The notes under the pieces are model-generated. The model ran no database searches and was not told the DNA's origin. It was given only the letters and a program-made list of their open reading frames with translations. 64,000 nt of DNA from Ilex aquifolium. Lineage: Eukaryota > Streptophyta > Magnoliopsida > Aquifoliales > Aquifoliaceae. Numbering within the stretch: position 1 is the stretch's first letter; each line of letters begins with the position of its first letter. The stretch is taken from positions 27,444,635-27,508,634 of the forward strand of contig OX637405.1 of the NCBI GenBank assembly GCA_951799425.1. Reading direction: 5' to 3'. Of this stretch, positions 1-64,000 are shown one piece after another. The translations under genes were made by a program, and so were the position numbers.

Positions 1-683
1 TTGGAGTTCCCAGAGCGTTCGTATCTGACAATGGAAAGCAGTTTGATAATTCAAAGTTCAAAAGTTTTTGTGCCGAGCTCGGAATCAAGAACTATTTCTC
101 AGCTCCTGCCCATCCCCAGTCTAATGGGCAGGCGGAGGTCACAATAAGAACCATAAAGTCAGCTTTGAAGACCAAGCTAGAAAACCTGAAAGGCAAATGG
201 GTGGAGTACATTCCGGAGGTATTGTGGGCCTACAGGACCACCGCCAGATCTGCGACTCAGGAAACCCCCTTTGCTTTGGCCTTTGGGACCGAGGCAGTGG
301 CCCCAGTGGAGATAGGGCTCCAATCACCAAGGGTGGAGTTTGCAGATCCCGAGCACAATGATGAGTCTCTCTTGCTAAACCTCGATCTCTTGGATGAAAA
401 GAGGGACAGAGCTCTGCACCGTGTCCGTACTTACCAAAGGAAAACGGCAAGGTACTATGACAGGAGGGTAAGACACAGAAGTTTCAAGGTTGGAGATTTG
501 GTACTTAGGAGGCTTCTGCTTGCGAGAAAGGATCCCACACATGGGAAATTGGGACCCAATTGGGAAGGGCCCTATATCGTGTCAAAGATAATCAGACCAG
601 GGAATTACGAGTTGCAAACAGAGGAAGGAAAGGTTCTACCTCACTCGTGGAATGCCGAGCACCTTAAGAAGTTTTTTCAGTAA
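1..683 (+). CDS. Integrase, C-terminal part (Tat element 1)
   Basis: The reading runs in from the left edge of the window. It contains the end of the integrase catalytic core: a conserved SDNGKQF-type segment near position 30, then SNGQAE near 120-135. The C-terminal region carries the GPY-type module (WEGPYIVSKI, near 565-595) and ends in HLKKFFQ. Integrase would insert the cDNA into host chromatin. No chromodomain follows, which fits Tat rather than chromoviruses. The same C-terminus closes pol in the two reverse Tat elements near 21943 and 37559. Confidence 0.9.
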   Translation, partial: GVPRAFVSDNGKQFDNSKFKSFCAELGIKNYFSAPAHPQSNGQAEVTIRTIKSALKTKLENLKGKWVEYIPEVLWAYRTTARSATQETPFALAFGTEAVAPVEIGLQSPRVEFADPEHNDESLLLNLDLLDEKRDRALHRVRTYQRKTARYYDRRVRHRSFKVGDLVLRRLLLARKDPTHGKLGPNWEGPYIVSKIIRPGNYELQTEEGKVLPHSWNAEHLKKFFQ

Positions 684-761
684 GTGTTACTTGTAATAGA
701 ACTACTTTTAAATAAGAAAGAGCAAGCCTTTTATTCACCCTCCAATGGTCTCCAAAGAAGC

Positions 762-1755
762 AAGATGAGCTCTTCAGCTCATAAACAAACGATAAGCTTC
801 AAAGCTTATAAATGCAAGATGAGCTCTTCAGCTCATAAACAAACGATAAGCTTCAAAGCTTATAAATGCAAGATGAGCTCTTCAGCTCATAAACAAACGA
901 TAAGCTTCAAAGCTTATAAATGCAGGATGAGCTCTTCAGCTCATAAACAAACGATAAGCTTCAAAGCTTATAAATGCAAGATGAGCTCTTCAGCTCATAA
1001 ACAAACGATAAGCTTCAAAGCTTATAAATGCAAGATGAGCTCTTCAGCTCATAAACAAACGATAAGCTTCAAAGCTTATAAACGCCAGATGAGCTCTTCA
1101 GCTCATAAACAAACGATAAGCTTCAAAGCTTATAAATGCAAGATGAGCTCTTCAGCTCATAAACAAACGATAAGCTTCAAAGCTTATAAATGCAGGATGA
1201 GCTCTTCAGCTCATAAACAAACGATAAGCTTCAAAGCTTATAAATGCAAGATGAGCTCTTCAGCTCATAAACAAACGATAAGCTTCAAAGCTTATAAATG
1301 CAAGATGAGCTCTTCAGCTCATAAACAAACGATAAGCTTCAAAGCTTATAAATGCAAGATGAGCTCTTCAGCTCATAAACAAAAGATAAGCTTCAAAGCT
1401 TATAAATGCAAGATGAGCTCTTCAGCTCATAAACAAACGATAAGCTTCAAAGCTTATAAATGCAAGATGAGCTCTTCAGCTCATAAACAAAAGATAAGCT
1501 TCAAAGCTTATAAATGCAAGATGAGCTCTTCGGCTCATAAACAAAAGATAAGCTTCAAAGCTCATAAAAACCCGATGAGCTCTTCAGCCCATAACAAAAA
1601 GAATGGGCTCTTCAGCTCATAACTACAGGATAAGCCTCAAAGGCTTATAAACAAAAGACGAGCTCTTCAGCTCGTACAAAGTTCAAGGCTGAACGCTTCT
1701 TGGAGACACCAACAGTCAAGTTCAAGGCTGAACGCTTCTTGGAGACACCAATGGT
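762..1755. repeat. 54-bp tandem array of paired hairpins
   Basis: There are fifteen near-identical 54-bp units from 762, a partial sixteenth from about 1572, and divergent units to about 1680. Each unit holds two self-complementary 18-mers: ATGAGCT-CTTC-AGCTCAT and ATAAGCT-TCAA-AGCTTAT. At 1678-1755 there are two copies of a 39-bp unit with another small hairpin, GTTCA-AGGC-TGAAC. Because 54 is divisible by three, one frame stays open through the array. That frame encodes a monotonous SSSAHKQTISFKAYKC repeat and is not taken as a gene. The array lies between the integrase stop and the 3' end of antisense aORF-A. Confidence 0.95.
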
Positions 1756-2064
1756 CCTCCCCCCAGGACCAGATACCCTTGTGCACTGCCTACACACCCA
1801 AAGACCTCGAAGGGTCCAGAACAACAGAGAACACCTATGAGGTCAGATGAGAAGTAAGGTCAGAGCAGACATGATCTTCTGTTTTCCATCTACGTTCGTG
1901 TTTCGAACGAGAAGAGTAAGCTGAAATAACCTAACAGAATTCGAGATGAATGAAAAGTCTGGCATTCGAAATATCCGACAGTACAAATATTCAGACAAAT
2001 ACAAAAAGAGTCATAGTCTGATATCGCTTAAGAAAAGAAAGAACGATACAAGGAAACAAAGATC

Positions 2065-3153
2065 CTAGTCTTTCTTAAGTTCAGTTTTCAGCTCAGCAAT
2101 CTCTCCCTTCAGGCTAGCATTCTCTTTCTTCAGCTCATCCCTTTCCTGCTCAGCCTTTTGAAGCGAGTTAAGGAGCTTCTGACCAATAGAGGTAAGGAAG
2201 ATGGTGGACAGAGAGTCAGGAGAAGGGGAATCGTCCCTTTTACGCTTCCTCGAACTCGTGACGGTGTTTCCATCCTTGTCAGAATCCCCATCCTCATCAG
2301 AATCAGAGAAAGAGGTCCAGGAAGAGTAAGGAATAGTGGAAAACTCAAACTCAGTAGCCTCAGCCCCAAGCAAATAGAGGTTTGCGCTCGTCATCAGCTC
2401 GGAATAAGTCTTAGACTCCACAAGCAACAACTCGTTGATATTCACCATCCCTGGTAAATCCAGGTCAGGTGGATCTACACAGCAAGGGCATAATCAGAGC
2501 ATATTTTTAAAAGGAAAGTACTCAAAAGAGCCATGATCGAGCTTACCAATACGAGAGAAGCTCTTCCAGGACCGAGGAATCCTGGCTTTACGACAGCGAT
2601 CCTCAGGAGACCTCCAAGCCTCTCCAGAAGCGAAGAAGAAACGCTCAGACCACCCTTCAGGGTTGGAGGGAAGATCTAGAACCAGAGGGCGTAAATTGAA
2701 ATCCCTCCAACGGAAGAAACTGAAGCAGGGGGCATCATCTTCCTCAATCTCAAAGAAATACAGGAACTCAGAGACAAAGGGGAACCTGCCAAGAGCATGC
2801 AAGCGGCAGAACAAGAAAAAGCTTATCATAGCAGCCCATCCTCGTGGAGAGAGGCGAGAAGGGCACAGGCCATAATAGGCAAGAACTCGCCCAATGGCCG
2901 GATGAATGGGAAGGCGAAGTCCCATGCCCATAGCACCTTCGAAGAAACAGACCTCCCCTCGGGGGAGGTAATTGCAAGGCTCGTCGGAGGAAGAGACTCG
3001 CAAAGGCAAATCAAGATCAGGGAAAAAACGTTTCTTGATGTCCACTAAATCAGAAGATTCAAGTATTGAGGGGGACAAATAGCGACGATGCCACTTCCAT
3101 TTGATTCCAGAGGAGGATCGTTCATGGAACAGAGAAGAAGCAGAGGCAGCCAT
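2065..3153 (-). CDS. Antisense gene aORF-A of Tat element 1
   Basis: This gene lies opposite to gag-pol and shows two coding blocks separated by a short intron-like gap. The first block (3153 to about 2550) starts MAASASSLF and contains GLRLPIHPAIGRVLAYYG with SRLSPRGW. That is the signature of the Pfam family named 'putative gypsy type transposon' (Transposase_28). Despite the name, no transposase catalytic motif is visible. The second block carries an acidic Ser/Asp-rich stretch, a basic patch (SRKRKRDD) and a C-terminal coiled coil. The coiled coil has leucines every seven residues and an Asn/Ile core, a leucine-zipper pattern. It could be a nuclear, dimeric, structural or regulatory protein of the element. 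Its function is unknown. It is closely related to the genes at 20230 and 35805. Confidence 0.75.
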
Positions 3154-4171
3154 CGAAAGCGCTGGTAAGGAAAAAGACGCAAGAAATCAAGAAGAAAGTC
3201 AAGAATATGTCACACACTTGGGTGCTTTTCAGGAAACAAAGAGCCAAAAAATAGGGAATCAGGTCGCCTGTTTGGTTTCCTAATCAATGAAGGTAGGGAC
3301 GGTTGTGGAAAGTAGTAGCGGTTATGGAAAGGGGCTACGGTTATGGAAAGTGGTTGCGGTTATGGAAAGGGGAAAGACGTGACGGTTATAGGAAGATGTT
3401 GAGAGAAAAACGCGGGAAAAGAAATCAGATACTACCCCCCCTCCTTATATTGCATTCAAAACAACGAGGAAACATTCTGACCCCGTCAAGCCACATATCC
3501 TCCGTATTTGAGCCTAGCCCTGTCGAAAAAGCACTCCTTAAAGCAAGGCAGGGGAAAAGAAATATGAAGAGTAGAAGAAAGTATTCTCTTCTCAGAAAAT
3601 AAGAGCAATGAAATTTGTTATCCTTCTCAAAAAAAAAAAAAAAAAAAAAAAAACCTTTGAGTTCAGACAGCAGAGCCAAAAAGCTCAGTAAGAGCTTTTA
3701 TGGTTCATAGGAAGAATTGTACAGCTCGGGAAGAACTCACAGCCTAACATACTCGAGCTATATAGCTCAGGAGGAGCACGCCAGTTCAGAATACCAAGTC
3801 AAACAGCTCAGAACAAAGAAGAAGAGGGAAGGGATCCCCAAGATACTCTTTACCGAACTCAAAAACACAGGAAAATCAGTTGAGCATAACACCAAGTCTC
3901 CCTTACTATTCAATCTAGTATTTTTGCTTCAAGAAGTGCACGGCCCCACTCAAAGCAAAAGGGGGCAGGGGAATATATACTGAGCAAATAAAGCAAAGCA
4001 GGTAAGTGAGCAGTTGAAGTCCAAATTAAAAATCAGAGATATGTATACGCATATGGATGCTAAACCAACAAAAGAAAAGAAAGATAAGGTTCACAAAGTA
4101 ACACGAGGACCAAGCCCAAATTAGGGGTACATCTCAAAAATCCTTTACAAAGAAATTACAATTAAAAAGAT
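3154..4171. other. Spacer between aORF-A and aORF-B, element 1
   Basis: About 1 kb separates the start of aORF-A from the end of aORF-B. Near 3300-3375 there are short GGTTATGGAAAG-type direct repeats, and at about 3629-3652 a run of A. I see no convincing coding sequence. Lying just upstream of aORF-A on the minus strand, it should contain that gene's promoter, but I could not identify a firm TATA box. Confidence 0.5.
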
Positions 4172-6822
4172 CTAAGTTCCTGAAGGAGGAGTAATTGGGG
4201 AATCTCGCAGCTCAGCAGAAGGGCCTTCAGCAATAGGAGCTAGGGGAGAGCTTCCAGGAATGTCTTGGGACCCCGCTTCCGTTGATTCAGGATTTTGGGC
4301 AAGGGTTTCAGACACCAAGTTTGCAGAAATTGGTGCAACAGCAGGATCTACACCAATGAGCTCAGGGATCGCTGTTGAAGGCTCAGGAAGCACGACAAGA
4401 GCTCTAGAGGTCCCAGGGGCAGGTATGTCCTGACTCGAAGCAGCAGCGGGGGAAACTGAGGCATCCTCCTCGTTATCAGAGCTAGACTCCTCCAATTCTT
4501 CTGTGGTAGGGGTAGAAAAATTGAAGTTAAGGTCTGGAAAAGTTTTGATAGCCTTGCGCCTGAAAGCAAGCCATCCGGTAGCCCACAGGGTGGTGGCCTC
4601 GTCTCTCAGCTCGGCGATCTCTTTGTCCTTCTGTTGGACCAAACTTTTCTGCTCCTCGAGCTCCTCACAGAGTTTGCCGTTAGCCTCGCTGAGGGTAAGA
4701 TAGTCTTGATTGGCCTGGATGAGCTCTTTCTTGGCATCGAAGGCCTCCTGGTTAGCCTTGGACCACGCCTCGACCTTAACCTGCAGGTCTTCCTTAACCA
4801 ACTTCAGCTCATCCCGAGCCTTCTTCTCCCCCTCCTCAGCTCTGACCTTGACTGTCCACGTATGCTTGAGATCAGAAGCTTGCTTCATCGTCTGCTCGTT
4901 GAGGCCCTCCATTTGTACTTTGAGGCTCTCCACCCGAGCCCTGAGGTCTTCATTCTCGAGAGACAGTTCAGAAACCTTGGTCTTAAACTTCTTCAAGACC
5001 TGAAAAGAGCTCTCTTGGGACCTAACCCGATGCAGCAGACCTTTTACATGGAGGGCAGCCTAAGAGAATAAGGAAAGCTCAGCAGGTTGCAACAGACCAT
5101 GAAACTAGAATGGACAAACAAAGAAGGGAGTTAGCACTTACAGCGGCTGCTCCTTGAAGAGCTGAGTCGATGGACTCCTCCAGTGGCATGGAAGCGGCCT
5201 TCAAGACATCAGCCTCAGAAAATATAGAAGACAGAGCTCCCGCAGCAAGATCCATGTTGTCGAAAAAGGAGTCCTCATCTTCCTCCGCAGATTTTCTCTC
5301 TTTCTCAATCACCTTCCCAGAAGCGCTGTATTTGAAACTCTCGGGCTGAAGGTCGGGAACCAATTTCAAAGCCTCCTCGACCTCAGAAGAAGAAGGGGAA
5401 GCTTGACCCCCCTCTTGAGCAGACGTCAACCTAGAAGGGGCCACTGGAGGAGAAAAGGCGGTTGCAGTTTGTGGAGTCCCAGAGGAGGAGAGTGGAGCCT
5501 TACTTGGAACCTGTCCCTCCGCTGCAGAGGGGGAGGAAGATACCTCCAATCTGGGGATTTTGGCCCGGGTACCTGGACCACTCCCAGTACTAGCCCGGGC
5601 CTTGCGCTTGCTAGATCTACCACCTCTCATTAGCTCATCCACCTTGGCCTGGATCTCTTCTGGGGTAGATTTCATGGTAGAAGGACCCGGAAGATCTGGA
5701 AGAAATAGGATAAGGTAAAGGAAAAGAGAAGAGAAGGGAAAATGATGAAGAAAGGAAAAGTTGAAATTACCTTCGTCAGCCCCTAAAACAGATAATGGGA
5801 TCGCTAAAGTCGCCACAGGAAGACTCAGACCTAGCTGTACTAGGTTCCTTGACTCAATCAAGTCGGCGTACTTCTCTGGCTTGATCTTTTCCAACTTGGC
5901 TAGCACCTTTTTGTCCTCAGGACTGAGCTCGTAGCGTTCACCTGAGAGAAAGAAAGTAGGCAAGTGAGAAAAAGGTGAGGGGCCGGCGAATGTCAGATCA
6001 GAGCTCGGACTTAAGTAAGGACTCACGTAAATTATCTGGTTCAGCCCAGGCCGTAGGAATACCGAGTGTGTCTGTTTTATCAGCAGGGTTGTACTCCCAA
6101 TTGGCGCCCCCGACAAAGAAGAAATGTTCCTTCCAGTGTTTATGGGAGGTCGGAATATCAGAGATGAGCTGCCTAATGCTGGCACGCTTGGAGGCGTACA
6201 AGAAGCCTCCGGAGGTCGGTTTAACATTGAAGAGCTCTAAGAACAAAGGAATGCTAGGAATCCCAAGTTTATGCTTCTTAAATATGACTAACAGACCAAC
6301 CATGACGCCATAGAAGTTGGGGGAAATCTGGGAAGGGCACACATGAAAATGCTGCAGAACGGCCTTGATGAAGGGGTGCACAGGAAAGCGAAGGCCGTTG
6401 TCAAAAGCGGCAAGGAAAAAGCAGACCCTATTGTGCACCTTTTCTACATAGTAGACGGATTGGTCTGGACACCAGGGTTCGACCCCAGGAGGAAAACCAT
6501 ACCGAACCTTATAGGTTTTCATTAGCCCAGGGGCCTCTTTACTGTACCCCACCGATTCAGCATGCTTAAAAGCAAGCCCCAAGTACGAGGTTTTTTCCTC
6601 AACCCCGACTCCGCTAACCTTGCCCTTGCCTTTGTTGGGCTTGGAGGACACAGGAGAAGGCTGGGAAGGAGGTCCCTCAGTACCGACCTCGGTTTCTACA
6701 ACATCCACCCCAGGGAAATTATCTATCTCCTCACCTACCTCTCCTAATTCAGTATCTTCCTCGGCTGACCTAGACCCTAAAAGTGAAACAGAGGAACGTG
6801 TGGCTCCAGAAGAGGCAGACAT
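4172..6822 (-). CDS. Antisense gene aORF-B of Tat element 1
   Basis: This is the second antisense gene, in several coding blocks separated by intron-like gaps. The first block (from 6822) begins MSASSGATRSSVSL, has an acidic Ser-rich lead, and then carries NGLRFPVHPFIKAVLQHF followed by SQISPNFYG. This is the same 'putative gypsy type transposon' motif as in aORF-A. Middle blocks are Ser/Pro/Lys-rich. The last block (about 5000-4172) is a long coiled coil of roughly 110 residues, then an Ala/Pro/Ser-rich acidic tail. The shared motif and plan suggest aORF-A and aORF-B come from an old duplication. The gene looks nearly whole here. Its function is unknown. Confidence 0.7.
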
Positions 6823-7463
6823 GGTCGGGCAGGAAAAAGGAAGGATAAAAGAGCGATAGAGAGGGGGAACACTGATCAAACTCTCCCTAATAACCCTAGG
6901 GTCAGCACAGTAACTCCCGACGGCAAGGATGTGGATTATAGAGCTCCAATCGACGAAATGAGGAAGGGGAGCTAAGCAATGGTCGCGATTCCAAAAGTAA
7001 AAGAATCGAAAAGCCCAAAAATGCAGTAACCACCTCGAATTCGAGGGATCCAGAGCAAAAGGAAGAGGAAAAGGGGGGCAAAGGACGTACCTAACTCAGA
7101 AATGGCAGCGAACGGAAACCTGGGGCACTATCGGAGGAAGGAGGCGATGCGAGTCTTCTAAACAAGGGCTGGAAATGCGATTTCAAGCAAGAAAACAGAA
7201 GGGTACCACGGTCCGAAGTTGCAGAGAAAATAGGGAGAGCAGTAAAGAAGATGAATAGTGCGAAGAAGCGGTTTAGATAGCCGTTTTGAGCATTTAAAGC
7301 TGGGGAGACGTGGGCTGAGACATGCGCGGGAATCGAGGAAAGTCATGATGACTACAAACCGTCAGAAATCCTCCAGTCACGTGTTAGCCACGTGCATGTG
7401 TAACTCGTCTTGTGCAGGTCATCCCCTGCCTGAGCTAACTCAAGGCAAGGGCTGGGGGGCAAC
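6823..7463. other. aORF-B upstream region and polypurine tract, element 1
   Basis: This is the 640-bp stretch between the aORF-B start and the 3' LTR. It should hold the antisense gene's promoter and leader. At its right end a G-rich tract (GGGCTGGGGGGCAAC, near 7450-7463) touches the LTR start. That is the expected place and composition for the plus-strand primer used in reverse transcription. The complement is seen beside the 3' LTR of the reverse element at 15449. Confidence 0.6.
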
Positions 7464-8172
7464 TGATGATACCTAAAGTAAACCCCAGATCTGAGCTCAG
7501 GAAAAGAGCTCAGTTCGGGAGTTTATGGAGAACTAAGCTGAGCTCATCCAGCAAGGTCTGAGCTCGCCCAATCGGAACTTATATTCCCAACTAAAGACAT
7601 GAGCTAAGAAACAATGAGAGGGCAGTAAAAAGGCAGTAGATACCCGAACAGGGGGAGTTAAGTCAATCCAAGGCAAGAAATCCGCTACCAGCCAGGATCC
7701 TATCCTAAAACCAAGGAGAGAATCCCCTAACACAAGGCAGAGAACTCGCCATCCGCGGTCAGCCATAAGGGGTTTAGGAAAGCCCGAGATTATAGAAGAA
7801 GATAGGGACGATCCCTACAATAAAGGAAGTAACCCCGAATTAGAGGTAAGCATGAGGCTATAAAGAGGAGGGGCAGCTTCCATTGAAAAAAGACTTGAAA
7901 CCCTAATACCTTGAGAATTCTGTTGTAATTTATTGAATTAGATCAATAAAGAGACAGGAGCAAGAACCTCCATTAGAGAGTGGACTAGCCGAGCTCATCA
8001 GCCGGTGAACCACTATATTTCTATTGTATTTCACACATTACACACGACTAATTAGAGCTTTCATTCCCCACTTCACGAGCCTTGTAGCTCAGATGCCATA
8101 TTAGTCCCCATGCAAACTGCTCACGCCAATTAATTTGGTCCTATAGCTCGTATCCGAAGGTTTACGCCATCA
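7464..8172 (+). repeat. 3' LTR of Tat element 1
   Basis: A 709-bp LTR starting TGATGATACC and ending CGCCATCA, with the inverted TGATG/CATCA ends of this family. It follows the polypurine tract directly. The right flank begins CAATT. The left copy is outside the window, so its age cannot be judged. The LTR is rich in GAGCTC/AGCTC words, as are the other LTRs of the family. Confidence 0.88.
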
Positions 8173-10109
8173 CAATTGATTTTTTTTTATTACAAATATA
8201 AAAAGTATCTCTATTTTCCCTTAAGATGTTTCTTACGAGATTCAATCTTAAAAATTTGAGTTCTTAATAATTGAAATCTTGTGATCCGAACTACCTATAT
8301 AGATTTATTAGTAATATTATTATCTAATTCACAAGAGTTCTTTCAAATTCATTGTTCTTTAAATCGGGTTAGTATGGACTCGATGACTAGAGTAATAATT
8401 GAAAATCAGAATTACTGTTGGGTTGATCCATCACATTTTAAAATCCGCCCATGTAATTCTGCCTCCCACGATCACTTCGAATTAGGTTTTCCGTACCTTG
8501 TTTCCTCGCTTTCTAAACCTTATATTTCCTACTCATTGTTAAATAAACTATTGAAAGCCAATATTCTTAGATTTAAAAAAACAAACATGGAGAATTTATA
8601 TTTTCCAGTAATTAAAATTGCCAAGTTGAGTAGAATTGCATAAACATGTGATATGTTGAGATAACTACTAGACAAAAGGAGTAAATATTCAGCGTAACGT
8701 TGTTTCTACGTTATCGGCAACACGTGATATCACCAATTAATAATAATAAATCATTTAAAATAAATAAAGCTTCCTATTCCAACGTGTTAGTTAGTTAGCC
8801 TGTTGGTTACTAAAAAAATTATCAGAATAATGGAATTCACTAACCACACATGGTATACTATCATTTGGTAGATGTATTATAAGTGGATTAAATATGATAT
8901 TGTATTATTATTGATTTAATTGGGTCTAATACTTTGTTTGACAGATAAATTTGACACATTTACTATTATAACCCCACAACTAATAAAACCAAGTTATTAT
9001 CAACGTAACAAACATTGATTGATGGTATTTTTATTAATTCAATATTAATATTATAAAATAATGTCATAACTAAACAACCGATTGAATTAAATAACTATTA
9101 TCCAACGCTTATGTTGTATATTGCCAAATACTAAATAAAATGATGTATTATTCTAATAACCTATTTAATCTTGTCTTTTATACATCTATATTGTATTAGA
9201 CTAGATTATTTTATCCAATCTATCTATTTTTAATTCGACAACCAAACGAGTCCTTATTGATTAGTGACACCACGTGTCACTGATAATCGAAATATTTTCC
9301 CCTGGTAAGGGCGACAGCCCCCATTCGTAGGTTTTTTGGGAACCTTTGAAGGAGAAGGAAGAAAAGGGGTGCGGGGGGGGCAATGATCTGAAAATTCTGT
9401 GTCATTACATTAGTGTTAACATACAGACTAACATTTGCAAAGAGACCCAAGTTTAGTGAAGTTAATTGAGTGGACTGGAATATCATGCTTGTAAAAAAAA
9501 CTATATACCAATGTCAAAAATGCTAAGAAGTAATGGAATATCATGCTTATAAAAAACTATGAATGGCTGGTCATATAGCCAGAGAAAATCCCCATGCCAT
9601 AGCACAATTGATATCAATTTATTACTAAAGGATAAAAACACCCTTTTGAAGTCACCAACACAACCTGTCCGCCTCTGTGTGTCTTCCTCAACCCAATCTA
9701 CAACATTTTATAAAAAAGAAGAAAAGAATTCAGCATCACCACACACAAATCCTATCCCTCCATGGCCAATACTCTGCATCTCGGTTACTTTTATCAAAAG
9801 ACGCGATAATCCTAAGTTGAAACCATCATGTCTGCGTTCGTATGCATTACGACTCTGCTAATCGTACTTTGTATGCCACATCCATCAGTACATGAAGTAA
9901 AAAAAGAATATATACAACCTTAGCTCAAAACAAGATTTGAAGCATAAAACAAAGTTCCCTTGTATCATATGAAAAAGTCATCATGTTATACAATGGTTTA
10001 AGCAACAAACAACACATGTTATTGTAAAACTATTTGACAGACAAGAAGCCTACAAACATAGGCTTTACAACTATTACCATACATATCGAAATAAGATGCC
10101 ATTACCAGA
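8173..10109. other. AT-rich intergenic DNA
   Basis: No gene is seen. Weak inverted similarity between about 8861 and 9255, ending CCAAACGAGTCC, could be a decayed MITE. A small palindrome with a CACGTG core lies near 9265-9281. A direct repeat of about 28 bp (ATATCATGCTT...TAAAAA) occurs at about 9478 and 9537. The right part should include the 3' UTR of the minus-strand gene that ends at 10110. Confidence 0.5.
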
Positions 10110-11387
10110 TCATGCTTTCACCAGAGGATCCCGGAGAGTTATCTCCGCAGCCTCCTTGTCAAGATCAAAGTACTCATTCTCTTCCACCGGCCTGAACATA
10201 TAAAACATCACCATATAAAACGCAAGACTTCCGATCTCCTCAGCTGCATAGGCCACCCACTGATACTTATATGTTGTGATTGTCAGCAGGGCAAACACAA
10301 CAATCCTCGTATAAAATAAGTACCCAATAACCACAATATAGAATTTCCTAAATACAGACAACTTCCCCAAATTCCTCGCGGCCTTCCCATCCATCTTCGA
10401 CGCCTCCCTCAACGAGGATCTAATTGAGAAAATAATTGTAAAACAACATACAATATCCACCAAGAGAAACCCTTGATTCCAGGTCACCCAATCTTTTGTA
10501 AACGGACCCGTTTCTCCGATGACCATGGAAGCCACATTGCCCAGAACCTGTAGCGGAATCACTATCATCAACACCTTCTTACCACCTTTTCCTTGCAAAG
10601 AGGGTTCCAAAAATGACCACCAGGTACCAATCGATATAATCACCGTAGACAAAAGTAGAACCCTAATCAATTGAAATGCGTAGAAAAGTATATTCCACCC
10701 GTGGGGTGTCCCTGTGACCTTAACATAGTGTTTATACTTGGACAAGATGACTAAATTCAGAGTTTGCGTTATAATCAATAGGGTCATGAGCAAATGGATC
10801 CGATGTATTGATCTTCTGGTACGGTAACAGTGGTACAACCAAAACCCGAGAAAATATGAGTATATGAGGAAGAAAAGGAAATAGAGAGAGGGGAGCTGAG
10901 TCAACCCGGCGGAGAGATAGTCCTTGGAGGCGCCGGAATCGAGATTGTAGAGCTCTGTACGGACGTCCATGGTGACTTGCAATTCAGGGACGCAATTGGC
11001 GAAGAAGAGGGAGTATTCATTGGGGACGGTGACGGGGTAGGATTGGTTGAAGGATAAGTGAGGATGGGATGAGAGGTCGCGGAAAGTGAAAAGGAGGTAG
11101 ATGAATTTGGAGTCGATGATGCAGAAGCTGGGATTGTGCATGAGTTCGAGGAGGACTTGGATGCAGGACTCTTCGGAGAGGAGAAAGAAACCGAGGCGAG
11201 AAGAGTCGGTGGAGGAGTAAGAGGAGCTGACGGAGGCGGACATAGAGAGGTGGCCGGCGTGGGTGAAGCCGAATTTCTGGAAGACGATCATCGGGCGGGA
11301 ATCGGAAGTGATCTTTATGGTCTTGATCTCGGCGGTGGTGAAGGAGAGGAGGGTAAGAAGGATGAGGAAGAGGTGCAGTTTTGCCAT
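10110..11387 (-). CDS. Lung seven-transmembrane receptor family protein (GPR107/CAND6-7 type)
   Basis: An uninterrupted 425-codon gene. Residues 1-20 form a signal peptide (MAKLHLFLILLTLLSFTTAE). Residues 21-160 form a lumenal domain with the family's SRPMIVFQKFGFTHAG segment. Seven hydrophobic spans follow at about 165-187, 196-215, 232-257, 271-291, 305-322, 349-371 and 378-398. The cytosolic tail is acidic and contains FRPVEENEYFDLD. Length and layout match plant Lung_7-TM_R proteins, candidate GPCRs of Arabidopsis (CAND6/CAND7). Animal relatives (GPR107/108) act in Golgi trafficking, so a secretory-pathway role is likely, but this is inference. The start context AAAATGG is good, and no introns are needed, as in the Arabidopsis relatives. 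A MITE sits 102 bp upstream. Confidence 0.93.
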   Translation of the reverse strand: MAKLHLFLILLTLLSFTTAEIKTIKITSDSRPMIVFQKFGFTHAGHLSMSASVSSSYSSTDSSRLGFFLLSEESCIQVLLELMHNPSFCIIDSKFIYLLFTFRDLSSHPHLSFNQSYPVTVPNEYSLFFANCVPELQVTMDVRTELYNLDSGASKDYLSAGLTQLPSLYFLFFLIYSYFLGFWLYHCYRTRRSIHRIHLLMTLLIITQTLNLVILSKYKHYVKVTGTPHGWNILFYAFQLIRVLLLSTVIISIGTWWSFLEPSLQGKGGKKVLMIVIPLQVLGNVASMVIGETGPFTKDWVTWNQGFLLVDIVCCFTIIFSIRSSLREASKMDGKAARNLGKLSVFRKFYIVVIGYLFYTRIVVFALLTITTYKYQWVAYAAEEIGSLAFYMVMFYMFRPVEENEYFDLDKEAAEITLRDPLVKA

Positions 11388-11489
11388 TTTGGGGGTGGAG
11401 AGAGTGGTGGTGAGGAGTCAACTGGAGTTTGCAAGACCAAAAGAGGACTGACGGGGAAGACAAGGTCATCGTCGAGGGATATTCAAGAA

Positions 11490-12080
11490 GTGTTAATTAC
11501 AATTTATCCCCTCCAACTATGTTCCTTATTGCAATTAGTTCCTTATAGTTTGAAGTACTATAATTTGCCCTAAGTTTTAAGTGGATTAAATTGACTAACA
11601 ACAATAGCTGAACACCTAAAAAAACCATTATACCATCCGTCTTGTAATTTATTTTTCATTTTTTTTTCTTGAGATATCAATTTTATCCCTAAAACAAAAT
11701 AAAAAAATCAAGACTAAAAAATAAGAAAACATTCACCTTCGTCTCATTATATGGAAGGGAGGGTTTCTATTGGAAGGGGGGAAGAAAATGAGAGTTAATC
11801 ATCCGATGTAAGAGATGATGGAATGGTATAAGGGCAAGGGAAGAAATATGGATATTTGGTACAAAGAAGAAAACAGGTCAAGGGTAATTATTTTTTGCAA
11901 CAAAGTAGAAATCACGTAAATTTGGCATGTCTAACTTTTGACAATTTTTATTGTCTAAAAATAACTATTGGAGTTAATTGCAAAATATACAAACTGAAAA
12001 GGGGTAATATGTTGAAATTAAAACTTGAAGGACTAATTTGCAAACTATCCAAAGTTGAAGGGACAATTTATAATTAACCA
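11490..12080. mobile_element. Mutator-like MITE next to the seven-transmembrane gene
   Basis: A 591-bp element with long imperfect inverted ends: GTGTTAATTACAATTTATCCC on the left and, inverted, TGGTTAATTATAAATTGTCCC on the right. It is flanked by nearly identical 9-bp repeats, ATTCAAGAA (11481-11489) and ATTCAAAAA (12081-12089). A 9-bp duplication and long terminal inverted repeats point to the Mutator superfamily. No transposase is encoded. It lies upstream of the minus-strand gene that starts at 11387, in its promoter or 5' UTR. Confidence 0.75.
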
Positions 12081-12089
12081 ATTCAAAAA

Positions 12090-13125
12090 TGCCGTGATTA
12101 GTCATCCGTTGCTTGACCTGAATAGCATTATTGAACTTAAATATGACTTAATATTTGAGTTGATGATGTAGTATTGAGATTTAATAGGAATATTGTTATT
12201 GTAATTGTAATTGTTAAATTTTTTTCATTTCACACATTATTGTATCAATAAATTAAGTTAAATTGTTAATTTCTTATAACCTTACTCATCACACAAACCT
12301 AAATCTAGTTTTAAACTGTTAAACGATCTTACGCATTTGTAATTGATTTGAATTCGATTTTGGCTCTTTTAAGTTTGTTCAAACTATTAAATGAATCAAA
12401 TATGATCATATTTCTGAGCTTGTCTTTTAAATAAGTTGAATCTAAGTGATATGTAATTTGGTTTGAATAGGCTCGATTTCACTTGAATATGTCTTTGTAT
12501 ATATAAGTAGTTTGAAGTTTATCACCAAATAATCACGACATGACCAATCGTGAACTATTTTTTCAAATAATCTCAAACCATATACACTTCTCTGGATGTC
12601 TCTTTTATTTGATTAATGAGTCTTACACACAGTCACATGTGTGTGTGATTTTAAAATCGTGATCCAGGAAGATGTTTGAGAGAGATATGAGGTTGGAAAG
12701 GTATATATTATTTAGGGGTTATAGGTAAATTATAGGGAGTTAGTGATAGTTTAGGGGCAATGGATGGTTAAAGTGAGAAGAAAATATGGTATTATAAGTA
12801 TTTTAGATGTGGGCATTCAAACCCCACCTTCTTCCAATATAATAGTAATAGTAATAAATAGATTTTTGAAAAATTTGATACTATAAAGTTTAATTACTAA
12901 ACATTTTTGTTATGAAATTGAGCATGGTTTTAGGTCAAATTAGGCTTGTAAGCCTCTCACGAGTTGAACTTGAGAAAGAATTTAGTCTTGTCATTTAAGC
13001 TTCTCGTGCTCGTCTAGTCACAATGGAGACTCGAATCTCAAGAAATAAAAACTCGACAAGCAATTTACACCAAGGAATTATGAAAGTATGTGGAATTTAG
13101 ATATAAGGGGTTTTGTCATAGTAAT
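12090..13125. other. AT-rich intergenic DNA
   Basis: About 1 kb with no coding sequence, RNA gene or clear transposon ends that I can recognise. A CACACA/TGTGTG-rich patch lies near 12627-12650. Confidence 0.5.
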
Positions 13126-13134
13126 TAATGAGAT

Positions 13135-13291
13135 GAGTAATGTTACATGGACTTAAAAATTAAATTTAATAATTATAATTATTGATTTTACTGTGGATCC
13201 CGGTATTTATTGGAACCCACTACCTATTCAATAGTTGTGATTATCAAGTCTAATTTTTAAGTCTAATTTTTAAATTTATGTAGCATTACTC
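13135..13291. mobile_element. 157-bp MITE with perfect 9-bp target duplication
   Basis: Inverted ends GAGTAATG and CATTACTC enclose AT-rich arms that pair over most of their length. The 9-bp sequence TAATGAGAT occurs on both sides (13126-13134 and 13292-13300). The 9-bp duplication suggests a Mutator-type MITE. It is non-coding. Confidence 0.8.
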
Positions 13292-13647
13292 TAATGAGAT
13301 ATATCTATCATCAGATATCGATATCCGCAGGTGTTACAAGCTTGTTACTCCAAATTTAAAAGGGTTTTTTTTTTTTTTAAATTTTTAGTGTGGTCTAATA
13401 GTCAGGCTTGTTCTCTTACAAGTAAGAGGTCATAAGTTCGATAATTTTCATATTCTTTAAAGGTCAATCATACTTGTTTTCAAGGGACATATTATTAAAT
13501 TAGCTAGAATTATAATAGTTTGTTTAGAACTCGAACGAGTAGTCGACACAAACTTGAACACCCTGCAACAAAAATAAAAGGTGGTTTTGTACTAAGGTGG
13601 TGGAATCAATCCATTCAAATATTCCAAATGGATTTCTTTCTTTCTCT

Positions 13648-14857
13648 CACACACACAAATAGACCAAAATATCAAATTATAGTTAAGGCAGACTGGTAGA
13701 GTTCTATACATCTTTCAACCGTCTGTCATAAAAATAGTAATTTAAAATGGAAACTCATTGCACCCGTTTGATTGCATTCAATTGACCCAATCAATTTCAA
13801 GCAACAAAAAAGAAAAAAAAAATATTGCCCATCCGAGAGAATGTGGGTTAATCCAATCATATACCATGTAACATAGGAAATTCATTTGAACATAATGAAT
13901 TCCACATCAATTCGGGGTAAATGATTCTTTTGGAAACTAATTGATGATACATGAAATAAACCCCAAACCTGAGCTCAGGAAATGAGCTCAGCTCGGGAGC
14001 TCGGAGAAGGGAAGCAGAGCTCATTCAAGCCATAGTCTGAGCTCATCCAGCTGAGGTTAGAGCTCCCCAGAAGAGACACGAGATGAGAAATGGCAGGAGA
14101 ACAGCAAGATGACAGCAGGTACCCCCGTAATAGGAATCAAGCTGGAACCAAGGCATAAAACCCGTAACCAGCCAAGATCCTCTCCAGAAACTAAGGAGAA
14201 TCCCATGGAAGAAGGCAAAGATCTCGAGGTGGTGATCATAAAAGCCGGCCATATGGATTTTAGGTAACCCCGGGATTGGAGGAGGAGAGATGGAGGAAGA
14301 TTCCTTCATTATAGGAAGTAAAATCGGATTAGAGGTAAGCAAGAGGCTATAAAAAGAAGGCCACAAAGGACCCCAAGGGGGGGGGGGGGGGGGGGGATGA
14401 TCACACGGTATTACATTCAACACCACAAATAAGAAAGAGATGAGCTAGAGACTCCATTGCAGAGTGGATTAGCCGAGCTCAGGCCGGTGAACCACTATAG
14501 TTCTGTCGAGTTATCATCCCTTTCCTCATTCCCCTAAGCATCTACTAGCATTATTAAATTCGAGTCTTGCAGCTCAGACACCCTACTTAGCTCCATGCAG
14601 ATCGTTCATACGACTTAATCCTGTTCTATAGCTCATTCACGTAGATTTACACCATCACTAATAGTGAACGATCACAACATATTTTTGTACATGAAAATTC
14701 TTTTACATCATTCACGTACTCTAAGGGGATGAGATAAAAAAAATGAGAATAAAACTATTTATCACTTATTTTTTCAGAATTCTTATTATACGTGTTTTTT
14801 GTTTAAAAAAAATTAAAAACTAAATCAAAACAAACAAAAGAAAAATGAAATATTATC
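13648..14857. repeat. Segmental duplication, left copy (pairs with 57930-58455)
   Basis: Apart from the solo LTR at 13942-14657, this stretch aligns with 57930-58455. Shared runs include ACCATGTAACATAGGAAATT in its near form and GATCACAACATATTTTTGTA. In the right copy this segment leads straight into the 3' side of the EXO70 gene. Here it is cut at 14857 by the Tat element nest. Confidence 0.85.
13942..14657 (+). repeat. Solo LTR of the Tat family
   Basis: A 716-bp LTR running from TGATGATACA to ACACCATCA, matching the 7464-8172 LTR in ends and AGCTC-rich body. It is flanked by a perfect 5-bp duplication, CTAAT (13937-13941 and 14658-14662). No internal element sequence remains. The paralogous segment near 58290 shows the unoccupied site. 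A long G run lies at about 14376-14396. Confidence 0.95.
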
Positions 14858-15448
14858 TGATGGTGTTATTTCACGTGAATGAGCAGTGAGTTCGAGTGCA
14901 ATTGCATGTAACAGATCTGAGGTACAAGGCTCGTGAATTGGTAGATGAATGCTCTAGTTATCAGAGGTGTGGTGTGTGTAACACAGTGAAGATATAGTGG
15001 TTCACCGGGTGATGAGCTCGGCTAGTCCACTCTATAATGGAGGCTCTTGCTCCTTTCTCTTTATTGACGATGAAAGAAACTTATAGAGTCTTTTTGCTAC
15101 TACTAGGGTTCTGCCTCCAATGGAGGCACTGTACAATATTTATAGTCCACTCCCTATGTCTAAGGGATCTATTCCGGGATTCTAGCCGTTTGTTCGTGAG
15201 ATCTTGCTGAATAGGTGGAAGAAGATCTTGGTTAGTTGAGAATTTAGAGCCTTGATTGTAGCGTTTCCTTATTTCAAGGGAGTCCGCCAGTGGCCAGCTT
15301 TCTTCTTCACGTTTCCTTGATTGTTTGCTCCAGGGGGGGGGGGGGGAGACCTGAGGTCTGGGCCTCTGAGCTCTGGAGCTCCGAGCTGACCTCCTGGTCT
15401 GATCTCCCCCGAAGAGCTCATACTTAAAATTAATTCTAGGTATCATCA
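14858..15448 (-). repeat. 3' LTR of Tat element 2
   Basis: A 591-bp LTR in reverse orientation, running on the plus strand from TGATGGTGTTATTTCACG to GGTATCATCA. The complement of the polypurine tract (GTTGCCCCCCAGCCC) follows at 15449. The body contains many AGCTC words and a C/G run near 15335-15347. Confidence 0.9.
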
Positions 15449-16112
15449 GTTGCCCCCCAGCCCTTGGTTCAAGCTGGCTTGGGCTAGGGCTGAGCTGCTC
15501 TGGGATCAAGTCAGACCTCTTCGCAGCGACCTCGACCTGCGCGCGAACAGTTTCTTTTTGACGGTTTTAGGTTATCATTTCTTTCCTCTTTTTTCGTGCA
15601 CGTTCTCCACTTTCAAGGCCCACGTACCAGAGGCTTTAAATGCCCCTACGCTGAAAGGAAACGACTCACTTTACTCTTTGAAATTTCTCCCAAGTCTTTT
15701 CCTTTCTTCTTCCTCGCGATTTCTGGTTTTCCCACTCCATCAGAGGTCTTAGGGTTTCGTTGGGCATCACTCTTCCTCGACTTGGCTTGCAAGACTTGCG
15801 CTCTGTTTCTCATTTCGAGTTCTGGTTTGCCATTCGCCTGTGATTAGGTACGTTTCCTGGCCCCTTACCTGCTCTTTCGTTCTGGATCCCTCGAGTCTGA
15901 GGTGGTTTCTCCATTTCTGGACTTTTCGATTATGTTATTTTAGGAACCGAGGTCTTTCCTTGTCTCGTCTTCCCCTCTTTTTGGACCCCTAGTCCACCGC
16001 TAGGATTTTCATTATTGGGCACAATTGTGTTAACCCCAGAGTTCTCAAAGAGTGTTTTTTTGAGGTTCCACCCCTCTATAGGTCTTTTAAACTTCCATTT
16101 TCTTGCCCAGCT
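15449..16112. other. Polypurine tract and aORF-B upstream region, element 2
   Basis: This is the counterpart of 6823-7463 in element 1. It begins with the complement of the polypurine tract and continues as pyrimidine-rich leader-like DNA up to the aORF-B start. No separate gene is seen. Confidence 0.55.
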
Positions 16113-18927
16113 ATGTCTGCTTCCTCTGGAGCTACCCCTTCCTCCGTTTCTCTCTTCGGAGATCGGTCTGTTGAAGAGGATTCTGATTTAGGTGAGGTGG
16201 GTAACGACATTGACAATTTTTCAGGCGTCGATTTTATCGATGCTCAGGTACAAGCTGAGGAGCCTCCCTCAACTTCCTCCCATGTGGTCAAAAACCCCAA
16301 CAAAGGCAAAAGCAAGGTGAGTGGCGTAGGTATCTCGGCTCCGGGCATAGGGTCTGCTTTTAGAAATGCAGAGTTCGTGGGCCCTAGTGCGGTCACTCCT
16401 TCTCTTATGAAGGTTTTTAGTGCTCGTTATGGTTTTCCCCTAGGGGTTCAATGCTGGTGTCCAGACAAATTCACCCCATATGTCTCCCAGGTTCATAAGA
16501 AGGTTTGTTTCTTCGTGGCTGCCTTTGAGAATGGTCTGCGCTTTCCCTTACACCCTTTTATAAAAGGTGTTCTTCAGCATTTCAATATTTGTCCTGCTCA
16601 GCTCTCTCCTAATTTCTGGGGGGTCCTGCTGGGTCTCCTCATTTTCTTTAAGATTCACAAGCTTGGGGTTCCCACTGTTTCATTGCTCATGTATTTTTTC
16701 AATGTTAAGCATACTGCTTCCGAGGGTTTTTTATATATCTCCAAACGAACAAAGGCCAGAGTAATTATTTTTTACCTCCCGAGCTCCCATAAGCACTGGA
16801 AAAAATAATTCTTCTTCGTAGGGGGCTCACAATGGGAGTACAACTCTGCTGATAAAACAGACACTCTTCCAATCCCTAGAGCCTAGTTAGCTCCCGATAA
16901 TCTGGGTAAGTCCTTGCCCAAACTAAATGAGATCAGGTTTGGTGGCTATTTTTGACTCTGCTTTGTTAATATTGTTTCACAGGTGAACGCCATGAGCTCA
17001 GTGCAGAGGACGAACGGGTGCTGCTGAGGTTAAAGAAGTGTGCTTCAGAAAAATACTCTGATCTCATCAAACCTTGGGTCCTTGTAGAGCAAGGGTTCAG
17101 CCCTCCAGGGGTGATAATAGAATCCCCCACTCCTCTTTCTGTCGAAGCTCTCATTCCTCTTTTAGTTGCTCCGGCTAAAGAGGTGGCAGGTAGTAGTTCT
17201 CTTCTTTGACCTCCTGATTTTTTTATTTTTTTTTAAACTGCTCTTTTCGATTCTTTAGGTTCTTCCTCGATGGAGCCAACCCCAGAAGAACTCCAGGCTA
17301 AGGTAGCTCAGCTGAAGAAGGGCAGGAGTGGGAGCAAACGCAAGGTTGAGGTCGGTTCTGGTAACAGCCCTGTTACCTGAGCTAAGATGCAGAAGTCGGG
17401 AGTGCCCCCCAGCTCTCATGTTTCAACTACTGGAGCCCTTGCTAAACCATTGAGCTCTCCTGCTTCAACCTCTGGAGCTCTTGTTCCACCATTGAGCTCC
17501 CCACAAGTCACAGAGATCCCTAATTTCAAAGGGGCTCTGCATGCTCCTGGTAGAGCTCTTTCATAGGGCCTGACCTCACCTTCCTCGTCTGAGTTTGATA
17601 GGGCCCTGGAGTTGATTCCCCAGCTCCAGCCTGCCTCCCCTCCTCTTGGACCAACCAAGAAAATCTCCCAGCTATCCCAGCCGAGCTCCAAGTTGGAGAA
17701 AGGGAAGTCTTCTAAAGTGGAAGGGAGCGAAGACTCTTTCCTTGACAATGTTGATTTTGCGGCTGGTGCTATTTCTTCCATCATCCCTGACTCCGACGTT
17801 CTGAGGGCTGCCACGATGCCTCTTGAGAGCTCCATCAACTCAACCCTTTTATGGAACCATAGCTGTAAGTATTTGTTATTACTCTACTTAAGCTTCCACC
17901 TTATGCTTTTCGTTTTATGTTATTCCTTATTCCTGATCGTATATCTCCCTAGCTGGCTATACATGTGAGGGGTTTGCTGAGTCAAATCCACTCTTTGGAG
18001 AGCTCTGCCAAGGCATCCAAGGCGTTTGAAATTAAAGCCGCAGAGCTAACCTTTGCTAATGATGATCTCCAAGCTCAAATCCAGAGTCTTCAAGAGCAGG
18101 TAGAGAAGCAGGCTTCTACCATCAAGAGCTTGGAGGTGGAGAAAAAGAAAGCTGAAGAGGAAGAGAAAATGAGTAGAGATGAGCTCAAAAAGGTCTCGAA
18201 TGAGCTCAAACTTAAAACCGAGGCTTGGGTCAGAGCTAGCCAGGAGAAATTTGAGGCCTTGGGCTCTTATAACAGCATGAAAAGAGAATACGGTGTATTG
18301 GCAGAGGCGCACGATGCCACTCTAGTTGAGCTTGAGGTTTAGAGAGCTGCTGTTAAAGAGATGGATGATCTGGTTGCCAAGCTGAAGGATGATGTTATTA
18401 CCAAGTGGGCTAAAGGGTGGATTATTTTTCAGGACATAGCCGAAGAAACATATCCTGATCTGGACTTCAACTTTGAGATTCCGACTGAGGGGGAGGTAGA
18501 GGTTCTGGCTGAAAAGGAGGCAGAGGTGCCTAGTTCAGCAGGTGAGGATGGTGCCTTGGCCTCTCTTGCCTCTGAGACTGCTCCCGCTGGTTCTGAGGTG
18601 CTTACCCCTACGGCAAAGGTCCCGGCTCAGAATGTTCCTATTCCACTAGCCACCTTTGAATCCATTGCTACCGCGGCCACTTCTGAGGCTTCTTTAATTT
18701 TTGTGTCTGCTGACCTTCCTGCTGCTACCCCTTTTTCTGCTGACCTAGTAACAAGGGTTTTAACTGAAGTTGGGGTCTCTGCACAATTAACTATTCCAGA
18801 GACTTCGACTGCTGCTCTGCCGGAAGCTTCAACTGTTGTCCTATCAGAGACTTCGCCTGCTACTCCATCAAGCACACCGACTGCTGAGTTGCCAGGCTCT
18901 CTTCCCCTTGCCTCTTCAGGGTCTTAG
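16113..18927 (+). pseudogene. Antisense gene aORF-B of Tat element 2
   Basis: This copy is homologous to 6822-4172. It begins MSASSGATPSSVSLFG, has NGLRFPLHPFIKGVLQHF and QLSPNFWG, and then Ser/Pro-rich middle blocks. A long coiled coil spans about 17965-18400, and an Ala/Thr/Ser/Pro-rich acidic tail ends at 18927. Coding blocks are separated by intron-like gaps, as in element 1. It is decayed, with a few interruptions. It runs on the strand opposite to gag-pol. Confidence 0.75.
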
Positions 18928-20229
18928 GAGTCCTAAACTTAGGATAGATCTGCGCTGTCTTTTTAAGTTATTGACGTAAATACTGAACACACTTTGTTTT
19001 GTTTTTGAAGCTGTTCAATACATTTTATTATGTTCTTCAATGCAGTCTACTATGTCATTGCCACTGTTATGCTCATTGTTTTGCCTGTATTCCCCTTGCC
19101 CCCTTGCTTGGAGGAGAACCTTATTTCTCCTTTTCAAGCAAGATTATCAAATTTGAATGAACAGAATGACTGATGACGCGTCAAGTTTAGGGTCATTTTG
19201 CAAGGACTTAGCCCTTCCCATAACAGAGAGCCAGAGCATGGACTTAACTGATGATGTTTGATCCTTGGGGAGCTCATTGTTGCGCTCTGGATACCACTTG
19301 CCTCGAGGATACCTTTAGATCTCCTTGAAGCAAATGTTCAACTTAGTTTGCCAAAAGCTTCACCAAGGACTGCTGAGCTAAGAAAGTTGTTGGGATCGTG
19401 AGGTTTTACTTCTTGAGAAACTTCTCCCTGGATAGATCTAGATAATCTATAGACTTGAAGTTCGCCACACAACTTATGTTGCAGCTTATTGTGCTGGACT
19501 TCTTTTAGCTTGCTGAGTTCAGAAGATGGTTGAGGAGTATTAGGGGAATGTTAAGGCTACTGGGGAGGGTTTCTCTACCGAACCCTCAGAAAGCAGTGGG
19601 CCTTTCAGAGCTCCCATGAATGTGAATCTGGTGTGACACTGGTATTCACGCTTTTGGTTCCTCCCTAGGGGCATTAGGTGGTGGACTTTGCATTCCTCAT
19701 GATGACAAGAGGTTTGCTGGATTTGGCAAAAAGAGTAAGCAACTTGATGCTTGAGTTCTTCCAAAGGTAGATCTGCTGAGGTTATGTTGCTACATACATG
19801 AGAACTTTGATGACAGATGAGCCTGAGAAATACCAATCCATTTTCTGATGGTCTCGAAGAGATGTGCTGGAAAGGCTAGGTAGCCATTCGAGCTGACCTC
19901 AACCCAAAGAAATCTGGGATGAGTTTTGTTCAGGTTGGGTCGAGCTCATACTTGTTCCTAATTACCTTGATCGCATTAGGGGGTCACCCTGTGCTGATTC
20001 ATCTTTTTCTGCATTTATTCAACTGCTTTCCAAAATCGTAACTGTCATCATTAATTAGGAAACCAAAAGGACCGCCGACTCTACTTTCTGTGCGGTTCTT
20101 GGTTTCTTAAAAACTCATGATTTTCTTTAAAGCCTCCAATACCTCTTGGATTTCTTCCTCCTTTGCCGAAATATTTCAGAGTCTTTTCTTGAACCTTGGA
20201 GATTACATTCTTGCCTCATTGTAGTCTTG
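18928..20229. other. Spacer between aORF-B and aORF-A, element 2
   Basis: About 1.3 kb downstream of aORF-B and upstream of aORF-A. It has a T-rich stretch just after aORF-B that may serve 3'-end formation. The right part is similar to the stretch before aORF-A of element 3 (35042-35804). No gene is recognised. Confidence 0.5.
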
Positions 20230-21271
20230 ATGGCTGCCCCTGTTTCTTCCCAGTTTAAAGAACGCGCTTCCTTTGGGATTGACTAGAAGTGGCATTCTCG
20301 TTACTTAACCCCTTCAACGATGAAGCCTTCAGACTTAGAAGACATCAAAAAATGGTTCTTCCCTGAACTGGACTTGTCCCGACCTCTGATGAGCCTTGTA
20401 ACTACCTTCCTCGAGGGGAGGTTTGCTTTTTCGAGGGTGCTATGGACATGGGGCTTCGTCTTCCCATTCATCCTTCCATCGGGTGGGTCCTTGCGTATTA
20501 TGGCTTGTGTCCTTCTCGTCTCTCGCCCCGAGGTTGGGTTGCTATGTCAGCTTTTTCCTCTTCCGGCAATAGTGGATTCCCTACTGTTGTTGAGTTCCTT
20601 TATTTCTATGAGATTGAAGAGGATGAACTCCCCTGCTTCAGTTTCTTTCGGTGGAGGCACTTCAACTTGCCCCCTGGTTCTTGACCTTCCTTCTCTTCCT
20701 GAAGGGTGGTCTCAACGCTTCTTTTTCGCATCCGGGAATTATTGGAGGTCTACCGAGCAGTGCTGCTCTAGGACTAGAATTCCACGCTCCTGGGGGAGCT
20801 TCTCTCGTATAGGTATGTTTAGGCAAAGCTATCTTGACTAAATCCTGTGAAAATTTGTTCTCATTATGTTTTCGTTATGCAGGTGCCCCTGACCTGGATT
20901 TGCTGGAGATGATGAATATCGATCAACTACTGCTCGTAGATCCCATGCCTTTTTCGGATCTGATGACGCCTGAGAACCTCTATTTGCTTGGCGCTGAGGC
21001 AACTGCCCTGGAGTTTTCTTTCTTCCCAGATTCGCCTTGTACCCCTCTCTCTGATTTCGACGAGGAAGGGGATGCGGGTGTTTCCTCAAAGAAGCGCAGG
21101 AGGGATGGTTCCTCTTCACCTGATTCTTCTCTTGCCACTGTTTTGTTTTCCTCAGCAGGCGAGAAGCTTCTGAAGTTGCTCTCTGAGACGGAAAAGGAAA
21201 GGGACGAGCTGAGAGAGGAGAACGCCCGCCTAAAGGAAGAGGTTGCTGAGCTAAAGCAGCAGCTTAAATAG
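20230..21271 (+). pseudogene. Antisense gene aORF-A of Tat element 2
   Basis: Homologous to 3153-2065 and 35805-36875. The first block has MGLRLPIHPSIGWVLAYYG and CPSRLSPRGW. A short intron-like gap (about 20812-20881) is followed by the second block, with APDLDLLEMMNIDQLLL, an acidic Ser/Asp stretch, the basic patch SSKKRRRDG and a C-terminal leucine zipper. In the zipper, leucines are seven apart, with Asn, Val and Leu at the alternate core positions. It is lightly broken. The function is unknown; the leucine zipper and basic patch suggest a dimeric nuclear protein. Confidence 0.75.
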
Positions 21272-21439
21272 AACTAGGAGCTCTTTTTTCCTGTACCCTG
21301 TTTTATTCAATGAACTGCCAGGCTTTTATGTAACTTTTGCATCTTCTTTTTCCTTCTAAATGTTTGTGATTGTGAATCCTGGTTTTGACTAGGTTCCACT
21401 ATTTTGTGTACCCGTGGGTTGGAGTTCTTTCTGCTAGTC

Positions 21440-21870
21440 TATTAGCTGAGGAACTCTTCTGGTGTGTATGAGCTGAGGGGCTCATCTTGTATTTCATAAG
21501 CTGAAGAGCTTATCTTATATTGTATGAGCTGAAGAGCTCATATTGTATTTTATAAGCTGAAGAGCTTATCGTTTGTTTATGAGCTGAGGAGCTCATCTTG
21601 AGCTGTAGAGCTTCTTTTTGTTTTATGAGCTGAGGAGCTCATCGTTTGTTTATGAGCTGAGGACCTCATCTTGAGCTGTAGAGCTCCTTTTTGTTTTATG
21701 AGCTGAGGAACTCATCGTTTGTTTATGAGCTGAGGAACTCACCTTTTATTTATGAGCTGAGGAACTTATCGTTTGTTTATGAGCTAAGGAACTCATCGTT
21801 TGTTTATGAGCTGAGGAGCTCATCTTATATTTTATAAGCTGAAGAGCTTATCGTTAGCTCTTTAGCTATT
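21440..21870. repeat. Hairpin tandem array of Tat element 2
   Basis: About fifteen degenerate 27-28-bp units of the form (T)ATGAGCT-GAGG-AGCTCATC or ATAAGCT-GAAG-AGCTTATC with T-rich linkers. This is the reverse complement of the array in element 1. It lies between the end of aORF-A (21271) and the end of integrase (21943), so both genes point into it. Confidence 0.9.
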
Positions 21871-21942
21871 TTTGGAAGCCATGCAAGGATGAATCAAGAA
21901 TTTTGCTATTTTTATTGAGAGTAATTTCATTACAGGGAAAAC

Positions 21943-24900
21943 TTATTGAAAGAACTTCTTAAGATGCTCAGTATTCCAAGAGTGAGGTAGGACATTTCCT
22001 TCTTCTGTTTGTAACTCATAGTTCCCAAGTCTAATTATTTTTGAAACGATGTAGGGGCCTTCCCAATTTGGCCCCAACTTCCCGTGCGTGGGGTCCCTTC
22101 TTGCAAGCAAAAGTTTTCTAAGCACAAGATCTCCTACCTTGAAGCTCCTGTGCCTGACCTTCCTGTCGTAGTACCTTGCGGTCTTTCTCTGATAACTCTG
22201 AATGTGTTGCAGAGCTCTTTCTCTCTTTTCATCTAGGAGATCAAGATTTAGCAGAAGGGATTCATCGTTGTGTTCAGACTCCGCGAGGATGGGAATCCTA
22301 TCTCCACAGGTGATACTACTTCGGTTCCGAAAGCCAAAGCGAACAGTGTTTCTTGAGTTGCTGTCCTGGGGGTTGTTCTGTATGCCCACAACACCTCTGG
22401 AATATATTCAACCCATTTTCCCTTCAAAGACTCGAGCTTGGTCTTCAAGGCTGCTTTGATCGTTCTGATTGTCATCTCTGCTTGTCCATTTGACTGTGGA
22501 TGGGCTGGGGACGAGAAATAATTCTTTATCCCTAGCTCTGCACAAAACTTATTGAACTTAGGGTTGTCAAACTGCTTCCCATTGTCAGAAACAATTGCTC
22601 TAGGTACCCCAAATCTACAGACTATAGACTTCCAAGTGAAATTCTGAATCTTCTGCTCTGTGATTGTTGCCAGAGGTTCCACCTCTGTCCATTTAGTGAA
22701 GTAGTCCACCCCAATGATGGCGAACTTACACTGCCTTACGCTGGTGGGAAGAGGGCCAAGAATGTCTAGTCCCCATTGTTGGAAGGGCCAAGGGCTTACC
22801 ACCGATGTTAGGAGCTCTGGTGGACAATAAGAGATGTTGACATGTATCTGACATACCTTACACCTTCTAACCAGATCGGTGGCGTCCTTTAGCATAGTGG
22901 GCCAATAATATCCCTGCCTCAAGGCTTTTCCTGCCAGTGCTCGAGCTCCGATATGATTACCACAAATTCCTTCATGGATCTCCCTAAGTATGTAATTAGC
23001 ATCCTCATCTCCTACACATTTAAGGAGAGGCATCGAGAATCCTCGATTATATAAGTTTCCCTGCAAAATGGAGAATCTGGCTGACTTTACCCTTATCTTT
23101 GCGGCCTCCTTAGGGTTTGTTGGCAAGGCTCCGTTCTGAAGATATTCCCTAATAGAGTCCATCCAGCTTGGTGGGGAAAGAACTGGGAACACTTCTTCCT
23201 TCTCAACTCTTACTGATGGCTCTGCCAAATGTTCTACTAGTATCAACCTATCCAAGTTTTCTTGTGAAGCAGTTGCTAGTCTTGCCAGCGCGTCTGCTCG
23301 AGAATTCTCTGATCTAGGGACATGCATGATCTTGACTCGCACAAACTTCCTGATCAATTCCTGTACCTTTCTGAGGTAAAGGATCATTTTCTCGCCTTTA
23401 GCCTCATAAGACCCTTCTATCTGCTTTACCACGAGCTGGGAGTCACTGCAAATCTCCAGCTGTTCTACCTCTATTGAGTAAGCAAGATTGAGCCCTGCTA
23501 TAACAGCCTCATATTCCGCCTCATTGTTTGAGGCCTTAAACCCAAACCTTAGTGCATATTCAACATCTATTTCATCAGGGGAGGTCAAAATTAAGCCAGC
23601 ATCGCTGCCTTGGGCGTTGGCAGCTCCATTTATTGAAAGTTTCCATGTGGGGAGGTCAGGTACTAGCTGCGTGGCCTCCATGGGTGTTCCTATTGTGAAT
23701 TCTGCAATGAAATCTGTCAGTATTTGTCATTTGATGGCTGTTCTTGGCTTGTACCTGATATCGAACTCATTGAGCTCGATGGCCCATTTAACCAGCCTTC
23801 TCGAAGTCTCTGGTTTACGTAATACTTGCTTCATCGGCTGATCTGTAGGGATCTCGATAGTATGAGCTTGGAAATATGGCCTAAGCCTCCTGGCAGTCAT
23901 AACTAAGGCTAAAACAAGCTTCTCCATCTTTGGATATCTCTCATCTGCCCCCATCAGAGCTCTGCTACAGTAATAAACTGGTTGCTGAGCTCTGTTCTGC
24001 TCCCTTACTAACGCTGCACTTGTTGAGAAATCTAAGACAGCTAAGTAGAGAGTAAGGACCTCGCCTTCCAGCGGGCTTACCAGAATGGGTGAGGTGCTCA
24101 GGTAATCTTTCAGCGCTTTGAACGCTTCCTCACACTGGGTATCCCACTGGCAGGCCCTCTTTAGGATTTGAAAGAAGAGTTGACACTTGTCGCTTGATCT
24201 GGACACAAATCGACTTAAGACAGCTATTCTTCCCGTCAGACGTTGTACCTCCCTTGTGTTGGATGGCGGTTGCATATCCAGTACTGCCTTTACTTTTTCT
24301 GGGTTAGCCTCTATTCCTCTGCTATTAACTATGAAACCCAGAAATTTCTCAGCGGAAACTCCAAAGGCACACTTGGCGGGGTTGAGTTTCATTTTATATT
24401 CCTTCAGGACTTGGAAAGATTCTGCCAAGTTCTTGATGTGGAGCTCTGCTTTCAGTGATTTGACCAACATATCATCAATGTAAACCTCCATGGTCGTCCC
24501 AATCTGCTTTTGGAACATTTTATTCACCAAGCGTTGATAAGTGGCTCCAGCATTCTTTAATCCGAAGGGCATAACCTGATAATAGTACGTCCCTTGCTCA
24601 GTTATGAAGGAGGTCTTCTCCTGGTTGTTAAGATCCATCCTAATCTGGTTATACCCCAAGAAGGTGTCCATGAAGCTGAGGAGCTCGTGTCCAGCGGTAG
24701 CATCCATAATCAAATCTATCCGAGGTAAGGGGAAACTGTCTTTAGGGCAAGCCCGATTAAGGTTGGTAAAGTCAATGCAGAGGTGCCACTTGCCGTTGGT
24801 CTTTTTAACGAGGACCACATTGGCTAGCCACACTGGGTAATCCACCTCCCTAATGGCTCTGGCATGGATAAGTTTGCTGACCTCTTCATTGAAGGCTTTC

Positions 24901-27400
24901 TGACGTTCTGGAGCGAAACTCCTCCTCTTTTGTTTGATGGGCTTGCAGGTAGGATTCACACTGAGCTTATGTATGATGACTGAGGAGTCGATACCCTCCA
25001 TGTCTTCTTGTTTCCAAGAGAACACTTCTATATTTTTCTTCAGAAATTGGACGAGAAGATCTTTAATCTTTCTGCTCAGCTTGGACCCTACATAAACAAG
25101 ATGTTTTGGCTCCTCGTCAAGCTGTATAGGCTCTAGTTCTTCCGACGGGATTGATCTGGTTTCCAGCTCATCCCTCATGTCAAGTTCATCCAGTTGGATG
25201 TTCTCAACCTCTTTCTTCTTCACAGATGCCATGTAGCACTCCCTCGCTATATGCTGGTCTCCTCGGACCACTCCAACTCCATTCTCTGTTGGAAATTTGA
25301 CAACCAAGTGGTAGGCAGAAGGAATAGCCCTCATAGAATTGAGGGAAGGTCTTCCAAGCAGAATATTGTAGGCAGAAGGTGCGTCAACCACTATGAACTT
25401 TACGGTTGTAGTGGCTTGGCAAGGCGGGTCACCTAGGGTGAGCACAAGCTGAATTGACCCTAAGGGCAGCACCATTTCTCCTAAGAAACCCAGCAAGTGA
25501 GCACTCACAGGCTCGAGTTTTTCCCTTCCTATGTCCATTTTATCGAATGCAGACGCAAAAATGATGTCTGCTGAACTGCCGTTGTCAATCAGGACTCGAT
25601 GAACAGTTCTGTTGGCTACCACAGCTCTTACCACCAAGGAATCATCGTGGGGATACTGACACCCTTCCAAGTCTGAATCTGAAAAAGTGATAGCTGTGTC
25701 TAAGCGCGGTGTTTTGGACACAGTATGCACTTCTAGAGCTTCTTCGGCTCTAATCCTTCGGAGGTGAACTTTCCTGGCTGAGCTGGATTCCCCTCCTCCT
25801 GCAAACCCTCTAGATATTACTCTGATCTCCCCCAGAGGTTGTTGATGTGGTGCGGGTGCTTGTTGCTGAGGTGGTGGAGGTGGAAGAGCTCGATTTTGAT
25901 TATCATGGGCCACAAAACGACGTAGCTGCCCCCGTTGGATTAAAAACTCAATTTCCTTCTTTAGCTGAATGCAATCATCGGTATGGTGACCATGGTCTCT
26001 GTGGTAGTCACAATATTTTGTGGGATCTCTTTTTGTGGGGTCTGCCTTCATCCGAGGTGGCCACCTCAGGAACTTTTCATTCTAGACCTTATATAGGACC
26101 TGGGACACTGTGGCAGTGAGCGGGGTGAATTGCCGAGGTGCATCCCTAGGCTGCAGCTCAGGTTGCGGAGGGCCTAAGCGGTCTCTAACATTTCCTCTTC
26201 TCTTTGGGGAACGATCTCTGTCCCTCCCTGGGGATCTTTCTCGTCCTCTTTCTTTCCTGGGACTTCGGTCCATCTTCTTCTCTTCCTTCCCTTTCTCCTT
26301 TCGTGATGATGCACTCCCCACCTTGGAAAGGAGTGCTTCCTCACCATTTATATATTTTTCTGCTTTGGCCAACACCTTAGCCATGCTTGCTTGAGGATTC
26401 TTTGATATAAAGAACATCAAATCCTTTGACTACACTCCTAAACCTGCAATAAAAGCAGTGATGTCAAACTTTTCGTCTGTAACATCTACCTTCAGAGATT
26501 CTGAATTGAATCTCTGTACATAAGATCGCAGGTTCTCATCAGGTCTTTGCTTTACATTCAATAAATGATAGTTTGACTTCCTGTAGATCCGAGCTCCTAT
26601 AAAGTGAGATACGAAAGAAATGGAGAGTTCTTTGAAGGAAGAGATCGTAGCTGGGGGGAGCCTATTGAACTATGCTAAGGCTGACCCCTTCAGAGTGATG
26701 GCAAAAGCCCTACATCGCACTGGATCTTGGTATCCATGCAGCTCTATTTGGTTTTTATAGGTGTTGAGGTGGTCCACAGGGTCCTTTGTCCCATCGAAAG
26801 CCTCTATCTGGGGCATTCTAAACTTTGGAGGGAGAGGAAAATGTAACACCCCAGCAGTGAATGGGGATTCTGTTTGTTGCACCAAGGCATCCATCGTTAC
26901 TGGAGTCTTAACCCTCACTGCCTCCTTCATGTGGCTGAGCTCCTGCTGGATGTCCTTGAAGCGCTGTTCCCAATATTACTCCATCATTTCCTGCTGGAAA
27001 GGGAGAAAATCGTTTCTATCGACCCCTTCGTTTTGGCTCTACACTTCTTCATTGTTATCATTCCTAGGTGGCAAACGGGGTGTCTGGCTGTTTTCCCCTC
27101 CTTCGTTTACTTCTCTGAGGGGATCGAGGTGTTGTTGTTCCCTGCGGAGGGGATCATTCTGGCCTTGTTGGGCAGGTTGTGTTTGCTGAAGACCTCGTAA
27201 GAGCTTCAAGAGCTCTTCATTTTGTTGAAATAAGCGCTGGTTGACCAGACGAAGGGCGTCTAATTCATTGTTGGTAGGGGAACCCACCGCAGGAGGATTA
27301 TCCCCGGTGGTGGGCACGAAATCACGAAGGTTTTCTGGTTGTCTCTCACTAGTGACCTCTTGTTGGTTCTACACCCTTGGGGGATTCATCTGAATTTTGC
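21943..27400 (-). pseudogene. gag-pol region of Tat element 2
   Basis: The order on the minus strand is clear. Gag (about 27380-25900) ends in a zinc-knuckle-like CDYHRDHGHHTDDC. Protease has VLIDNGSSADIIF near 25590-25550. RT runs from about 24900, with FTNLNRACPKDSFPLPRIDL and YIDDMLVKS near 24490-24460. RNase H follows near 24100-23850. A second, archaeal-type RNase H is at about 23650-23280 (SINGAANAQGSDAGL, CSDSQLVVKQ). Integrase has its HHCC finger near 22990-22850, then DILGPLP, VSDNGKQF, SNGQAE and the GPY module near 22060. The second RNase H places it in the Tat lineage. It is broken, with about five interruptions. Confidence 0.92.
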
Positions 27401-27459
27401 TCATATTGCATGTAGAGACCATCAATTACTAAAGAATCAATATACTTGTAACAGGAACA

Positions 27460-27484
27460 GTCGTTCCCACAGACGGCGCCAAAC
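27460..27484 (-). promoter_or_regulatory. Primer-binding site region, Tat element 2
   Basis: Next to the 5' LTR, the minus strand reads TGGCGCCGTCTGTGGGAAC after a short GTT. The TGG start and position are those of a tRNA primer-binding site. Only the first nine or so bases match the tRNA-Asp 3' end, so I do not assign the tRNA. Element 3 has the same sequence at about 43091-43110. Confidence 0.65.
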
Positions 27485-27779
27485 TGATGGTGTTATTTCA
27501 CGTGAATGAGCAGTGAGTTCGAGTGCAATTGCATGGAACAGATCTGAGCTACAAGGCTCGTGAATTGGTGGATGAATGCTCTAGTTATCAGAGGTGTGGT
27601 GTGTGTAACACAGTGGAAATATAGTGGTTTACCGGCTGATGAGCTCGGCTAGTCCACTCTATAATGGAGGCTCTTGCTCCTTTCTCTTTATTGACGATGA
27701 AAGAAACTTACAGAGTCTTTTAGTTACTACTAGGGTTCTGCCTCCAATGGAGGCACTGTACAATAATTATAGTACACTC
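27485..27779 (-). repeat. 5' LTR of Tat element 2, partial
   Basis: 295 bp beginning TGATGGTGTTATTTCACG on the plus strand, about 96% identical to 14858-15152. It abuts the antisense-gene sequence of element 3 at 27779/27780. Confidence 0.9.
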
Positions 27780-28024
27780 AAAGAGCAGAGATGAGCTCAA
27801 AAAGGTCTCGGAGGAGCTCAAACTTAAGACTGAAGCTTGGGTCAGAGCTAGCCAGGAGACCTTTGAGGCCTTGGGCTCTTATAACGGCATGAAAAGAGAA
27901 TACGGTGTATTGGCAGAGACGCACGATGCCACTTTAGTTGAGCTTGAGGTGCAGAGAACAGCTGTTAAAGAGAGGGATGATCTGATTGCTAAGCTCAAGG
28001 ATGATGTTATTACCAGGTGGGCCA

Positions 28025-29345
28025 TGATGAGTGGGTTTTATACCTACGAATTGATTATTTTTGGTTTGATGAAATTACAAGTTTTCAATTATTTTTTGTT
28101 CCTTTTTATTTATTTTGTGTGTTTTGATGTTATTTTGTGGGGATGATCATTTGGAAGAAATCATAATCGTTTGGGAGGAAACAAGGTCAAATTGGAGCCA
28201 AATTGTTGGATTTTTTAAGAGGAAGTCAAAAGGGCATTTTAGCCTTGAAAAGGGAGGCGCGCCTAGGCGCCAAAACCAGCGCCTAGGCGCCAACATTCCG
28301 CCCATTCAGTGCTTTTCCAGCGCCTAGGCGCCGGTGTTGGTTTTGTACGCGATTTCTGACTTGTTTGACCCGAAATTGGACTTTAATGCTACCTATATGC
28401 TAGGGTTTGATGGGGTATATATAGATACTCACTTCTGGGGGCTGAAAAGAGAAGAAGACCAAGGATTGATAGAAAATTGAAGGCAAGAATCGAAGAAACC
28501 GACATGAAGAAAATCGGACTTGAAGGCTAGAGAAGGATTGAAGATTGCAACTAAGTTTTCATTCTTTTCCCTTACTTTTACTTCTTGATTTTCTAAGATG
28601 TTGTTTAATTTGAGAAGGATGTTTTTCAATTACATTATGAAATAAATTTTTATTAAGATTGCAACGGAACCTATTGTCTAGTTAAATTTATCTACTCTCG
28701 TTTCTAGTTCTTGTTGATCATATATGAGTTGTTTGTCATATTTTATGTTTAATATATAATTGTTTGGCCATCAATTAATTTGATAACCTAGATGAAATTG
28801 GGAGATGGATTCTAGGTTTAGATCTGAATATGATGACATGTGTCTGGTTAATTCTTCTTCGGATTGAATTGCTGGGTTTGTGTATAGGATAGGAATATAC
28901 CTATATGCCGTGTGTAACTTGTATGAGAGTTTGAACTTAATGAATCTATTCCAACTTATTTTGCATAGGAATATAGCAATTTAATTGGGAGAGATATGCT
29001 TATCTTACTATCGGAAGAGGTTTGATAAATACTTTTGAAGTCTCAGTTAACAATTCAATTTGATCAATTAACTGGAAAGATTTATACGAAGCATTAGGGG
29101 AAGTTGTAATCTTAACTTCTTTTATCCGTTAAATTCAATCTTTGATTATTAAGTTTAGATTTAGTTTAAATTATTCATTCCATAGTTCAATTCCAATTGT
29201 TTAAATAAAATTGAATTGATATAAAATTAGTACTTGAAATTTATTATTAATAATTCTCCATGGGAACGATACTCTACTTATCACTTTATTACTTGTTGAT
29301 CGTGTATACTTGCACGTAAATTGTCAATATCAAATTCGGACAACA
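28025..29345 (+). repeat. 5' LTR of Athila-like element
   Basis: Starts TGATGAGTGGG and ends GGACAACA. It contains three copies of the palindrome GCGCCTAGGCGC at about 28259-28333. A TATA box (GGTATATATAGATAC) lies at about 28414-28428 and fits the U3/R boundary. Confidence 0.95.
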
Positions 29346-29351
29346 AGTTTT

Positions 29352-29368
29352 TGGCACCGTTGCCGGGG
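29352..29368 (+). promoter_or_regulatory. tRNA-Asp primer-binding site
   Basis: TGGCACCGTTGCCGGGG, six bases after the 5' LTR, is complementary to the 3' end of plant tRNA-Asp(GUC) at all but one position. tRNA-Asp priming is usual for Athila elements. Confidence 0.85.
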
Positions 29369-29475
29369 AATTATTCTAGTAATTATTTCAATATTAATTT
29401 CAATCAATTTGATCTTAGTTTAAACTTATTTAAGTTTATGTTTTATTTTCTTTTGTTGGTACTCTTGAATTTTGT

Positions 29476-31872
29476 ATGCAAACACGATCTACAGGTGAGG
29501 AGCTACTACCTTACGAAGACGAAATCGAAAGAAAGCTCCGAAACTTGAGAAAGCAGTGTGAAGAAGTAAACAACCAAGAAGCTATGGCTGACGAAGAACA
29601 GAAATCGCTAAGGGATTATGCTATGCCGCTTGTTACGGAAATACAATCGAGCATTCAAAGGCCCGTAATTCAAGCAAACAGTTTCGAGATTAAGCCGGGT
29701 ACCATCCAAATGATTCAGAATTCAGTACAGTTTGGGGGTTTGCCTAACGACGACCCAAATGATCATTTGGTGATTTTTATGGAGATTTGTGACACGTTCA
29801 AGTATAATGGGGTTTCTGAAGATGCGATTAGACTCCGACTTTTCCCTTTCACACTTCGTGATAAGGCAAAGAGTTGGTTAATTTCATTGATGTCGGGTTC
29901 TATTACTACTTGGTTAGATTTAGCTCAAAAATTCTTAGCTAAATTCTTTCCACCAGCTAAAACTGCAAGGATGAGGAATGACATCACTTCATTCGCACAG
30001 CATGATTCTGAGACTCTTTATGAAGCTTGGGAACGATTCAAAGACTTACTCCGAAAATGCCCTCACCATGGTATTCCTAATTGGTTGCAAGTTCAAACAT
30101 TCTACAACGGGTTGTTTAGTGCTACCCGAACTAGTATCGATGCAGCTGCAGGAGGGGCATTGATGGGGAAGAATTTCGATGAAGCCTACAAGTTATTGGA
30201 GACGATGGCTGCCAATAATTATCAGTGGCCCTCTACAAGGATCAATCAACCAAAGGTAGCAGGGATTTATGAAGTTGATGCAGTTACTGCATTGGCTACA
30301 CAAGTTGCTACGTTATCAAAGAAAATTGATGCTCTAGGGGTACAACCTATTCAGAGTGTGGCAGTTGTCTGTGAATTATGTGCAGGGAACCATCAGAGTT
30401 ATCAATGTGCAATTAATCCTGAGTCGGTACAATACATTGGTAACCACAACAGGTAGCAATATAGCAATAATTTCAACAATTATAACCCTGGTTGGAGGAA
30501 TCATCCGGGCTTTTCATGGAATAATAATCAAGCCCAAACTTCTGTTTCAACACAATCATACCCACCAGGCTTTCAGAATCAAGCTCCACCACAGCAGGAA
30601 AAGAAGTCAAATTTGGAGGAGCTGCTTTCCAGGTATATAGCACAAAGTGAGACAAAGATGAATAGTATGGAAGTATCAGTCCGAAACTTGGAAAATCAAA
30701 TGGGTCAGCTTGCTAATGCCATTAACAATCGACCTCAAGACACTCTACCTAGCAATACGGAGATCAATCCTAAGAGGGAAGGTAAGGAGCACTGCAATGC
30801 TATTTCATTACGAAGCGGAAAAGAGTTACCTGAAGTTGTTGGTGGAACTCCAAAACAGTCACTTGGAGATGATAGTAAGGATGAAGATAGCAAGAATATG
30901 GAACACGAAAAGAAGGAAGAAGATCAAGTTGCATGTTCTAATGGAGGCAAGCAGAGTCCTATTGTGCCTCCCGTGCCGTTTCCACAACGTTTGCAGAAAC
31001 AGAAGTGGGATAAGCAGTTCTCTAAATTCATGGAAGTGTTTAAGAAAATCCAAATAAATATCCCTTTCGCAGAAGCAGTGGAGAACATGCCTAACTATGT
31101 GAAATTTTTGAAGAAAATTCTGTCAAGGAAGAGAAAATTAGGTGATTTTGAGACAGTGGCACTTACGGAGGAGTGCAGTGCTATTCTTCAAAAGAAGCTA
31201 CCACCAAAGCTCAAAGATCCGGGTAGCTTCACAATTCCATGCACAATAGGCAGCCAGTTTTTTGGGAAAGCATTGTGTGACTTGGGAGCTAGTATCAACT
31301 TGATGCCACTCTCAATTTATCAGCAATTGGGTTTAAAGGAAGTGAAGCCGACTAATGTTACATTGCAGCTTGCAGATAGATCACTCACTTATCCAAGGGG
31401 CATAGTTGAGGACGTTTTAGTTAAAGTGGATAAGTTCATTTTTCCAGCTGATTTCATAGTCTTAGATTATGAGGAAGATAGGGAAACACCTATTATTCTT
31501 GGGCGACCATTCTTAGCAACGGGGAGAACACTTATCGATGTACAGAAAGGTGAGCTAACTATGCGAGTCCAAGATCAAGAGGTTACATTCAATGTATTCT
31601 CAGCTATGAAATTTCTAGAGGAAGCGGAAGAATGTTTTCGGGTTGATTTGGTTGAAAAGACAGTGAATGGGGTATTCGTAGAAAGTTGTATTTCAGATCC
31701 TCTTGAGAACGTCAAGCTATATAAAGAGGAGGTGTTCCCGCATGGAGCGGTTGAAGTCAAGGAAGCCAATTCGAAAAGAACTTTTAAGGTGAACGGGCAG
31801 AGAGTGAAGCAATATTGGGGCGGCGAGATTGATCATGAAAAGACCTCAATTATCCTTGCCGACCCGGGATGA
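29476..31872 (+). pseudogene. gag-protease region of Athila-like element
   Basis: The region starts MQTRSTGEELLP. The capsid-type Retrotrans_gag domain follows (about 29690-30160), with LRLFPFTLRDKAKSWL and YEAWERFKDLLRKCP. A zinc knuckle, CELCAGNHQSYQC, lies near 30370-30410. The aspartic-protease-like segment has CDLGASINLMPLSIYQQLG near 31275-31335 and IILGRPFLATGRTLIDV near 31490-31540. Gag would package the RNA. The protease would mature the particle. It has about one interruption. No RT or integrase follows before the non-coding 3' part. Confidence 0.9.
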
Positions 31873-33308
31873 AACAGGAAGTAGTCAGGCTGAAGACTAT
31901 AAAACAAGCGCTAATTGGGAGGCAACCCAAATTTTAGTTTCTAAGTTTTATTTCATTTTATTTTAATTTAGTTTTTTATAAGAAATAATGTAGTTAGTTA
32001 GTTAGAGCATTTAAATTGGTATGTCAATTGCTTGCAGGTCCCAAGGATTGAACATAAAGTTGGAGCTCACACAAAGCCTTACTAGCAGCCAAGAACAACC
32101 CACCTATGTTTCCTGAATACACTCCGGACTCAATGGACAACGAGGACGCTAACGATGATGCCAACTACCAAAATCTCAGGGAAGTCCTCTATCTTAATTT
32201 TTCCTATTTTATACATTGAGGACAATGTTTAGTTTAAGTTTGGGGGTGTATTCTTATTTGCATTATTAGGTTTGCATTTAGATAGCATATTTGTGCATGT
32301 TTTAGTACGACTTGAGCAATGGGTTGATTGAATTTGATTATGGCCAATGATGAATGGGATTAATTGTTAATTCAAGGGAAATTGATGAACATGTTGAGTT
32401 TGTAGTTTAACATACTAGTTGGTTTTACACTGGTTATGATTTTTTTTTTCATGCATGAGCACATATCTATCTGTTTGGTTAGTTATCATTTAGAGAATTT
32501 ATTTGGCTAATTGCTTGTGGGAGATATCAGTGAAACTCTAGAAAATTTATTCAACCATCATTCAAAGCAAGTTTAGGCATTCATATAAGTTTGGGGGAAA
32601 TATTGGTTATGATGGGATAGTATAAAAAAAAAAAAAAGGAGTTTTTGAAAAATTATTTTGATTTGATCCTTCATGAGTTAGAAAGAAAAAGAATAGGAAA
32701 ACAAGAACAAGAAAGGGGCATGTGGTGAGTAGAGATGGAGCGTAAAACGCACTCACTCATAAACACATGTCGAGAACGAGATGGAGCGTAAAACGCACTT
32801 GTTCAAGAAAAGGCGGGATGGAGCGTAAAACACACTCGCTCAATAGGAAGTGAGATGGAGCATAAAATGCACTCACCGAATTAATGAAAAAGAGAGAAAA
32901 ATAGAGGAAAAAAAAAATATTTTTGTACATTCTAGTTATATGTTTTGCCTTAACTAGCAGAGGTTGATGTGAAACGTAAGTTCATTGAGTTGATATTGAG
33001 TATCTCTTATGGAATGCTTGACTACGTAAATGTATTTGGGTGATGGCTAGTTTAAACAGTTCGAATAGGCACATGTATTTAAAGGGTCATGAGCGGAGGT
33101 AAAATTAAATAGTATGTTAAATTGTTAGACTTTGCACCGTTTTGAAGTTTCTCATGAATTACTATTTGTAGTAACTTTTGGGGCCATTAGTCAGATTCAT
33201 ATTAATCCATTGTTTGAGTATTTGGTTGTTAGGATTATTTTTCAAAAGTTTTTTTTTGTTCTTAGTATTTTGCTTGAGGACAAGCAAATATTTAAGTTTG
33301 GGGGTATT
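31873..33308. other. Non-coding 3' region of Athila-like element
   Basis: About 1.4 kb between protease and the 3' LTR, with no coding sequence. A segment near 32215-32250 contains AAGTTTGGGGGTGT, a second polypurine-like tract typical of Athila relatives. The true polypurine tract lies just before 33309. Confidence 0.7.
32732..32878. repeat. Four copies of a GGAGCGTAAAACGCACTC motif
   Basis: Four imperfect copies of GATGGAGCGTAAAACGCACT, spaced about 30-45 bp apart, lie in the non-coding part of the Athila-like element. Each core contains the short inverted repeat GCGT...ACGC. The function is unknown. Confidence 0.85.
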
Positions 33309-34624
33309 TGATGAGTGGGTTTTATACCTACGAATTGAGTATTTTTGGTTTGATGAAATTGCAAGTTTTCAATTATTTTATGTTTATTTTTATTTATTTT
33401 GTGTGTTTTGATGTTATTTTGTAGGGATGATCATTTGGAAGGAATCATAATCGTTTGGGAGGAAACAAGGTCAAATTGGAGCCAAATTGTTGGATTTTTG
33501 AAGAGGAAATCAAAAGGGCATTTTAGCCTTGAAAAGGGAGGCGCGCCTAGGCGCCAAAACCAGCGCCTAGGCGCCAACATTCCGCCCATTCAGTGCTTTT
33601 CCAGCGCCTAGGCGCCGGTGTTGGTTTTGTACGCGATTTCTGACTTGTTTGACCCGAAATTGGACTTTAATGCTACCTATATGCTAGGGTTTGATGGGGT
33701 ATATATAGATACTCACTTCTGGGGGCTGAAAAGAGAAGAAGACCAAGGATTGATAGAAAATTGAAGGCAAGAATCGAAGAAACCGACATGAAGAAAATCG
33801 GACTTGAAGGCTAGAGAAGGATTGAAGATTGCAACTAAGTTTTCATTCTTTTCCCTTACTTTTACTTCTTGATTTTCTAAGATGTTGTTTAATTTGAGAA
33901 GGATGTTTTTCAATTACATTATGAAATAAATTTTTATTAAGATTGCAACGGAACCTAATGTCTAGTTAAATTTATCTACTCTCGTTTCTAGTTCTTGTTG
34001 ATCATATATGAGTTGTTTTTCATATTTTTTGTTTAATATATAATTGTTTGGCCATCAATTAATTTGATAACCTAGATGAAATTGAGAGATGAATTCTAGG
34101 TTTAGATCTGAATATGATGACATGCGTCTGGTTAATTCTTCTTCGGATTGAATTGCTGGGTTTGTGTATAGGATATGAATATACCTATATGCCGTGTGTA
34201 ACTTGTATGAGAATTTGAACTTAATGAATCTATTCCAACTTATTTTGCATAGGAATATAGCAATTTAATTGGGAGAGATATGCTTATCTTACTATCGGAA
34301 GAGGTTTGATAAATACTTTTGAAGTCTCAGTTAAAAATTCAATTTGATCAATTAACTGGAAAGAGAGTGAAAAGATTTATACGAAGCATTAGGGGAAGTT
34401 TTATCCGTTAAATTCAATATTTGATTATTAAGTTTAGATTTAGTTTAAATTATTCATTCCATAGTTCAATTCCAATTGTTTAAATAAAATTGAATTGATA
34501 TAAAATTAGTACTTGAAATTTATTATTAATAATTCTCCGTGGGAACGATACTCTACTTATCACTTTATTACTTGTTGATCGTGTATACTTGCACGTAAAT
34601 TGTCAATATCAAATTCGGACAACA
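33309..34624 (+). repeat. 3' LTR of Athila-like element
   Basis: Pairs with 28025-29345 at about 98.5% identity. About 447 bp in the middle, which include the palindromes and TATA box, are identical between the two LTRs. Confidence 0.95.
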
Positions 34625-35041
34625 GGCCAAAGGGTGGATTGACTTCCAGGATGCAGCTGAAGATGCCTACCCTGACCTGAATTTTGATTTTCCGGTCCTG
34701 GCTGAAGATGAGGCCAGGGCACCCCCCCCTCTGCTACTGAGGGAGCTCCTGAAGGAACTGAGGCCTCTGCCTTACCTACTAAGGACATGACTCAAGATGC
34801 CCTTTCTTCTCCAGTCCCTTCCACATCTCTTACCTCTGAGAATGTCCCAGTTTCGGTGACTGCTGAGCTCCCTCCTCCATCTTCTGTGGTCCCTGCTGTT
34901 ATTCCTTTCTCAGCCGACCTCGTGGAGAGAGCTCTTGCCACAGCTGAAGTTACTGCTCCTGGACATTCTGAGGCTCCTATTGCTGATCTACCAGGCTCTT
35001 CCTCTGCTCATGCTGGTACTCTGGCCTCTGAAGGCCTCTGA

Positions 35042-35804
35042 GCTTATTCCATCTTCTGTTTCTTTTGAACAATCTTAGGATTTCTTTTGAAAATGTACAT
35101 ACACATTTTTGTGCACATCTGAGCTACCTTCTTGGTGTACTGTTGTAATTGTTAAACACAATCTGCTCTGCCTCCTCCCGAGCTGCTGTTGTAGCTATGT
35201 TGTGTTTCGCTGTTTTGATCTTGCTTTTGTATTTCAGTGCACATTACCTTGCTTACTTTACTCTGCTTGTTTTACTCTGCAACTTCCTTTCCCCCCTTGC
35301 TTCGAGGAACACTTCAGTTCTCCTTGAAGCAAAGTAGTTGAGTTTTGGAGAGGTTGAGTAGCAATTTTATTCTAACTGCATCATCATCTGAGTTCTTGCA
35401 ACAGATCTCTCTGAGCTAACGTGCCAGGAAAACCCTCGTATACATTTGAGCTGACCTTAGATTAAAGAAATATGAGGTTCTCCAGAGGCTCGCTCCTGAA
35501 CTCACTTGCATTGCGCTTCGATCCATTCTTGAATACCTTCGAGCTCAAAGGGTCGCCCTGGGTTCGTTAGTTTAATTGATCCTAGACCTAGATGCTTCAT
35601 TAATGCTTCTAGTGCCCAACTACCTTCCAAATTTGTAACCGTTGCAATGATTGTGGAGTTAAAGGGCATCTTTTCGTCTTCCTGTGTTTCTTGCCTTTTT
35701 AATTTCGGGATTCTTTAAAGTTTCCCCATCTCTTGGACCTTTTCCCTTGCCTAAAGATCTTTATGTCTCTTTGAAGATCACATTCTTGCTTCATCGTAGT
35801 CCTG
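35042..35804. other. Spacer between aORF-B and aORF-A, element 3
   Basis: This corresponds to 18928-20229 of element 2 but is shorter. It holds the aORF-B 3' end region and the upstream region of aORF-A. No gene is recognised. Confidence 0.5.
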
Positions 35805-36875
35805 ATGGCTGCCCCTGTTTCTTCTCTTTTTAAAGAACGAACTTCCTACGGGATCGACTGGAAGTGGCATTCCCATTACTTACTCCATTCAACAATGAAG
35901 CCTTTAGACTTGGAAGATATCAAAAAATGCTTCTTTCCTGAACTGGACTTGTGCCTACGAGTCCCGACCCCTGATGAGCCTTGTAACTACCTTCCTCGAG
36001 GGGAAGTTTGCTTTCTCGAGGGTGCTATGGACATGGGCCTTCGTCTTCCCATTCATCCTTCCATCGGGCGGGTTCTTGCATATTATGGCTTATGCCATTC
36101 TCGTCTCTCACCCTGTGGTTGGGTTGCTATGATCAACTTTTTTCTCTTCTGGCGTCTACACGGCAATAATGGGTTCCCTACCGTTGCTGAGTTCCTTTAT
36201 TTCTTTGAAATTGAAGAGGATGAACTCCCCTGTTTCAGCTTCTTTCGGTGGAGGCACTTCAACTTGCCCCCCTTGGTTCTTGACCTTCCTCTTCTACCTG
36301 AAGGGTGGACGCTTCTTTTTTGCATCCGGGAATTCTTGGAGGTCTGCCGCGCAGTGCTGTTCTACGACTAGAATTCCACGCTCCTGGAGGAGCTTCTCTC
36401 ATACGGGTATGTTCAGGTAGAGCTATTTTGACTAAATCATGTGAAAAATCCGTTCAATTTATGTTTTCGTTGTGCAGGCGCCCCTGACCTGGATTTGTTG
36501 GAGATGATGAACATCGATCAACTATTGCTCGCAGACCCCATGCCTTTTTCGGATTTCATGACGCCTGAGAACCTTTATTTACTTGGCGCTGAGGCAACTA
36601 CTCTGGAGTTTTCTTTCTTCTCAGATTCTCCTTGGACCTCTCATTCTGACTCTAAAGAGGAAGGGGATGTTGGTGTGTCCTCAAAGAAGCGCATGAGGGA
36701 TGGTTCCTCTTCGCCTGATTCTTCTTTTGGCACTGTCTTATTTTCCTCGGCAGGAGAGAAGCTTCTCAAATTGCTCTCGGAGACTGAAAAGGAAAGGGAC
36801 GAGCTAAGAGAGGAGAATGCTCGCCTCAAGGGAGAGGTTGCTGAGCTGAAGCAGCAGCTTAAAAAAAAAAACTAG
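35805..36875 (+). pseudogene. Antisense gene aORF-A of Tat element 3
   Basis: Homologous to 20230-21271. It starts MAAPVSSLFKERTSYGI and carries MGLRLPIHPSIGRVLAYYG and SRLSPCGW. The second block, after an intron-like gap, has APDLDLLEMMNIDQLLL, the basic patch SSKKRMRDG and the same leucine zipper. It is lightly broken. It lies on the strand opposite to gag-pol and points toward the hairpin array. Confidence 0.75.
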
Positions 36876-37039
36876 GATCTTCTCTTTCTTGTACCCCGTT
36901 TTGTTCAATGAACTGCCAGGCTTTTATGTAACTCTTGCATCTCTTTTTTTTTTTTTTGAATGTTTGTGACTGTGAACCCTAGTTTTGACAAGGTTCCACT
37001 TTTTCTGCGTACCCGTGGGCTGGAGTTCTTTCTGCTAAT

Positions 37040-37495
37040 CTATTAGCTGAGGAACTCGTCTTGTGTGTAAGAGCTGAGGGGCTCTTCTTAGTTCCATGAG
37101 CTAAGGATCTCACCTTGTTTATTATGAGCTGAAGAGCTCATCTTATACTTTATAAGCTGAAGAGCTTATCTTATATTCTATGAGCTGAAGAGCTCATCTT
37201 ATATTTTATAAGCTGGAGAGTTTATCTTATATTCTATGAGTTGAAGAGCTCATCTTATACTTTATAAGCTGACGAGCTTATCTTATATTCTATGAGCTGA
37301 AGAGCTCATCTTATTTTTTATAAGCTGAAGAGCTTATCTTATATTCTATGAGCTGAAGAACTCATCTTATACCTTATAAGCTGAAGAGCTTATCTTATAT
37401 TCTATGAGCTGAAAGCTCATCTTATTTTTTATAAGCTGAAGAGCTTATCTCATACTTTATGAGCTGAAGAGCTTATCGTTAGCTTTTTAGCTATT
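37040..37495. repeat. Hairpin tandem array of Tat element 3
   Basis: About sixteen 28-bp units alternate between ATGAGCT-GAAG-AGCTCAT and ATAAGCT-GAAG-AGCTTAT, joined by CTTATATT(C/T)T-like linkers. The two forms differ by one base in each arm, and the change is paired so the stem is kept. The position is the same as in elements 1 and 2, between the convergent ends of aORF-A and integrase. Confidence 0.93.
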
Positions 37496-37558
37496 TCAAG
37501 CAGTCATTTAGGAAAAACTTTATGGTCTTATTGAGAATAATCTTATTACAAAAGAAAT

Positions 37559-40500
37559 TTACTGGAAAAACCTCTTAAGATGCTCTGCATTCCAAGTATG
37601 AGGTAAGATCTTTCCTTCTTCTGTTTGTAACTCGTAGTTCTCAGGTCTGACCACCCTTGAGACGATGTAAGGGCCTTCCCAATTAGGCCCCAACTTCCCG
37701 TGAGTAGGGTCTTTCCTTGCAAGTAGAAGCTTTCTAAGCACCAGGTCTCCTACTTTAAAACTCTTGTATCTGACTTTCCTATCGTAGTATCTTGCCGCCG
37801 TTCTCTGGTAGTTCTGGATACGCTGTAGGGCTTCGTTTCTTTTTTCGTCCAAGAGATCAAGGTTCAGCAAAAGTGACTCACCATTGTGTTCAGACTCTGC
37901 GAGTTCGACATTGGGAGATAGTAGCCCAATCTCGACATGTGCCATTGCTTCAGTCCCAAAAGCCAAGGCAAATGGCGTTTCCTGGGTTGCGGTCCTAGCA
38001 GTTGTTCTATAAGCCCATAGTACTTCTAGGACGTGCTCTACCCACTTCCCCTTTAGGGCCTCTAGTTTAGTCTTCAAGGCTGTCTTTATGGTTCGGATAG
38101 TGACCTCTGCTTGTCCGTTGGACTGCGGGTGAGCTGGAGCCGAAAAGTAATTCTTTATTCCTAGCTCAGCACAAAATTTCTTGAACTTCGGATTATCAAA
38201 TTGTTTTCCATTGTTAGAGATGATAGCTCTAGGTATTCCAAACCTGCATACTATAGATTTCCACGTAAAAATCTGTACCTTTTGCTTCGTGATCGTCGCC
38301 AAGGGTTCCACTTCCGCCCATTTGGTGAAGTAATCCACCCCTATGATAGCGAACTTACATTGTCCCACTCCTAAGGGCAAAGGTCCAAGTATGTCGAGGC
38401 CCAATTGTTGAAATGGCCAGGGGCTCACTATCGAAGTTAAGAGCGCCGGCGGACAATAGGGGATATTGGCGTGTAGCTGGCAGGTTTTACACTTCTTGAC
38501 CAGGTCTATGGCGTCTCTGAGCATGGTGGGCCAATAGTACCCTTGCCTTAAGGCTTTCCCTGCTAGCGCCCGAGCTCCAATATGGTTTCCGCAGACTCCC
38601 TCGTGGATCTCTCTGAGTATTTAGTTGGCATCCTCATTGTCTACACATTTGAGGAGGGGTTCCGAAAAGCCTCGCTTATACAACTTCCCCTGTAGAATTG
38701 AGAATCTGGCTGACCTGGCTCTTAGCTTTGCGGCCTCTTTGGGATCTTCTGGCAGGGTCCCATTTTGAAGATACCCTCGGATGGGATCCATCTAGCTTGG
38801 AAGGGCCAAAACAGGGAGCATTTCTTCATCCTCAGTACTCACAGTTGTTTCTACTAGGTGTTCCACCGGGATTAGCCTATCCAGGTTTTCCTGAGAGACT
38901 GTTGCCAACTTCGCCAACGCATCTGCTCGCGAGTTCTCCACTCTTGGAACATGTCTGATTTTCACCTGCACAAATTTCCTAATTAATTCCTGCACTTTCC
39001 CGAGGTAAATGATCATTTTCTCGCCCTTGGCCTCGTAAGACTCATCTATCTGCTTCACCACGAGTTGGGAGTCGCTACAGATCTCAAGTTCTTCTGCCTC
39101 CATTGAGAGTGCGAGATTTAGTTCAGCAATGACAGCTTCATATTCGGCTTCATTGTTTGGAGCCTTAAACCCAAACCTGAGAGCGTACTCCACATCTATT
39201 CCATCTGGTGAGGTTAGAATTAGCCCAGCACCACTCCCTTGAGCATTGACAGCTCCATCTACTGAAAGCTTCCATGTGGGGAGGTCGGGTACCAACTGTG
39301 TTGCCTCCGCCTGCGTTTCTGATGCGAATTCTGTGATAAAATCTGCTAGAACCTGCCCTTTGATTGTTGTTCTGGGCTTGTACCTGATATCGAACTCGCT
39401 GAGCTCAATGGCCCACGTAACTAATCTTCCCGAAGATTCTGGCTTATGCAGCACTTGTTTCATCGGCTGATCTGTTGGAATCTCAATAGTATGATCTTGG
39501 AAGTATGGTCTAAGTCTTCTAGTAGTTGTGACTAAAGCCAAGACAAGCTTCTCCATTTTAGGGTATCTCTCATCCGCTCCCCTCAGAGCTCTGCTACAGT
39601 AATAGATTGGCTGCTGAGCTTTGTCTAGCTCCCTTACTAACGCTGCGCTAGTTGAGAAATCGGAGACCGCTAAATAGAGAGTAAGTACTTCCCCTTCTAA
39701 TGGGCTTACCAAAACGGGAGGGGAGCTTAAGTAGTCTTTCAAGGCTTTGAACGCCTCTTCACACTGAGTATCCCACTGGAATGCCATTTTTAAGATTCGA
39801 AAGAAGGGTTGGCATTTGTCACTTGATCTGGACACGAAACGACTCAGGGCTGCTATTCTCCCTGTTAGACGCTGAATCTCCTTGACATTGGATGGTGGTT
39901 GCATATCCATTACTACCTTTACTTTCTCCGGATTGGCTTCAATTCCTCTGATGTTGACTATGAAGCCTAGGAATTTTCCCGCTGATACCCCAAAAGCACA
40001 CTTGACAGGGTTGAGCTTCATTCTATACTCTTTAAGGACCTGGAATGACTCTGCTAAATGCCCTATGTGGAGCTCTGCCTTTAATGACTTTACCAACATA
40101 TCATCGATGTAGACTTCCATGGTCGTCCCAATATGTTTTTGAAACATTCGGTTCACTAGTCGCTGGTAAGTAGCTCCAGCATTCTTTAATCCAAAGGGCA
40201 TAACCTGATAATAGTACGTCCCTTGCTCTGTCACAAAAGAGGTCTTTTCTTGGTCATTGGGATCCATTCTAATCTGGTTGTATCCAGAGAAGGCGTCCAT
40301 GAAGCTGAGGAGCTCGTGTTCAGCAGTGGCATCCACAATCAGATCTATCCGAGGTAAAGGGAAGCTGTCTTTAGGATAGGCACGATTGAGGTTAGTAAAA
40401 TCGATGCAAAGACACCATTTTCCATTGGTCTTCTTAACGAGGACCACATTGGCTAGCCAAATTGGGTAGTCCACCTCTCTAATGGCCTTGGCATGCAGGA

Positions 40501-43050
40501 GCTTGCTGACCTCCTCATTAATGGATTTTTGGCGTTCTGGGGTGAAACTTCTCCTCTTCTGTTTAATAGGTTTGCAGGTAGGACTTACACTGAGCCTGTG
40601 AGTGATGACCGATGGGTCGATTCCTTCCATGTCCTCTTATTTCCATGCAAAGACTTCCACGTTTCTTCTCAGAAATTGAATTAGGAGGTCTTTGATCTCT
40701 CTGCTCAATTTTGCTCCTACGTATACTAGGTGCTCTGGCTCCTCGTCGAGCTGGACGGGCTCTAGCTCTTCTGATGGCATGGGTCTGGTATCCAGCTCGT
40801 CCCTCATGTCGAGCTCATCTAGTTGAATATTTTTGACTTCTTTTCTCTTGATAAACGCCATGTAACACTCCCGTGCTACTCGCTGGTCTCCTCTGACCAC
40901 TCCAACTCCATTTTTCATAGGAAATTTCATAACCAAGTGATAGGCAGATGGTATAGCCCTCATCGCGTTGAGGGAATGTCTTCCAAGCAACATATTGTAT
41001 GCCGAGGGCGCATCAACTATCAAGAATTTCACCGTAGAAGTAGCCTGACAGGGAGGATCGCCCATTGTGAACACAAGCTGTATCGATCCCAAGGGTAGCA
41101 CCCTCTCTCCTGAGAATCCTAACAAATGGGTGCTTACTGGCTCGAGCTTCTCTCTACCTATTCCCATCTTATCAAATGCTGGTGCGAAAATAATGTCTGC
41201 TGAACTCCCATTGTCGATTAGAACTCGGTGGACTGTTCTGTTGGCAACGACATCTCTTACCACCAAGGGATCATCGTGGGGATGTTGGCAGCCTTCTAAG
41301 TCTGAATCTGAGAATGTGATAGTCGTGCCCAGCTGTGGTACCTTGGACACGGTTTGAACTTCTAGTGCCTTGTTAGTTCTGATTCTGTGTAAATGGGCCT
41401 TCCTGGCTGTGCTGGATTCCCCACCTCCAGCAAATCCTCTGGATATTACTCTGATCTCCCCCAAAGGTTGCTGATGCAGCGCAGGGGCTTGCTGCTGAGG
41501 TGCAGGGGGCGGTTGAGCTCAGTTTTGATTGTCATTGGCTACGAAACGCCTTAGCTGCCCTCGTTGGATCAAGAAATCGATCTCCTTCTTCAACTGGATG
41601 CAATCGTCGGTATGATGGCCATGATCCCTGTAGTATTCATAATACTTGGTGGGATCTCTTTTTTGCAGGATCCTCCTTCATTCGCGGTGGCCATTAGAGG
41701 AACTTCTCATTTTGCGCCTCATACAGGATCTGCGATACCGAGGCGATAAGAGGAGTGAGCTGTCGAGGTGCATTCCTTGGTTGCAACTCTGGCTGGGGAG
41801 GACCTAGGCGGTCTCTGACATCCCCCTCCTTTTAGGGGAGCGATCCTTGTCTTTCCTTGGGGACCTTTCTCGCCCTCTTTCCTTCCTGAGACTTCGGTCT
41901 CCTCTCCTCTCTTCCTTCACCTTCTCCTTCTGCAAGGAAGAGCTCCCTACCTTTGAGAGGAGGGCTTCCTCACCATTGATATATTTTTTTGCTTTGGCCA
42001 ACACTTCTGCCATGCTTGCTTGCGGATTTTTCGAAATGGAGAACATCAAGTCCTTTGACTGCACCCCTAATCCAGTAATGAAAGCAGTGATGACGAATTT
42101 CTCATCTGGGACGTCCACTTTAAGGGATTCTGAATTGAACCTTTGGACATAGGACCGCAGGTTTTCATTAGGTCCCTGTTTCACATTCAGCAAGTGGTAA
42201 CTCAGTTTTCGATAGGTTCGAGCTCCTATGAAGTGAGATACGAATGAAATGGAGAGATCTTTAAAGGAGGAGATTGATGCTGGGAGAAACCCGTTGAACC
42301 ACACCAGAGCTGAACCCTTTAGCGTGATGGCGAAGGCTCGACATCGCACAAGGTCTTGGTATCCGTGTAATTCCATTTGCTTCTTGTAGGTATTGAGATG
42401 ATCCATAGAATCCCTTGTTCCATCAAAGGCCTCTACTTGGGGCATTCTGAATTTTGGGGGGAGGGAAAAGTGCAGCACCCCTGCGGTGAATAGGGATTCA
42501 GTCTGCTGCACTAGAGCATCCATTGTTACTGGAGTCCTGCCCTCACAGCCTCCTTCATGTGACTGAGCTCCTGCTGGATGCCTCTAAAGCGTTGTTCCTA
42601 GTACTACTCCCTTCTTTCCTGTTGAAAAAGAGAGAAATCATTTTTCTCTCCCCTATTGTTTTGGCTCTGCACCTCTTCATTATCATCATTCTGGTGGGGA
42701 ACCTGCCCCCTAGGCTGGCTATTTTTCCCTCCTTCATTGTCTTCATTGAGGGGATCGAGATGTTGACGCTCCTCTTGTGGGGGATCCCCTTGAGCGGGTC
42801 TCGCCCGTTGAGGGCCTTGCAAAAGCTTCAAGAGCTCTTCGTTCTGCTAGAGCAGATGTTGGTTGACTAGGCGAAGTGCCTCCATTTCATTATTCGTTTG
42901 GGGAATCTTCCCAGGAGGATTGGTTTCAGCAGCGGGAAAGAGATCTTGAAGATTTTCGTGTTGCCTGCTGCTGGTGGCTTCTTGCTGGTTCTGCACCAGT
43001 GGGGGGGTTCATCTGGCTTCTGCTCATGTTACGTGTGGAGACCATCAGTT
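37559..43050 (-). pseudogene. gag-pol region of Tat element 3
   Basis: Gag lies at about 43050-41500. Protease is near 41240 (VLIDNGSSADIIFAPAFD). RT runs at about 40600-39950, with CIDFTNLNRAYPKDSFPLP and YIDDMLVKS near 40110. RNase H is near 39720-39450. The archaeal-type RNase H is at about 39290-38900 (SVDGAVNAQGSGAGL, CSDSQLVVKQ). Integrase spans about 38640-37559, ending HLKRFFQ. The arrangement and most residues match element 2. It is broken, with about six interruptions. Confidence 0.9.
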
Positions 43051-43090
43051 GCTGGAAAAACCAGCGTATTTGTTAATAAGAACAGTCAGT

Positions 43091-43110
43091 TCCCACAGAC
43101 GGCGCCGAAC
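43091..43110 (-). promoter_or_regulatory. Primer-binding site region, Tat element 3
   Basis: The minus strand reads GGCGCCGTCTGTGGGAAC next to the 5' LTR, as in element 2. Confidence 0.6.
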
Positions 43111-43689
43111 TGATGGTGTAAATTCAAACGTGACTGAGCTGATGATTTGATTGTTCGGTTAGGCTTAGGGTCTGAGCTGTTAGGCTCGAAAATTCTAAAG
43201 TGTGAAGTCTGATGGTGTGAATGATAACTTGCACAATGAAAATACAGTGGTTCACCAGCTCGGGAGCTCGGCTAATCCAATCTTTAATGGAGTCTCTTGC
43301 TCCTCTCTCTTTATTGATGGTGAAGGGAACTTACAAGGAATTTTTGCTATCACATAAGTTCTGCCTTCAATGGAGGCACTGTACAGTATTTATAGTCCAC
43401 TCCCTATGTCTAAGGGATTTGCTCCGGGATTTTAGCAGTTTGTTCGTGAGATCTCACTGATTAGGTGGGAGGAGATCTTGGTTAGTTGAGATTTTTAGAG
43501 CCTTGATTATAGCGTTCTCTTATTTCGGGGGAGTCCGCTAATGGCCAGCTGTCTCCTTCACGTTTCCTTGATTGTTTGCTCTGGGGGGGACCTGAGGTCT
43601 GGACCTCTGAGCTCTGGAGCTCCGAGCTGACCTCCTGATCTGATCTCCTAGGCAGAGTTCATACTTAGGATTAATTCTTAGTACCATCA
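43111..43689 (-). repeat. 5' LTR of Tat element 3
   Basis: A 579-bp LTR from TGATGGTGTAAATTCAAACG to TTAGTACCATCA on the plus strand. It is more distant from the element 2 LTRs than those are from each other, so elements 2 and 3 are separate family members. Confidence 0.9.
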
Positions 43690-43709
43690 AACTTAATTTG
43701 GAGACTTAA

Positions 43710-43972
43710 TGTAAGGATCTAATCAACTATAACTATTAGATTGAAAGTAAATTCTATCTAACATTGTAACTCATAACTAAACTACTTATTGTGTTGGATT
43801 GAAGTAAGTCTCTATATAGCATTGTTCCAAAAAAACATTGTCAATTCTTCCTATTAGTAACATAGAATCAATACAAAGTTAATAAAATATAGGGTAAATT
43901 TTAGTAAGGAATAAATAATAACTTGGTTAACACAATAAATTTATTTAATAATAGTATTGATACAAACTCATT
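43710..43972. repeat. Segmental duplication block X (pairs with 63479-63712)
   Basis: The shared sequence includes AACATAGAATC(A/G)ATACAAAG and TAAATTTATTTAATAATAGT. In the right-hand copy this block follows block W. Here it precedes block Y, as expected of a tandem arrangement. No gene is seen. Confidence 0.8.
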
Positions 43973-44209
43973 TAAACACGAATTATACAGAATTGATTTA
44001 ATACAATACACGTTCAACTACGTATTTATAAATACATTGGATATAAGTTGAACAAATTTATTATAACGCAACTTATGTAATTAAAAAAATAGGATATAAC
44101 ATGATTATTTGGTTAATTCGACCAGGACATGAAACACACTAGGTGGGGTGGTTGAATGTATTGTTGGTGCTTGTGGCAATGACGAATTGTTGGTGCTTGT
44201 GGCAATGAC

Positions 44210-45350
44210 GTATTGATGGTAATGATGGGTTAATTGAATCTATTTTTCTATGCACTACTGGTCGGCAGATACGTTTGTTTTCCTATTATATTACTTTAAA
44301 TACCTTTTATTGAATGTTATTTTGATGTTTTCCTATGGCTTGTATTTAGAATTAAGCAAATATTAATTTAGTAACTCAATTTGCTGATTTAATTCAATGT
44401 TGTTTTTGGATTGACTGTAGACCCCATTAAATATTAAAATTTGGTATTAATTTAACGGTTACAATGAAATCACATCATTAAATCAATAGTGATGGTGTTA
44501 TTTCACGTAAATGAGCTGTGAGTTCGATGTTAATGGTTAAGAATAGATCTGACCTACAAGACTCGTGAATCGGTAGGTAAATTTTCTGGTTAGCAGAGGT
44601 GTGGTGTGTGTAACATAGTGGAAATATAGTGGTTCACTGGCTGATGAGCTCGGCCAATCCACTCTGCAATGAAGGCTCTTGCTCCTGAGACGTATATTTA
44701 TTCAAAAGGTGTTTACAGGCTGCTATCTCATGCCATTAGGCCCTCTCTTCCTTTTGGTTGGGGTCATATACAGTACTTATAATGTCATTCCTAACTCTAA
44801 AAGGTCTCTACCGAGATCTTTGCCCTTCATCCACGGGATCTCTTTTAATTCTGGGAGAGGATCTTGGTCAATTAAGTGTTTTACGCCTGGAATGCTGCTT
44901 GGCTTATTGCTTTGGGGATGTCAGCTGTCTCCCAGCTACTTCCTTATCATTTCGGCTATTATTTCGCTTGGGAGGAGCTCGGGCTCTGGTCCTCTGAGCT
45001 CTGGAGCTCCGAACTGACCTCCTGATCTGATCTACTGGGCTGAGCTCATACTTAGGATTAATTTTTGGTACCATCAAATAGATTAATTCAATTTTTAGGT
45101 CCAAATTAATAATATTACTCTTTAGAATTTTCTTTGGACAACCTAATTCAACAATCTTTGCTTTTCATAATTTGATTAGATTGAAATTCTCTCGTTAATT
45201 TTTGGACATTTAGTTCTTATATAAGCTCAGAGTATGTAATTTTTTTTTTTTGTTTCAAAGTGTACAGATTTCCGCCAACTACTACTTCGAGTTCAGATAT
45301 TGGCAACCATAGTCCGAGCAGGTCTAAAACATGTCCCTTGAAGAACAAGG
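44210..45350. repeat. Segmental duplication block Y (pairs with 61150-61712)
   Basis: This aligns with 61150-61712 when the solo LTR 44490-45076 is removed. Shared runs include TTTCTATGCACTACTGGTC and TTTTGATGT. A 29-bp direct repeat (TTGTTGGTGCTTGTGGCAAT) lies just before it at about 44161-44210. It is non-coding. Confidence 0.85.
44490..45076 (-). repeat. Solo LTR of the Tat family
   Basis: A 587-bp LTR (plus strand TGATGGTGTTATTTCACG to GGTACCATCA), flanked by a perfect duplication, AATAG (44485-44489 and 45077-45081). The paralogous site near 61428-61434 lacks it. Confidence 0.95.
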
Positions 45351-46674
45351 ATGACTGACTTTAGCGGGGATGAGAAATGTTGAATCTAAGACATCTGAAT
45401 TAAAAAATTAGTAAATTTTGTACATCAAATAATTTAAAAATTTTCTTATAGTAATGCTCTTCATTTTTATTTTTTTTGGTTTTTTGATCAAGAAATACTT
45501 TTTTATATTAAAAACCTTAATAAAGCATAAAACATCCAATCCAAAAATAAAATAGACAAAAGACACCTAGCATATTCCTTGACGCGCTTCTTTTTGGATA
45601 ATCTACAATAACTGTGTAGGAGGGTTGTTAACCCATTGAATTGGGAGGTTGCCTCTCTGTTTCGATTGAGCCACCACATATGCAAGTCGGTTGTTTGATC
45701 GATCAACGAAGATGAAAAATAAGGAAAGGATCTGTTGCGCATAATCCCATATGTCCTTTTGGATTGGATTTATCTCTCTCAAAATTACTCCATGTCCTTT
45801 GTTAAGGGAGTCTATGAGAATTTTGGAATCAGGTTGCACACTTACCTTGAAAAAGCCTTCTTCCAAAATCATCTGGCAAGCTCTCCTAACAACACAAGCT
45901 TCAGAGACAAGTGGTGAGGTAGCTGCCATTGTCCCAGTTCTTCCTGCTATCAGATCTCCTCTATGGTCACAAGCAACTACATCGTAAGCTCCCCTATTGG
46001 TTTTGATTAAAAAAGCTCCATCACAATTAATAGTTATCCTTCTCGGAGATGACGCCTCCTAGTTAGGCAAAGGAGTTTTGCAAGTTTGTTGTTGTTTCTG
46101 AACCTCCGCTGTCTTTAGTAACTCTTGCATAAATGATGATGATGGTAGATCCATTCATTTCGTGCCTTCCAAATGGACCAACACAAATAGGACAAGAGTG
46201 GCTGTCCTCCATTGTAGGCATCAACTTCATTTTTTAAACACCAAAAAGCTTCAACCAGCCAAGTTTCCATTCTGCTAATATGATATCGATCAATCTAAAA
46301 TTCCAAAGAGGAGGAGACCCATACCTCTCTTGCCCAAGGACATAGAAGCAAAAGGCGTTCAGTGGTCTCTTCTTCTTCTCCACATATAGGACAAATGGGA
46401 TTCTTAACAACCCTCATCTTCCAAAGTTCTCATTTAGTTGCAAGGGCACCATTCGCAACTTTCTACATAAAAGATTGTATCTTTGGTGGTATTTTGAACT
46501 TCCAGATAGTTCTCCATAGTTCCTCAGGTACTTGAAAGGATGAGGATGTTTGGGATCTTCTCGAAATATTCAGCTTATGTTTCATTTGGAAGTGATATCC
46601 ATTCCTAACAAAATAAATTCCTGTTGTAGTAAATTGTCACCTTACTACATCCTCGTGTATTATTTCATTAAGGG

Positions 46675-47257
46675 TGATGGTACTCAAAATTAATCCTAAG
46701 TAGGAGTTCAGCCTAGGAGATCAGGTCCGGAGGTCGGTTCGAAGCTCTAGAGCTCAGAGGACCAGAGCTCGAGCTCCACCCAAGCGGAATAGTAGCCGAA
46801 ATGATAAGAAAGCAGCTGGATAACAGCTGGCACTCCCAAAACAGTAGCCAAGCAACATCCCAGGCGTAAAACTCTCAATCGACCAAGATCCCCTCCCAAA
46901 ATTAAGGGGGATCCCATGAACGAAGGGCAAGGATCTCGGTAGAGATCTCTTAGGGTTAGGAATAGCATTATAAGTACTGTACATTACCCCAAACATGAGG
47001 GAGAACCCTAGTAATCTAAAAAGGACTCTGTAAATTTCTTGGATGATGAATAAAGAGAGAGGAGCAAGAGCCTCCATTACAGAAATGGACTAGCCGAGCT
47101 CATCAGCCGGTGAACCACTATATCTCCATTGTGTTGCATATATTACACCTCGGATAACTAGAGCATTCATCCACCAAGTCAAGAGCCTTGTAGCTCAGAT
47201 CCATCCCGTACAATTGAACCCAAACCCACTGCTCATTCACGTGAAATAACACCATCT
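46675..47257 (+). repeat. Solo LTR of the Tat family inside the LINE
   Basis: A 583-bp LTR starting TGATGGTACTC and ending at ACACCATC, in forward orientation. It is flanked by AAGGG (46670-46674 and 47258-47262). It is younger than the LINE it interrupts. Confidence 0.9.
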
Positions 47258-49081
47258 AAGGGGTATTTGTAAAACTTTTCTGACCACCTCATATGGGAAA
47301 GTGGCCAACACCATATCTGTGTCCCATCTTTTTTGGGTTGGGATTATAAGCTACTGAACTGTACTTATCATACTTGCTTGTTCATTCAAAATACTTCCTA
47401 CTCAGGCACCCACCCAGAATCTAACTTAACTGCCATCACCGACTTGCCATAAGCACCCTTTGTCAAGGAGATCTCTATCATCCAGTAGGTTGTGCCAAAT
47501 CCAAGAGCTTGCAGCTTTAGGCTTGGCATCTCATATATATCTATCATGGAAGTATTTTGCTTTGAGAAGCTTCCCCCATAGTGAATTTGGGTTTTGGACT
47601 AGGTGTCATGCACGTTTTGCTAACAAAGCAGTGTTGAAAATTTCAATGTCCCTAAAACCCAAACCACCTTCTGTTTTCATCTTTGTAATGAGGTTCAAGT
47701 TCTTCCAATATACTCCCCTTCTTCCTTGAGGTCTTACTCCACCAAAATCTCTTAATACAAGTGGTGATTTCCTGACAAAAAGATTTAGAAAATTTGAAAT
47801 TTGTCATCGCATAAGCAGGTATCGCCTATACCACTGATGACTTTCAACCCTTGATGCTACTGAGAAGAAAATTGACTCGTCTGCAAATAGGAGATGAGAG
47901 ACTCTAGGGGCATATCTATTTAGCTGAAGACCTCTTACTGTCCCATTTTCCAAATCTCTTTGAATCAATCTGGTCAAACACTCCATAACCAAATTAAAGA
48001 GGTAAGGGGAGAGGAGGTCCCTTTGTCTCAAACCCCTACTAGGAATCAATCTTATAACTCTCTCTCTATTAACTATGATTTTATACCTCACTGTAGTAAC
48101 ACATTGCATAATCCTATTCATTCATCTGGGATGGAATCCCATTTTAGTTAGCAACCCCCTCAGAAAAATCCCACTCTACTCAGTCATAGGCCTTCGCCAT
48201 ATCGAGTTTGATTACCATTTGGTATTTCTTTGTCCTCCTCCTTGCTCTCATAGAGTGCAGAAAATATCTTGTGCCATAATGATGTTATCTTGAATCTGGC
48301 TTCCTCTTATGAACGCACTTTGATTTTACAAAATCAAGCAATGCATGAATTGTTTCAACCTGGATGCTATTAGCTTTGAAATAATCTTGCATGAGAAATT
48401 ACCACAACTTATAGGTCTCAAGTCCCCAACATATTCAGGGTTAGAAATCTTTGGAATCAGTGAGATATTAGTTTCATTCAAATCTTTTAAGAGAAAACCA
48501 GATTGAAAGAAAGCTGTGGAATACTATCCAATATCTTTGATAGAATCGCCCTGGTAAGCCATCTAGTCCAAGTGATTTGAGTGCTCCAAGGCTGAAAACT
48601 GTTTCAGTAACTTCCTCCATTGTCGGTTCTCTCTACAAAGTTTCATTCATTTGAATAATGACAATTTGAGGGATTACTTGTAAAGTCTGATGATAATCTG
48701 TTGAGCTTCCTAGAGTAAAAAGATGTTTATAGTAATCTTGTATAAGGCTAAGGATCAATTCTTTCCCAATAACCCACTCAACTTCAGAATTTGTGAGGTT
48801 GTAAAAGCTTATTTCGTTGCCTTCTCTGAATGGTAGTTGTACGGAAAAACTGAGTATTCTTTGCCCCCATAGTGAAGCCATTTAACCCTTGATCTCTGCC
48901 CCCAATACTTCTCTTATCTGATCCAAAGTTTTTCAATTTCATCTTTAAAGACTTCCTCCTCACTGTGGTCTACTCGTAGTTCTTGTCTATTCTGCACATT
49001 AATAAAATTTAACTTAAGAGCCCCAATTTCCTTTCTACTATTCTTGAAAAAACTGGAGCTCCAGCTTAAATCTCTGCTACA

Positions 49082-49845
49082 GTTCTTTAACTTGGCCTTC
49101 AAACGATACATTCTAGATCCTTCAACTTGCCTTCCCCAACTCTCTTTAATGACCTTAGTACACTGGTTTTCATCAGCTCAATAATATTCAAATTTAAAAC
49201 TATGCTTGACCCTGTTATTTGGTGGTTGAGTATCCAGAATAAATGGAGAGTGATCTGAACCTATAGCTGGAAGGGCAAAAACAACAGTATTAGGAAAAGC
49301 TACCCTCCAACTACACGTGGCTACTGCTCGATCTATAGTTCTTTAACTTGGCCTTCAAACGATACATTTTAGATCCTTCAACTTGCCTTCCCCCAACTCT
49401 CTTTAATGAACTTAGTACATTGGTTTTCATCAGCTCAATAATATTCAAATTTAAAACTACGCTTGACCCTGTTATTTGGTGGTTGAGTATCCAGAATAAG
49501 TGGAGAGTGATTTGAACCTATAGCTGGAAGGGAAAAAACAACAGCATTAGGAAAAGCTACCCTCCAACTACGCGTGGCTACTGCTCGATCTATAGTTCTT
49601 TAACTTGGCCTTCAAATAATACATTCTAGATCCTTCAACTTGCCTTCTCTAACTCTCTTTAATGACCTCAGTACACTGGTTTTCATCAGCTCAATAATAT
49701 TCAAATTTAAAACTACGCTTGATCCTATTTGGTGGTTGAGTATCCAGAATAAGTGGAGAGTGATCTGAACCTATAGCTAGAAGGGCAAAAACAACAGCAT
49801 TAGGAAAAGCTACCCTCCAACTACGCGTGGCTACTGATCGATCTA
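49082..49845. repeat. 256-bp tandem triplication inside LINE ORF2
   Basis: Three near-identical units start at 49082, 49338 and 49595. Each opens GTTCTTTAACTTGGCCTTCA, and the third ends where normal ORF2 sequence resumes at about 49845. Each covers the end of the endonuclease domain (SDHSPL segment). The units differ by a few percent. Confidence 0.95.
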
Positions 49846-50413
49846 ATCTTTCCTTAACATTTTTTGTCCCCTTTCTATGATTATTCCAAGTATATTTACA
49901 CCCTTTGCATTCAAGATCAATCAAATTGTTTCCATCCAGGAAATCCCTGAAGTTTCTTAATTTGTGATTTTCTCTCTGTCTTGTTCTTCTTTCTCTGTGA
50001 TCGAAACTATATCGTTGAAATCACCAATGCACATCCACGGAGAAACTAGGCTATTTCCATATGCTGCACGCCTCTCCCATTGTATTTTCCTCTCCTTGTA
50101 CTCTAGGTTCCCATAAACAAAACTCATGCACCAAGGACCTGAAATTCCCCTCCCTCGTATAGTAACATCAATTTGATTTTGGCTATACCCCTCCACCACT
50201 AAATTTGCATCCCCTGTCCACATCAAACATAGCCCTCCAGATAAGCCCTTAGGTTCAACCACAACTTTTCCGTCAAACCTCAACTCCCTCCTTAGTCCTC
50301 CAATCCATAATTCCTTATTTTTGTTTCACTTAAACACACCACCTAGGGTTTACATTGAACACAAAGGTCCTCAATCCTTGATAGTTCCATGCTACTAGTA
50401 TCATGATGAGGGA

Positions 50414-51955
50414 AGGGGGCGTGATTAGGCCCGCCTCCTTGACCTTAGTTGTAATTTCTTCATTCCATTCAACACACACTTCATGCAAGCTCTCAATGTT
50501 CTTTTGCCTCACCTTCTCGACAAATTTCTTCCTAGTATACTTACGAACTGATTTGTGTTTCACAGAAGGGAGCACCACTAATTCTTCAGGCTCTTGGACT
50601 TATATTTCTGCTCTCTAATTCCCACTCCTTCTTCACCAGACACATTCCCTTTCACAGAAGAAAAATCATCTTTCCCTTTTACTTGATAGAGGTAGCCATC
50701 ATCTCTCCTCTGTAGCTTAATTGCCTTTTGGTTTGACATATGCCATGCAAATGTCAACAATTTCTTCCATGTTTGCTAAAGGAATGGAGTTGATTTCCTG
50801 TATGAATTGGAACTTGGAAAGGCTATAATTTTGAGGCTTGGTTAAGGTTTGGGGCTTGGTGAAGGTCTGGGGGATTGGTGTTGTCTCATAGATAACTATG
50901 GAATTAGTCATTGTTGGGTAAATTGGGTTTGGGCTTTTTGTTTTACCAAGTTCTTGTAAGGTTATGTTTTCACATGGGTTCATCAGCTGTGTGAACTGGT
51001 TTTGGGTTATGTCCAAAGAAGAGCATGATAAGCTTTTTTGTGTGTGGGTGGACTTGGTCTGAAAAAATGAGGTTTCCATTTGCAAAGTATGGGCCGGTTC
51101 CAAAACTGGGATTGCAATGGAATTTTCTTGCAAATCAGTGCTATGTCTAGGTTGTAGGATATTTTCTTTTGGTATTGTGTGTGAAAAGGTATCTTTAGGG
51201 TTAGTTTCAGAAAGTAGAAAGGGTTAATTAGTGAGTGGCAAGGAAGACGAGAGCAATTCTATTACCTCTTGTACTGGCTGTTTTTCTATTATTGGGGCAT
51301 CCAATCTGCTTCTGCCACATACCCTTATTGGTGTCATTGTCTCGTTGGGTTCAGCCAAATATCGCACCACTATCTGAATCTCACACCCATTCTGACTTGC
51401 AACATATTCACCCTCTATCCACGTGTCCTTGTGTGATGACTTCTCACGCCCCGCCTATATTTCTATATTCATTGGATGTTTCGCCGGACGTGATTTGAAA
51501 TCCTGATGATGCCATTACTGCTCTCAATTGTGGCTCATAAGCCTCTTGTTGTTCTGGGGGCAGTGGGTTCTCACACTTGGATTGATCATGGCCTACACGC
51601 CCACATTTGTAACAAAACTCACCAAGGCGTTCTTACATCACAGAAATCCTTCTATCGGGTTGTCCTGGACGAGGCATCCAGAAATGTGTTGGTATGGGTT
51701 TTGTGAGATCAATCGTTACTCTTGTCCTCAAATAATTCCTCCACAAAATTCTTTTGTACAAGGGGACTGGTTTCCCAAGTGCTTTCGCTATACGAAGCGC
51801 ATTCTCAGGTGTAATTAAATTCGGCGGTAAGCCATGTGCTTGAACCCAAAAATCAGTGGTGTAAAAATTGAGCTCTGAACATAGATAATTCGGCTGCCAT
51901 TGCTTGAGCACTAGGTGATGCCATTTAATAGACCAAAGACTAAGTTGTAATGTTC
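50414..51955 (-). pseudogene. LINE ORF1, 5'-truncated
   Basis: The truncated start encodes a DUF4283-like RNA-binding segment (SLWSIKWHHLVLKQWQPNY, FWVQAHGLPPNLIT). A CCHC zinc knuckle (CYKCGRVGHDQSKC, about 51570-51610) follows, then a Thr/Pro/Gln-rich tail with nuclear-type basic stretches. It is typical of plant L1 ORF1 proteins, which coat the LINE RNA. It contains several stops and frameshifts. Confidence 0.8.
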
Positions 51956-51984
51956 AAAGTAACTCAAAATAATAACCCTTATAT

Positions 51985-52210
51985 TATGTCATTCAACAAT
52001 GTTATGTTGGTCTTGATAAAATAATAATAATGTTATACTGACCAAGATTTTTTACCAAAATTTTCATCTTAAGTGATGTGGCACGGTTTTTACCATCAAA
52101 TAAGTAAGTCTCATTAATATTCAATGATAGAGATTGTACCACATCACTTAAGATTAAAAATTTAATAAAAAATTTGATAAGCATAACATTGTTAGATATC
52201 ACTCGACGTA
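51985..52210. mobile_element. Foldback MITE
   Basis: About 215 bp with long inverted arms. AACAATGTTAT near the left end pairs with ATAACATTGTT near the right. A perfect 14-bp pair, CTTAAGTGATGTGG and CCACATCACTTAAG, lies nearer the centre. Flanks ATGTCATTC and ATATCACTC are a possible imperfect 9-bp duplication. It is non-coding and is absent from the paralogous segment near 61715. Confidence 0.65.
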
Positions 52211-53630
52211 TTTTGTTACCTTCATAATTAGACTTTGTTTATTAATTTGTGACAGGAAAATAGAATTATGATAATAGTGCCAATTCATTAGTCAGAGCTC
52301 TTAGGCAAGTAAAAAGGTCTCACAATATGTAAAAGCATACAATTCGTCACCAAATATATCAGGTCATCGTCAAATATTCCATCTATGAAATCAGGTATGA
52401 CGAATACATACTCAGATGCCACTTTCCCTGAGTTCTTTACTCAATTATTTAACTTTCTTTCGTAAGCTTCATCGTCAACTTTTCTGTCTTCTTTCCTCTG
52501 TTTCATTTATGATTAGAATGTTTTATATTTCGAAGTATCAATCTTTCAGCGTTGTACATTTATTTCTCATTTTATAAAAATATATTTTTAAAATTTTTCA
52601 ATTAATGGGTACAAAACATTTAAACTAGAATCAATGACTTTAAATCAACTAACAGTACCGTATCTATATGGTATCGTATTTTTTTTTTTTTTACTACAAG
52701 GTGTTTAGACTTGCGTCAATTATTCCCCTCAAACTCAGCGGTTGGTCATCATTGCTTGAGCTGGATTAGAGTATGTCCCTAAGGGTGTGTTTGGCAATTC
52801 ATGGATGGACTGGACTGGTTTGGATTTAAATCCAAAACCAGTCCAGTGAAATCCCAATGAGCCGGATTTGTAAGGGGATAAAAAAAATTGTGTTATCCAA
52901 TCCCTCTTTTGGATAGTGCATTATGATATAATTGGGATATGGACAAATTACAATTTTTTATTAAACATCTAATACCTTTGACATTAATTGACCATTTTAC
53001 CCTTGAATCCTATTCAATCCTATCTCTTGATTACCACTTTTTTTTTTTTTTACTTTTTGATCATTGTTACCACTTTAATATTGTGAAAAATATAAAAATA
53101 CTTATGAATATACGAAAAATTACTTCACAACCCAAATTCACATGAACTATTGTTATAATTAACTGTATTTAAAAAAAAAAAATTAAAAGAAGAAAATTTT
53201 ATTTCTAATCACCAAAAAAAATACAAGAAGCCGGTATGGAAAAAACCATATACAAACCTCCCCATCCGCCGCCACCCCCCCCCCCCCCCCCCCCCTTTTT
53301 TTCCTTTCCATTGTCTTCGCCAAATTTATAGAAATTTCTCCATCTCAACTCAACTCCACAAAACCTCGCCCCTGCTGTTCTTTGGATTCATGCTCATACT
53401 TTGACAGAGTTTTACACCGGTTGTTAGCTCTCTAACAGGCTAAGAAAGCACAATCATAGATACAAACATATTCATTGAGATTCCATTGTTGGCGAAATCA
53501 CGTATGTTTACTTGTTTCTTCATCAAATGAACTCTCAGATGACTCAAATTATTATTTGAGACTATAACAATAATCTATTATTTACTGCATCTCTTCCCCA
53601 AAAAAAAAAAAACAATCATTAATCAATACG

Positions 53631-53964
53631 ATTCAACTTCTGATCAAGCTCTGCCTGATTCCTTGAACATGTATGTACAGCAGCACCAAACCCAGCAAGT
53701 TCCTCCACAATGGCATGTCTAAAATTCAAACACAAACCCAAATTACCCATCATAAAAATCTTTCAAAAAACAAAATACACAAAAAAATTCTTTCGAAAAC
53801 CCAAATAACCGATCAGAACAATCATTCAAATATCAAAATACCCAAAAAAATTCACACATAAGCCCAAGTAACCCATTAGAACAATAAACCAATATACCTA
53901 AAAATCTAATACCCAAATGACCCAACAGAACAAAAAATAAATCTGATTACAAAATACTTCATTG

Positions 53965-54028
<64 letters not shown>

Positions 54029-54070
54029 TACAAACCCAATGCCTCTGGTTCCGCCTGTGACAAGAGCAGT
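53631..54070 (-). pseudogene. Captured fragment of a tropinone reductase-like short-chain dehydrogenase gene
   Basis: On the minus strand, 54070-54036 encodes TALVTGGTRGIG, the NAD(P)-binding TGxxxGIG motif. It is followed by a GT donor. After a 317-bp intron (53719-54035, containing the GA repeat) and an AG acceptor, 53718-53631 encodes HAIVEELAGFGAAVHTCSRN and then QAELDQKLN. Split-codon phase and order match plant tropinone reductase-like SDR genes. Homology stops abruptly at both ends, so only parts of two exons were taken, from genomic DNA and not from cDNA. It cannot be functional. Family assignment is secure; the exact donor gene is not known. Confidence 0.88.
53967..54024. repeat. (GA)n microsatellite
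   Basis: A pure run of about 29 GA dinucleotides inside the captured dehydrogenase intron. It is likely polymorphic in length. Confidence 0.97.
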
Positions 54071-55190
54071 AGGTAGGTGAAACGGAAGGGAAAAGGGGTA
54101 AAAACCCTACTTTGTGCTTTACTGTTAAAGGGTAATAACGTAATTTCGTGCTTTATCCAGCCGGTGGGCTTAGAAATCCCAAAGTCCAGCTGGGTTTCGT
54201 GTATCCGGATCAGATGGGATTTGGGGCCTAATTGACTACGGCCCGGGTAATTTAACCCAACGAAAATCCAATTCCATTTGTACAACCTAAAGCTGGGATA
54301 TGTGGGCCCCCAGATTTTTTTATCCAATCCTACATGTCCTATCCGCCTTTATCCATTCAAACAAACACACCCTAAAGGGATAAAAGTGGCTAGCCTTTAT
54401 GGGATATGAGAAGGGATTGAACCTGAGACCTTTGTGATACTAATAGTCATATGAACTACCCCTAAATATTAGTATCGTGAACTTATCCCCATTATTATGT
54501 GGCCGTCAGGCCCTAATTATGCAAACATATATGTAAACAACTTCAAATGATAGCAAAGCTTAATTAGTAATACGACTTCAAATCTTCTTAATTTCTCATT
54601 GACTTCATAGAAAAGGTCATCGCTAGACATCATCGCCTTTTCTAACAATCCGTGGATTTGGCATCCTGATTATTTTGAATTTGCTTCTCTTTCCTTTTTT
54701 TGAATGAATAAAAGGTTCTTTTTACTTTCCATTTTCGTGTATGGTGGCGATCTTACATTGAAAAAAGATAAAAAAGTAAATCAAAACAAAACATTGTTCT
54801 TCTAGATGGCATGTCATGTCTTATTTTAATAAGATTGTTGCAGGGTGTAGAAATTTGTGTAGGGTAATGTCTTTTAAATCTTTAAAAATATATGAACAAA
54901 TATACAATGTATGAGACTATTTGTGATCTTGACCCAAATAAAAAAAGACTATTTGTGACAATGGTAAAAGGGAATTTTCCAATTTAAGCAGACAATAATT
55001 CCTGTTCATCGGTTGTAGATCCATCATTAACTTAACATGATCAACACACTCTAAACTCTAACGGGTAGATAAAGTGATACTAGAGACCGAGCTATATCAA
55101 CTCAAATATCATGAGTTTGAATTTTGATAACTCTTTAGGGCTAGGTCATGAGGGATTTATCCCTCATGAATACCCTAGTCCCGGTATTGA

Positions 55191-56269
55191 TAGAAGTGTA
55201 ACTTGGACGGGTCAACCCGAACTCAACCCAAACACAACCCGAAAAAAAAAAATGACTTGGGTTGAAATTTTTAATACTTGGGTTGGGTCTGAGCAAAAAA
55301 ATCCCAACCTGAATTGAATTCGGACAGGTCTCGGGTTACCGGGTTCAACTCGAATATTAAAATCAAGTTGCCTGAATATACATAAATATATAAATATATT
55401 TTAACTAGGGTTAACTCTTCAAACTTTCACTTCACACCCGTACGCCTGCCTCACTCTTAGATCCCTTTCTCACTCTCAAATCCCTTTATCCCCTGCTCAC
55501 TCGTCTGAGACTCTGAGTGTCGTTTCAGATTCTCAGCCTCCCCCTCTCCCCAGCGTCTCCTCTCTCTCTCTGCCTCCACCTCTCACTCCCTCTCCCTTCA
55601 TCTACGACTCTTCCTTCATCTCAGATCACTTGAAAAAATCAGATCTACAGTTGAAAAAATCAAATTTATACTTCAAAAAATCGGATCTCATCTTAGATCA
55701 AATCTGTGCCTCTCCCTTCATCGATCTCAGACAAGATCAGGTATGTAATTTCCATTTTTTTTTTTTTCAGAATTTAGATTTTTTTTCATATTTTTTATTT
55801 TTAATTTTCATTTTTATTTTCAGAATTTTTTGAAGTGCAAAATTTTTTGATTTCATTTTCATTGTCAGATTTTTTCAAGTGCAAAATTTTATTTCAGATT
55901 TTTTCAAGTGTAAATATAAAATGACTAAAGAGGTAAATTTTGTTTTTTTTTTTCTTTTTAAACAACTAAAACTGCTACATGAATCTCAGATCATATTTTT
56001 TTTCTTATACAAGAAGAAATTTGGGCTTGAACGATTTCAACCTAAATTGAACCCGAAACTCAACCTGAATTACGTAATCCGAATCCAACCCGAATTTCAA
56101 CCCGAATTAAGTAATCTGAATTCAACCCGAGTCCACCCGAATGAAACTCGGGCAGTACTTGGGTTTAGTACCTTAGGTTAAGGTTAAGGGTAAGATTAAA
56201 GATTATATACCTATAGCTGGACTAGGGTTGATCTCTCAACCCGCCTACCCCTCCCGAATTGCACCCCTA
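55191..56269. mobile_element. hAT-like non-autonomous element, long form
   Basis: The left end TAGAAGTGTAACTTGGACGG and the inverted right end TAGGGGTGCAATTCGGGAGG match the ends of the small element at 62280-62840. Subterminal GGGTTCAACCCGAA-type repeats are shared. The interior has a pyrimidine-rich stretch (about 55440-55620) and AT-rich runs. I found no matching 8-bp duplication, and no transposase is encoded. Confidence 0.6.
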
Positions 56270-57929
56270 GACGTGGACCGAATTGGGGAGAGGATTAATC
56301 GAGGTATGTTGAAGTATAAATACTTAAGTTACACCTTTTCCAATAACTTAAAACTTTTGAAAAGGGTGTAACTTAAATATCACATTTTTTCAACAAAATG
56401 CGCATAAATTGACTCGAACACCTTCAACGGTTAAACTAAAAAAGAAGTGATCAACACACTGTTGTATGAGATAAACCACCTTTATCATGTCCACCTTAAA
56501 ATAGGGGCGACTCAACACAAAATGGGGCCCAAAGCAAAAATTTAAATGAGGCTTCATTAATTTTTAATTTATTAAATTTTTGTATTCAAGTTTGTAACAT
56601 GTTTTTTCAATAGATAGTATAACTAATCCGAACAAAGCATGATGCATGATATAATGATACAATACAATTTTATTAGATTTAATGATAATATAATCAATTA
56701 AAAGAAATAAAATTATAATTAACAAAATTAAGCCAAATATCATAGACTCAAATGATATTTTATGTTGCCGTTAACAACATAAACAAATGCTCAACAAATT
56801 CAAATCATATCTAAAAAAACTCTAAATTTTATTTTCTTTAAGGTACTAAAATAAAATTGAACTTAATCGAATATATATTTAAAATTTTTATTTAAACATT
56901 AGACTTAATTAAAACACAATAAAATGGAATCCTAATCAATTGAACCGACACTCATCTTAAATGAACTCGGATTGCATGTGAAACTGTTTAAACACTAAAC
57001 TAAAATTGTGAAATTTGTCTAAAATCTTGTAAAATTCCGTTCTGATACAATGTTGAAGATGCCAACAAGTATTCTGGAAGATTCCTACATTAATTTGGAA
57101 GGTTATACTGGAATTGACATGCTCTAAAATGATACTATGGGATAAAATTGAATTGGATAAACAATTCTATCCAACCAAACAATCCTTGATAGGAGGGTTG
57201 GGTTGGAGAATTTCAAAACAGTGACACAGCTTGGTGGTTGCATACATCACTAGCGACTCCAATAAAATGTAAAAATGCATACACGTGACCCTTTGCACAC
57301 TGATTATTCCATGTAGAATTTGGTGCACAGGACGATTTTATGGGGTCACTAAAAAAGAAAGGCCATCGTAACGTCAATGGCGGAAAACTGCACATCATTG
57401 GAACTAATTAGGATGGGATATTGAATGGATTTGCTCCTAGTAGTGACGTTGCAGGTTGGCCTGTCAATGGAGCAAATTGTAATCTTTATTCGATTTAAAT
57501 TCGAGTATATCTATTTATCCGAATCTAATTAAATTTTTTTAAACAGATTTGATTTTGGGTACATGTAAATCCGATCTGCACACACACCCACACATATATA
57601 TATATTTAATTAAGAGAAATTATTATATATACATACATACTTAGATTATTAATAAGATTGACATCAAATTAAACATAAATTATTGAATAGAATGATTTGT
57701 TGATTAAATTAAGTTAAAAATTAACTTAAATTAAATAAAATTATTAATTTTTTATGAAATTTTGTTAGGATTCAAATTTTCAGATCAAATTAGATAATCG
57801 GATCGGATATTCAATTATTAAAGGGTGTGGATATGAATTAAGATTTTAAAATTTATAGAATAAACGGATCGGATTCGTATTTCGAATTCGGATGATCAAT
57901 CCGATGACAACCTTAATCAAAGATTTGAG
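56270..57929. other. AT-rich intergenic DNA with decayed repeats
   Basis: No gene is seen. A near-perfect 15-bp inverted pair (AAGTTACACCTTTTC at 56326 and its complement at 56359-56374) could fold as a hairpin. At 57456-57911, ends of the form GGCCTGTCAATGG and GATGACAACC with CGGATCGGAT repeats suggest an old hAT-like MITE. Neither is firm. Confidence 0.45.
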
Positions 57930-58455
57930 ACACACACACATATAGGCCAAAATATCAAATTGCAGTTAAGGTAGAGTTCTATACACCTTTCAACCCTTTG
58001 TCAAAAAAATCAGTAATTTAAAACGGAATTTCATTGCACCCTTTTGATTGCATTCGATTGGCCCAATCAATTAATTTCAACAAAAAAGAAAGAAAAAATA
58101 TTAACACTTACTTGTAACAGTGCTAACATTTTTTGTTCCAATTAACCAATAATTTTTATTACCATAATTAGCAAACGGATTCGTCGTCTTTTCGATACTT
58201 TTTGATCCAATCATCTATCATGTAACATAGGAAATTCATTTGAATATAATGAATTCCACATCAATTTGTGGCAAATGATTCTTTTGAAAAGTAATAGTGA
58301 AAGATCACAACATATTTTTGTACATAGAAATTTCACATACTCTAAAAGTGGGTGAGATAAAAAAAATCTTTATTATATGTGTTTTTTTTTTTAAAAAATT
58401 TGGAAAAAAAATCAAAACAAACAAAAGAAAAATCAAATGCTATCAAACATCTCTT
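57930..58455. repeat. Segmental duplication, right copy (pairs with 13648-14857)
   Basis: This aligns with the left copy on both sides of its solo LTR. The unoccupied LTR site is at about 58290. The EXO70 gene's 3' end follows at 58768. 58456-58767 holds only AT-rich sequence, presumably including the EXO70 3' UTR. Confidence 0.85.
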
Positions 58456-58767
58456 AGACAATTACTATCTTCAATTTTTGGGTGTCTTTTGAACTAAACA
58501 TGTGAGATAAAACAAATTATCATATTTAAGACCACAAAGACATCAGCAGATAAACCCACAACAAAATCTTTTTTTTTCAAAGTATTTAATTACAACATAT
58601 GTATACATCCACTAGAAATCTCCTAATCATTGAATAAATAAACCCTCAACGGGGAGGTTAGGGATTTGCCCAATGGTCATCTTCCCTATCTTTACATTTT
58701 TAAGGTAACAAATTTGAACCTCTCGTGTGTCTTTCTCTATAACAGTGTCGGACAAAAAAAATAAACC

Positions 58768-60666
58768 TCAACGGGGCCTCAATTGTGACGTTGACATAGA
58801 AAATGACGAAGAACTCCCAGACAAAGCCTTCCCAAAGAACAAATCTGACAAGTAATTCCCCACATCCTCAGCGGTATATCTGACCTCAAGAGCCAAATCT
58901 CTCTCTCTTCCAATCACAAGCCTATGAGCACTATAGAACTCCCGATACACCCCAACAAGCTTTCTGGCCAGGGAAACTTTGATTTCGTCCCGGAGCTTAC
59001 TATCAGGTACGACACACACAAACTGTTTCTTGTACGCTTGATCAAACAACGAATTAAATCTCTTAAAACACTCCTTCACTTCCTCCGGCGACGTTAGAGC
59101 CGTCGGATCCTCCGGGAGGGAACCTACGACGCGGCTCCATGCTATTCGTTCGTAGTTTAGTGCAAACTGTTTGATTTTTGTTTCGTGCTTGGTTAACCAA
59201 TCATCGCCGAGTAAATATTTCATGTTTGATGTACGAACTTTAGAAACGACGTAGTTTAAGTTGTTGGCCAAGAAGAGGTATGAGAGCGAATCGTCTTTGT
59301 AGTGCTTTGCCTTGCCGTCGAGTTTGCAGAGTAAGACGAGTATTAGCCACGCAAATCGGAGAGAAATCGTAGGTAACGGAAAGTCTTCGGAATCGGACGT
59401 GTCGAAGTACGACTCCGGCAAAGAAGATTTCCCAGGCAGTGGTAAATCTGATAGAATATCCGCCAGTATATTGCTGTAATCGCCGAGCAGAGAGAGATAG
59501 TGCATCACATCAGTCGTTAAAGCATGAATTCCTGCTCCGGCGACCAGTGATTTTGAAGAATTCTTCTGAATCGCAGATTCGAACTCGATTAACGATGTCC
59601 GAACAGATTCGCTGAGCTTGACGAGTGATGTCAGTGCTTGAGATCGAATGTCAGAGGTTGATTCGAAGGAGAAGATGGACTCGATCTCCGGCCAGTGATT
59701 GGCAATGGCTGTGTACATGTCGAGAGTCCGGAATACTCTTTCCGGCGATTTCTTGCTGTTTCTCGCCACATTTTCCGGGAATCCAAACAGGATTGACGCT
59801 CCTTCTTTAATTATCTCAGTATAAACTGACTCTCTGATTATTTCCGAGGATGCAAAGACGTGATCGCAAAGAATTCTCTCTCCATTGAAGAGAGTTTTAA
59901 TCGCAATCCTCACAGCATTTAACCAAATCTTGATTCTCTGCTCCAAAACCTCCCAATCCATCTTACGTAGGTGTGAAGAGCTCAATTTCTCAACTCCAAG
60001 TCTGTATATGCTTTCATCAACTACCGATTTCCTTATAATTTTGTATATCTTCACGCATTCTTTACCATATCCAGACGAAATCATACATTCAGCAATTGAT
60101 CTCAAATCCACCATGGCCATATTCGAAACATCTTCAACATCTGAGATGGAATCCCCAGCAATTTTAATATCATCTTCGGGTCCAATATCACCGTCTTCGT
60201 AGTCGGATGTGCTCGATCGAGTTGAAGCAACCGACGATCGAGCTGAGACCGACTCAGGATCCAGATAAGCTCGGTTCATTGAGAGAATCTGATAGAACTC
60301 TTTTTGGAGTCGTTTCATTGCGATTTGCATCAAGTTTTGGGCACGAACGAGCTTTTCTGAGCCGGAGTTCTCAGAGGCTAAAAAGTGCATGGCCCTTTGC
60401 AAATCGTTGACGTTCTTGATGAAATCATTGGCCTCACCACGGTTCTCATAGAAGAGAGAAGTGACTTTTGCGAATGTTGAAGTATCTGGGTTCCATTTCA
60501 TGATTATGGAACCGGCGACTTCTAGAGTTCGATCCATAATCGCGTCGGAGAACAAACGCCGGGGCGTTGAATTTGGAAGTTCGGTTCTGGAAGGCGAAGG
60601 GAAGTTGGAACTAGAAGGAGATCTTTTCGGGGAAAATAAAAGGTTCCTCATTCCTTTGTACGGCAT
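58768..60666 (-). CDS. EXO70: Exocyst complex subunit EXO70, H-clade type
   Basis: An intact, intronless 632-codon gene. The N-terminus is a variable basic Ser/Pro stretch (MPYKGMRNLLFSPKRS). An EXO70 helical N-region follows (about 45-130, with KLVRAQNLMQIAMKRLQKEF and YQILSMNRAYLDPESVS). An acidic Ser-rich linker lies at about 145-175. The conserved C-terminal Exo70 domain runs from about 230 to 612 and closes with RYTAEDVGNYLSDLFFG. EXO70 binds PI(4,5)P2 and tethers secretory vesicles at the plasma membrane as part of exocyst. Intronless structure, length and the N-terminal motif resemble the plant EXO70H clade (Arabidopsis H5-H8), members of which act in defence and specialised secretion. 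The clade is a judgement by eye. No paralogue remains at the matching left duplicate. Confidence 0.95.
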   Translation of the reverse strand: MPYKGMRNLLFSPKRSPSSSNFPSPSRTELPNSTPRRLFSDAIMDRTLEVAGSIIMKWNPDTSTFAKVTSLFYENRGEANDFIKNVNDLQRAMHFLASENSGSEKLVRAQNLMQIAMKRLQKEFYQILSMNRAYLDPESVSARSSVASTRSSTSDYEDGDIGPEDDIKIAGDSISDVEDVSNMAMVDLRSIAECMISSGYGKECVKIYKIIRKSVVDESIYRLGVEKLSSSHLRKMDWEVLEQRIKIWLNAVRIAIKTLFNGERILCDHVFASSEIIRESVYTEIIKEGASILFGFPENVARNSKKSPERVFRTLDMYTAIANHWPEIESIFSFESTSDIRSQALTSLVKLSESVRTSLIEFESAIQKNSSKSLVAGAGIHALTTDVMHYLSLLGDYSNILADILSDLPLPGKSSLPESYFDTSDSEDFPLPTISLRFAWLILVLLCKLDGKAKHYKDDSLSYLFLANNLNYVVSKVRTSNMKYLLGDDWLTKHETKIKQFALNYERIAWSRVVGSLPEDPTALTSPEEVKECFKRFNSLFDQAYKKQFVCVVPDSKLRDEIKVSLARKLVGVYREFYSAHRLVIGRERDLALEVRYTAEDVGNYLSDLFFGKALSGSSSSFSMSTSQLRPR

Positions 60667-60890
60667 GGCAATGAAGAGATCAAAGCTGGTTCAATTTCTT
60701 CAAGAATCAAAATATACAGAAAGGAGAAGAACTAATCAGATGAGATCAGCCTATGATCGATCAGGTAATTAAGCTTCTCTCTTGGTGTTTTTGTATATAT
60801 GTGCAGAATGTGGTGGGGTTGGGTTGATTCTGTGGATAATTGTGTGAGTTCTGTAACTTCTGTTGGTAGGTTGTGGGGGGAGGGGTGTGA

Positions 60891-60898
60891 TATATATA
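60891..60898 (-). promoter_or_regulatory. Probable TATA box of the EXO70 gene
   Basis: The minus strand reads TCTATATATATCACACC, about 225 bp upstream of the ATG at 60666. It is the only strong TATA match between the gene and the duplicated block at 61150. It would give a 5' UTR of roughly 200 bases. Confidence 0.5.
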
Positions 60899-61149
60899 GA
60901 CCATAGAGGGTGGAGAGATGGAGGAAAGAGGCCGCAGATAGGGAACTTGCGGCGTAAGGTGGTGGGCCTGGACTTTTTTTACGCGTTGCACGTAGGTAGT
61001 TTCGTGACGACAAAAAAAAATTTAATAAATTCTACCTTTCACACGAATAAATTCTCTCACTAATTTCTTGGAAAGTTAATTTGACTTGGATATACCTTTC
61101 ACACGAATTAATTTGGAATTATATTTAATTTGATGCTTCTGTAATTATA

Positions 61150-63712
61150 TGTTGATGGTAATGGGTTCACTGAATATACTTTTCTATGCACTACTGGTCA
61201 GCACTTACCTTTGCTTACATTTTACATCACACTAAATAGCTTTCATTGAATGTTATTTTGATGTATTCCTATGGCTTTGTATTTAGAATTGAGTAATGCT
61301 ATTTGCATTTAAATTATTGACCTAATATGTTGATCTAATTTATTATTATCTTTGGATTGACGGTAGCCCCACTAAATATTAAAAATTAGTGTTAATCTGA
61401 TGGTTAAAATGAAACTACATCATTAAGTCAGCAGATTAAACCAAAAATTTAAGTTCAAATAGTATTACTCGTTAGAATTTCTTTCACAACTTAATTCAAT
61501 AATCTTTGCCTTTCTTAATTTGATTTGTTTTAGATTGAAATTCTCTCTGTCACAAATTTTTGGACAGTCAGTTCTTATATAAGTTTAGAGTATGTAAATT
61601 TTTATTTGTTACATAGTGTTTAAACTTACAGCGACTTTTCAGTCAAGTTCGGATATTAGTCACTGTAGTCTAGATGAGTTTGGAACATGTCCTTTGAAAA
61701 ACAAGGGTGCCAATTCATATTAGACTTTGTTTATTAATTTTTGACAGTGAAATAGTAAGAATTATGACAATGGTGCCAATTCATTAGTCAGAACTCTTTG
61801 GCAATTCGTCAATTATGTAAAAAGGTCCCACAATATGTAAAAGTATACAGTTCGTCAGCAGATATATTAGATCATCATCAAATATTCCATCTATGAAATC
61901 AGGTATGACGAATACATTCTCAGACGCCACTTTCCCTGAATTCTTTACTCATCTATTTAACTTTCTTTCGTAAGCTTCTTTGTCAAATTCTCTGTCTTCT
62001 TCCCTCTGTTTCATTTATGATTATTAGATTCTTTATATTACGAAATATCATATTTTTAAAACATATTTTTAAAATTTTTTAATTAATGGTTACAAATCAT
62101 TTAAACTAGAATCAAGGATTTTAAATCAATTATCAGTACGGTCTGTATGTGGTATCGTGAACTTTTTTATTTTGTTATAGGGTGTTCAGGTTTACGCCGA
62201 CTATTTTTTCGAATTCAACGGCTGGCCACCGTGATTTGAGTTGGGTTATAGTATGTTCCTAAAGGGATAAAGGTGGTTATAGAGGTGCAACTTGGGCGGG
62301 TCAACCAGAACCAACCCGAAAAAATAGAATTTGGGTTGAGGTTTGTAATACTTGGCCTGGGTTAAAAAACACCAACTTGAATTGAATTCGGACAATCCCT
62401 GAATTAAGGCCTTGGATTACTGGGTTCAACCCGAATATATAAATCGGGCACAACCCTAATATTTATCGGGCTCAATCTAAGCATATTTAAAAATAAATAT
62501 ATAAATTAATATTTTCAATAGCACAACTTACAATTAGGGTTCAAATTTGACAATTCACTTTAACAAACTCAATTCGAATTTTAACCTGAAAGTTGAAACC
62601 AATCTGGATTAAATAATTTGAACCCAAACCTAAACTCTTATCCGAAATCAGTTCGAATTATGTAACCCGAATTTAACTTGAGCCCGCCCGAATTCAGCTT
62701 GAGCCCGCCCGAATTCAACTTGAGCAGTACTCGGGTTGAGTATCTCGGGTTAAAGTCAGATTAGGGTTAAAGATTATATACATTAGATTGAACTAGCGTT
62801 GACCCTTCAACTCGCCCAACCTGTCCGAGTTGCACCCCAAGGTGGTTAGCCCCTAAGGAGTGGGAGAAGGGATTCAACTTGAGATTCCTATGTTACTAAA
62901 AGTCAAGCACTAAACCAACACTAAAATATTAGTATCATGAACTTATATATGTAAACAACTTGAAATGATAGCAAAGCTTAGTAATAGGACTTCAAATCTT
63001 CTTAATTTCTCATTGACAACATAGAAAAAGTCATTGCTAGCATCATCATCTTTTCTAACCATCCATGGATTTGACATCCTGATTTTTTTGAATTTGCTTC
63101 TCCTTTTTTTTTTTTTTTTTTGAATGAATAAAATGATCTTTTACTTTTCATTTCGTGTATGGTGGCGATCTTACGTTGAAAAAAGATAAAAAAAAAAGTG
63201 AATCAAAACAAAACATTGTTCTTCTAGATGGCATGGCATGTCATGTCTTATTTTAATAAAATTGTTGCAGGGGTGTAGGAATTTAGTGTAGGGGAATGTC
63301 TTTTGAATCTTTAAAAAATATATGAACACTTACACAATTTATGAGAAACTATTTGTGATCTTGACCCAAATAAAAAAAGATTATTTGTGACAAGTAACAT
63401 TATGGTCAAAGGGAATTTTCAAATCTAAGCAAACAATAAATCCTATGCATCTCTTGTAGATCCATCATTAATATATGGACCTCCTAATCAACTATAATAT
63501 TAGATTTAAAGTAGACTCTACATAATATTAGAACTCATAACTAATAATTGTATTGAGTTAAGTCCCTATAACATTGCTCCAAGAAAACATTGTCAATTCT
63601 GCTTCTTATTATTAACATAGAATCGATACAAAGTTAATAAATATAGGTTAAATTTTAGTAAGGAATAAATAATAAACTGGTTAACACAATAAATTTATTT
63701 AATAATAGTATT
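61150..63712. repeat. Segmental duplication, right copy (blocks Y-Z-W-X)
   Basis: This aligns in order with 44210-45350 (Y), 52218-52780 (Z), 54373-55040 (W) and 43710-43972 (X). The two copies look roughly 80-85% identical by eye, apart from insertions. It lacks the solo LTR, LINE, foldback MITE and Harbinger-type element of the left copy. It has its own hAT insertion (62280-62840). It lies upstream of the EXO70 gene. It is non-coding. Confidence 0.87.
62280..62840. mobile_element. hAT-type MITE with 8-bp target duplication
   Basis: 561 bp with ends TAGAGGTGCAAC and GTTGCACCCCAA, flanked by GGTGGTTA (62272-62279 and 62841-62848). An 8-bp duplication is the hAT hallmark. The interior is made of GGGTTCAACCCGAA-like repeats and has no coding capacity. 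The paralogous empty site is AGTGGCTA at 54385-54392. Confidence 0.85.
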
Positions 63713-64000
63713 TGATAGGCCGACCCAGACCAGGCCCAGCTCAGAGGCACAGTTTAAAAATACAGACCAGACCCAGGTCACAAGTGCAACCAAGCCCAGA
63801 TCAGAAATACAAGCCAACAAGGAACAAGTCCATCGTCTTAGAAAACCTAGTCTACTGGTGACGCATGTGACATATCCATCTTAAGAAGGGAATAAGGGTA
63901 CGCACACGAACCTCAACCATCTCGTCTGTTACGCCAACATCATGGAGCCACACACTCCCCGCACAAGGTTGACACATTAATCAGGGCTCTTCGTGATGAC
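63713..64000. mobile_element. Possible start of another LTR element
   Basis: Homology to the duplicated block ends at GTATT and a GC-richer unrelated sequence starts TGATAGGCCGACCC, running to the window edge. The TG start, sharp boundary and changed composition suggest an LTR or another insertion. The other end is not in view. Confidence 0.4.

Follow-up and report, generated by a model that had tools for sequence, protein, structure and literature searches.

Retand elements reportedly carry tandem arrays between POL and the 3′ LTR, as Kejnovsky is said to have described in 2006. In the available passages of PMC11963269, such arrays next to pol are an established trait of Retand, differing in repeat number from one copy to another, and the origin and function of these elements' tandem arrays are given as unknown. 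Ogre/Tat elements have hypervariable repeats in their 3′ UTR, for which an origin through strand transfer or illegitimate recombination as the element replicates has been proposed (PMC7004042 in part, citing Macas 2009), and in soybean the Gmr9/GmOgre minisatellites, short and interleaved, directly follow the coding region, with up to 149 repeats per locus (PMC3305785, available passages). In Beta vulgaris, the palindromes of BvMSat05 have been suggested to make the polymerase slip and to enlarge the array (PMC2820488, in the part available).

The array analyzed here lies in a 64,000-nucleotide stretch of Ilex aquifolium DNA (the window), and it shares with the Retand arrays of PMC11963269 its place beside pol, its variable repeat number and its antisense TRP28 ORFs, with the Ogre/Tat repeats their rapid change behind pol, and with Gmr9/GmOgre the interleaving of short repeats just behind a coding region. 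It differs from all of them, as far as their accessible text goes, in its hairpin theme. In the text available to us, PMC11963269 uses "hairpin," "stem," and "inverted repeat" nowhere and "palindrom" in a reference only, while "hairpin" and "palindrom" are absent from the accessible text of PMC7004042 and PMC3305785; the soybean minisatellites further differ in forming five distinct families, and the BvMSat05 palindromes flank their array, and the accessible part of that paper does not assign them to a retrotransposon. The accessible passages of PMC6911290 and PMC12477314 hold nothing on hairpin units, and the listings and passages of the open-access literature yielded no description of such units in Retand or Ogre arrays. 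A candidate precedent, the "hairpin like" tandem repeats mentioned in the accessible text of PMC3290532, was set aside because the paper cited there concerns Y-chromosome repeats. The original prediction knew of no named function for such an array and was right in this, but the kind of array is already known: it is a hypervariable Retand-type array, whose hairpin theme is without a description in the literature searched, as far as its accessible text goes. New here are the 41-bp arrays with another hairpin pair behind the pol of related families and a second, decayed hairpin set in the element; the presence of two TRP28 ORFs along with two sets of hairpins in a single element is a further difference from the Retand arrays in the accessible text of PMC11963269.

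The carrier of the array, element A, is a young Retand-type (Tat, Ty3/gypsy) LTR retrotransposon. Its LTRs are identical at 708 of 709 positions (the 5′ LTR is at L013:3076-3784), and CAATT stands on both outer sides of the element as a 5-bp target-site duplication, a length common in Retand (PMC6911290, in part). The gag-pol frame starts at L013:3847 (C15:27439846) and stays open until it ends at window position 683; Pfam places in it, in order, gag, RVT_1 (865-1025), RNase H (1086-1213), RVT_3 (1257-1375), and integrase (1469-1635). It thus has reverse transcriptase, RNase H, and an additional RNase H before the integrase, an arrangement common to Retand and Ogre in the part of PMC6317226 available, and two antisense ORFs between pol and the 3′ LTR match TRP28 above the Pfam cut-off. 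The LTR length lies inside the 315-1,194 bp given for Retand in the accessible text of PMC11963269, and the interval 684-7463, at 6,780 bp, is slightly over the POL-3′LTR range of 2,933-6,566 bp given there. As judged from sequence, these features fit the Retand lineage as portrayed in the available parts of PMC11963269 and PMC6317226.

The main array sits between convergent genes, with pol ending upstream of it and the antisense ORFs ending downstream (Table 1). The two TRP28 ORFs are 31% identical over 143 columns, and a comparison of TRP28 with the PDB gave only one match (E 0.48), which was not used. The decayed hairpin set precedes the second TRP28 ORF, so that a hairpin set with an antisense ORF occurs twice in the element. 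A 19-bp tandem repeat (CGGTTATGGAAAGTGGTAG) without a clear hairpin occupies 3299-3372 as a second array type, and a near copy of it is also present in two loci, L124 and L130, of the related families described below. Elements B and C lie on the opposite strand to A, with related arrays behind their own pol ends, and all four clusters of at least four modules in the window fall inside the three elements. Elsewhere in the window, 1.3-kb direct repeats (28025-29345 and 33309-34624, 96.7% identical) are possibly the LTRs of another element between the Retand copies B and C; a 257-bp repeat present three times in tandem (49077-49845) is apparently unrelated to the hairpin array; and a 425-aa ORF (10110-11387, - strand) appears to resemble a multi-pass membrane host protein.

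Table 1. Positions of the array, its carrier, and the neighboring elements in the window.
Feature	Position	Strand	Evidence or remark
gag-pol 3′ end (integrase and pol C-terminus), stop 681-683	1..683	+	open frame running into window
Main tandem array, 54-bp dimer of 18-nt hairpins, 15.6 copies	760..1598	+	TRF, sequence, RNA fold
Divergent 3′ units: one one-sided (1603-1620), two paired (1630-1648, 1658-1675)	1599..1680	+	sequence
Duplicated stretch with GTTCA-AGGC-TGAAC, array end	1681..1755	+	sequence
Antisense ORF, 127 aa, between array and TRP28 no. 1	2065..2448	-	only DivIC match, under Pfam cut-off
Antisense ORF, 219 aa, Transposase_28 (TRP28) no. 1	2494..3153	-	Pfam PF04195, E 5.4e-10
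Second, decayed set of 14-nt hairpin modules, like 41-bp-array families	3603..3868	+	8 template matches, one cluster
Antisense ORF, 293 aa, TRP28 no. 2	5998..6879	-	Pfam PF04195, E 3.4e-9
3′ LTR, 709 bp, one mismatch to 5′ LTR	7464..8172	+	LTR comparison, CAATT flanks
Element B array, hairpin units spaced mostly 27-28 bp	21443..21849	-	behind B pol end (match to 21946)
ORF resembling TRP28 no. 1, antisense to element C	35805..36371	+	tblastn 74% identity over 172 aa
Element C array, 28/56-bp hairpin units	37044..37474	-	behind C pol end (match to 37562)

The sequence bore out the predicted alternation of two 18-nt hairpins, ATGAGCT-CTTC-AGCTCAT and ATAAGCT-TCAA-AGCTTAT, which together make up the 54-bp unit reported by TRF (97% matches) and are separated by A-rich linkers of 9 nt; about 33 such hairpins fall within 760-1680. 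The paired changes claimed for the divergent units were found as ATAAGCC-TCAAA-GGCTTAT and ACGAGCT-CTTC-AGCTCGT (in table order), present in 13/18 and 15/18 A-family loci, respectively, and the GTTCA-AGGC-TGAAC hairpin does occur twice (1681-1694 and 1720-1733), within the duplicated stretch that closes the array. What had gone unmentioned is that four units alongside carry one-sided changes (1521-1538, T.G; 1548-1565, A.C; 1575-1592, A.C; and 1603-1620, G.T), so that, as read from the sequence in and beside the divergent stretch, one-sided changes outnumber paired ones by 4 to 2. The changes in the neighboring units 1575-1592 and 1603-1620, each variant of which is in 15/18 A-family loci, pair mutually across the linker in the predicted fold (AGCCCAT with ATGGGCT). 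We also considered a protein-coding array and rejected it: frame 684-1622 has no stop over 312 aa, 54 being divisible by 3, but the 28-bp and 41-bp units of relatives keep no frame.

Genome searches with the three window arrays listed 46, 58, and 44 places, from which 90 loci were used (18 A, 72 B/C). A unit scan with a template neutral at the pair of columns 3 and 16 (3/16) gave 1857 units, 1815 of them with 4-nt loops, and 1106 distinct 36-mers; left out of the counts were L024 (the same place as L010), L013 (no array), and loops other than 4 nt. Units with more than three mismatches were excluded from the derived-stem, shuffle, substitution-rate, entropy, intra- and inter-unit, and raw mutual-information counts, and mismatch counts cluster at 0-2, under this cut. 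The hairpins are not a product of chance, since an 18-base template, allowing up to 4 mismatches, had no match in 89,993 mononucleotide-shuffled bases and 9-46 matches per array locus. Units were spaced by 27 bp 903 times and by 28 bp 535 times, and their number varied from 23 to 41 in the 13 A-family loci matching at 98-100% identity and from 23 to 47 over all 18. Four A-family arrays lie within ~30 kb on both strands of C12 (22574899-22604989), which suggests clustered or nested insertions.

The paired differences had been read as covariation, to be refuted if arm changes across many copies proved independent and broke pairing as often as they kept it. Over the 90 loci, this refuting outcome is seen at the majority of stem positions but not at one or two of them. 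Among distinct 36-mers, a fraction of 0.886 has a Watson-Crick pair at 3/16, where independence predicts 0.639. By APC-corrected mutual information, none of the 630 column pairs scores higher than 3/16 in the pooled or the B/C set, and its rank is 13th in the A family, in which unit types are linked as wholes; shifting the partner column by 1-3 lowers the covariation score from 0.062 to ≤0.010. The pooled Watson-Crick frequency of the other six stem pairs lies within 0.01 of the independence expectation, with an A-family exception at 2/17 (0.978 against 0.874 expected, through one variant). At these six pairs, one-sided changes number 781 and two-sided changes 37, of which 27 are Watson-Crick.

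The paired differences are nonetheless genuine and tied to the arms of a single hairpin. Both-sided Watson-Crick changes within the same hairpin number 75 in the pooled set against 31.2 after shuffling, a count reached in none of 500 shuffles, but 58 of the 75 sit at 3/16. Arms of adjacent units are nearly the same in letters and only 7-12 nt apart, and they therefore serve as a control for closeness and composition; they show no coupling (31 against 36.2 pooled, 29 against 29.4 in B/C). Pairing between adjacent units, a candidate prompted by 1575-1620, was rejected on these counts and on those of the A family alone, where the within-hairpin comparison gave 9 against 4.0 and the adjacent-unit comparison 2 against 0.6, the latter reached by 50 of 500 shuffles. 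The coupling is thus tied to the hairpin or to the hairpin as a unit of inheritance. Counted over distinct 36-mers, both-sided Watson-Crick cases number 205, and 3/16 accounts for 178 of them, including 31 that come from the array-start unit; T:A at 3/16 (31 distinct 36-mers) was not accepted as one more paired allele, because the loops and flanks around it match the array-start unit in the arrays inspected.

Derived stems gave a second view of the same question. Against a null in which arms are re-paired, nine fully paired derived stems compare with 3.13 expected (reached by 6 of 2000 shuffles), the changes in them covering positions 1, 2, 4, 5, 6, and 7, all but one of the seven; this null leaves no surplus of both-sided changes (23 against 25.7), and the excess of Watson-Crick ones is mild (18 against 13.1, reached by 171 of 2000). 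Among derived stems found in at least 5 loci, 0/26 in B/C are fully paired (8 with G.U, 10 with A.C only, 8 with another mismatch), and 2/6 in the A family are. Transition rates in the stems resemble those of the flanking pol end, and the far higher T>A rate of the stems (54.7 against 6.9 per 1000) is due to unit types that are shared and have A at columns 2 or 18.

Related families extend the comparison beyond these loci. From a genome search for Transposase_28, 150 of 5837 candidates were scored and the stretches beside nine were inspected; TRF found no tandem array at 30 loci from this search. Arrays of 41-bp units are present in L123, L125, L126, and L131, and in the last three of these the pol C-terminus is 84-86% identical to that of the window and ends just before the array. 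The unit holds two 14-nt hairpins, GAGCC-N4-AGCTC (4 bp, with a closing C.A) and GAACT-N4-AGTTC. In L124, L129, and L130 the sets are short and decayed, and the inspected stretch shows no match to pol. L127 and L128, whose pol is 56-58% identical, have no array in the ~350 bases behind it; the module is therefore not universal. Adding four further loci (L132-L135) gave 11, in which a template neutral at the two middle pairs found 173 modules (40.7 per kb against 9.0 in shuffled sequence). The middle pair is G:C in 89, A:T in 64, G.T in 9, A.C in 8, and something else in 3. In the window hairpin the equivalent pair is 5/14, so the paired dimorphism of the related group lies elsewhere in the stem. 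Covariation holds at one position here and at one in the related families; beyond these the excess is weak. Hairpins persist as a theme while the unit sequence changes, and by their size, sequence, and place the modules are probably homologous across groups.

We start from the established identity and position of the array, its variation in unit number, arms less variable than loop and linkers, and coupling specific to those arms. The reading we favor, at a probability of roughly 0.6, is a hypervariable Retand-type array built from an old hairpin module, in which a few old double changes were multiplied by array growth rather than covariation acting continuously. The array occupies the interval between the converging pol and antisense TRP28 ORF, and its units would descend from a module with a 5-bp core, a 4-nt loop, and A-rich linkers that stands at the same place in several families; this common descent we infer. 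Whole units are gained and lost, most likely by strand transfer or slippage in reverse transcription, helped perhaps by pausing at the hairpins. The paired arm differences would go back to a small number of ancient double changes (at 3/16, at 5/14 in families with 41-bp arrays, and several rare ones), multiplied as the arrays grew, and the fold itself, in RNA or in single-stranded cDNA, may keep the arms alike.

A simpler account, tentative in our judgment, holds that two unit types with one chance origin were multiplied and that fold and arms are irrelevant. The non-pairing columns 10 and 18 have a higher raw mutual information (0.273) than 3/16 (0.191), so inheritance of unit types could suffice; both 3/16 types (G:C and A:T) are present in 58/90 loci, and most other changes are independent. 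This account leaves unexplained why the arms stay alike while the linkers diverge (mean column entropy in B/C is 0.41 bits in arms, 0.86 in the loop, and 1.23 in linkers, in a scan whose detection leans on the arms), why hairpins recur in families with another unit, and why paired derived stems are in excess.

Selection on the fold is possible. In the explanation built on it, which we consider unlikely, the hairpins work within genomic RNA or within the antisense transcript of TRP28, with packaging, dimerization, and 3′-end or stability control as candidate roles, and the paired changes are compensatory. Such selection, or copying between arms, was what the covariation had been taken to indicate, and part of the evidence does agree: arm-specific coupling, the excess of fully paired derived stems, paired dimorphisms at two stem positions in related groups, and arms that vary less than loop and linkers. 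The arrays also fold better than their shuffles, at z values that repetition inflates (-13.8 on the + strand and -13.5 on the - strand of 762-1755, 20 shuffles each; -4.5 for the element C array, 37040-37490; and -6.7 for another whole-array fold). Single units reach -3.7 (54 bp), -2.1 (56 bp), and -2.6 (41 bp), the latter two only modestly beyond six control repeats of the window (-1.8 to +1.4). Against this stand the absence of a pooled pairing excess at six of seven positions, when a conserved structured RNA would covary in many pairs, and the lack of a fully paired stem among the common derived ones of B/C. Wobble pairs are not favored on the + strand (202 G.U against 297 A.C cells in distinct B/C units), and a tilt on the - strand (281 to 234 in stems, near parity in flanks) leans on one shared variant. 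Rfam had no match at the gathering threshold in window 1-8500 (best MIR8024, 28.8 of 57.3) or at ten loci (best mir-1284, 34.8 of 80). The named families MIR8024, mir-1284, and sno_ZL63 were dismissed, their weak matches being under threshold, different between arrays, and taken as chance. Antisense MIR8024 matches below threshold were seen at 842-1565 (- strand), L005, and L018 (best 30.2 bits of 57.3, in L018); such arrays can resemble miRNA precursors.

Speculatively, and with rather little confidence, hairpin array and antisense TRP28 may form a cassette, present twice in the element, whose fold rather than unit sequence is kept during repeat turnover and whose hairpins serve TRP28 or the meeting 3′ ends of convergent transcripts. 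It is improbable that the arms are instead half-sites of a putative palindromic DNA-binding site, for example for TRP28, in an iteron-like arrangement at 27-28 bp spacing. The symmetrical arms, variable 4-bp center, and regular spacing would suit such a site, as would the position of the element A and C arrays downstream of the 3′ end of a TRP28-like ORF and the DNA binding predicted for TRP28 (PMC11963269, in part), but half-site hybrids are rarer than expected (83 against 254), a deficit not predicted for a dimer that accepts either half-site. Least probable of all is copying from arm to arm without selection, one arm templating the repair or synthesis of the other in a cDNA fold-back or cruciform, since it expects all positions to behave alike and the both-sided cases concentrate at 3/16 while one-sided variants persist in many loci, even though coupling is confined to arms of the same hairpin and the fully paired derived stems have changed at nearly every position.

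If the arms are irrelevant, the array is a caution that covariation over tandem copies can look overwhelming yet rest on one or two events. If the hairpin module holds the arrays together, it would offer a handle on their amplification, through reverse transcriptase pausing, and a testable partner in TRP28.
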